From a virus: 32,345 nucleotides of DNA. The position numbers and the translations under genes were made by a program. The stretch covers positions 1-32,345 of the IMG/VR virus record IMGVR_UViG_3300042463_000322. The stretch is one strand, 5' to 3'. Every line of letters starts with the position of its first letter. The first letter of the stretch is position 1. Below the pieces are notes generated by a model, which saw only the letters and a program-made list of their open reading frames with translations, was not told the DNA's origin and did not search any database. Shown here one piece after another: positions 1 through 32,345 of the stretch.

Positions 1-85
1 ATGCTTTACCCCCCCTATAATCCCCCCCGTTGTTCTAAACCCAAATTCTAGACTAACGGTCTAGTAGAACAAAACCCCTAATAGT
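1..85. other. Non-coding left edge with C-tracts and an inverted repeat
   Basis: No gene with support lies here. Two runs of seven C (9-15 and 22-28) flank TATAAT at 16-21. A perfect 6-bp inverted repeat, CTAGAC at 48-53 and GTCTAG at 59-64 with a 5-base spacer, sits 21 bases before the first start codon. The TATAAT has no clear -35 box within the window, so I do not call it a promoter. A frame open from base 2 to the TAG at 62-64 could be the tail of a gene cut by the window edge, but 20 codons cannot support that. Confidence 0.4.
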
Positions 86-88
86 ATG
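67..88 (+). promoter_or_regulatory. GAAC-N8-TA start-site element, copy 1
   Basis: GAAC, eight bases, then TAATAGT directly followed by the ATG of the small terminase gene. The distance from the G of GAAC to the G of ATG is 22 bases, identical in the four other copies (623, 5739, 8192, 12943). No Shine-Dalgarno sequence precedes this gene, so the element may replace it. Its role is unknown. Confidence 0.4.
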
Positions 89-517
89 GAATCAAACCAC
101 CTAGATGAACGCCAAGAAAAATACCTAAACTGGCTAGTAGTACCTGCCCCAATGAGGCAGCCTGCCACGCAGGAAGCCTATGCCAAGCAAGAAGGCGTGG
201 ACAGCGCAACCCTAAGACGCTGGCAGAAGAAACCATACTTTAAGGCTGAATGGCAAAAACGAGTGGAAGAACTCCAAGGAAGCCCCGAACGCACCCAGAA
301 ACTGATGGACACGATATACCAGCGTGCGCTCGGTGGCGACAATAAGGCAGCCCAACTGTATCTTCAGGCTACTAATAAGTTGGCTCCTCAACAGGTAAAT
401 ATTACTCACACGCAGTCTTTGGCTGAAATCTCTGATAAGGACTTGGAAGAGTTAATTGCTAGCGTCGCTTCTACTGAGAAGGCTGCTAGGTTGGAATCTA
501 ATGGCTCGCCTGATTGA
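86..517 (+). CDS. terS: Terminase small subunit (probable)
   Basis: Probable DNA-recognition subunit of the packaging motor, which hands the genome end to the large terminase encoded at 4136. The 143-residue length fits the class. Residues about 25-58 form a helix-turn-helix of the type found in phage small terminases (Gln-Ala-Tyr-Ala-Lys helix, GVDSATLRRW turn and recognition helix). Residues about 70-102 are helical (MDTIYQRALGGDNKAAQLYL), as in the oligomerisation domain, followed by an acidic tail. The assignment rests on this pattern and on leading the packaging module; the family is too divergent for certainty. The start ATG lies in the repeated GAAC element, not behind a Shine-Dalgarno site. 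Unusually, it is 3.6 kb from the large subunit gene, separated by fibre genes. The 3' end overlaps the next gene by 17 bases. Confidence 0.72.
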   Translation: MESNHLDERQEKYLNWLVVPAPMRQPATQEAYAKQEGVDSATLRRWQKKPYFKAEWQKRVEELQGSPERTQKLMDTIYQRALGGDNKAAQLYLQATNKLAPQQVNITHTQSLAEISDKDLEELIASVASTEKAARLESNGSPD

Positions 518-623
518 ATGTCTTGAGTGTGGGTGTGAGTATCCTGATGATTTACGGGAATGCCCTGAATGTTGGTTTAATGATATACCCCTCAAAATTC
601 AGCGTTTAAGAGACACGGATTAG
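501..623 (+). CDS. 40-residue zinc-ribbon mini-protein
   Basis: A short gene starting inside the end of the small terminase gene in another frame. The product has five cysteines: C7, C10 and C12 form CxxCxC, and C21 and C24 form CPEC, an arrangement that suits a single zinc ribbon. The rest is a short basic helix ending RLRDTD. The 17-base overlap suggests translational coupling to the upstream gene. It ends at TAG 621-623, whose G begins the second GAAC element. The target of the ribbon is unknown; DNA, RNA or protein binding are all possible. Support is the coherent cysteine pattern and gap-free placement; no homologue is recognised. Confidence 0.6.
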   Translation: MARLIECLECGCEYPDDLRECPECWFNDIPLKIQRLRDTD

Positions 624-644
624 AACGGATTACATAATAGTATG
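623..644 (+). promoter_or_regulatory. GAAC-N8-TA start-site element, copy 2
   Basis: GAAC, eight bases, then TAATAGT and the ATG at 642. The last ten bases are identical to copy 1. It begins in the stop codon of the zinc-ribbon mini-gene. Confidence 0.4.
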
Positions 645-977
645 GTTCCTGCAAAACAAAATATTACAATTATGCGTGGAGATACCGAAGTCTTTAATAT
701 TACTTTGACGGATTCGGCTAGTGCTGCTATTGATTTGACTGGTAGTACCTTTTTGTCTCAGATTCGTTATGAACGAGATTCTACTACTGTTGCTGCTTCT
801 TTTTCTTGCGCTATTACTAATGCTGCTGCTGGTCAGGTTGCTTTGACTCTTAGTTCGGCTTCTTCTGCTGGTTTGACGGCTGGAACAGCATATTGGGATT
901 TGCAACGGACTTTGGCTGGTGTGGTAACCACTTTGGTTGCTGGAAAGTGTACTATTCTTGCTGATGTGACTCGGTAG
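642..977 (+). CDS. Ig-like baseplate or fibre-associated protein (BppU-like)
   Basis: 111 residues, mostly predicted beta strand. The opening [19 protein letters not shown], the central [13 protein letters not shown] and the closing [24 protein letters not shown] follow the pattern of the small immunoglobulin-like domain found at the start of phage baseplate upper proteins and as stand-alone virion genes. The protein is rich in Ser, Thr and Ala with only one Lys or Arg every 20 or so residues. It is the first of three consecutive adhesin-like genes and ends 2 bases before the collagen-like gene. The likely role is structural, linking or decorating fibres at the virion surface. Family placement is by pattern only. 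Confidence 0.5.
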
Positions 978-979
978 TT

Positions 980-2010
<1,031 letters not shown>

Positions 2011-2011
<1 letters not shown>

Positions 2012-3078
2012 TGCCTATCCGACGAGGAATAGTTGCTTCAAGTATAACTTCGTTGCCTACGATAACCATTAATGCTGTCACTAACTTTAACCAAGACCGA
2101 GCCACATTCAACGCAACAGTAAATCCAAACCTACAAACAACAAGCGTTAAGTTTCAATTTAAAAAAACTGTTGATTCCACTTGGACAGATGGTTCAACAC
2201 TTACTGGTTTGACTGGTGGTAGCCAAAGCGTTTACTCAAACCAAACCAGTTTACCGACTGCTGGAGTTTCCTATGATGTTCGTGCCGTAGCCACAAACGG
2301 AATAGGAACTGTTATTAGTTCTTCTACTTCATTTACTACTTGGAGTTTGAAAAATGTTGGTTGGACTTCTAACTCATCAATTACTATTCCAACCATTACC
2401 CCTACTGGTAGTTCTACTATTATTCCATCGCTATACGATATTTTTGTTGTTGGTGGTGGAGGTGGTTGTGGTAGAGGTGGTGGTGGAGGAGGACAATGCA
2501 CCCTTGTTTCTTCTAGGGCGTTTATTAATTCATCCAATTTAACTGTCAGTGGAACCATAGGTGGTGGAGGTGTTTCTTTTCAAAGCGCACTTGGAAACAC
2601 ACCCACTGCTGGTAGTGCTTCAACTTTGTCTGGGGCTGCTTTTACTAGCATTTCTGGTGCAGGTGGTGGAGCAGCCAACTCAACAACTGGTGGCTCTTCT
2701 GGTTCTGGATTTGGTGGTGGGACAGGCAACACCATTAACGACCCTGCCCCCAAATCTATTGCCTTTACTACTGTTGGTGGTGGTGGTGGTGGTTCTGGTG
2801 GTGGTGGTGGAAACGGAAGCATTGCTGGAAACACTTTCGGAGGAACTGCATATGGTGGTAATGGTGGAATAGGCACTTTAACACAATACGGCTATTATGT
2901 TGGTGGTGGTGGAGGAGGTGGAGCAGCCAACGATGGTGGTTCTGAATTTGCTGGTTCTGCTGGTGCTGGAGGTTTCGGCAATGGTGCATCGGCTCAAGCA
3001 TATAACTCACCATTTGACCCGACTTATCACCCAGACGGTTCTGCAGGCGCAATTGCTTTTAAATATTATGGACCATAA
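2011..3078 (+). CDS. Glycine-rich adhesin with fibronectin-III-like domain
   Basis: 355 residues. Residues about 15-110 look like a fibronectin type III or Ig-like sandwich: ATFNATVNPN, TTSVKFQF, YDVRAVATNGIGT and SSSTSFTTW strands. Residues about 140-340 are a glycine-rich domain beginning DIFVVGGGGGCGRGGGGGG, the same type as glycine-rich domains in phage tail adhesins, where Gly tracts form packed polyglycine-II helices that carry the receptor-binding loops. The ending YHPDGSAGAIAFKYYGP is typical of this family. It lies directly after the collagen-like fibre and could be its tip. Long stretches of GGT codons make the DNA locally repetitive, so copy-number slippage and sequencing error are both possible here. 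Confidence 0.72.
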
Positions 3079-3087
3079 GGATAAAAA

Positions 3088-4125
3088 ATGGAATTAACAA
3101 ACTTTTCAATAGAGCAATTAAACAACTATTCAATGTGGTTTATGTTGGACAAAATTAAACAAGGACCGATATCTCTTGTCCGTAGAACACCAGCAGGAGA
3201 CGAACAATTTTTAAAATTCAAATGTTTTAAAATGAACGACGGACATATTCTTTTGGGTATAAATAACTTTATTTCATTTACTGCAAAACATAATTTGTAT
3301 GCTATTGCAGACGGGGTTGAAGAAGTTGTAAACATTCAAATGTTTGAAAACATAATGAATGTTTACGATGTTCCTGTTGATGGCAAAGACAAAGGTTTTT
3401 TTGTTTTTTCTGGTTCAACAGTAATTGCTCTTGAAGAAGAATGGCGTTGCGATAACACGCGTTTTGGACCTATGGGTTTTAATGTTATTGAAAATGTTGA
3501 AGAAGCATTTATTCATAGTTTTTCTGAAATACTTGTTTACGAAACAATTTTTTCTGTTGAAGGCGTAGGACATTTATTTTACATACAACACAAGAACCAC
3601 GACGAACAGGGTTCTAGGTATGTAAACGCAGCAACATTGCCGTTTACTGGTTCAACAATATCTGAAGCCTTAAAATTAATTACCGAATGGGCTGTTGTTA
3701 ATGAAGAACCATTTAGCAACACACAACCTATTTCTAATACTGCTAAAGAGTTTTTGAATAAACTTGATTTTGACTGGTCTCTTGTTGAATATCAAACAGA
3801 TATGTATGTTGCTGAGTTTATAAAAGGAAACCCCAACGCCCGTGTGCGACCTAGTACTGTACAGCCATTAAACGCTGCTCTTGATTTGTTTATTAAAAAG
3901 AAAATGGCATATCGTTGTTTGTCTGCTTTAGTTTCTTTGTATCCCGATTCTTGGAATTTGCAAGAAATAATTGACAACGAAAAACAAGCCTTAGATTCCA
4001 TCCATAATGGCGTTTTGTTTGTAGTGGAAAAAATAGATAAACCTTTTGCCGTTTATATTGTAAAACAAAACATTCAACGGACAATGGAATTACACAACAA
4101 ACTAGCAACAACAGGTATTTTTTAA
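3088..4125 (+). CDS. Unknown 345-residue protein between fibre and terminase genes
   Basis: I do not recognise this protein. It is soluble, mixed alpha/beta, without signal peptide or membrane segment, and slightly acidic. N-terminal residues 1-110 have alternating strands (GPISLVRRTPAG, ILLGINNFISFTAKHN), the middle is strand-rich (HLFYIQHKNH) and the C-terminal third is helical (ALDLFIKKKMAYRCLSALVSLYP). Its codons are richer in A, with AAC, GAA and CAA preferred, than those of portal or capsid genes, where T-ending codons dominate; the first part of the terminase gene shares that style. This could mean recent exchange of the fibre block. Placement after two adhesins makes a fibre accessory or chaperone role possible, but nothing in the sequence shows it. 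Confidence 0.75.
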   Translation: MELTNFSIEQLNNYSMWFMLDKIKQGPISLVRRTPAGDEQFLKFKCFKMNDGHILLGINNFISFTAKHNLYAIADGVEEVVNIQMFENIMNVYDVPVDGKDKGFFVFSGSTVIALEEEWRCDNTRFGPMGFNVIENVEEAFIHSFSEILVYETIFSVEGVGHLFYIQHKNHDEQGSRYVNAATLPFTGSTISEALKLITEWAVVNEEPFSNTQPISNTAKEFLNKLDFDWSLVEYQTDMYVAEFIKGNPNARVRPSTVQPLNAALDLFIKKKMAYRCLSALVSLYPDSWNLQEIIDNEKQALDSIHNGVLFVVEKIDKPFAVYIVKQNIQRTMELHNKLATTGIF

Positions 4126-4135
4126 ATATTAACTT

Positions 4136-5737
4136 ATGGATTTACAACAATTAATTAACGAACGAGAATGGCGTTTATGCCGTGGACCAGAAAACGCAAC
4201 CGTTGAACAACAACTAGAAGCGTTTGTTTACTTCTGCGAAAATTACTGGTACATTAAACACCCCGAAAAAGGGCGTATCAAATTCGCTATGCGTGAAGCA
4301 CAAACAGAAACAATGGAAACTTGGATGTCTGAACGCTACAGTATTGTCTTAAAAGCACGCCAAATTGGTTTCTCCACTTTGGCTGCTGCATACGCATTTT
4401 GGTTAGTGTTTTTTCAACCTGACCGTTTTGTTGTTATGTTGAGCCGTACCGAACGAGAATCTGTTAAGTTGCTTGCTAAATCTAAATATGGTTTCAGATT
4501 TCTTCCTCAGTGGATGAAAGAACGAGGACCTAAACAAACGAGCGACCATCAGCAGAAGATGATGTTTGAGAATGAGTCTGCTATTGAATCGTTGCCTAGT
4601 GGTTCTGACCCTGCTCGTGGTGAATCTGTTTATTTAGTTATTGTTGACGAATGGGCTTTCCTTCCTAACCCTGAGGAAGCGTGGGCTTCTATTGAACCTA
4701 TTGCCGATGTCGGTGGGCGTGTAATCGGGTTGTCCACTGCAAACGGTTCAGGTAACTTCTTTCACCAAATGTGGGTTGGTTCCCAAACGGGAACAAACCA
4801 ATTTGAAGGAATCTTTTTTCCTTGGTCTGCTGGTGACCGTGACGAGGACTGGTACCTAGTTAAGTCAAAAAATATGCAGTCGTGGCAGTTGCATCAAGAA
4901 TATCCTCGCAGCCCTGAAGAGGCTTTCGTCAAATCAGGTAACCCTGTATTTGACACTGACCTGTTGGATGCTATTGCCACTATTGAACCTCTTGAGGGAT
5001 ATTTGCATACTTATTCTGATAAGAATTATGAGTTCCGTGAGGAAGAAGATGGTCCTCTTAGCATTTGGGGTTTTCCTAGTCCTGATAGTGTGTACTGTAT
5101 TGGGGCTGATGTCGCTGAAGGACTTAGTTATGGTGATTATAGTTCTGCCCACATTATAGATGCCACAACTGGTGAAGTTATGGCTCATTGGCACGGACAT
5201 TGTGAACCTGATGTGTTTGGCGAAATTCTGGCTGATTTGGCTTGGTGGTATAATCAGGCTTTATTATGTATTGAATCAAACAACCACGGTTTAACCACAA
5301 TTAAGGCTGCCCAACGGGCTGGCTACCGTAATCTTTACCGTCAGCGTAAAATTACTCAACGCAGCCCTCAGGCTACTGAAACTATGGGTTGGAAAACCAC
5401 AACGGTTACCAAACCGTTGTGTATTGACGAATTATCGGCTGCTATCCGTAACGACGAACTAACCATTTACTGCTACAAAACCATTGGAGAGTTGCGTACT
5501 TATGTTCGCAAGGACAACGGAAAGACTTCAGGGTCGCCTCACGACGACAGAACGATGTCTTTGGCTATTGCCAACCAGATGTTGAAGTATGTTTGGTTGT
5601 CCGAGTATCGGGGGGACACCCCCGTACCCAAAAATAGCCTATTGTGGTGGGAACAGCACCTTTTCAGTGAGCAAGGAACTGCTAAAATGCCAATTGGCGC
5701 ACATAATATTCGTGGAGACACTAAAAACCCTCTTTAG
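4136..5737 (+). CDS. terL: Terminase large subunit
   Basis: ATPase-nuclease of the DNA packaging motor, acting at the portal. At 533 residues it is full length. The ATPase half has an adenine-binding region before residue 70, the variant Walker A KARQIGFST at 73-81 (typical of large terminases, lacking the classical GKT), Walker B VIVDEWAF with D171 and E172, and the coupling motif LSTANGSG near 199-206. The RuvC-like nuclease half has three acidic positions: D325 in IGADVAEG, E380 in CIESNNHG and D470/D471 in SPHDDRTMSLA. All catalytic residues are present, so it should be functional. Two strong stem-loops lie inside the gene (5398-5421, 10 bp; 5609-5624, 6 bp G-C). The next gene starts after a copy of the GAAC element. 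Confidence 0.97.
   Translation: MDLQQLINEREWRLCRGPENATVEQQLEAFVYFCENYWYIKHPEKGRIKFAMREAQTETMETWMSERYSIVLKARQIGFSTLAAAYAFWLVFFQPDRFVVMLSRTERESVKLLAKSKYGFRFLPQWMKERGPKQTSDHQQKMMFENESAIESLPSGSDPARGESVYLVIVDEWAFLPNPEEAWASIEPIADVGGRVIGLSTANGSGNFFHQMWVGSQTGTNQFEGIFFPWSAGDRDEDWYLVKSKNMQSWQLHQEYPRSPEEAFVKSGNPVFDTDLLDAIATIEPLEGYLHTYSDKNYEFREEEDGPLSIWGFPSPDSVYCIGADVAEGLSYGDYSSAHIIDATTGEVMAHWHGHCEPDVFGEILADLAWWYNQALLCIESNNHGLTTIKAAQRAGYRNLYRQRKITQRSPQATETMGWKTTTVTKPLCIDELSAAIRNDELTIYCYKTIGELRTYVRKDNGKTSGSPHDDRTMSLAIANQMLKYVWLSEYRGDTPVPKNSLLWWEQHLFSEQGTAKMPIGAHNIRGDTKNPL
5398..5421 (+). repeat. Perfect 10-bp stem-loop inside terL
   Basis: CACAACGGTT at 5398-5407 and AACCGTTGTG at 5412-5421 pair perfectly around the 4-base loop ACCA. 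It lies in coding sequence near codons 421-429 and has no following T-run, so it is not an ordinary terminator. Confidence 0.6.
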
Positions 5738-5738
5738 G

Positions 5739-5760
5739 GAACAAACTATCTATTATTATG
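5739..5760 (+). promoter_or_regulatory. GAAC-N8-TA start-site element, copy 3
   Basis: GAAC, eight bases, TATTATT and the ATG at 5758. It starts 2 bases after the terL stop codon TAG. Confidence 0.35.
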
Positions 5761-5988
5761 GAAGTAAAACGATTTATTTGTACTGATTGTGGTGAAATAG
5801 CACACGAAGTCAAGCAAAAACGGGGTGAAGTTTGTTTTAAATGCCACATTCGTGGCATTCGTATTGGTTTCACACACGGAAAAGAAGTCTTTAGTGGTCC
5901 TACAATTGGGGAAATCCAGCGTAAAACTGTGTCTGACGCTGCTGCCAATGGTATAACGGCTGAACCTGTCGGGACTCGTTGGATTTAA
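5758..5988 (+). CDS. Small zinc-finger protein
   Basis: 76 residues. C8-x2-C11 and C26-x2-C29 form a four-cysteine zinc ribbon (ICTDCGE and VCFKCHIRG). The C-terminal half (GPTIGEIQRKTVSDAAANG) is helical and ends in a conserved-looking GTRWI. Small zinc-ribbon proteins beside the large terminase are common in phages, but a function is not established. It ends exactly where the next gene begins (TAA then ATG), so it is probably translated with the following mini-genes. A packaging accessory role is inference from position only. Confidence 0.75.
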   Translation: MEVKRFICTDCGEIAHEVKQKRGEVCFKCHIRGIRIGFTHGKEVFSGPTIGEIQRKTVSDAAANGITAEPVGTRWI

Positions 5989-6186
5989 ATGGAATCGTGG
6001 CTTGTACCCATTTTGGTTGCCATTATTGGTGGTCCATTAATGGTTCTTATGCAGTTGTTGCGTAGGGAAAACTCAAGCCAACATAGTGAAGGTCGGGAAC
6101 TGCTTAATCGGGTAATATACAAGGTTGATGCAGTTGGAACAAAAATTGACAACCATATTGGTTGGCACGAAGGAAAAGAGAAATAA
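5989..6186 (+). CDS. Small single-span membrane protein (DUF2746-like, possible holin)
   Basis: 65 residues. Residues 4-24 (WLVPILVAIIGGPLMVLMQLL) are one hydrophobic span followed by a basic stop (RR). The rest is a soluble helix ending DNHIGWHEGKEK, which resembles the D-x-HI-x-WH ending of DUF2746-type proteins of actinobacterial phages. Such proteins often sit near lysis or structural genes, so holin or spanin-like function is possible. The nearest peptidase gene is 18 kb downstream, so lysis assignment stays open. The stop overlaps the next start by one base (TAATG). Confidence 0.7.
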   Translation: MESWLVPILVAIIGGPLMVLMQLLRRENSSQHSEGRELLNRVIYKVDAVGTKIDNHIGWHEGKEK

Positions 6187-6299
6187 TGCCAAAAGTTGGA
6201 AACAAAACATTTCCTTACACTGCTAAAGGTATGAAAGATGCTAAAAAGGCTGCTGTTGCAATTAAAACGGCTAAACAAAAGAAAGTGAAAAAGAAATGA
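6186..6299 (+). CDS. 37-residue basic mini-protein of a widespread phage type
   Basis: Short and easily missed. It starts MPKVGNKTFPYTAKGMKDAKKAA and ends in a lysine-rich tail (KQKKVKKK). The pattern M-P-x-V-x-x-x-x-F/Y-P-Y-T-x-x-G followed by an Ala/Lys helix recurs as a tiny gene in many phages near terminase and portal genes. The function is not known to me. One-base overlap with the gene before and 4-base ATGA overlap with the gene after show that it belongs to a tightly coupled row. About 14 of 37 residues are Lys, so nucleic-acid contact is plausible. Confidence 0.72.
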   Translation: MPKVGNKTFPYTAKGMKDAKKAAVAIKTAKQKKVKKK

Positions 6300-6496
6300 A
6301 GTTTAATATTACTCAGGAACAAAAGTGCGCTTTTGCTTCTTATGTCCGTTCATCTGCTGCAACCGTTCTGACGGTTGTGTTGGCTGGCGAAACCTCTCCC
6401 AAGGCTATTTGGGCTGCCATTACAGCAGCCTTTCTGCCTCCTGTGGTTCGCTGGTTGAACCCTAATGATGCTGCTTTTGGTCGTACAGTTAAATAA
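6296..6496 (+). CDS. Small hydrophobic protein, holin candidate
   Basis: 66 residues. A hydrophobic stretch from about residue 15 to 50 (SSAATVLTVVLAGETSPKAIWAAITAAFLPPVVRWL) could make two short membrane passes with a turn at GETSPK. It ends NPNDAAFGRTVK. The ending RWLNPNDxAFG resembles small membrane proteins in actinobacterial phages annotated as holins. Together with the membrane protein two genes earlier it may form a two-component holin, but this is inference. A 7-bp stem-loop (6360-6377) lies inside the gene. It overlaps portal by one base. Confidence 0.65.
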   Translation: MKFNITQEQKCAFASYVRSSAATVLTVVLAGETSPKAIWAAITAAFLPPVVRWLNPNDAAFGRTVK

Positions 6497-8190
6497 TGGC
6501 TCGTAAATCACAATCGGAAATACTTGCTCAATATCGTCAACATATTGAGACATCACGAAAGTGGCGTAAAGATGAAGGACACGACGCTACTTGGAAGCGT
6601 CTTGTTGACATCTACAAGGGTAAGCATTATGACCATTATAGTGACGAGGACAGAATGTTGATTAACATTTCGTTTTCCACTATTAATGTTATTGGTCCTG
6701 CTGTGGCTGTGAACTACCCCAAGATTACCGTTAATGCACAAAAACCTGAGAATGCACCTAATGCTGTTGTGGCTGAGGCTGTGGTTAACTACTGGTGGAA
6801 GTACCGTAATATTCGTGAAGAGTTTCGTCGTGCCGTTAAAGACCTACTTATTGTAGGTCACGGATGGATTAAAACTGGTTATAGGTTTGTTGAAGAGGGA
6901 GCAATCTATGAAAATACTGAGGATGATTATAGTGACCCTGTTGCTGGTGGCGAATCTACTAGTAATTCTGTCATAACTCAGGACTCTCCGTTCGCAGAAC
7001 GGGTGTCCCCTTTTGATGTGTTTATTGATGCTGATGCTACAAGTATGCACGACGCTAAATGGATTGCACAGCGTATCCGTCGCCCTATTGCCGAGGTAAA
7101 GTCCGATAAGCGTTATAACAAGACTGCGCGTGAAGATGTGACTATTATGGCTGTTAGTCGTTATTCTGATGACCCTAGTCAGCGTAAGGTTTACGACAAA
7201 AATTATGGTTATGCTGAAATATGGGAGTATTATGACATCCGTAGTAAGACAATGTGTGTTTTCAGTGAGAACAGTGAAGTGTTCCTTATTAAACCTACGA
7301 AGATGCCGTATGCGTTTGGACATCCTTTTGTTATGTTGCGTAACTATGATGTTCCAGATGCCTTTTACCCTATTGGCGACCTTGAACAGATTGAACCGTT
7401 ACAGAAGGAACTGAACGAAACTCGTACGCAGATGATGAATCATCGTAAGAAGTTTTCTCGTAAGTATCTCTATAAAGAATCAGCGTTTGACCAATTTGGT
7501 CGTACAGCCCTAGAATCTGATGATGATAATGTTATGGTTCCTGTCGTGTCTGATGAACCGTTGGGTGGCGTGGTAACAGCATTCCCTGCTGTTATCAGCC
7601 CCCCAGAATTCTATAGTCAGTCCGATTTGATTACTAACGACATTAACCGTATTACTGGTTTGCCTGAGTTTATGAATGGTGGCATTCCTGAGATTCGTCG
7701 TACAGCAACAGAAATTAGTGCTGTTCAGGATGCTGCTAACTCTCGTACTGCCGATAAGTTGGCTATTGTTGAGTTAAGTATTGGTGAGGTTGCTCGCCGT
7801 ATGCTTATGTTGGCTCAGCAATTTATGACTGGTAAGCAAGTTGCCCGTATTGTGGGTAAAGACGGTGAACCGTTTTGGGTTGAATTTGACCGTGAATACC
7901 TAGAAGGCGACTTTGACTTTGAAGTAGTTGGTGGCTCAACACAACCCCATAACGAAGCACAGCGTCGTCAAACGGCTCTACAGATTGTGGATGCTATGGC
8001 ACCGTTCGCTGGTTCAGGCATTATCAATATGCAAGAACTGGCTGCTTATGTTCTTCAGGTTGGTTTTAATATTAAGAATCCTGAGAAGTTTGTCCAAGCA
8101 CCCCCACCTCCTCCAGAGGCTATGGGTGGAGGTATGCCACCCGAATCGGGTGGTATGCCTCCAATGCAAGGACAACTTCCACCCCAATAG
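6496..8190 (+). CDS. Portal protein
   Basis: Forms the dodecameric ring at the capsid vertex through which DNA is packaged and ejected. The 564-residue length fits podovirus-type portals. Recognisable parts are the N-terminal helix-rich start, the wing-region IGPAVAVNYPKITVNAQKPENAP, VKDLLIVGHGWIKTGYRF, SPFDVFIDADATSMHDAKWI, the stem helix region LEQIEPLQKELNETRTQMMNHRKKF, and RITGLPEFMNGG followed by RRTATEISAVQDAANSR, which matches the crown-side helix motif of such portals. The C-terminus is rich in Pro, Gly and Met (PPPPPEAMGGGMPPESGG), a flexible tail. A near-perfect 10-bp stem-loop at 7572-7596 lies in the gene, and another hairpin (8187-8206) begins in its stop codon. Confidence 0.93.
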   Translation: MARKSQSEILAQYRQHIETSRKWRKDEGHDATWKRLVDIYKGKHYDHYSDEDRMLINISFSTINVIGPAVAVNYPKITVNAQKPENAPNAVVAEAVVNYWWKYRNIREEFRRAVKDLLIVGHGWIKTGYRFVEEGAIYENTEDDYSDPVAGGESTSNSVITQDSPFAERVSPFDVFIDADATSMHDAKWIAQRIRRPIAEVKSDKRYNKTAREDVTIMAVSRYSDDPSQRKVYDKNYGYAEIWEYYDIRSKTMCVFSENSEVFLIKPTKMPYAFGHPFVMLRNYDVPDAFYPIGDLEQIEPLQKELNETRTQMMNHRKKFSRKYLYKESAFDQFGRTALESDDDNVMVPVVSDEPLGGVVTAFPAVISPPEFYSQSDLITNDINRITGLPEFMNGGIPEIRRTATEISAVQDAANSRTADKLAIVELSIGEVARRMLMLAQQFMTGKQVARIVGKDGEPFWVEFDREYLEGDFDFEVVGGSTQPHNEAQRRQTALQIVDAMAPFAGSGIINMQELAAYVLQVGFNIKNPEKFVQAPPPPPEAMGGGMPPESGGMPPMQGQLPPQ

Positions 8191-8206
8191 GGAACAACCT
8201 CCCTAT
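8187..8206 (+). other. Stem-loop at portal stop codon
   Basis: ATAGGGA (8187-8193) and TCCCTAT (8200-8206) form a 7-bp stem with loop ACAACC. The left arm contains the portal stop TAG. T6 follows only 14 bases later, so it is a weak candidate for termination or processing between portal and scaffold. Confidence 0.35.
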
Positions 8207-8213
8207 AGGTATG
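8192..8213 (+). promoter_or_regulatory. GAAC-N8-TA start-site element, copy 4
   Basis: GAAC, eight bases, TATAGGT and an ATG at 8211. This ATG opens only an 11-codon frame (8211-8246), not the scaffold gene itself. The GAAC element overlaps the stem-loop at 8187-8206. Confidence 0.3.
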
Positions 8214-8246
8214 AGCAACCTTTTTTGGACTCTAGGAGAAAAATAA
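8211..8246 (+). CDS. Possible 11-residue leader peptide before the scaffold gene
   Basis: ATG-initiated frame coding MSNLFWTLGEK, stop TAA ending one base before the scaffold ATG. The scaffold Shine-Dalgarno (AGGAG at 8234-8238) lies inside this frame, so a ribosome translating it would run over that site and stop next to the scaffold start. That geometry fits translational coupling. It could equally be chance. Confidence 0.25.
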   Translation: MSNLFWTLGEK

Positions 8247-8247
8247 A

Positions 8248-9033
8248 ATGAGCGAAGATTTCGCACCCATATCTGATGTAGAACCCGAAGGGTCAACTAG
8301 TTCCAGTGAGGATAGTCATATAGATGATAGCCCATCTTTGGATGTTGCAGAATACTCTAATTATAGAGTCCCTGTAAAATTTGATGGTGAGGAGCAGCAT
8401 ATTCCTCTTTCTGAGGCGATTGCTGGTTATCAACGACAGGCAGATTATACACGCAAGACGCAGGAATTAGCACAGCAGAGAGAATCTCTCAATTTTGCTA
8501 GTTCATTGCAGACAGCACTTGATAGTGACCCTGTTGCTACTCTAGAGTTGTTAAGCCGTCATTACGGCGTAACTTTAGGGCAAGCACAGCAATTGATAGA
8601 CTCTTCCTATGAAGAGGATATGGACCCTAGTGAGCGTAGAATCCGTGAGTTGGACCAGCGTTTGGCACAGTTTGAAGAGTATCAGTCTCAACAGCAGATT
8701 GAGAAAGAAATTTCCCGTTTGCAGGCTAGATATTCTGATTTTGACACAAATGAGGTTGTGCAGACTGCTTTACGCAGTAACTCAACCGATTTAGAAGCAA
8801 TATATAAGCAACTGGCTTTTGATAAAATGATGAAGCAGCGTGAGTTGGAAAGTCAAGCGCAACAGATTAAACAACAGAAGGAAAATTCTGTTGTTGAGGC
8901 TAAGCGTGAGGCTGGTGTAGTTTCTGGTGGCTCTTCGGCTACTGCGAGTACTACAACTGATGCTGTTGAACCTATTACTAATATTTCAGATGCTTGGATG
9001 ATTGCTAAAAGACAATTAAACGCTAATTTTTAA
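8248..9033 (+). CDS. Capsid scaffolding protein
   Basis: 261 residues, acidic and helical, between portal and major capsid protein, the usual scaffold position. The N-terminal 45 residues are disordered and rich in Ser, Asp and Glu. Residues about 45-75 (VKFDGEEQHIPLSEAIAGYQRQADYTRKTQEL) match the pattern seen in many phage scaffolds of the podovirus-like group. Residues 75-220 are coiled-coil rich in Gln and Glu (QQRESL, RIRELDQRLAQFEEYQSQQQIEKEISRLQ, KQRELESQAQQIKQQKE). A Ser/Thr-rich linker leads to a final helix NISDAWMIAKRQLNANF, likely the capsid-binding end. It would fill the procapsid and leave before or during packaging. AGGAG lies 9 bases before the ATG. Confidence 0.85.
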   Translation: MSEDFAPISDVEPEGSTSSSEDSHIDDSPSLDVAEYSNYRVPVKFDGEEQHIPLSEAIAGYQRQADYTRKTQELAQQRESLNFASSLQTALDSDPVATLELLSRHYGVTLGQAQQLIDSSYEEDMDPSERRIRELDQRLAQFEEYQSQQQIEKEISRLQARYSDFDTNEVVQTALRSNSTDLEAIYKQLAFDKMMKQRELESQAQQIKQQKENSVVEAKREAGVVSGGSSATASTTTDAVEPITNISDAWMIAKRQLNANF

Positions 9034-9041
9034 TATTTTCT

Positions 9042-9047
9042 AGGAGG
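9042..9047 (+). promoter_or_regulatory. Strong Shine-Dalgarno of the major capsid gene
   Basis: AGGAGG eight bases before the ATG at 9056, one of the best ribosome sites in the + module, where most genes have weak or no such site. This fits high demand for capsid protein. Confidence 0.7.
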
Positions 9048-9055
9048 AAAATACT

Positions 9056-10024
9056 ATGCCAGCAGGAAACTCAAACTTTGATGCTATTCTTTCAACAACA
9101 CTTGCGAACTATCGTGACCAGTTGACTGATAACATCTTTACAGCACGCCCACTTACATACCACCTTATGAACAAGGGTCGTATTCGTATGCTTAATGGTG
9201 GTACCAAGATTGTTGAGCCTCTGATTTATGGTCAGAACTCAACTGTGGCTCCATACTCTGGTTACGATACGATTTCGTTGACACCACAAACTGGTATTTC
9301 AGCAGCAGAATTTGAATGGAAGCAGTACGCTGCTAGCATTGCAATTTCTGGTATTGAAGAGGCAAAGAACAACGGTGAGCAGGAAATCATTAACTTGCTT
9401 GAAGCCAAAATTATGCAGGCTGAAGAGTCTATGCGTGAAGGTTTCAACCAGATGTTCTTTGGTAACGGAACCGACACCCTTGGTGCTGGTGGTACAGACT
9501 CAGGTAAGTCTTGGAACGGTCTTGGAAACTTGATTGAATCAGGCAACACCGTTGGTGGTATCAACTCAGCAACTGGTCAGGATAATGACTGGTGGCGTTC
9601 GTACGAGGAAAACACTGCTGGTGCTTTGACCCTCGCACAAATGGCTACAGCCTACAACACTGTATCAGTCGGTAACGACCATCCCGATATGGTTCTCACA
9701 ACTCAAACATTGTTTGAGAAGTACGAGTCACTTCTGCAACCACAGGTTCGTTACACGGACACTGCGACAGCAAACGCTGGATTCCAGAACTTGCTGTTCA
9801 AGGCTGCGCCTGTAACTTACGATGTCCACGCACCTGCTGGCAATATGTTCTTTGTTAACTCAAAGTATATGTCACTTGTGGGTCACTCAGGTAAGTGGTT
9901 CTCCAACACGGAGTTCGTACGCCCTGAAAATATGGATGCACGCTACGCTTTGATTATGTGCTACGGTAACCTTACAATCCGTAACCGTAAGAAGCAAGGC
10001 AAGTTGACAGCCAAGACTGCCTAA
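9056..10024 (+). CDS. Major capsid protein (HK97 fold expected)
   Basis: 322 residues, right after scaffold, behind a strong ribosome site. The start NSNFDAILSTTLANYRDQLTDNIFTARPLTYHLMNKGRIRMLNGGTKIVEPLIYGQN is the N-arm and E-loop pattern of HK97-fold capsid proteins in podovirus-like and related phages. It is followed by the spine-helix region ISGIEEAKNNGEQEIINLLEAKIMQAEESMREGFNQMFFGNGT and P- and A-domain strands (PDMVLTTQTLFEKYESLLQPQVRYT; FKAAPVTYDVHAPAGNMFFVNSKYMSL). The C-terminus ends RNRKKQGKLTAKTA. No protease domain or gene is visible, so assembly probably uses an uncleaved scaffold. Codon use differs from the neighbours: C-ending codons such as AAC, ACC and TAC are frequent, as expected for a highly expressed gene. 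Confidence 0.9.
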   Translation: MPAGNSNFDAILSTTLANYRDQLTDNIFTARPLTYHLMNKGRIRMLNGGTKIVEPLIYGQNSTVAPYSGYDTISLTPQTGISAAEFEWKQYAASIAISGIEEAKNNGEQEIINLLEAKIMQAEESMREGFNQMFFGNGTDTLGAGGTDSGKSWNGLGNLIESGNTVGGINSATGQDNDWWRSYEENTAGALTLAQMATAYNTVSVGNDHPDMVLTTQTLFEKYESLLQPQVRYTDTATANAGFQNLLFKAAPVTYDVHAPAGNMFFVNSKYMSLVGHSGKWFSNTEFVRPENMDARYALIMCYGNLTIRNRKKQGKLTAKTA

Positions 10025-10049
10025 TTAGCAGTAGAACAAAGAGGACAAT

Positions 10050-10073
10050 GGTGGGGGATGTATTTCCCCCACC
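10050..10073 (+). terminator. G-rich 9-bp stem-loop after the major capsid gene
   Basis: GGTGGGGGA (10050-10058) and TCCCCCACC (10065-10073) pair perfectly around a 6-base loop. It lies in the 75-base gap between the capsid gene and the first basic protein. There is no T-run after it (TAGTCTGAAATATT follows), so it may be a partial terminator or an mRNA 3' stabiliser lowering expression of the downstream genes. A 13-codon frame (ATG at 10048, behind AGAGGA) runs through it; I do not call it a gene. A similar stem occurs at 31764. Confidence 0.45.
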
Positions 10074-10099
10074 TAGTCTGAAATATTAAGGATTATATA

Positions 10100-10801
10100 A
10101 TGGCTCCTAAACCTAAATTACCTATTGGTGATGACCTTGCAAGATTGCTGAAGTTGGCTTTGGCTGGTGTTAAAGGTCCAGCAAAAAAGGTTCAAGCAAA
10201 CCGTATTGTTGGCAAATTGGAATCAAAGGGTAACCCTGCTGTTTCTGGTATGCGTACTAAAGCAGGCAAGATGGAACAGCAACTTGTTCGTGGCAAAGTT
10301 AAGCGTCGTGAAGTAGGTAAAATTAAAGCAGATGCTGATGCACATATGCGTCGTATGGCTGAACAGGGTAAAAACTGGGATGGTTCTAAAATTAAAAAAG
10401 CAACGAAGCCCCGTAAGGCTGCTCCTAAGAGGAAGTTGACTGTTGCTGAACAGACTGCTGCTGCTGAACGCACTATTGCAAAGCGTGAAATGGATAAGAA
10501 AGTTATTAAAGCGCAAGAAAGAACTTTGAGGGCTACTCGTCTTGGCGATGCTGCTGCTGCTAAAGGCACCAAAAAGGGTCGTGGTGGTAAAGAAATTCCT
10601 ATGTCTAAAAAAGAAGTTAAAAAGGTTGTTCGTCAAGGAAATCTTGCTGGTTCGCAACGAGCAAAAGGTAATGCTACAAAGAAAGCAACTCAAATGAACC
10701 TTCAGGCTAGAATGCAGAATGCACCTGATGCTGCTTCTAAGCGTGCTGCAAGAAATAAGTTACGCAAACATCAAGATACACACGGAAACTTTCTAGGCTA
10801 G
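10100..10801 (+). CDS. Lysine-rich basic protein 1 of 5
   Basis: 233 residues with about 62 Lys or Arg and about 19 Asp or Glu, strongly cationic and rich in Ala. No family is recognised. The N-terminus has PIGDDLARLLKLALAGVKGP, an amphipathic helix with paired Asp that recurs in three of its four neighbours. The remainder consists of Lys/Ala helices and linkers (KRREVGKIKADADAHMRR, KKATKPRKAAPKRK), similar in composition to H1-type histones and mycobacterial HupB tails. AAGGA lies 9 bases before the ATG. Position directly after the capsid gene suggests a virion or assembly role, for example DNA condensation inside the head or binding to the acidic scaffold. This is inference from charge and place. 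Confidence 0.75.
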   Translation: MAPKPKLPIGDDLARLLKLALAGVKGPAKKVQANRIVGKLESKGNPAVSGMRTKAGKMEQQLVRGKVKRREVGKIKADADAHMRRMAEQGKNWDGSKIKKATKPRKAAPKRKLTVAEQTAAAERTIAKREMDKKVIKAQERTLRATRLGDAAAAKGTKKGRGGKEIPMSKKEVKKVVRQGNLAGSQRAKGNATKKATQMNLQARMQNAPDAASKRAARNKLRKHQDTHGNFLG

Positions 10802-10810
10802 GAGATTATT

Positions 10811-11242
10811 ATGAAACAACCAAATCCAAATCCTAAAAATGCCCTTCCTATCAAAAAATATCCTAAAAAAATGTTTAAACGCAGCGATACTGTGAGTGAG
10901 TATATGGATGACGAATCAACACGCAAAAAAACTCCTAGGAAGAAGTTGACTCCTCATACAACTCCAGAGCAAAGACGAACTTTAGAAAGACGACCATTGC
11001 CTAATGGTCGTGCAACTCCACGAGATAAACGAATTTTGCCAAGAGAGTTGACAAGTCCTACTGGTCGTGTAACTCCACGAGATAAACGAATTTTGCCACG
11101 CAAATCTAATATTATTGGTTCTACTGATTCTTTGAACACATCTCGCTTTGCTGGACCATTTAGAAACCCAAAGAATCTAACTGATTCTTTGGGTACAGCC
11201 AGTCCAGTTGCCCGTAAATATCGTAAACTAGGGAGTAAATAA
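10811..11242 (+). CDS. Lysine/arginine-rich basic protein 2 of 5, with internal repeat
   Basis: 143 residues, about 37 Lys or Arg and 12 Asp or Glu, also rich in Pro and Thr, so probably extended. A unit GRxTPRDKRILPR occurs at residues 66-78 and 85-97, and TDSLNT / TDSLGT occurs twice near residues 105 and 124. It is the only member of the cassette without the N-terminal DD-helix motif; it starts KQPNPNPKNALPIKKYPKK. A GGAG site lies 8 bases before the ATG, and the gene ends 2 bases before the next one. Function is unknown; a role with DNA or an acidic partner in the head is inferred. Confidence 0.7.
   Translation: MKQPNPNPKNALPIKKYPKKMFKRSDTVSEYMDDESTRKKTPRKKLTPHTTPEQRRTLERRPLPNGRATPRDKRILPRELTSPTGRVTPRDKRILPRKSNIIGSTDSLNTSRFAGPFRNPKNLTDSLGTASPVARKYRKLGSK
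11006..11101 (+). repeat. Tandem direct repeat within basic protein 2
   Basis: A 36-base unit starting GGTCGTG at 11006 recurs at 11063, 57 bases away. The two copies differ at one base (C/T at the eighth position), pointing to a recent duplication that kept the frame. Confidence 0.7.
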
Positions 11243-11244
11243 TT

Positions 11245-11718
11245 ATGGCTAAGCGTGGACCTGCAATCGGTGGTTTACATTCACAAGGTATTGTGGATGA
11301 TATTCTTATTCCTGTTGCTAAGAAAGTTTTTCGTGCAACAAAAAAGAATGCTTTAAATAAAGAAGTTGCAGTAATTGCTAAACGACACAAAACTTTAAGT
11401 GATGCACGGCGTGCTGGTGCTGTTAAAGAAGTGTACGGTAAAAGCGTAATTTCTCGTAAAGTTGGAAAAGCAAAAAGCACTTCTGCTGAGAAAAAACTTC
11501 GCAAAAATATGCAATCTGGCACTGAAACATCTAATTTTTATCGGAAAAATAAAGGGGACATTGGCTTGCCTACTACATATGCCCCTATTGTTCCAACTAA
11601 GAGCCGATTAACTACTATGCAGAATGAAAAACGAAAAGCAGCAATAGCAAAAATTGCAGCACAAAAAGCAGCAAAGGCTAACAGGCTTGCTCCTCCACGC
11701 CCACCTAAAAAGAAATAA
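11245..11718 (+). CDS. Lysine-rich basic protein 3 of 5
   Basis: 157 residues, about 39 Lys or Arg and 9 Asp or Glu. The N-terminal segment QGIVDDILIPVAKKVFRATKK carries the paired-Asp amphipathic motif seen in proteins 1 and 5 (and loosely in 4). The middle is Lys/Ala-rich. The C-terminus alternates Ala/Lys helix (KRKAAIAKIAAQKAAKANR) and PPRPPKKK, a histone-H1-like tail. Flanking gaps are 2 bases. The start context TAATTATGGCT is shared with several other genes of the module. No enzymatic motif is seen. It is likely a partner of the other basic proteins. Confidence 0.7.
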   Translation: MAKRGPAIGGLHSQGIVDDILIPVAKKVFRATKKNALNKEVAVIAKRHKTLSDARRAGAVKEVYGKSVISRKVGKAKSTSAEKKLRKNMQSGTETSNFYRKNKGDIGLPTTYAPIVPTKSRLTTMQNEKRKAAIAKIAAQKAAKANRLAPPRPPKKK

Positions 11719-11720
11719 TT

Positions 11721-12149
11721 ATGGCTGCTAAAAAACCACAAGATTTGCGTGACATTATAAATGCAGCAAACAAACTGTTTAGCAAGCCGTCACCACGAGG
11801 TGCTACGGCGCAGGCTAGTGCTGTTGTGTCACGGGCGCAGAATGTTAGCAACAAAAGCACACAAGCAGTTGCTAAAGGTAGCAATAAAGCAGTCGCAGGT
11901 ATGACTTCTACAATGAAGTCACAACTTGGTGACCCTAGTAAGGGTTGGAAAGATGTTGCATCAAAAAGTGGTGTGTGGCTTATACCTTATGGTAAAGGTT
12001 ATAAACTTGTTAACAAGGCTATAAAAGGTGCTAAATACTACAAATCAGCGAAGGCTGCTCGTGGCGCAGTTAAAGGTGCCATAGTTCTTGGTGCAGACAC
12101 GGCTTTAAATACTGGTGTAAATAAACTTCCTAGTGGAAAGAAACCTTAA
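11721..12149 (+). CDS. Lysine-rich basic protein 4 of 5
   Basis: 142 residues, about 26 Lys or Arg and 5 Asp or Glu, rich in Ala, Ser and Gly. The N-terminal helix PQDLRDIINAANKLFSKP resembles the paired-Asp helix of its neighbours but has D-L-R-D instead of DD. Residues 75-135 are more hydrophobic (GVWLIPYGKGYKLVNKAIKGAKYYKSAKAARGAVKGAIVLG), an amphipathic region that could bind membrane or protein, which makes a role in DNA ejection conceivable. Gaps to both neighbours are 2 bases. Confidence 0.68.
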   Translation: MAAKKPQDLRDIINAANKLFSKPSPRGATAQASAVVSRAQNVSNKSTQAVAKGSNKAVAGMTSTMKSQLGDPSKGWKDVASKSGVWLIPYGKGYKLVNKAIKGAKYYKSAKAARGAVKGAIVLGADTALNTGVNKLPSGKKP

Positions 12150-12151
12150 TT

Positions 12152-12943
12152 ATGGCTAAGGGAAAACCAGCAATCAACATCCCTCTTGATGATATTGCAA
12201 AACTAGCAAAAAGTTTAACCAAAAAATTTGGTGCTAAAACCTCTAAAAAAATACTGTCAGGTATGACAACCAAGCGTGCAGGTATGGAATATTATAAGCA
12301 ATACCCAATTAACTCGTACCTAAAATACCCCACTTCTCCTGTTACAAAACCAGCCAAAAAGGCTGGTGCTGCTGTAACTAAAGCAAAGCCAAAACCCAAG
12401 GTTAAACCACAGTCTGATATTCCTACTTCTAAGCCTAGTGCTGGTATGAAACCTAAGAAGCCCAAGACTTTGTCCAAGCCTTCTAGACCTAAGAGGGATT
12501 ATATTCCTAAGGGTAAAACTATGGCGCAAACTGCTGCTGAGCAGCGTGCAGCGCAAAGGCGTGCTAATCAGATTCTTCGTCGTACTGGTGATGCCCCTAC
12601 GCCTCGCCCAAGGGGTTCGGCTGTAGAGCCATCTAATGTTCGTGGGTCTATTATTCAGCCCCCTCGTAAGGCTACTATGCGCCCTCCTAAGCCGTCTAAA
12701 GCGTCTTACGAGGCTGATGCACTTAAGGCTGAGATTCGTGCCGATATGAATAAGTTTGGGCGTGGACAGAAGCCGAAGGGTGGGAAGCGTAAGCCTCCTC
12801 CTCCTGCTGGTGGTGTGGCTGCTAAGAAGCCTAAGAGTCCTAAGAAGCCGTCGGGTGGTGCTGCTGCTCGTAAGGCTGAGTATGACGCTATTAAATCTGC
12901 CCTTTCTAAAGCCAAGGCTAGACAGAGGGTTGGTGTTAAATAG
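12152..12943 (+). CDS. Lysine/proline-rich basic protein 5 of 5
   Basis: 263 residues, about 67 Lys or Arg and 14 Asp or Glu, very rich in Lys, Pro and Ala. The N-terminal motif INIPLDDIAKLAKSLTKKFGAKT is the clearest match to basic protein 1. From residue about 65 it is largely KPK, PKK and PSK repeats, like histone tails, with short helices (TAAEQRAAQRRANQILRR, ARKAEYDAIKSALSKAKARQR). Such sequence should be disordered until bound to DNA or an acidic surface. It ends in TAG whose G opens the fifth GAAC element, so the cassette seems to end here. Confidence 0.72.
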   Translation: MAKGKPAINIPLDDIAKLAKSLTKKFGAKTSKKILSGMTTKRAGMEYYKQYPINSYLKYPTSPVTKPAKKAGAAVTKAKPKPKVKPQSDIPTSKPSAGMKPKKPKTLSKPSRPKRDYIPKGKTMAQTAAEQRAAQRRANQILRRTGDAPTPRPRGSAVEPSNVRGSIIQPPRKATMRPPKPSKASYEADALKAEIRADMNKFGRGQKPKGGKRKPPPPAGGVAAKKPKSPKKPSGGAAARKAEYDAIKSALSKAKARQRVGVK

Positions 12944-12964
12944 AACAAATTACTTATTAGTATG
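12943..12964 (+). promoter_or_regulatory. GAAC-N8-TA start-site element, copy 5
   Basis: GAAC, eight bases, TATTAGT and the ATG at 12962, with the same 22-base span as the other copies. It marks the boundary between the basic cassette and the connector genes. Confidence 0.4.
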
Positions 12965-13225
12965 AGTAATTCTGGTTCTATTTCTTCGCACGCCCTTGTT
13001 GGTTCTATTCCTGCACATTCGTTGTATGGGGAACCTGTTTATGGTCAACGCCCTGCTGGTGAGGGTGAGAATTCTACTTTGGCTGCTGCTTCTGGTCCTT
13101 ATTTGGGGCGTGGTAATAAGTGTTCGGCTAAAGAGGATACTTGTGAGGGTATGCGTGTAAAGGATGAGGTGTTGTGTATGGGGCATCTTCGTTCGTCTAA
13201 GAAAGTGGTGAAGGATGGCGTATAA
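12962..13225 (+). CDS. Small Cys/His-motif protein before the adaptor
   Basis: 87 residues. The first half is Ser/Gly-rich and flexible. The second half has C54, C61, C72 and H75 in NKCSAKEDTCEGMRVKDEVLCMGH, suited to binding one zinc. Small proteins with this CxnC...CxxH pattern occur in structural regions of other phages without a known job. It overlaps the adaptor gene by 11 bases, implying coupled translation and perhaps a head-completion role. It has no signal peptide or membrane span. Confidence 0.65.
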   Translation: MSNSGSISSHALVGSIPAHSLYGEPVYGQRPAGEGENSTLAAASGPYLGRGNKCSAKEDTCEGMRVKDEVLCMGHLRSSKKVVKDGV

Positions 13226-13934
13226 GGCTATGACGGCAGCCGATATTCGGTCTGCCGTTCGTTCTATAACTGATTTGGATTCTACTGATTTGTCGGATTC
13301 TTTGTTGGATTTGTATATTCGTGATGGTTACTACCGTATTTTGGATACTGAGAAGCGTTGGTCGTTTTTAGAGTATTCGTTTGATTTCAGTACCCGTACT
13401 GGTGTTCGTGCGTATGAATTGTCCACGCTAACTGATGAACCTATGGGGCAAATTTCTAGTATTATAGATAATCGTGGTACTGGTTACCGTATGGATATGA
13501 TTGGCTTTGATATGGCTGAGCAAACCTATACTGGTTCGTACGACACTAATGCTGACCCTTTGTTTTATGCTTTGTGGGGTGGGTCTATTCATTTGTATCC
13601 AAAGCCGAACAATGTTCGGACTTTGGTTGCTCGTGGTTATCGTGAACCGTTGGATTGGCAAACTGAAGGTGGCGATGTTGATGCTATTCCTAGTTTGCAT
13701 TTCCCTCTTGTTTATTATGCGTGCAGTCGTGTGTATCAGCAACTTGAAGATACTGCTATGGCTCAAATGTATAAGGGTGCTTTTGATGAGGGTGTGGCTT
13801 TGGCTGTTAAGAATGCGACGACACCTAATAGTCATAACCTTATGCGTTTGAACGCTGGTCAAACCGAGAACCGACCTACCTATAATGGTTGGATTCGCTC
13901 TTTGGGTAGTAGCCGTTCTAATTGGGGTTTGTAA
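13215..13934 (+). CDS. Head-to-tail adaptor (connector) protein
   Basis: 239 residues. The N-terminal helical pattern MTAADIRSAVRSITDLDSTDLSDSLLDLYIRDGYYRI and the strand region WSFLEYSFDFSTRTGVRAYELS are typical of phage adaptor proteins that dock under the portal. Next come SGSYDTNADPLFYALWGGSIHLYPKP and a C-terminal helical hairpin (PLVYYACSRVYQQLEDTAMAQMYKGAFDEGVALAV), as in the gp6/gp4-like adaptors of podovirus-type particles. It lies between capsid and tail genes, the expected place. A 12-bp stem with one bulged base (13599-13626) sits inside the gene. Confidence 0.78.
   Translation: MAYKAMTAADIRSAVRSITDLDSTDLSDSLLDLYIRDGYYRILDTEKRWSFLEYSFDFSTRTGVRAYELSTLTDEPMGQISSIIDNRGTGYRMDMIGFDMAEQTYTGSYDTNADPLFYALWGGSIHLYPKPNNVRTLVARGYREPLDWQTEGGDVDAIPSLHFPLVYYACSRVYQQLEDTAMAQMYKGAFDEGVALAVKNATTPNSHNLMRLNAGQTENRPTYNGWIRSLGSSRSNWGL
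13599..13626 (+). repeat. 12-bp bulged stem-loop in the adaptor gene
   Basis: CCAAAG plus CCGAAC (13599-13610) pairs with GTTCGG (13614-13619), a bulged A at 13620, then CTTTGG (13621-13626). The loop is AAT. Its geometry equals that of 14701-14728: 28 bases, 3-base loop, one bulge on the 3' arm. Confidence 0.5.
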
Positions 13935-15575
13935 ATGGCTCAGATTCAAATTTTTGAGCAGAAAGATTTTACTGGTGGGTTGAATTTGCGTTCGGACCAG
14001 TTTCAGTTGGCTAATAATGAGTCGCCTGAAATGTTGAATGTTGAAGTTGACCCTAGAGGTGGTGTTTTTAGTCGTGGTGGTATGACCCGTATTAACCCTA
14101 CTAATGTGGCTGGTACTTGGGAACCAGATAAATTGCATTCTTTTTATAGTTCTACACATCATATTATGATGTCAAATAATCATAATGTGTTTAAATCTAC
14201 TGGTGCTGATTTTACTCGTCTTGATGTTTCCAGTGGTGTTCCTATTGTTTCTACTTCTCCTCACGGTGTTTGTTTTGCTTCTTGGGGTAATAATCTTTAT
14301 ATGTCGCTTGGTTCTAGTTCTACTGCTGGTGCATACAAATGGGATGGTGTAGCCACTTATGCTACTAACTTAACTCGTTCTGGTACTGCTCCTAACGCTT
14401 GGCAGACACGCAGTAGTGCTTCTGCTGGTAAATTTCCACAGTGTGAACATATTGCTGTTCACGCCAATAAAATGTGGGCTGCTAACACTGTTGAGGGTGG
14501 AGTTAGTTACCCTAATCGGGTTCGTTTTTCTGATGAGTCGCTACCTGAAAACTGGGTTGAAGAGGACCATATTGATATTCAAGGTGGTGGACCTTCTATT
14601 ATAGCAATTGTGTCTGTTAATGGTGTGCTGCTTGTTTTTAAACAATCAGCAATTTACGCTATTTATGGTTATGACTATAATGATTTTCGTGTAGTTGCAT
14701 TGAGTGAACAACTTGGTTGTTCATCTCATCACGCTTTGGCTGCTTCGGATTCAGGTGTTTATTTTTTTAGTAGCAACCACGGTTTGTTTTACACTAACGG
14801 TAATAGTGTCGTGGACATTTTTCAACCGTTACGACCATTGTTTGATTTGGGTCGTATTAATACGGCTTCTGAAAATTCTATTAGTGTTTCGTGGATTGGT
14901 CGTCGTGTGTGGTTGTCTTTGCCTTATTCGGAAACAACACCTGTTGAATATCCTAGTGTGAACTTCGTGTTTGACCCTAGTATGAATTCGTACACTATGT
15001 TTAAAACAGCCGACAATAAGGGACTTATTGGTGGGTGTGATTTTACAACGGTAACTGGTTTGGATTTGCGTCTTGCAATTCATCCTAGTACGCCTGCTGT
15101 TATGCAGGTTGACCGTTATTCTGTTGATGCTGATTATATTAATGTTGATGGGTCTTTAACTGGTTTTGCTAGTTATTATCGTACTAAATGGTTTGATGCT
15201 GGTTCTTATATGCAGCGTAAAATGTTTAGACGACCAGAGTTGGTTTTGCGTGAAACAGATTCTCAACAGACACTAAATGTTAAGGTGTATCACGACTTTC
15301 AGGAGGCGTTGGGTTCCGAGAAGCGTGAGTTTAGTTTGACACAAACATCTACTGCTGAGGGTTTGGTGTGGAATGAAAATTGGGCTTTAGAACCTGCTGG
15401 TGGTACACCATATGGTGAATCTTGGTCTAACGAAACATTGGGTGGCAGTATTGCTACTGCATCTAATCTTGGTTTATGTAAAACAGTTCAACTTCGGTTT
15501 AGTGGTGAAGCCACAAAACCGTGGGGTATTAATAGCATTGGATACAAATGGAGTCCAAGAAGGGTTAAAGGATAA
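13935..15575 (+). CDS. Tail nozzle/hub protein, propeller-like
   Basis: 546 residues. Repeating beta-sheet blades are suggested by WGNNLYMSLGSSSTAGAYKWDG, CEHIAVHANKMWAANTV, IIAIVSVNGVLLVFKQSAIYAIYGYD, GVYFFSSNHGLFYTNGNSVVDI, ISVSWIGRRVWLSLPY and PSVNFVFDPSMNSYTMF. This pattern fits the large propeller-type proteins that form the nozzle or hub of short tails, downstream of the adaptor. The start NLRSDQFQLANNESPEMLNVEVDPRGGVFSRGGM is characteristic of this class. The C-terminal third is a separate beta domain. It starts one base after the adaptor stop and ends 2 bases before the collar gene. Confidence 0.72.
   Translation: MAQIQIFEQKDFTGGLNLRSDQFQLANNESPEMLNVEVDPRGGVFSRGGMTRINPTNVAGTWEPDKLHSFYSSTHHIMMSNNHNVFKSTGADFTRLDVSSGVPIVSTSPHGVCFASWGNNLYMSLGSSSTAGAYKWDGVATYATNLTRSGTAPNAWQTRSSASAGKFPQCEHIAVHANKMWAANTVEGGVSYPNRVRFSDESLPENWVEEDHIDIQGGGPSIIAIVSVNGVLLVFKQSAIYAIYGYDYNDFRVVALSEQLGCSSHHALAASDSGVYFFSSNHGLFYTNGNSVVDIFQPLRPLFDLGRINTASENSISVSWIGRRVWLSLPYSETTPVEYPSVNFVFDPSMNSYTMFKTADNKGLIGGCDFTTVTGLDLRLAIHPSTPAVMQVDRYSVDADYINVDGSLTGFASYYRTKWFDAGSYMQRKMFRRPELVLRETDSQQTLNVKVYHDFQEALGSEKREFSLTQTSTAEGLVWNENWALEPAGGTPYGESWSNETLGGSIATASNLGLCKTVQLRFSGEATKPWGINSIGYKWSPRRVKG
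14701..14728 (+). repeat. 12-bp bulged stem-loop in the tail nozzle gene
   Basis: TGAG plus TGAACAAC (14701-14712) pairs with GTTGTTCA (14716-14723), a bulged T at 14724, then CTCA (14725-14728). The loop is TTG. Confidence 0.5.
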
Positions 15576-15577
15576 TT

Positions 15578-16408
15578 ATGGCTACTTTTTCATATACAAA
15601 CTTGTTTACGGCTGGAACACCAGCCGTGGCAACACAGGTGAATACTAACTTTAATGATGTAAGAACATTTGCACAGGGTATTTCTACGGGGACAAACATT
15701 GATGCTTCGGCTATTAGTGAAGCAAAGATTGCTAATAATGCTGTGACATACAGTAAATTGGCTCCTTCTGCAACACAATTTTTGGCTCCTGTTGGTTCTA
15801 TAACTATGTACACTGGCGTTACTGCACCAGCAGGATGGTTGTTATGTGATGGTGTTACTAGCACTGCTGGATATACGGTTCTTGCTTCTTTGGTTGGTGC
15901 CACTACACCTAACCTTCAAGGTAGGTTTCCTATTGGTGATAATGGTACTTTGGCTTTGAACGGTACTGGTGGTTCGCTGACTATTGGTACAAACAATCTT
16001 CCTTTGCACGCACACAACAACACGGCTACTTGGACACAGGGAGTAACCACTACAAGTGTTAGCCAAAATCCTCACTCTCACTCAGGAACGGCAAACACAA
16101 ATGGAAGCCACCTTCACGACGACACGAGAGAGGGTACTACTGGTACTGCTGCTGTATCGCATAGTCATAACGAAGATGGAACTGCTGGAAGTATTGGGGC
16201 TGGTGGTGGAGATTTTGGTTCTGATGTTACAAACAATGCTGGTGACCACTCTCACTCGCTTTCCATTAGCAGTGAAAATGCTAACATTACAGGAGTCAGT
16301 GTCACAATGGCTGGTACCGTAACGATGTCTAATGGCAACAACACCACTACAGCATCTGATTATTATCCTCCATATTATGTAGTTAACTACATCATTAAGC
16401 ACGACTAG
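15578..16408 (+). CDS. Tail fibre with phage collar domain and HxH metal motifs
   Basis: 276 residues. Residues 1-65 form a virion-attachment region of the type with VNTNFNDVRTF and ISEAKIANNAVTYSKL. Residues about 70-130 are a phage tail-collar domain (GSITMYTGVTAPAGWLLCDGVTS ... LVGATTPNLQGRFPIG). The remainder has five H-x-H motifs: HAH, HSH, HLH, HSH, HSH. In T4-type fibre tips and related collar proteins such motifs bind metal ions along a trimer axis, so a metal-stabilised trimeric needle-like end is likely. The ending YYPPYYVVNYIIKHD is typical of the family. An 8-bp perfect stem-loop (15608-15627) lies 30 bases after the start codon. Confidence 0.88.
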   Translation: MATFSYTNLFTAGTPAVATQVNTNFNDVRTFAQGISTGTNIDASAISEAKIANNAVTYSKLAPSATQFLAPVGSITMYTGVTAPAGWLLCDGVTSTAGYTVLASLVGATTPNLQGRFPIGDNGTLALNGTGGSLTIGTNNLPLHAHNNTATWTQGVTTTSVSQNPHSHSGTANTNGSHLHDDTREGTTGTAAVSHSHNEDGTAGSIGAGGGDFGSDVTNNAGDHSHSLSISSENANITGVSVTMAGTVTMSNGNNTTTASDYYPPYYVVNYIIKHD

Positions 16409-16416
16409 GGAAAATT

Positions 16417-16560
16417 ATGGCTTGGAATATTGCAAACCTTTCATTGTTGTCAAAAACAACCGATAACTCTGTGCTTGTCCAAGCATTACGGCAGTTATCG
16501 GTAGAACTTGAACGGTTACAAAACGAAATTGACAGTCTTAAAAGGAGTGTGCAGCAATGA
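16417..16560 (+). CDS. 47-residue coiled-coil mini-protein
   Basis: A short gene between collar fibre and internal virion genes. The product MAWNIANLSLLSKTTDNSVL continues into a heptad-like helix VQALRQLSVELERLQNEIDSLKRSVQQ, probably a parallel coiled coil. It ends in an ATGA overlap with the next gene, supporting real translation. Small coiled-coil proteins here could be fibre chaperones or assembly factors; none is recognised. A long inverted repeat (16459-16502) occupies a third of the gene, so part of the sequence may also act as RNA. Confidence 0.6.
   Translation: MAWNIANLSLLSKTTDNSVLVQALRQLSVELERLQNEIDSLKRSVQQ
16459..16502 (+). repeat. Nested inverted repeat with 10-bp outer stem
   Basis: ACCGATAACT (16459-16468) pairs perfectly with AGTTATCGGT (16493-16502). 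Inside, TGCTT (16472-16476) pairs with AAGCA (16481-16485) around loop GTCC. The result is a two-tier hairpin in coding sequence. Confidence 0.55.
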
Positions 16561-16994
16561 GTGACACAGGTGCATTTTATGGTGACTTCGGTGTAGCCGA
16601 GGCTAGCGCACGCCGTCGGCGTGCCAAGCAATCTGTAGCAAACCAAAACGCTGCTGCGTTTGGTCAGTTGCGTGGTACACGAAACATTGCTGATTTACAG
16701 CGTCAATATAAAGAAGGTTTCGCCCCTCAGGTTGCTAGTTATGGTCGTCGTGGACTTGGTGGACCTAATGTTTCATCTGGTATCCGTACGGCTGGTCTAG
16801 AAAAATATGCTGCTTCTTTGCAGCGTGATTTGGGTCGGGAAACTGAAAATATGAATGCTGGTTTACAGCAGTCTATGGATTCTGAGGCTGTTGCACAGTC
16901 TGATTTGGAAGATTATTTGGCTCAGTTGCGTTTGCAACAACAGGGTTCTGTTTTGCAAACTGCTATAGATATTAAATCTCAGGCTAGTTACTAG
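16557..16994 (+). CDS. Probable internal virion protein, small
   Basis: 145 residues, helical, rich in Gln, Ala and Arg. RRRR at 19-22 is followed by QSVANQNAAAFGQLRGTRNIADLQRQYKEGFAPQVASYGRRGL and a helical C-terminal half (LEKYAASLQRDLGRETENMN..., LEDYLAQLRLQQQGSVLQTAI). Composition and place, before two more Ala/Gln-rich genes and a giant virion protein, fit the internal or ejection protein set of short-tailed phages. This is inference by context. The region coding RRRRAK contains a 7-bp stem with 3-base loop (16608-16624). Confidence 0.6.
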   Translation: MSDTGAFYGDFGVAEASARRRRAKQSVANQNAAAFGQLRGTRNIADLQRQYKEGFAPQVASYGRRGLGGPNVSSGIRTAGLEKYAASLQRDLGRETENMNAGLQQSMDSEAVAQSDLEDYLAQLRLQQQGSVLQTAIDIKSQASY

Positions 16995-17002
16995 GAGGAA
17001 TT

Positions 17003-18271
17003 ATGGCACGATTAAAATGGAATCCACAAACAGGTAGGTTTGATAGTGCTATTGGCATTGACAGCCCACCTGCTGGCACACCTGTTGGTGGACAGTATGT
17101 TGATGAGGTTACTGGTGAAACTAAACAAAAAATGGTTACTGGTGTTGATGTTGTGCTGGCACCTGCCACCACAGGTTCACGAAGTCAAAGTTCACAAAGT
17201 CAGACTCCGAGTTCACGCACTCCGAGTTCACGAAGTCAGACTCCGAGTTCACGCACTCCACCTTCACGCACTCCGACTTCACCGAGTACGACAGTAGCAC
17301 CTAGTACAACGGTAAAGCCACAGGCTGGAACAACACCTAGTACAACCGTAGCACCTGCTGGTGGTAAAGGAAAAATCAACATTAGTGGTAAGGGTATGGG
17401 TGGACCTACTGCTGCACAGGTTCAGGCTGGTCAGTTTGTTGGTTCACCTGCTCAAGTTGCAGATACAAACAATGCAATAAACAAGGCTATTGAAGAAGCA
17501 TTAAAAGGTGGTGATTATAAAGGTGCTATGGAATTGATTGCTGCGTTGTCTGCGTCTGGTTCTGGTGGTGGAGGTTCTTCAGGTCCTAGTGCTGCTGAAA
17601 CTGCTGCTGCAACAGCAAAGGCTAACGCCGACTCTTACCGTGCTGCTATGGCTGCTGCACAACAACAAGAAGCATCGGGTGAGTCATTACAGAAAGCCTA
17701 TAATGCACAGGCTGGTACTTTGTTTGACACACAGTCGGCTGCTATAAAGAAATATTATGGCGACCAAGCGACAACTGCTGGTAAAACTATCAAGACTGCT
17801 GGTGAAAACTTTTTGGCGCAGTTGCCACAGGCAACGGCGTACGCTAATGCACAGGTGGCTAATTTGCCTCAAGCCCAACAAGGTTTGTCTGGGGCTTTGC
17901 GTGCTTATGGTGCGACGACAGGTCGGGCTGATGAACAATCAGCACAATCTACGGCTTATCTTGATGCTTTGGCTAAGATGCAAGCCTCCTCTAATCAGCA
18001 GTTGCAGGCTGCTGATACTACCTATATGGATGCGTTGCGTACGGCTGGCACAGGGGCTAATACGGCTGCTCAGCAGGCTTTGACAGGGAACATAGCCCAA
18101 CTTCAGGCTGGTGATATGTCTAATGTTAACACTGCACAGCAGGCGTTGCTTCAGAAGGGTATTGAGGCTGTTTTGGCTGGTCAAACCGAGGCTGCTAACA
18201 CTAGGGCTAATGCAACTGCGTCATATGGGGTTCCCAAACCCAAGCCCAAGCCTAAAAAGGGAAAGAAATAG
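17003..18271 (+). CDS. Ala/Gln-rich virion protein with Ser-Thr-Pro repeat linker
   Basis: 422 residues. Residues 1-50 are a small folded head (MARLKWNPQTGRFDSAIG ... GGQYVDEVTGETKQKMVTG). Residues about 55-125 are low-complexity Ser, Arg, Thr and Pro with repeated SSRTP/SRSQTP units, then TTVAPSTTV repeats. Residues 125-410 are long Ala/Gln helices (ANADSYRAAMAAAQQQEASGESLQKAYNAQAG and onward), possibly coiled coil. It ends in PKPKPKPKKGKK, a basic tail. AGGAGG stands 4 bases before the ATG. The pattern suits an internal virion protein that uncoils during ejection; no enzymatic motif is visible. Confidence 0.6.
   Translation: MARLKWNPQTGRFDSAIGIDSPPAGTPVGGQYVDEVTGETKQKMVTGVDVVLAPATTGSRSQSSQSQTPSSRTPSSRSQTPSSRTPPSRTPTSPSTTVAPSTTVKPQAGTTPSTTVAPAGGKGKINISGKGMGGPTAAQVQAGQFVGSPAQVADTNNAINKAIEEALKGGDYKGAMELIAALSASGSGGGGSSGPSAAETAAATAKANADSYRAAMAAAQQQEASGESLQKAYNAQAGTLFDTQSAAIKKYYGDQATTAGKTIKTAGENFLAQLPQATAYANAQVANLPQAQQGLSGALRAYGATTGRADEQSAQSTAYLDALAKMQASSNQQLQAADTTYMDALRTAGTGANTAAQQALTGNIAQLQAGDMSNVNTAQQALLQKGIEAVLAGQTEAANTRANATASYGVPKPKPKPKKGKK
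17176..17290 (+). repeat. Short tandem repeats coding the Ser-Arg-Thr-Pro linker
   Basis: Irregular copies of ACTCCGAGTTCACG-type units. One 26-base stretch starting AGTCAGACTCCG is present exactly at 17198 and again at 17234. All units keep the reading frame. Confidence 0.65.
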
Positions 18272-18300
18272 AACAATTCATACAATTATAGAGGTTTATT

Positions 18301-19083
18301 ATGGCTAACGAAAAAGACATTATACAATTCCTGCTGTCTGGTGGCTCATATGAGGACATTAAAGGAAAATACAACAAGGGGCAGATGATTGCTGCCCTTT
18401 TGAAAAACCCTGATGCTATTGGGAAACTTCAAAAGCAAGGTCTTGAACAGTCGGCTAAATACGCCACTTATGACCCTACACAGATTTATGATTCTGCTGG
18501 TTTGTTGAACGCTACTGAAATTAAGTATAAGCAAATGCCAGCAGAGTATCAACCTTTGGCTACTGACTTTTTTGATGCTGTCCGTGCAGCAGGTAATAAC
18601 GATACTGAAGTTAATAAGTTTGTAAATGATTTGAACCTAAACAAAGCAAAGAGTGCTGCAAAGTACGGCATTAATGAAGGTGCGTTTGTTAGTTTACTTA
18701 ATCAATTGCAAAAAGACCGTAAGTCTTTTGCTACGGCTGAAGGTTCCAGAGAGAAAGCGAATATGAGTGCGTTTTATAAACAGCGTGAAAAGTTGGGTAT
18801 TTCACCCACTACAACAGACAAAGCAAGTATTGCTGATGAGTATTTATCTGCTAATGTGGGTGTTCGTGGTTTGTCTGGTGTTGCAACATCACTTGAGCAA
18901 GTTGCCAAGAAAAAGTCTAAAACACTTGTAGAAACCCTCGTGAAATCAGGTAGGTCTGAATCTGAGGCTAAAAGACTACAGGCACAGTTTGAAAAACAGT
19001 TTACTCAGGTTGCTAAAAAGAAAAAGTTAAACGCTGCTTCGTTTTCTGCTGTTGATTTAGTTAAGCAAACTTTGGGACAATAA
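18301..19083 (+). CDS. Probable internal virion protein, helical
   Basis: 260 residues, helical and Lys-rich, no known domain. It opens NEKDIIQFLLSGGSYEDIKGKYNKGQMIAALLKNPDAIGKL, a helix-turn pattern that may be a small folded domain. It continues with helices around PAEYQPLATDFFDAVRAAGNN and ends with KSGRSESEAKRLQAQFEKQFTQVAKKKKLNAASFSAVDLVKQTLG. It overlaps the giant virion gene by one base (ATAATG), so the two products are probably made and perhaps assembled together. GAGG stands before the ATG at 18301. Assignment rests on context. Confidence 0.58.
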   Translation: MANEKDIIQFLLSGGSYEDIKGKYNKGQMIAALLKNPDAIGKLQKQGLEQSAKYATYDPTQIYDSAGLLNATEIKYKQMPAEYQPLATDFFDAVRAAGNNDTEVNKFVNDLNLNKAKSAAKYGINEGAFVSLLNQLQKDRKSFATAEGSREKANMSAFYKQREKLGISPTTTDKASIADEYLSANVGVRGLSGVATSLEQVAKKKSKTLVETLVKSGRSESEAKRLQAQFEKQFTQVAKKKKLNAASFSAVDLVKQTLGQ

Positions 19084-22000
19084 TGGTAGTATATCGTTCA
19101 CCTTTTTCTAACACGACACCTCCTGCTCCTACGCCTAAATCTAGTAACCCTATTGCTGACAGTATTAATCGTGGTAAAGATTTACTAAAAAAGAGTAGTG
19201 GTGTTGCAGTTTCTGCTGGTGGTTCCACTAATGAAACTGGTATGAAAACCAGCGTCGCAGAAGAACAACAGAAACTTAACTCTACATATTCTACTGCGTT
19301 GGCTAAAGTTGCTAACAGTAAACTTAGTGAAGCAGATAAAAAGCAAGCATATAAATCTTTAGAGGCTACCTATAAACTAGGTATTAAACCTGAAGTTCCT
19401 AATAAGAAAACTAATATTTTGGGTGTTGCTGGTAAGGCTGTTGGTGCTGTTTTGTCTGCGCCTATTAAAAATACTTTGATGGTTCTTGAGGCTTCACAAA
19501 CCGTTTCTCGGTTTGCTCAGTCAGGTATTAAAGAAATTGCTGATATGACCAATATGTATTTTCAGGCAGGAGAAGGAAATAGGCTAGAAGGTGGACAGCG
19601 TGCTTCTTGGTCTGACTTTATGAGGCAAGGACACGACAAGGATTTTCGTTTAATGCCTCAGAGTGGTGTTAAATGGTTGGACACTGTTATTGACCTTGGC
19701 GTTGATATGGCTTTTGACCCTCTTAGTTATGTTGGTGTCGGCGCAGTTGGACATATCGGCAAGGCTGGTCGTTCAGAGTTGGCTTTAAAGTTTGGCACAG
19801 AGGCTATGCGTTCAAAGTACCCTCAACTTATTGGCAAAATGGATGACATTATGCGTTATGGTGCAGCAGCAATTCCGAAGGAAGTGCGTGATGCTGAGAA
19901 TATTAAGTTTGGTGTTCGTGCTTTTGGTAATGTAATTCCTAAGACGGAAGCGTTGGCTCAGGTTGTTTCAGGTAAGGCTGGTGTTGGTACTTTGCTTCGT
20001 GCAGGTACTGGTGACATTATAGAAAAAGTTCCGTTGGCGAAGGCTGCTCGTGTAAAGTTAAGTCCTTCCAGCCGTGCTGGTATGGTGTCCAAAGGTCTTG
20101 GTCGCCGTCTTGGTTTAGATGACCAAACCGTCATTGAAGAAGTTGCTCATTATACTTCTGCTCGTGCAGCAAAAGGTTTTAAAAACGCTTTCTATCGTAA
20201 AGCAACACACGAAGTAGCACAGATTCTTAGTGAGATTGAAAACTTTGCTGGTAAAAAAGGCAAAGGTGATTTCGGTAAAGAGATTGTTCGTTTAATGGAG
20301 GACCCTGTTTTGCGTGCAGCAGCGTCACCTGAAAAGCGTGACTTTGCTGAACGCCTTATTATGTGGCAAAACGGCAAATATGGTAAGGGTGGTGTTGACA
20401 GTGTAATTCAAAAGTTTAATTTGGATTATGGTGGCACTATGAAAGAAATTGGTTTTGTGGATGATTATGTTCATCACACTATGACCGAAGAAGCCTTGCG
20501 TGAAGTTTATAAAAGCGATAGTAAATTGACTGGTTTTTTTAAAGATGGTGATTTAACTTCTGCTGAACTAGGTCAAAATAGTTCTGCTGCTCGTTTCCGT
20601 AAATATAAAAAGGGCGAGAAGTTTATGGATGTTGAACTTCAAAGTGGCACTATTGACGAAATTAACGCTATTTTCCGTAAAGAAGCCAAAGTGGACTTTG
20701 ACTTCTTTGAAACAGACCTTACATCAGTCGTGGACAGTTACGCTTATAGTATGGCTAACGCTCGTGGGCGTGAAGCGTATGTTCGTCGTCTGATGGATTA
20801 TGGTTCTGATGTTGTCCGTGTATTAAACACTAAGTCTGTTCCTGATGCTGCTTTGGTTTCTAAGTTGACTGCTACTCACGCTTCGCTTACTGGTTTACGC
20901 AGGGACATTGTCACTGCTGTAAACAAGGGTAGTCTGAAGGCTAAGGACAGCGTGGAGAATGTTCTTGGTTGGGCGCAGGGCGTTATGAACACACAACAAG
21001 CCCGTATTGGTGTACTTGATAGTGAAGTTGCTGCTGTCCAAGCAAAGATTGCTCGTATTGAAGTGCAACTTGCTGATGCAGCAGCAGAAGCAAGTGCTAA
21101 GGGTGCAGAGGCACGAGGTTCGTTTCAAGTAATTCATAAAACATTGTTGGAAGATTTGCAGGACTTGAAGCATTCGGTTGCTAATGGTGAAATGTATCAA
21201 CAGGCTGCTTATATTAAACTGCGTGAAATTTATGTGCAGATGTTCCCTGACTCTAGGCGTGTACCTAAAAGTGTGGATGTTTTGATTGATAAAATTAGTC
21301 GTGAGTCTGGTATGTCACGCCAAAATATTGCTGAAGTGCGTACTTTGACGGAACGCTTGAAAGTGGTGCAACAGCAGATTGCTGATACACCACCTGATGC
21401 TGGTCAGATTATGAATGACCTTATTGACACTGAAGCGTATCTTGTGCAACAGATTGATGGTTTCTCAACTTTGGGTGATGTTCGTTTCGCTGCTGATTAT
21501 AGCGAAGATGGTTTTATTTATGGAACCTATGATGATTTGGTTCCACGAGAATTTGACCCTGACCTTGACCCTATGCCAAGGGTTGTCTCAACCCGACCTA
21601 TGGTTGCTGGTGATGAGAATATGACTATGGATGACATTATGGCTGCCCATAATGCGTTTATGCAAGACGGGCGTAGCGTTGCTGCACACGCAATCCCTAA
21701 TGATGTAATTCACGATATGCGTAAACCAGAACATTATTATGACTTCTGGGACCCTGAAGGTGGCGTTGGTGAAGCAGTAGGTTATGCACTATCTAGGTCA
21801 GGTATAGACACTGAAGGTGTGTTCTTGACGGCGTGGGATGATGTTCTGCGTGACGGTGCTACCGACCCTATGTTTGAACAGGTTTATCCTGCTTTGGATG
21901 ATTTGATGACTGTTGTTGGTTCTATGCACGCACACCAGTTTGAACTAGGTGTTGTTGATGATGATTTCCTTGTTGAAGCATTTGACACTATTCGTGATAC

Positions 22001-24383
22001 TTTTGTCCACGCAGCAGCAGACCTTAATTTAGAGAACGCCGACCAAGTCGGTGTTCAAATGATGAATGACTTTATGAGGGCTATGGCTGAAGAAGGAATG
22101 GAACAATCAGGGAAACCCCTGCTTGTTCCTAGCCGTGTAATTTATGGCTTGGACAACCCAATGGCTGAAGATTCGTATTCGTTGATTCTTCCTGACAGGT
22201 TTTCCTATGTGGGTCAGTACGGCAAAGAAAGTGTGGATAACACTTTGGTTGACGGAATGATGAGTCCTGTGTTTCCTGCTAGTGACGAGTTTGTTCAGTC
22301 TATTGCTAATTCAGATTATGTTTCTGCTTCTCTTGGGGCTGTTGAAAAAATGGATGAGATTGCTATTGCTGGTCGTCAAATGCAGGATGCTTTGACGGCT
22401 CGTGAGGTTGCTGTCGGTGAGGCTAGGTCTGTTGGTGGCAAGATTGGTTCTGTTAAGCGTGAGGCTTCCCGTCGTGTCCGTGAAGCAGAAGTTGCTTATA
22501 GGCAGTACGAAAACTTTGGTACTGTAACCATTCCTTATAAGGGTAAAAAGATTGAAGTTACTCGTGAAAAGGCTATTAAGATTCTTAACGAGAAAGAAAC
22601 GAAGGTTACTGATTTAGTTGCGAACCTTGAGGTTCGTATAGGTAACATTGGTAAGGCTGAGGCTGAAAAGTTAAACCTGAGGAAAGCCGTTCAGGAAGAA
22701 CGACTTTCTACTTTGTTTAATCAACGCAAAGTTTTGGAACGCTGGACTGATGAGACTGGTGTTGCTATGCAACAGGACATTGATTTGTTGCGTCAGGCTA
22801 TCGCCACAGACCCCCCTACAGGGGCTGCTGGCACTATGTCTAGGCGTTGGGCTGATGATGTTCGTGACAGGATTAACAACATTCAGGGTCTTGGCAATAC
22901 TCCTGAGGCTAAAACTTGGGAAAAAGTTGTGAAACAACTTCACGCCGACGAGGCACAACTTGCTTTTTTGGATTCTTATTTGATTCCATATTCTGATGCC
23001 GTTCTTTCCAAGGCTATTGACGGTTCTCTCGGTGGAACCCTTGTTGATGATTTTACTGATGGTTGGGTAAAACTTGGTGAATCTTTGGGTGTTGAAGTTC
23101 CTAAAGATTTTTATGATATTGCCAGACCACAAATTGATGCGTTAAGGAAGAGGGCGAATAGAGGACCAGTTACTCGTGCTATTTCTCAGTATCACGCTTT
23201 GTTTAAACAGCAGGCAACTATGTCTATTGGATTTATGATGCGTAACGCTATTTCTTCAACCTTTATGAATTATGTTGCTGGTGTACCAGCAACAACCATA
23301 TCTAGGGGTGTTACGGCTATGCAGGCGTTGCGTAAGCACGGACCTGAGAAGTGGCTTGATGAACTTGGTATTGTTGACCCTGTGGTTCGTGATATGTATG
23401 AATCAGCACTTCGTGCTGTTGATTCAACAGGTCGTGGTATAACTACTGAGATTGCTATGCAACCTGTGGTTAAAGGTGGTCGTGCTGCCGATGCTTATAA
23501 TAAGGTAACAAACAACCCTATTACACGGTTCTTTGGTAAGGGTAACGACATTGTGGAACAATCTGCTCGTTTCCCAATGGCGTTGGACACGCTGGAACGA
23601 GGATTGTCTTATGATGAGGCTATCTACCGTATTACACGCTACCATTTTGATTATAGCGATTTGTCCAAGGTAGATGAGAAAATGCGTGCTGTAATTCCGT
23701 TTTGGATTTGGACTACACGCAACATTCCTTTGCAGATGACTGAACAAATTTATCGCCCTAAGGCTTATGTTCAGTATGAAAACATTCGTCAGCGAAACCC
23801 TGTTTCGGCTGACTTGATTATGCCTGCATATTTGCGTGAAGGTGGACCTATGGGGCTTAATAAGGAAGGTTGGATTTTGAACCCAGACCTTCCCCAGACA
23901 AGATTAAAGTCATCTGCTGCTCAGTTATACAATCCAAGTCGTTTGGTCGGTATGACATACCCTGAAATTAAACTTCCATTAGAAATATTTGCAAACAAAC
24001 AGTTGGCTACGGATATTCCGTTTACCGATAAATATGATGAGGCTAAAGGCATAGACAAACTGGCTGCTTTGCTGTTGGAACGAGTGGGCGTGGGAACACG
24101 CCGTGACGCTGAAGGAAAAATAGGGTTGGCACCTGCATTGTCATACGGAATTGGTAACGCAATTCCTGTGATTGGCAAAGTGGAACGCTTAACTGGTGGT
24201 GTTGCAGGTGGTAAGTCCTCATATGGGGAACGAGCATTGAGTAGCCTTTTAACAGAGATTGGTGTGCCTGCAAGGAAGGTTGGTCCACGCCAACAGCGTG
24301 GAGAACTAATTAACCGTAATTTCACTATGGCTGACTTCATTAAAGAATTAACCCGTACGGGCGACATAGCAAAGGAACCATAA
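19083..24383 (+). CDS. Giant (1766-residue) internal virion / DNA-ejection protein
   Basis: Largest gene of the window. The N-terminal 50 residues are a Pro/Ser-rich linker. Residues about 199-225 contain DTVIDLGVDMAFDPLSYVGVG, resembling a D-P-L-x-Y motif of large phage virion polyproteins. Residues about 626-705 and 1130-1240 are coiled coil (QARIGVLDSEVAAVQAKIAR). Residues 1360-1600 hold the best-conserved-looking part: MRNAISSTFMNYVAG, FGKGNDIVEQSARFPMALDTLERG and FDYSDLSKVDEKMRAVIPFW followed by IWTTRNIPLQ, a block that recurs in giant virion proteins of short-tailed and actinobacterial phages. No lysozyme, RNA polymerase or ADP-ribosyltransferase motif was found by eye. The likely role is channel formation and genome delivery. 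It ends one base before the peptidase gene. Confidence 0.75.
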   Translation: MVVYRSPFSNTTPPAPTPKSSNPIADSINRGKDLLKKSSGVAVSAGGSTNETGMKTSVAEEQQKLNSTYSTALAKVANSKLSEADKKQAYKSLEATYKLGIKPEVPNKKTNILGVAGKAVGAVLSAPIKNTLMVLEASQTVSRFAQSGIKEIADMTNMYFQAGEGNRLEGGQRASWSDFMRQGHDKDFRLMPQSGVKWLDTVIDLGVDMAFDPLSYVGVGAVGHIGKAGRSELALKFGTEAMRSKYPQLIGKMDDIMRYGAAAIPKEVRDAENIKFGVRAFGNVIPKTEALAQVVSGKAGVGTLLRAGTGDIIEKVPLAKAARVKLSPSSRAGMVSKGLGRRLGLDDQTVIEEVAHYTSARAAKGFKNAFYRKATHEVAQILSEIENFAGKKGKGDFGKEIVRLMEDPVLRAAASPEKRDFAERLIMWQNGKYGKGGVDSVIQKFNLDYGGTMKEIGFVDDYVHHTMTEEALREVYKSDSKLTGFFKDGDLTSAELGQNSSAARFRKYKKGEKFMDVELQSGTIDEINAIFRKEAKVDFDFFETDLTSVVDSYAYSMANARGREAYVRRLMDYGSDVVRVLNTKSVPDAALVSKLTATHASLTGLRRDIVTAVNKGSLKAKDSVENVLGWAQGVMNTQQARIGVLDSEVAAVQAKIARIEVQLADAAAEASAKGAEARGSFQVIHKTLLEDLQDLKHSVANGEMYQQAAYIKLREIYVQMFPDSRRVPKSVDVLIDKISRESGMSRQNIAEVRTLTERLKVVQQQIADTPPDAGQIMNDLIDTEAYLVQQIDGFSTLGDVRFAADYSEDGFIYGTYDDLVPREFDPDLDPMPRVVSTRPMVAGDENMTMDDIMAAHNAFMQDGRSVAAHAIPNDVIHDMRKPEHYYDFWDPEGGVGEAVGYALSRSGIDTEGVFLTAWDDVLRDGATDPMFEQVYPALDDLMTVVGSMHAHQFELGVVDDDFLVEAFDTIRDTFVHAAADLNLENADQVGVQMMNDFMRAMAEEGMEQSGKPLLVPSRVIYGLDNPMAEDSYSLILPDRFSYVGQYGKESVDNTLVDGMMSPVFPASDEFVQSIANSDYVSASLGAVEKMDEIAIAGRQMQDALTAREVAVGEARSVGGKIGSVKREASRRVREAEVAYRQYENFGTVTIPYKGKKIEVTREKAIKILNEKETKVTDLVANLEVRIGNIGKAEAEKLNLRKAVQEERLSTLFNQRKVLERWTDETGVAMQQDIDLLRQAIATDPPTGAAGTMSRRWADDVRDRINNIQGLGNTPEAKTWEKVVKQLHADEAQLAFLDSYLIPYSDAVLSKAIDGSLGGTLVDDFTDGWVKLGESLGVEVPKDFYDIARPQIDALRKRANRGPVTRAISQYHALFKQQATMSIGFMMRNAISSTFMNYVAGVPATTISRGVTAMQALRKHGPEKWLDELGIVDPVVRDMYESALRAVDSTGRGITTEIAMQPVVKGGRAADAYNKVTNNPITRFFGKGNDIVEQSARFPMALDTLERGLSYDEAIYRITRYHFDYSDLSKVDEKMRAVIPFWIWTTRNIPLQMTEQIYRPKAYVQYENIRQRNPVSADLIMPAYLREGGPMGLNKEGWILNPDLPQTRLKSSAAQLYNPSRLVGMTYPEIKLPLEIFANKQLATDIPFTDKYDEAKGIDKLAALLLERVGVGTRRDAEGKIGLAPALSYGIGNAIPVIGKVERLTGGVAGGKSSYGERALSSLLTEIGVPARKVGPRQQRGELINRNFTMADFIKELTRTGDIAKEP

Positions 24384-24384
24384 T

Positions 24385-24843
24385 ATGACCGTAAACACAA
24401 CAGAACAATACAACTGGCAGAAAGCCACAAAGATTGACCGTGCTAGATTTGGTGGCAAGGCTAGTCCGAATGTAGAAGCCTATAAAGATTACCTACTAAA
24501 GCGTTACGGTGGCACTAGCGTGGGGATTGTGAACAAGCGTGAAGTTCGTGGTGGTGGTTCATTGTCCACGCATTATTATGGGGCTGCGCTAGATTGGCGT
24601 TACCCTTCACGAGCCGTAGGTGTTAAAGCAATGAAAGACCTAGTGGCTAATTCTGCACAGTATGGTGTGCAGATGATTGTAGATTATGTTGGTGGAACCA
24701 TTTGGACACCAAAGCGTGGATGGAAAAAGGCTGAACCTAACTCACACGGTATGGGTCAGTCGTGGGCTGCGTGGATACACATTGAGACTACTAAGTCAAT
24801 GTGGGGAAATAACAAAGCGTTATCTACTCGGAATCCAGTTTAA
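24385..24843 (+). CDS. M15-type peptidase, probable endolysin or virion cell-wall enzyme
   Basis: 152 residues. S61-x-H63-x-x-G-x-A-x-D70 in STHYYGAALDW is the zinc-binding signature of M15 D-Ala-D-Ala carboxypeptidase and L-Ala-D-Glu endopeptidase folds, and H132 in WIHIE is the third zinc ligand. The catalytic acid usually three residues before that His is not present (Ala129), so either D100 or E134 serves or the register differs. It cuts peptide cross-links of peptidoglycan. There is no signal peptide. As the last gene of the virion module, after the giant ejection protein, it may be endolysin or a virion-borne enzyme for cell-wall penetration. It overlaps the convergent - strand gene by 20 bases. 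Confidence 0.8.
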   Translation: MTVNTTEQYNWQKATKIDRARFGGKASPNVEAYKDYLLKRYGGTSVGIVNKREVRGGGSLSTHYYGAALDWRYPSRAVGVKAMKDLVANSAQYGVQMIVDYVGGTIWTPKRGWKKAEPNSHGMGQSWAAWIHIETTKSMWGNNKALSTRNPV

Positions 24844-25069
24844 GTTCATCCATAATCTGTTGAACTATAAAACTGTAGTTCTGCATACACGCACGGATAG
24901 CGTCTGCATCACCTAGTAGGGCTTGTATCCATTCGGCTGTCATCTCTTCGGCTGCCAGCCTGCTGATGTGGAACTCTACGATATAACCGACTTTGGAGTT
25001 GGAGATTGTTTTGGCGAATGCCATTTCAATCTCTTTCATATCTTCAGGTTTGAAATCTTCTTCATTCAC
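24824..25069 (-). CDS. Unknown 81-residue acidic protein
   Basis: Unrecognised. Acidic, helical and soluble: EDFKPEDMKEIEMAFAK, then VGYIVEFHISRLAAEEMTAEWIQALLGDADAIRACMQNYSFIVQQIMDELKLDSE. It is last in the - strand module and overlaps the tail of the peptidase gene by 20 bases on the opposite strand. No terminator-like hairpin is visible between the two converging modules. It overlaps the upstream gene by 8 bases, implying coupled translation. Confidence 0.65.
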   Translation of the reverse strand: MNEEDFKPEDMKEIEMAFAKTISNSKVGYIVEFHISRLAAEEMTAEWIQALLGDADAIRACMQNYSFIVQQIMDELKLDSE

Positions 25070-25304
25070 TTTTGGCTACCCCTTCATAAACTTTGAGGGC
25101 ATTCCAAACTTTACGCCAAGTTTTCAAATCGTTCGGGTCATCTTCAAGTAGGTCTAGTACATACGCTAGTTCGTGCGCTACGGTTTCCCATTTAACTTCC
25201 GACAACGGATTACGGCTGGATGGGTGTTTCTGTTTGCTTATGAAATAATCACTTGTTTTTTTCAACTCTTGATTTTTCCACTGCTCGTATTGATTTTTGC
25301 ACAT
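25062..25304 (-). CDS. Unknown 80-residue protein
   Basis: Unrecognised. Helical with a Lys/Gln-rich start (KNQYEQWKNQELKKTSDYF) and a Trp-containing C-terminal half (WETVAHELAYVLDLLEDDPNDLKTWRKVWNALKVYEGVAKSE). The ATG start gives a 56-base overlap with the preceding gene, which is large for this phage. A TTG at codon 14 would shorten the overlap to under 20 bases and is a reasonable alternative. The start is therefore uncertain. Confidence 0.6.
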   Translation of the reverse strand: MCKNQYEQWKNQELKKTSDYFISKQKHPSSRNPLSEVKWETVAHELAYVLDLLEDDPNDLKTWRKVWNALKVYEGVAKSE

Positions 25305-25401
25305 TTTCTATGTCACTTATTCTTGCGTTGGGAAGTCCGTAGGACTTCGCTTCTTTCACTAATGTTACTAGAAGAATCTGCAATTCTTCCAAGTTTGTCA
25401 T
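25249..25401 (-). CDS. Unknown 50-residue helical protein
   Basis: The frame is open further upstream, but that extension overlaps a better gene in another frame (25403-25567). The ATG at 25401, one base after that gene's stop (TAAAATG), gives the compact product MTNLEELQILLVTLVKEAKS continuing to YGLPNARISDIENVQKSIRAVEKSRVEKNK. It is two helices with a Gly-Leu-Pro turn, possibly a dimeric helical hairpin. Function unknown. Confidence 0.55.
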   Translation of the reverse strand: MTNLEELQILLVTLVKEAKSYGLPNARISDIENVQKSIRAVEKSRVEKNK

Positions 25402-25402
25402 T

Positions 25403-25567
25403 TTAATCCTCTTCGTCATCTTCTTCTTCATCTTCCAGTGGTTCACAATCACCGTGGTAATCGTGCCAGTCACACCAGCGACACGGCTCTTCTGAGGCAC
25501 TGTGGCATCCACAAGAACCGTAAGGGTTCTTGTGTCCACCCTCACACATATTAGTCCAATGAGCCAT
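25403..25567 (-). CDS. 54-residue Cys/His-rich protein with acidic tail
   Basis: A short gene hidden beneath a longer open frame. It has six cysteines (8, 19, 21, 29, 32, 41) and five histidines (3, 12, 22, 35, 38) in the first 41 residues: MCEGGHKNPYGSCGCH, then PCRWCDWHDYHGDC. It ends in ten consecutive Asp or Glu residues. The metal-binding pattern plus acidic tail argues for real selection on this frame. It starts on the last base of the sigma-like gene's stop codon (TAATG). Two zinc sites are possible. A DNA-mimicking or protein-binding role for the acidic tail is inference. A perfect 10-bp stem-loop lies in the gene (25510-25534). Confidence 0.62.
   Translation of the reverse strand: MAHWTNMCEGGHKNPYGSCGCHSASEEPCRWCDWHDYHGDCEPLEDEEEDDEED
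25510..25534 (-). repeat. Perfect 10-bp stem-loop in the Cys/His-rich gene
   Basis: CACAAGAACC (25510-25519) and GGTTCTTGTG (25525-25534) pair perfectly around the 5-base loop GTAAG. Confidence 0.6.
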
Positions 25568-25893
25568 TACTTATCCCTTAGGTGTTGCATATCGGGATGT
25601 TCCATAATTTTCTGTTTTAGCCTTTCCATTGCTATTTTGGTCTTACGCCAAGCGTGCGACTTTGCTTTTATATTTAGGTTTTTTGCTAGTTCTTCGTATG
25701 TTGTACGGTCATAAAAGATTTCGTACAACACACGCTGGTCCTCTTCGTTTAGCGTGGACAAACACTCGGTAACTATATCAACGGTTTTCCAGTTTGTCTC
25801 CGAAACTTCGTTTTCATATGCGAATGGCATCATTAAGATTTCCCATTCGCTTGAGTTTTCGTTTAGTTTTTTGCGTGGGTCATACTTCATCAT
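25567..25893 (-). CDS. Sigma-70 region 4-like regulator
   Basis: 108 residues. Residues about 46-95 (LSTLNEEDQRVLYEIFYDRTTYEELAKNLNIKAKSHAWRKTKIAMERLKQKI) follow the region 4 pattern of sigma factors: acidic turn, helix, Y-E-E-L-A first HTH helix, then a recognition helix with basic residues and a final helix. No region 2 is present, so it cannot act as a complete sigma factor; it may be an anti-sigma partner, a -35-binding co-regulator or a late-gene activator. MM at the start leaves the exact initiation codon open. It overlaps the upstream gene by 11-14 bases and the next by one. Confidence 0.65.
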   Translation of the reverse strand: MMKYDPRKKLNENSSEWEILMMPFAYENEVSETNWKTVDIVTECLSTLNEEDQRVLYEIFYDRTTYEELAKNLNIKAKSHAWRKTKIAMERLKQKIMEHPDMQHLRDK

Positions 25894-26374
25894 AATTTGC
25901 GTTTGTCATAACATCTAACACATCTTCGGGTAGCAGCAGGAATCCTCGTGAGGGGTTTCCACTGCGTACAGCAAAGTTTTGCATTGTTTTACGGTTGTAC
26001 TTGTCAGGGTTTAGTTTCAGATATCGTTTCAATCGGGGAACACTTATAATGTGGAAAGCACCTTCGCTGCCGTTTAATGTTAAAACATAAACCCACCACA
26101 TTGCTTTCGTCACATTTAGTCCTGACTTTTCCCAAATAGCCTTGCCGTCAGCGTCTTTGCGTAGCCTCGGATTATGTTCCATCTCCAAGACCATCTTGCC
26201 ATTACGGTATCTGTCGGTTTTAACTTCAAAAGCACCAGATTCCATTGCAGAGAGGAACTCGGTAACCAACGCTTCACCCTTGTGACCAAACTTAAGGTCG
26301 TCGTGAAAGTTAAACTTTTTCGCTGGAATATCATAATCTGAAAACTTTCCTTTCGGTGGGGGTTTGTCGGTCAT
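25880..26374 (-). CDS. PD-(D/E)XK-like endonuclease-fold protein
   Basis: 164 residues from the ATG at 26374, which overlaps the RusA stop as ATGA; GGAGG at 26385-26389 is correctly spaced for this start and too close for the alternative TTG at 26383. The pattern G-H-K-G-E34-A-L-V, then A-F-E50-V-K52-T-D54 and M-V-L-E64-M-E66 resembles the restriction-endonuclease fold (helix Glu, E-x-K strand, adjacent strand). The C-terminal half is strand/helix (WWVYVLTLNGSEGAFHIISVPRLKRYL). Next to RusA, primase and helicase, a role in DNA recombination or host-DNA degradation is likely. Exact substrate unknown. Confidence 0.62.
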   Translation of the reverse strand: MTDKPPPKGKFSDYDIPAKKFNFHDDLKFGHKGEALVTEFLSAMESGAFEVKTDRYRNGKMVLEMEHNPRLRKDADGKAIWEKSGLNVTKAMWWVYVLTLNGSEGAFHIISVPRLKRYLKLNPDKYNRKTMQNFAVRSGNPSRGFLLLPEDVLDVMTNANYDEV

Positions 26375-26712
26375 TTTTTCCAAGCCTCCACATAATGGAC
26401 TTGCTTGTCATCTGTCCACGCCACTCCGTTTAGACCATCCATCAAAGTTTTCAGGTAGTTGTCTAAATCGCCACGAAGTTTACTTGGTGGAACTTCATAA
26501 TCTAAAACTGTTACTTCACAACCTTCGGGTGTGAACTCAATACGCATCTGCACTGGACCTTCAAACATTGGTCCGTCAGACATAGCCCACGCACCTGCGA
26601 TGCGTGCCTCGGCTTCAAGAGTCTTTTCAGGCGTGAACACACGACCTCTGCGACCTAATCGTGGGCGACCCTTAGGTACAGGTCTGCCCTCTATAATGAT
26701 TGTGTGTTGCAT
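26371..26712 (-). CDS. rusA: RusA-type Holliday junction resolvase
   Basis: 113 residues. The N-terminal GRPVPKGRPRLGRRGRVFTPEKTLEAE matches the RusA start (G-x-P-x-x-K-x-R-P-R, then TP-x-x-T). The C-terminal core has D82-x-D84-N85, K88, D92-G-L-N-G and D101-D102-K-Q, the conserved acidic and lysine residues that coordinate Mg2+ and cut four-way junctions. Length is a little under that of E. coli RusA (120). It acts as a dimer on recombination or replication intermediates and can debranch DNA before packaging. It starts 12 bases after the primase stop and couples to the next gene through an ATGA overlap. Confidence 0.93.
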   Translation of the reverse strand: MQHTIIIEGRPVPKGRPRLGRRGRVFTPEKTLEAEARIAGAWAMSDGPMFEGPVQMRIEFTPEGCEVTVLDYEVPPSKLRGDLDNYLKTLMDGLNGVAWTDDKQVHYVEAWKK

Positions 26713-26724
26713 AATGCCACCGTT

Positions 26725-27621
26725 CTAGGTTGTATAAACCCGTTGAACAAGTTTATCAATCTCTAGTTCCATATTTGGGCGTAAATGGTATTTACCCCAA
26801 CGCTGGTCAGCAGACATAATCACAATCTTGGTTTCACTAGGGTGCAGTCCTGACCTGACTAGTTCGTGAGCAAGGCGTGCAAGGGTTCGTGAACGGTCAT
26901 TGTTAGGCAATGGACCGTCACGCCATATGACATAAGCCAATGGTGATACACGCTTCATAATCTCTTTGAAGTCGTCAGATTCAGGATGGTCTGTGACCAT
27001 ACTGAAGTCAGGTTGTGGTGGCTTATAATAAGTTGCCAGACGAGCAATCGTGTCTGGAGAATTAAGGTTGGCTTCTGCCATATCTAGGAACTGTTCCAAC
27101 GCTACGGCTGTGCCGTCTGCGTTGATTATACGCCGATTAGCCTTAGACATATCTGCATAGTTCGGATATGGAAGTCGCACATAGTTGCCGTACTGCATTA
27201 TGGATGTGAGTTGCTCCTGCTTAGGGTTCACCTCACGAGCAGGGTAGTCTGCAACCTGATGCGCTGCGAGCATCATACGACGCATATCGCTAGCAAGCAC
27301 TGGCTCACTAGCAAACACCCAACAGTGGTAACCTTTGCTACGAGATTTCTCTACGAATGCGTGGACACCACCAGCCTCTAAGGCTTCTCGCAGATTGAAC
27401 GCACCAGTCATATCTTCTATGTCAATGTCCGAGCATCCCCATACGGTGTACCAGTCGCCTTTGAGTGGCACCATTGGGTACACACCGATAGGTGTGTCAC
27501 CTGACAGGTGAGCGTCAAACACTTCACGAGTCAAAGGCATCTTTATGCATCCACCTGTTTCTGAGCCGTAAACATCTCCACGACCACGAAACAGTTTTAT
27601 AAATCTATCTGTTGTGTTCAT
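26725..27621 (-). CDS. Archaeo-eukaryotic primase (TOTE-type PrimPol)
   Basis: 298 residues from the ATG at 27621, which shares the A of the helicase stop (TGATG); a TTG 12 bases upstream is less likely. The primase catalytic core is visible: D65-I-D67 in GCSDIDIED, then SRSKGYH99-C-W101 (the S-x-x-x-G-x-H-x-W motif), and VNPKQ near 131-135, all typical of the AEP domain found in TOTE conflict elements and phage primases. It would make primers for the helicase-loaded fork, perhaps also with polymerase activity. The C-terminal 100 residues are helical (NNDRSRTLARLAHELVRSGLHPSETKIVIMSADQ). Two adjacent stem-loops at 27480-27511 and two bulged ones at 26775-26800 and 26893-26918 lie in the gene. 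Confidence 0.85.
   Translation of the reverse strand: MNTTDRFIKLFRGRGDVYGSETGGCIKMPLTREVFDAHLSGDTPIGVYPMVPLKGDWYTVWGCSDIDIEDMTGAFNLREALEAGGVHAFVEKSRSKGYHCWVFASEPVLASDMRRMMLAAHQVADYPAREVNPKQEQLTSIMQYGNYVRLPYPNYADMSKANRRIINADGTAVALEQFLDMAEANLNSPDTIARLATYYKPPQPDFSMVTDHPESDDFKEIMKRVSPLAYVIWRDGPLPNNDRSRTLARLAHELVRSGLHPSETKIVIMSADQRWGKYHLRPNMELEIDKLVQRVYTT
26775..26800 (-). repeat. 11-bp bulged stem-loop in the primase gene
   Basis: On the mRNA strand TTGGG plus GTAAAT pairs with ATTTAC, a bulged G, then CCCAA. The loop is ACC. The design (3-base loop, single bulge on the 3' arm) repeats that of 13599 and 14701. Confidence 0.45.
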
Positions 27622-28691
27622 CAGTAATCCCAATCGTCAGCGAGAACTAATTGTTCAGGTTCAGGTTCAGACAATGTCGGTATCGTGCCTAGATGCCCTG
27701 TGGGTAGCCGTGTCAGACGACCTGTGCCTTCTTCAATCTCAAAGTCCACATCATCCATAAGTCTAGATGAGGGGCGTTTACATTTGACAAGGTTGATTGT
27801 GACCGTGTTTTGGTGGATACGCAAGTCATAACGCAACGCATCCAGCCGTTCCAGCAGGCGTTCCGTTTGGTTAGACTTATCCAGTCGTTCCTCTAATTCA
27901 CGGATGTGGTTCTCAATCTCAAACTTCTTACGGCGTACACCTATAATGTGGGTCGCTTGTTGCTCGCCACCATAGGCACCTGATGAGATTGTTTGCTTTT
28001 TGCCGTCTGCACCAGCAGTACGGCTAGATTGATGCAACACAATCATAGGGATATTATGGCGTTTACCGAACGCTTTTATGGTGTTCGCCTTAGACGGAAT
28101 GTCCTCGCCTCCACCACTGAGCAAGTCCAAGTAGTCAAAGACAAGCAACGAGGGTTGTCCCCACATATCACGGATTTCACCAAGTGCTTGTTCCATTTCG
28201 TTGAGGGTCATCATTTGGTCAAAGACAGCCAACTGAGGAAACGATTCGTTTGCTGTTTCACGAAGCAACTTGATTGCTTCGGGGTCGTTGTCTGCGATAC
28301 GCATTTCCAGTTCGTGGGCATCTATGCCGTGCATAATGCAGGTCAGTTTTATGAGTGTCAAGGTGCGTGGTTCGTCAGGGCAGAAATATACCACAGGTAG
28401 ATTTCTGTTTGCCAACAGGATTTGTAGAAGCAACATAGTTTTACCTGAATGGCTATAACCGTTTATCATACATAACTCTGATGGGGCTATGCCACGCATC
28501 TCGCTATCTAAATCAGGGAAGCCTAGATAGACTCGTTCGTTTGGGTTTTGCGCCCAATGAACAAAGTCGTCGGCAGCGACTTCCAGTGGTTCATAATAAT
28601 GTCGTTTTTTTGAGGCGTTAGACACATCAGGCGTGGCGATTATCTCGCCACGCCCAAGTGCGTTCCAACGCTCCGAGTAATTCGGAGTCAT
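27621..28691 (-). CDS. DnaB-like replicative helicase
   Basis: 356 residues. RecA-type ATPase core: Walker A GYSHSGKT at 78-85, Walker B LLVFDYLDLL with D186, a sensor H220-Q221 in VLHQSSRTAG, and the downstream GAYGGEQQATHIIGVRRKKFE, matching the DnaB C-terminal domain region. No N-terminal DnaB domain is present; residues 1-55 are a short leader instead, so interaction with primase may differ from the bacterial system. It unwinds DNA at the fork and is directly coupled to the primase gene. Near the start codon a perfect 10-bp stem-loop (28630-28654) lies in the coding sequence. AAAGGA stands before the ATG. Confidence 0.9.
   Translation of the reverse strand: MTPNYSERWNALGRGEIIATPDVSNASKKRHYYEPLEVAADDFVHWAQNPNERVYLGFPDLDSEMRGIAPSELCMINGYSHSGKTMLLLQILLANRNLPVVYFCPDEPRTLTLIKLTCIMHGIDAHELEMRIADNDPEAIKLLRETANESFPQLAVFDQMMTLNEMEQALGEIRDMWGQPSLLVFDYLDLLSGGGEDIPSKANTIKAFGKRHNIPMIVLHQSSRTAGADGKKQTISSGAYGGEQQATHIIGVRRKKFEIENHIRELEERLDKSNQTERLLERLDALRYDLRIHQNTVTINLVKCKRPSSRLMDDVDFEIEEGTGRLTRLPTGHLGTIPTLSEPEPEQLVLADDWDY
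28630..28654 (-). repeat. Perfect 10-bp G-C-rich stem-loop at the 5' end of the helicase gene
   Basis: GGCGTGGCGA (28630-28639) pairs with TCGCCACGCC (28645-28654), loop TTATC on the + strand. On the mRNA it lies 37-61 bases after the helicase ATG. Confidence 0.6.
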
Positions 28692-28710
28692 ATTGTTCCT
28701 TTGTTTTTAG

Positions 28711-29157
28711 TTATGCGCCACGAGGCGCCCAAAAGGCATCGTTACCTGTGGTTGATTTGAACCAAGGTCGCTTTGGGTTTGCACCGAGAGTGTCTCGGTT
28801 GTCCCACACTTCACTCACACCTTTGACTGCACAAGCGTCGTTCAACCAAGCAGGAATTGGTCCGTGTTGCTTGCCCTTGATGCGAACTTGGAAACCAGTC
28901 GCTGTCGGGGTTGGTGCTGGTGTAGCAGAAGGAAAAGCCTGTGTGAACGCTTGTTCTTCTTGCTGTGGTGATTCTGCGTGTGGTGCTTCAGCATTGCTGG
29001 AGGCAATGCCTTGGCTTGTCAGAATAATGTCACATACCATTTCGTATGCCTCTGTAAAGGCAACGATATTAGCGTTGACATCATCTCCTTTCGGAGTCAA
29101 CTCTGACGCAATTTTAGCGCATACTTGCATAATGATGGATTGGTCTTTACTGACCAT
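28711..29157 (-). CDS. Possible ssDNA-binding or replication accessory protein
   Basis: 148 residues. Residues 1-50 are helical (IIMQVCAKIASELTPKGDDVNANIVAFTEAYEMVCDIIL). Residues 53-87 are a Gln/Glu/Pro/Thr-rich linker. Residues about 88-148 (VRIKGKQHGPIPAWLNDACAVKGVSEVWDNRDTLGANPKRPWFKST) resemble the W-D-N-R ... N-P-K-x-P-x-F-K zinc-ribbon module seen in phage replication-associated proteins, but the usual paired cysteines are missing, so the fold may be metal-free. AAGGAGGTG before the ATG is an excellent ribosome site, partly held in a 5-bp hairpin (29162-29176). It lies between helicase and Cas4-like nuclease, which makes an ssDNA-binding role reasonable but unproven. Confidence 0.55.
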   Translation of the reverse strand: MVSKDQSIIMQVCAKIASELTPKGDDVNANIVAFTEAYEMVCDIILTSQGIASSNAEAPHAESPQQEEQAFTQAFPSATPAPTPTATGFQVRIKGKQHGPIPAWLNDACAVKGVSEVWDNRDTLGANPKRPWFKSTTGNDAFWAPRGA

Positions 29158-29161
29158 TGGT

Positions 29162-29176
29162 ACACCTCCTTGGTGT
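29162..29176 (-). promoter_or_regulatory. Hairpin overlapping the Shine-Dalgarno of the 28711-29157 gene
   Basis: On the mRNA strand ACACC pairs with GGTGT around loop AAGGA, so most of AAGGAGG is in the loop or right arm just before the start codon. Opening or protein binding could control translation. Confidence 0.4.
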
Positions 29177-29220
29177 GGTTGTCGTTGATAACGATATCAG
29201 ATGTAGAGACAAGAATGTCA

Positions 29221-30069
29221 CTACGCCTCAAAAATTTCTATAGACGGTGCCTGTAAAGGCAAACGCAATGCTTGCTCGGACAGGAAGTTGCCTTTGCATA
29301 GCGACCAGTATGGACACCATTTGTCCGAGCATAACGCGCTTGTGTCGTTCATAATCCACGGACCTTCCATAACGCCGATACGCAACGCCATAAGAATGGC
29401 AGGCTTCACGGTGTGCATCAGCCAACGCTGATGTTCTGCTGTGCGTTCCAAATACACAATCTGTGATTTAGGTTTGTCTTGCCGAACCATAACGCCATAA
29501 CGGAAATCAACAGGGTAACCTGTTTTCAACTGTTGAACAAGCGCAGCAGCATAAACAGTTGCCTGAACACTTTGTGACTGTTTCTCTTTCGCATAATACG
29601 AACGAGATGCTGTTTTCCAATCCCAAATCACACCGTTAGGTTGAACATAATCCATAGTGCCTTCGCACCAAACACCCCAATCGCCAACAGTCATCCCAAG
29701 TGGGAACGAGAATTTATATTCCACATCCCCACCGAACTGGACTTCAGGCATAATGTCATCAGTGAAAGCCTTAGCCATACTGATGATATGCTGTTCACCC
29801 TTTTCAGGGTCAAGGTTTGTCTGTTTATACGGTTGTTCTTTTAGTTCAGTCCAATGTTGCAAAGCAATATCAGCCATTTCGGTGGGGTTAGCCCCACCGA
29901 GAACCTGCTCAATACCATAATGCAGTGCTGTACCCATAATGGTTGCGTCACTAGCACCAGACATATCTGGCTTCGCCAATTTGAATCTAGCCCTTTCAGG
30001 GCAGATAATCAAATCGTTCAGCCACGACTGTCTAACATACACAATACCTCGTGTGTAATCAAATCTCAT
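29221..30069 (-). CDS. Cas4/RecB-like PD-(D/E)XK exonuclease with Fe-S cysteines
   Basis: 282 residues. The nuclease core shows H50 in MGTALHYGIE, E116 near GGDVEYKFSF, D140 in EGTMDYV, D150-W-K152 in VIWDWKTASRS and Q169-x3-Y173 in QATVYAAAL. These are the motifs of RecB/Cas4 nucleases in order. C23 (LIICPERARF) with C247, C252 and C258 (CSDKWCPYWSLC) forms the four-cysteine site that holds a 4Fe-4S cluster in Cas4 and AddB proteins. Such phage enzymes trim DNA ends for recombination with the single-strand annealing or helicase system. All key residues are present. A 9-bp stem-loop (29879-29900) lies in the gene. Confidence 0.9.
   Translation of the reverse strand: MRFDYTRGIVYVRQSWLNDLIICPERARFKLAKPDMSGASDATIMGTALHYGIEQVLGGANPTEMADIALQHWTELKEQPYKQTNLDPEKGEQHIISMAKAFTDDIMPEVQFGGDVEYKFSFPLGMTVGDWGVWCEGTMDYVQPNGVIWDWKTASRSYYAKEKQSQSVQATVYAAALVQQLKTGYPVDFRYGVMVRQDKPKSQIVYLERTAEHQRWLMHTVKPAILMALRIGVMEGPWIMNDTSALCSDKWCPYWSLCKGNFLSEQALRLPLQAPSIEIFEA
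29879..29900 (-). repeat. Perfect 9-bp stem-loop in the Cas4-like gene
   Basis: TCGGTGGGG (29879-29887) pairs with CCCCACCGA (29892-29900) around the + strand loop TTAG. It codes part of the helix near residues 57-63. Confidence 0.6.
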
Positions 30070-30096
30070 ATTGCATTCTTTCTTGTAAGGGTTGTC

Positions 30097-30125
30097 CTAA
30101 TACAATAACAATAATACACGGACAA
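30097..30125 (-). promoter_or_regulatory. Possible sigma-70-type promoter before the Cas4-like gene
   Basis: Reading the - strand, TTGTCC (30125-30120), 17 bases, then TATTAG (30102-30097) approximate -35 and -10 boxes, with the start codon 27 bases further on. It lies in the longest gap of the - strand module (69 bases). Box quality is only moderate. Confidence 0.25.
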
Positions 30126-30138
30126 ATAGCAATAGTTA

Positions 30139-30912
30139 CTATTCTGTCTTTGCATTATATTTATTGACCATTCTATTTCTATATTTAGATACACTGGATG
30201 AATGATAATTCACTTCAGGGTATCTTTCTTTTACCATTCTAGCAATAACAGCACCACCAAGGGTCGTGTTACGGCATAAATCGTGGAAGTAATCACGGGC
30301 AGGATTGTCCGAGCCTACAAGCCGTTTACGGCGTTCATCCCAATACCTTCGTATGCCACGCACAACCTCCAAAGTCAAACCTGACTGGCGAGCCAAATCA
30401 TTGAAGTTCAAATTCTCCTTTTGAAACAACACATCCAAATGGTTCACATCATCATAATTCCAGCCCTTACCTGCTTTAGCAGTAGTGGCAGCATCCATAA
30501 ATTCCTCAGCAGTGACACCGATATGTAGTAGAATTTCCACAAGGGTTGTATCAAACATATCCATACAATACTGAACACATTCACGAACCTTCCCCCACTT
30601 CTCATACGCCGTATCAGATTCGCCATACACAAGACAAGGAACATCATCTAAATGTTTAGCCGTATAACCAGCCTTTTGACCGTCGTGATAAGCGTCATAA
30701 AACTTGACCATATCCTCAAAATAGGCAAGGGTTGTCTGATTGTTCCAAGGGGCAGAGTAGCCCCTGAGGGCTACCAGTTCTTTCCCCATAAACAAATCAT
30801 CTACGCCATTCCTGACGCACTGTTCCAACGGTGGCAAGGGTTGTGTGATTATTACATCACACAAACACGCCTTATCGTGTGTGGCTACGCCACATCCTAG
30901 TTCTGTTTCCAT
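30139..30912 (-). CDS. Unknown 257-residue protein, possible DNA-binding
   Basis: No family recognised. A short Cys cluster at the start (C7, C16, C18) is followed by an alpha-rich body. Two helix-turn-helix-like stretches are seen: residues about 178-203 (NFNDLARQSGLTLEVVRGIRRYWDERRKR) and 226-252 (GAVIARMVKERYPEVNYHSSSVSKYRNRM), both with basic recognition-like helices. This suggests a sequence-specific DNA-binding or replication-initiation protein placed upstream of the nuclease and helicase genes. Its mRNA opens with three adjacent hairpins (30841-30894) and contains a long imperfect hairpin (30188-30224). Start context TAGGAATAATTATG follows the stop of the preceding gene. Confidence 0.65.
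   Translation of the reverse strand: METELGCGVATHDKACLCDVIITQPLPPLEQCVRNGVDDLFMGKELVALRGYSAPWNNQTTLAYFEDMVKFYDAYHDGQKAGYTAKHLDDVPCLVYGESDTAYEKWGKVRECVQYCMDMFDTTLVEILLHIGVTAEEFMDAATTAKAGKGWNYDDVNHLDVLFQKENLNFNDLARQSGLTLEVVRGIRRYWDERRKRLVGSDNPARDYFHDLCRNTTLGGAVIARMVKERYPEVNYHSSSVSKYRNRMVNKYNAKTE
30841..30894 (-). promoter_or_regulatory. Three abutting stem-loops at the start of the 30139-30912 gene
   Basis: On the + strand: TTGTGTGAT / ATCACACAA (30841-30864, 9 bp, loop TATTAC), ACACG / CGTGT (30865-30880, 5 bp) and TGTGGC / GCCACA (30880-30894, 6 bp, loop TAC). They follow one another without spacer, beginning 18 bases into the coding sequence. Confidence 0.5.
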
Positions 30913-30920
30913 AATTATTC

Positions 30921-31070
30921 CTATTCTGTTGTTGCTTCTTGTTTTACTGGTGGCTCAAAGCCTTCCATATATGTGATTTTTACAGGGCGTGGATGAGAAC
31001 TTGTATAGTAATCCTTTTTAGGTTTACCTAAACGAACTCTCTTACGCCTACGGCGAAATCCTGTTGCCAT
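30921..31070 (-). CDS. 49-residue protein with arginine-rich start
   Basis: Short gene. It begins MATGFRRRRKRVRLGKPKKD, 11 of the first 19 residues being Arg or Lys, then YYTSSHPRPVKITYMEGFEPPVKQEATTE. The first half could bind nucleic acid; the second is neutral to acidic and may be extended. It begins 8 bases after the preceding stop (TAGGAGCAGTTATG) and ends 8 bases before the next start, fitting the spacing of neighbouring genes. No family is recognised. Confidence 0.6.
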   Translation of the reverse strand: MATGFRRRRKRVRLGKPKKDYYTSSHPRPVKITYMEGFEPPVKQEATTE

Positions 31071-31078
31071 AACTGCTC

Positions 31079-31372
31079 CTATTCCTCGTTTGCTTCTTTG
31101 CTTGTCATAACCTCACGGACAAGATACCCCAAGGTATCCATTCCTTCAATAGCACAACAATGTTCTAGCATTTTCCAAACACCACTAGTTTGAACTAGTT
31201 CAATGTTCTCATCCGTAACATCATAACCGTTATCCTCAAGCACATCCACAATGTCTGCTTTGGTGAAAGCGATAACACCCCAATTCAACTTCCGTTTTAT
31301 TGCATAAAACAATTCTACGGCTACTGCTTCAGGCATATCCTCCATAATAAATGGTACATTTATGTATGTCAT
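31079..31372 (-). CDS. Unknown 97-residue protein
   Basis: Acidic, helical. The stretch WGVIAFTKADIVDVLEDNGYDVTDENIELVQTSGVWKMLEHC resembles a small helical module (T-x-A-D-I-x-x-x-L ... V-T-D-E-x) found in many short phage and plasmid genes of unknown role. It has no metal or catalytic signature. AAAGGAAAAT precedes the ATG, and the gene lies one base after the next upstream gene. A 7-bp stem with loop TGC (31294-31310) is inside. Confidence 0.65.
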   Translation of the reverse strand: MTYINVPFIMEDMPEAVAVELFYAIKRKLNWGVIAFTKADIVDVLEDNGYDVTDENIELVQTSGVWKMLEHCCAIEGMDTLGYLVREVMTSKEANEE

Positions 31373-31373
31373 T

Positions 31374-31619
31374 TTATTTTCCTTTCTTGTAGTTATTCAA
31401 TTGAATAACATTATCTGTTGTTTCGGGTTCTACTTCGTCGGATAAAACTACCCCACCTTCGTCGCCTTCTGTCGTAATCAGGTCGTCGCAGAACACTGCC
31501 CAACCATCAGGCAAGTCAGCAAGCAACTGCACTAGGTGTTGCTTTATGCACATATCTATGAAGTGCTGTGGTGTAACATCATCAGGATGTTCAACTGTTA
31601 CCAATAGGTATTTTCTCAT
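31374..31619 (-). CDS. Unknown 81-residue acidic protein
   Basis: The N-terminal half is alpha/beta (MRKYLLVTVEHPDDVTPQHFIDMCIKQHLVQLLADLPDGWAVFCDDL). The C-terminal half is acidic and disordered (TTEGDEGGVVLSDEVEPETTD) and ends VIQLNNYKKGK. An 18-base perfect palindrome (31392-31409) codes that end. It overlaps the upstream gene as ATGA. Function unknown. Confidence 0.65.
   Translation of the reverse strand: MRKYLLVTVEHPDDVTPQHFIDMCIKQHLVQLLADLPDGWAVFCDDLITTEGDEGGVVLSDEVEPETTDNVIQLNNYKKGK
31392..31409. repeat. Perfect 18-base palindrome
   Basis: GTTATTCAATTGAATAAC reads the same on both strands. It lies in coding sequence near the end of the 31374-31619 gene. It could be a dimeric repressor site or a 7-bp hairpin with loop AATT. 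Confidence 0.45.
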
Positions 31620-31831
31620 TTTGTTTTCTCTTTCTTTACCATTTCCATAATTGTAGAACCTTGTCCCTTGTGATTAGAACACGCAGGGGGAAAGGTCATC
31701 TTGACAAACACCTCAATGGTGTTTGCACAGCGTGGACAACGCCAAGTGCCAGCCTTGTGGTATGTGGGGGGATTACTCCCCCCACGCTTCACGGCTTTCT
31801 TGGGTTGCACCGAAGGTGCTTGTTTCATCAC
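31616..31831 (-). CDS. Small zinc-ribbon protein
   Basis: 71 residues. C32-P-R-C35 and C51-S-N-H54 form one zinc site in GTWRCPRCANTIEVFVKMTFPPACSNH, preceded by a basic flexible arm (QPKKAVKRGGSNPPTYHKA). The layout W-x-C-P-x-C ... PP-x-C-x-N-H recurs in small actinobacterial phage genes. DNA or RNA polymerase contact is possible, not shown. A 9-bp G-rich stem-loop (31764-31785) lies in the arm-coding part and an 8-bp one (31705-31725) in the ribbon part. ATGA overlaps join it to both neighbours. Confidence 0.75.
   Translation of the reverse strand: MMKQAPSVQPKKAVKRGGSNPPTYHKAGTWRCPRCANTIEVFVKMTFPPACSNHKGQGSTIMEMVKKEKTK
31764..31785 (-). repeat. Perfect 9-bp G-rich stem-loop
   Basis: GTGGGGGGA (31764-31772) and TCCCCCCAC (31777-31785) pair around TTAC. 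It is close in sequence to the stem after the capsid gene (10050-10073). Confidence 0.6.
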
Positions 31832-32345
31832 TCTCCCTTTTCGTTCAGACGCTGCACAGCGTCGCCAAAGGCTTCAGGGTTCTTAGCCTCAAACGCAATA
31901 ACTGCTTCCAGCAGTTCATTCAACTTCTTAGCCCACGAATTGGCTTCGTCACGGTCACCACTGCTCATACCACGAACAATGTCCATAATGTCATCATCGG
32001 TGCTGAGTCCACACTCAATAGCCATTTGGCAAGCAAGGCTAGACATAACCGAAAGGTTATAAGCGTCTGCTGTTGAAGCAACAAGTTCACCTTGAATAAA
32101 TTCAACCATTGCCTCAGGAATGTCATAATCGTCACCGTCGTATTCACCGTTAGGTGACAGACCCCAAGTGACGACGACATTGCCGACAAGATTCTGCTTG
32201 AACAACGCAGTTGCAAGGTAGTTGTATTCCAAGTCAGTGAGCAAGCCAATGTCGTTGACATAACCGAGCAAGGCAACATCATCACGACCAAGGTCGGTAC
32301 GGACAACATCAAAAGCACCACCTACGGCGTTTTGCAAATCCTCAT
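31828..32345 (-). CDS. Unknown protein, 5' end cut by the window edge
   Basis: The frame is open to the last base, so the true start lies outside; a TTG at 32337 would give 169 residues but has no support as a start. The visible part is acidic and helical: DLGRDDVALLGYVNDIGLLTDLEYNYLATALF, LSPNGEYDGDDYDIPEAMVEFIQGELVAS, and a C-terminal helical pair (ANSWAKKLNELLEAVIAFEAKNPEAFGDAVQRLNEKGE). No family is recognised. It overlaps the zinc-ribbon gene by 4 bases (ATGA). Confidence 0.7.
   Translation of the reverse strand, partial: EDLQNAVGGAFDVVRTDLGRDDVALLGYVNDIGLLTDLEYNYLATALFKQNLVGNVVVTWGLSPNGEYDGDDYDIPEAMVEFIQGELVASTADAYNLSVMSSLACQMAIECGLSTDDDIMDIVRGMSSGDRDEANSWAKKLNELLEAVIAFEAKNPEAFGDAVQRLNEKGE

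Follow-up and report, generated by a model that had tools for sequence, protein, structure and literature searches.

Directly downstream of the major capsid protein (MCP) gene of an uncultured phage of the short-tailed type, five consecutive genes (B1 to B5) encode very basic proteins. This cassette occupies a hypervariable slot of the head module, in which charge is conserved despite differing sequences, so that the slot retains a property and not a sequence, and slot proteins that differ elsewhere begin with a common N-terminal tag of the approximate form MA-(K/R)KPAI...G-I-x-DD-I..K. We judge the chances to be about even that the cassette represents optional internal head proteins, putatively packaged and delivered with the phage DNA.

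The window, by which we mean the whole stretch of DNA that was analysed, is the complete IMG/VR record of 32345 bases. The gene order on the + strand starts with the small terminase subunit (86), tail-related and collagen-like genes, the large terminase (4136) and the portal (6496), and continues with the scaffold (8248), the MCP (9056), B1 to B5, g87 (12962) and a gp4-like protein (13215). Beyond these, a stabilisation/internal virion protein (13935) precedes a tail fibre gene (15578); among the large proteins that are also encoded, one has 1766 aa. The MCP shares 31-41% identity with the MCPs of Mx8 and ct52p938, and its homologues belong to Myxococcus phage Mx8 and an uncultured podovirus (Manatee Spring). 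The features of the two slots and their surroundings are:

5738..6495, + strand: second basic-gene slot, terminase to portal; small neutral genes only in the window
8248..9033, + strand: acidic head scaffolding protein, net charge -22 (Lys+Arg/Asp+Glu 25/47); phrog_3927, E 8e-11
9056..10024, + strand: MCP of the Mx8 type, 5' border of the cassette; PHROG phrog_9953, E 1.3e-71
10050..10073, + strand: stem-loop downstream of the MCP gene, GGTGGGGGA-loop-TTCCCCCACC
10100..10801, + strand: B1, core member, 233 aa, Lys+Arg/Asp+Glu 62/19, net +43; N-terminus tagged, MAPKPKLPIGDDLARLLKLAL; C-terminal module LQxxxxxAxxxxxKRxARxxLRxHQxxxGxF (family alignment A3)
10811..11242, + strand: B2, accessory, 143 aa, Lys+Arg/Asp+Glu 37/12, net +25
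11245..11718, + strand: B3, 157 aa, Lys+Arg/Asp+Glu 39/9, net +30; tag MAKRGPAIGGLHSQGIVDDILIPVAKKV; the B3-like family has the strongest tag, its N-terminus being kept and its body not
11721..12149, + strand: B4, core member, 142 aa, Lys+Arg/Asp+Glu 26/5, net +21; degenerate tag, MAAKKPQDLRDIINAANKLF; conserved GDPxKGWKDVAxNSxxWLIPYGKxxKxVxxxVKGAKxxK (family alignment A2)
12152..12943, + strand: B5, core member, 263 aa, Lys+Arg/Asp+Glu 67/14, net +53; tagged, MAKGKPAINIPLDDIAKLAKSL; conserved PVDVRGSIIxPPxKATMRPxKPSxxSYEAD (family alignments A1 and A4)
12943..12964, + strand: GAAC element preceding g87; the window has four close copies in all (67, 623, 5739 and 12943)
12962..13225, + strand: g87, small protein containing Cys, which bounds the cassette on its 3' side; kept in relatives with and without the cassette
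13215..13934, + strand: gp4-like head/connector structural protein; phrog_399, E 2.4e-4

The five basic genes lie in tandem on the + strand (10100-12943), with intergenic gaps of 9, 2, 2 and 2 bases, and the sizes, the 2-9 base spacing and the charge counts given in the earlier note proved exact. These genes have the five highest net charges among the 35 called genes (the next gene reaches only +12), and the probability of such an adjacency by chance is 31/C(35,5), or ~1e-4. Their pI values are 10.5-11.4, and one copy of each sums to a net charge of +172. B1, B4 and B5 are alignable families, each with conserved motifs; B2 is devoid of the DD tag and present in the closest relatives only. Among close relatives, dN/dS is 0.20-0.66 for the basic genes compared with 0.06-0.10 for the MCP. 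Values below 1, together with the alignable B1, B4 and B5 families, indicate that B1 to B5 are truly coding; the basic genes evolve fast, yet still code for protein.

The earlier note had recognised no family among these proteins, and our searches agree: B1 to B5 had no match in PHROGs, Pfam or PADLOC, B1, B4 and B5 had none in a PDB profile search, and B1, B3, B4 and B5 had none among INPHARED phages at 0.01. The histone H1-like composition that it had described was also seen here, the proteins being rich in Lys, Ala and Pro, but the likeness is one of composition only: in Pfam and the PDB profiles, B1 to B5 matched no DNA-binding family, whether histone, HU, H-NS or another. Searches of Pfam, PHROG and PDB, the last of which presumably covers the solved T4 IPI, revealed no homology to IPI, IPII, IPIII or the T4 capsid targeting sequence (CTS), and neither Pfam nor the defence families of PADLOC revealed an antirestriction or defence domain. 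The AlphaFold2 model of B1 (pLDDT 74) is extended and helical with one beta-hairpin, and confident in its C-terminal half; it had no structural match in the PDB at E<=1 and a single viral structural match, the uncharacterised protein A0A6J5MZD7. The B4 model (pLDDT 45) was uninformative. Matches in genome collections were distant prophages or MAG contigs, and two scans for this phage group gave at least 600 matches each. The broad alignments A1 and A2 proved too divergent for scanning a collection, and narrower ones took their place. Kavagutti et al. make no mention of such proteins.

The content of the slot was read as the interval from MCP to g87 in 80 loci with MCPs 84-100% identical. The length of this interval lies between 74 and 3312 bp, and the number of ORFs in it between 0 and 6. 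The core order B1-B4-B5 recurs in the sub-lineage of the window (for example in L022, L057, L064 and L072), and genes of the B2 and B3 types are intermittent and replaceable among relatives. The slot is empty in L032/L033, L044, L050 and L080/L081; exceptions to its basic character are larger, near-neutral proteins in L041, L053 and L065 and a neutral extra gene in L064. We considered the large, less basic single slot proteins (L041/L053/L065/L047) as long relatives of B4, and found no support for this (hhalign probability 1%).

Charge statistics were calculated for 75 slot ORFs (dereplicated at 80% identity, >=60 aa) and 437 other ORFs. The median net charge per residue was +0.176 for the slot ORFs compared with -0.007 for the others (Mann-Whitney p 4e-35, relatedness not corrected), and a net charge/length of at least 0.12 was found in 95% of the former versus 6.4% of the latter. 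In a second sub-lineage, the basic proteins of the slot are repeat-rich and most have no tag. In a tree built from the stabilisation protein, most tagged genomes group together, whereas the untagged-basic and empty states are dispersed among the remaining branches; the labels of this tree are automatic and rough, L034/L035 being scored as tagged through a chance DD, and L047/L048 as empty although their slot holds one protein (92/35 or 92/33). At the second slot, which separates terminase from portal, tagged basic genes are present in at least nine relatives (L005, L007, L011, L014, L016, L018, L019, L024 and L042). Both slots are confined to head genes (terminase-portal and MCP-connector), outside the replication/early region.

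These comparisons bear on several points of the earlier note. It had asked whether related phages keep all five as a block, and they do not: B1, B4 and B5 recur, B2 and B3 are replaceable, and the copy number ranges from 0 to 6; what is conserved is the basic property of the slot and not the block. The idea of a multi-component basic set tied to head genes is supported, as the same slot and composition are seen in nearly all filled close relatives, together with the common tag. A G-rich stem-loop and a GAAC element, suggested to set the cassette off, both exist, but neither specifically delimits it, and we rejected them as cassette borders. The stem-loop 3' of the MCP gene is found in nearly all relatives examined, even those without basic genes; it is probably an attenuator or terminator of the MCP mRNA that goes with the MCP and not with the cassette. 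The GAAC element also precedes three other genes of the window, and many relatives carry TAGAAC(A/G) ahead of g87.

A sister group was found via the MAG contig L125, whose MCP is 56% identical to that of the window, and provided 80 further loci. The cassette is absent from all 47 non-redundant sister loci that have both borders, and between MCP and gp4 these loci have at most one detected ORF, a small one of the g87 type. In Mx8 and related prophages and phages, neutral proteins stand at the slot position, where frames could be called confidently. Outgroups without the cassette mark it as a feature of the lineage of the window that is unnecessary for this type of head; the 47 sister loci, together with the close relatives L032, L044, L050 and L080, show that it is dispensable for building the head. 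The sister contig G009, which has no cassette, is 40.9 kb long, compared with 38-39 kb for cassette-bearing contigs, and the Lys+Arg/Asp+Glu count of its scaffold is 23/47, against 25/47 in the window. Neither scaffold charge nor genome length accounts for the cassette.

The common tag was best defined in the B3-like family, where the mean identity over 171 pairs was 43% for the first 42 residues versus 16% for the rest, and the N-terminus was better conserved than the body in 167 of the pairs. Besides B1, B3 and B5, it is exemplified by slot proteins of L011 (MAAKKPEGLKDDIAEAIWRQL) and L014 (MAPRKPQGFVDDAVKAAIKAL). In a leave-family-out test, a profile of the 42 N-terminal residues of the B3-like family (cut-off 7 bits) matched 15 of 96 slot proteins outside the training family, all at the N-terminus, and 0 of 480 non-slot proteins; five shuffles of the 96 slot proteins gave 0, 0, 0, 1 and 0 matches. 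All ten matches with E<=0.0014 were slot proteins. The tag is missing from B2 and from most basic proteins of the second sub-lineage, and degenerate in B4. At the other end, B1 and B5 have in common a C-terminal module, [V/I]..AKTP..KR.AR..LR (profile-profile E 2.9e-5), which a single member of the B5 family, from L018, matches at E 1.6e-5. Given this common module, the set looks modular in sequence, with common ends and changing middles. The common N-termini could also stem from gene duplication instead of targeting.

Our preferred explanation is that the small, very basic proteins are made late, together with the capsid, and that the common tag draws them into the assembling head. Their basic bodies would bind DNA and be packed alongside the genome, and the cargo would probably enter the next host with the phage DNA, where it may protect the incoming genome, organise it or act against host functions. 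The slot, the basicness, the common tag, the exchange of members and their absence next to nearly the same capsid are observed; head targeting by the tag, DNA binding by the bodies, entry into the cell and any action there are inferences. The reading as optional head cargo draws on likeness to the T4 internal proteins (IPs), P1 DarB and adenovirus pVI/pVII. The T4 IPs show the same combination of a place among head genes in a late-gene setting, a common N-terminus on changing basic bodies, fast evolution and dispensability. No prohead protease family matched those proteins of the window and of G002 that were searched, a subset of the ORFs, so that T4-style removal of the tag may be missing; a tag that targets heads would then probably stay on, unlike that of T4. 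This counts against the reading, as do the missing tag of B2 and of most basic proteins of the second sub-lineage and the searches that gave no homologue of known function or structure. We hold it to be slightly less than an even bet that an abundant group of podovirus-type phages possesses a modular, putative head-cargo system, with the tag MA-KKPAI..GI-DD-I..K and changing basic bodies, two slots and no prohead protease, unrelated in sequence to those of T4 and P1. Co-ejected proteins acting on host or incoming DNA fit best among the four options of the earlier note, whose interpretation survives as to a multi-component, head-linked system; in place of five fixed chromatin proteins, we find a hypervariable, tagged cassette with two slots.

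The rival that survives best, though we consider it unlikely, is that the proteins are not packaged but serve as late intracellular binders of nucleic acid (concatemers, the host nucleoid or RNA), with the N-terminus docking to a phage or host partner. Packaging itself is an inference, the sister group does without the cassette proteins, and a strongly basic composition suits any nucleic-acid binding; the strict location of both slots among head genes, outside the replication/early region, argues against this rival.

We regard it as rather improbable that the set is viral chromatin, mainly condensing or charge-neutralising the packaged genome like adenovirus V, VII and mu. The summed single-copy charge and the helical, Lys/Ala/Pro-rich, H1-like character would suit such a role, and in adenovirus pVI and pVII attach to the inner hexon wall through N-terminal peptides while VII coats DNA, a layout resembling a tag joined to a basic body (PMC8156859). 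However, adenovirus VII is itself not needed for packaging (PMC5491326), and the sequence and copy-number variation of the cassette exceeds that suggested by a structural role. The set is also absent alongside MCPs 84-87% identical and from sister contigs of equal or larger size, one of them from a genome that measures 40.9 kb or more. Condensation therefore cannot be a requirement of this capsid, which weakens the option of DNA condensation as a necessity of the head; a genome-size need for charge neutralisation was likewise rejected as a necessity in view of the larger, cassette-free G009.

Slightly less probable still is a role as accessory head-assembly factors that bind the acidic scaffold, decorate the shell or line its interior while it assembles. 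The cassette does adjoin the genes for the MCP and the scaffold (net -22), and T4 IPIII contacts the core, its loss slowing head assembly (PMC9026906). The equally acidic scaffold of the cassette-free G009 counts against this role and weakens the earlier proposal of scaffold neutralisation, and the cassette shows no correlation with scaffold charge; hypervariability is also unlike parts obliged to fit MCPs that are 96-99% identical. The basic proteins may decorate the head, although nothing points that way. Finally, an ordinary 'moron' insertion hot spot, whose occupants have composition in common and no function, would agree with the many seemingly unrelated occupants and the untagged, repeat-rich proteins of the second sub-lineage, but is very improbable given that 95% of occupants are strongly basic, that the tag is found in 15 of 96 slot proteins outside the training family against 0 of 480 proteins elsewhere, and that the B1-B4-B5 core order is maintained.

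If the reading as optional head cargo is true, a CTS-like cargo system would extend beyond the large myophages into a very common phage group (at least 600 matches per scan). The tag would offer a sequence handle to predict packaged and injected phage proteins, would let the effector repertoire exchanged among these phages be traced, and could perhaps be used for loading heads with chosen proteins. Near-identical capsids with six such proteins versus none would pose a testable question.

Among known systems, the head module of Mx8 resembles that of the window in its homologous MCP (31%) and in the order of portal, MCP, small protein(s) and tail/connector protein, but the Mx8 genes following the MCP (p49 and p50) encode neutral and not basic proteins. 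Adenovirus packs several very basic proteins (V, VII and mu, in addition to the lytic protein VI) with its dsDNA, as we propose for the cassette; it is, however, an unrelated virus whose protease cuts the peptides, and its set is conserved, whereas the cassette is hypervariable and often absent. In the Dar system of P1 (DarA, DarB, DdrA, DdrB, Hdf and Ulx), several protein components travel as cargo linked to head assembly, as we propose for the cassette, and the N-terminal 30 residues of DarB suffice for head targeting (PMC9024508). P1 has a giant anti-restriction protein, in contrast to the small, very basic cassette proteins, in which the searches of Pfam and of the PADLOC defence families found no anti-restriction domain.

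The T4 IPs, basic proteins packaged in the head at ~360 copies, are dispensable and show DNA binding in vitro; each has an N-terminal CTS of 10-19 residues, their conservation between relatives is poor, and IPI counteracts a host restriction enzyme (PMC9026906). The cassette differs from them in the sequence of its tag and bodies, in its location directly between the MCP and connector genes, and in that its packaging is putative; the phage of the window, unlike T4, is of the podovirus type, its scaffold is separate, and the proteins searched included no prohead protease. Nevertheless, IPI, IPII and IPIII are, like the cassette, several small basic proteins encoded by head-associated genes, with a common short N-terminus and divergent bodies, in a set that varies between relatives and is unnecessary for building the head.

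The families of B1 and B5, the first and last members of the basic cassette that follows the major capsid protein (MCP) gene, have in common a C-terminal helical module, AKTPxxKRxARxxLR, and this shared sequence suggests duplication or domain exchange within the cassette. In relatives, the interval between the large terminase and portal genes is a second slot holding basic proteins with the N-terminal tag. In one branch, the basic set between the MCP gene and g87 is replaced by a single larger protein (288-468 aa), nearly neutral and of unknown family, which is possibly a different cargo.

L018:6999, L022:12159, L056:3165: C-terminal helical module, as at the B1 and B5 C-termini
L005:2785, L011:516, L014:5139, L016:1316, L018:594, L024:2206, L042:551: second-slot tagged basic proteins
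L041:1892, L053:2648, L065:4425: larger near-neutral proteins

Almost every relative examined has a strong stem-loop 3' of the MCP gene, sometimes accompanied by a T-run (L026-L034); this stem-loop is a predicted conserved attenuator or terminator. Four window genes are preceded by a GAAC element, which may be a phage promoter; two further, weak copies lie at 8192 and 9169. The pattern, which was derived from the same sequence, gave seven matches at ≤2 mismatches, where 0.95 would be expected. In relative G002, one gene product of 107 aa has a sigma region 4-like match.

10050-10073 (window; same place in L004, L012, L044, L050, L080, L135, L144): stem-loop
67-88, 623-644, 5739-5760, 12943-12964, + strand: GAAC element, consensus GAAC-N4-T-N3-TA(N)TA(N)T, immediately 5' of ATG

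Elsewhere, the window encodes a collagen-like protein with GPTGPTG repeats near the terminase (980-2011), and an archaeo-eukaryotic-type primase (AEP-TOTE) adjoining a DnaB-like helicase (26725-28691, - strand).

A further group of small basic proteins is encoded beside the small terminase gene, on the other strand (L216:8846-9124; G005 36743-37936, - strand; L070:1-1100), with the sequences GYNKPKRTPxHPTKSHIVVAK and SKGGKPGQWSARKAQLLAQ. One of these proteins matches phrog_7595, and weakly matches a minor head/DNA pilot family.
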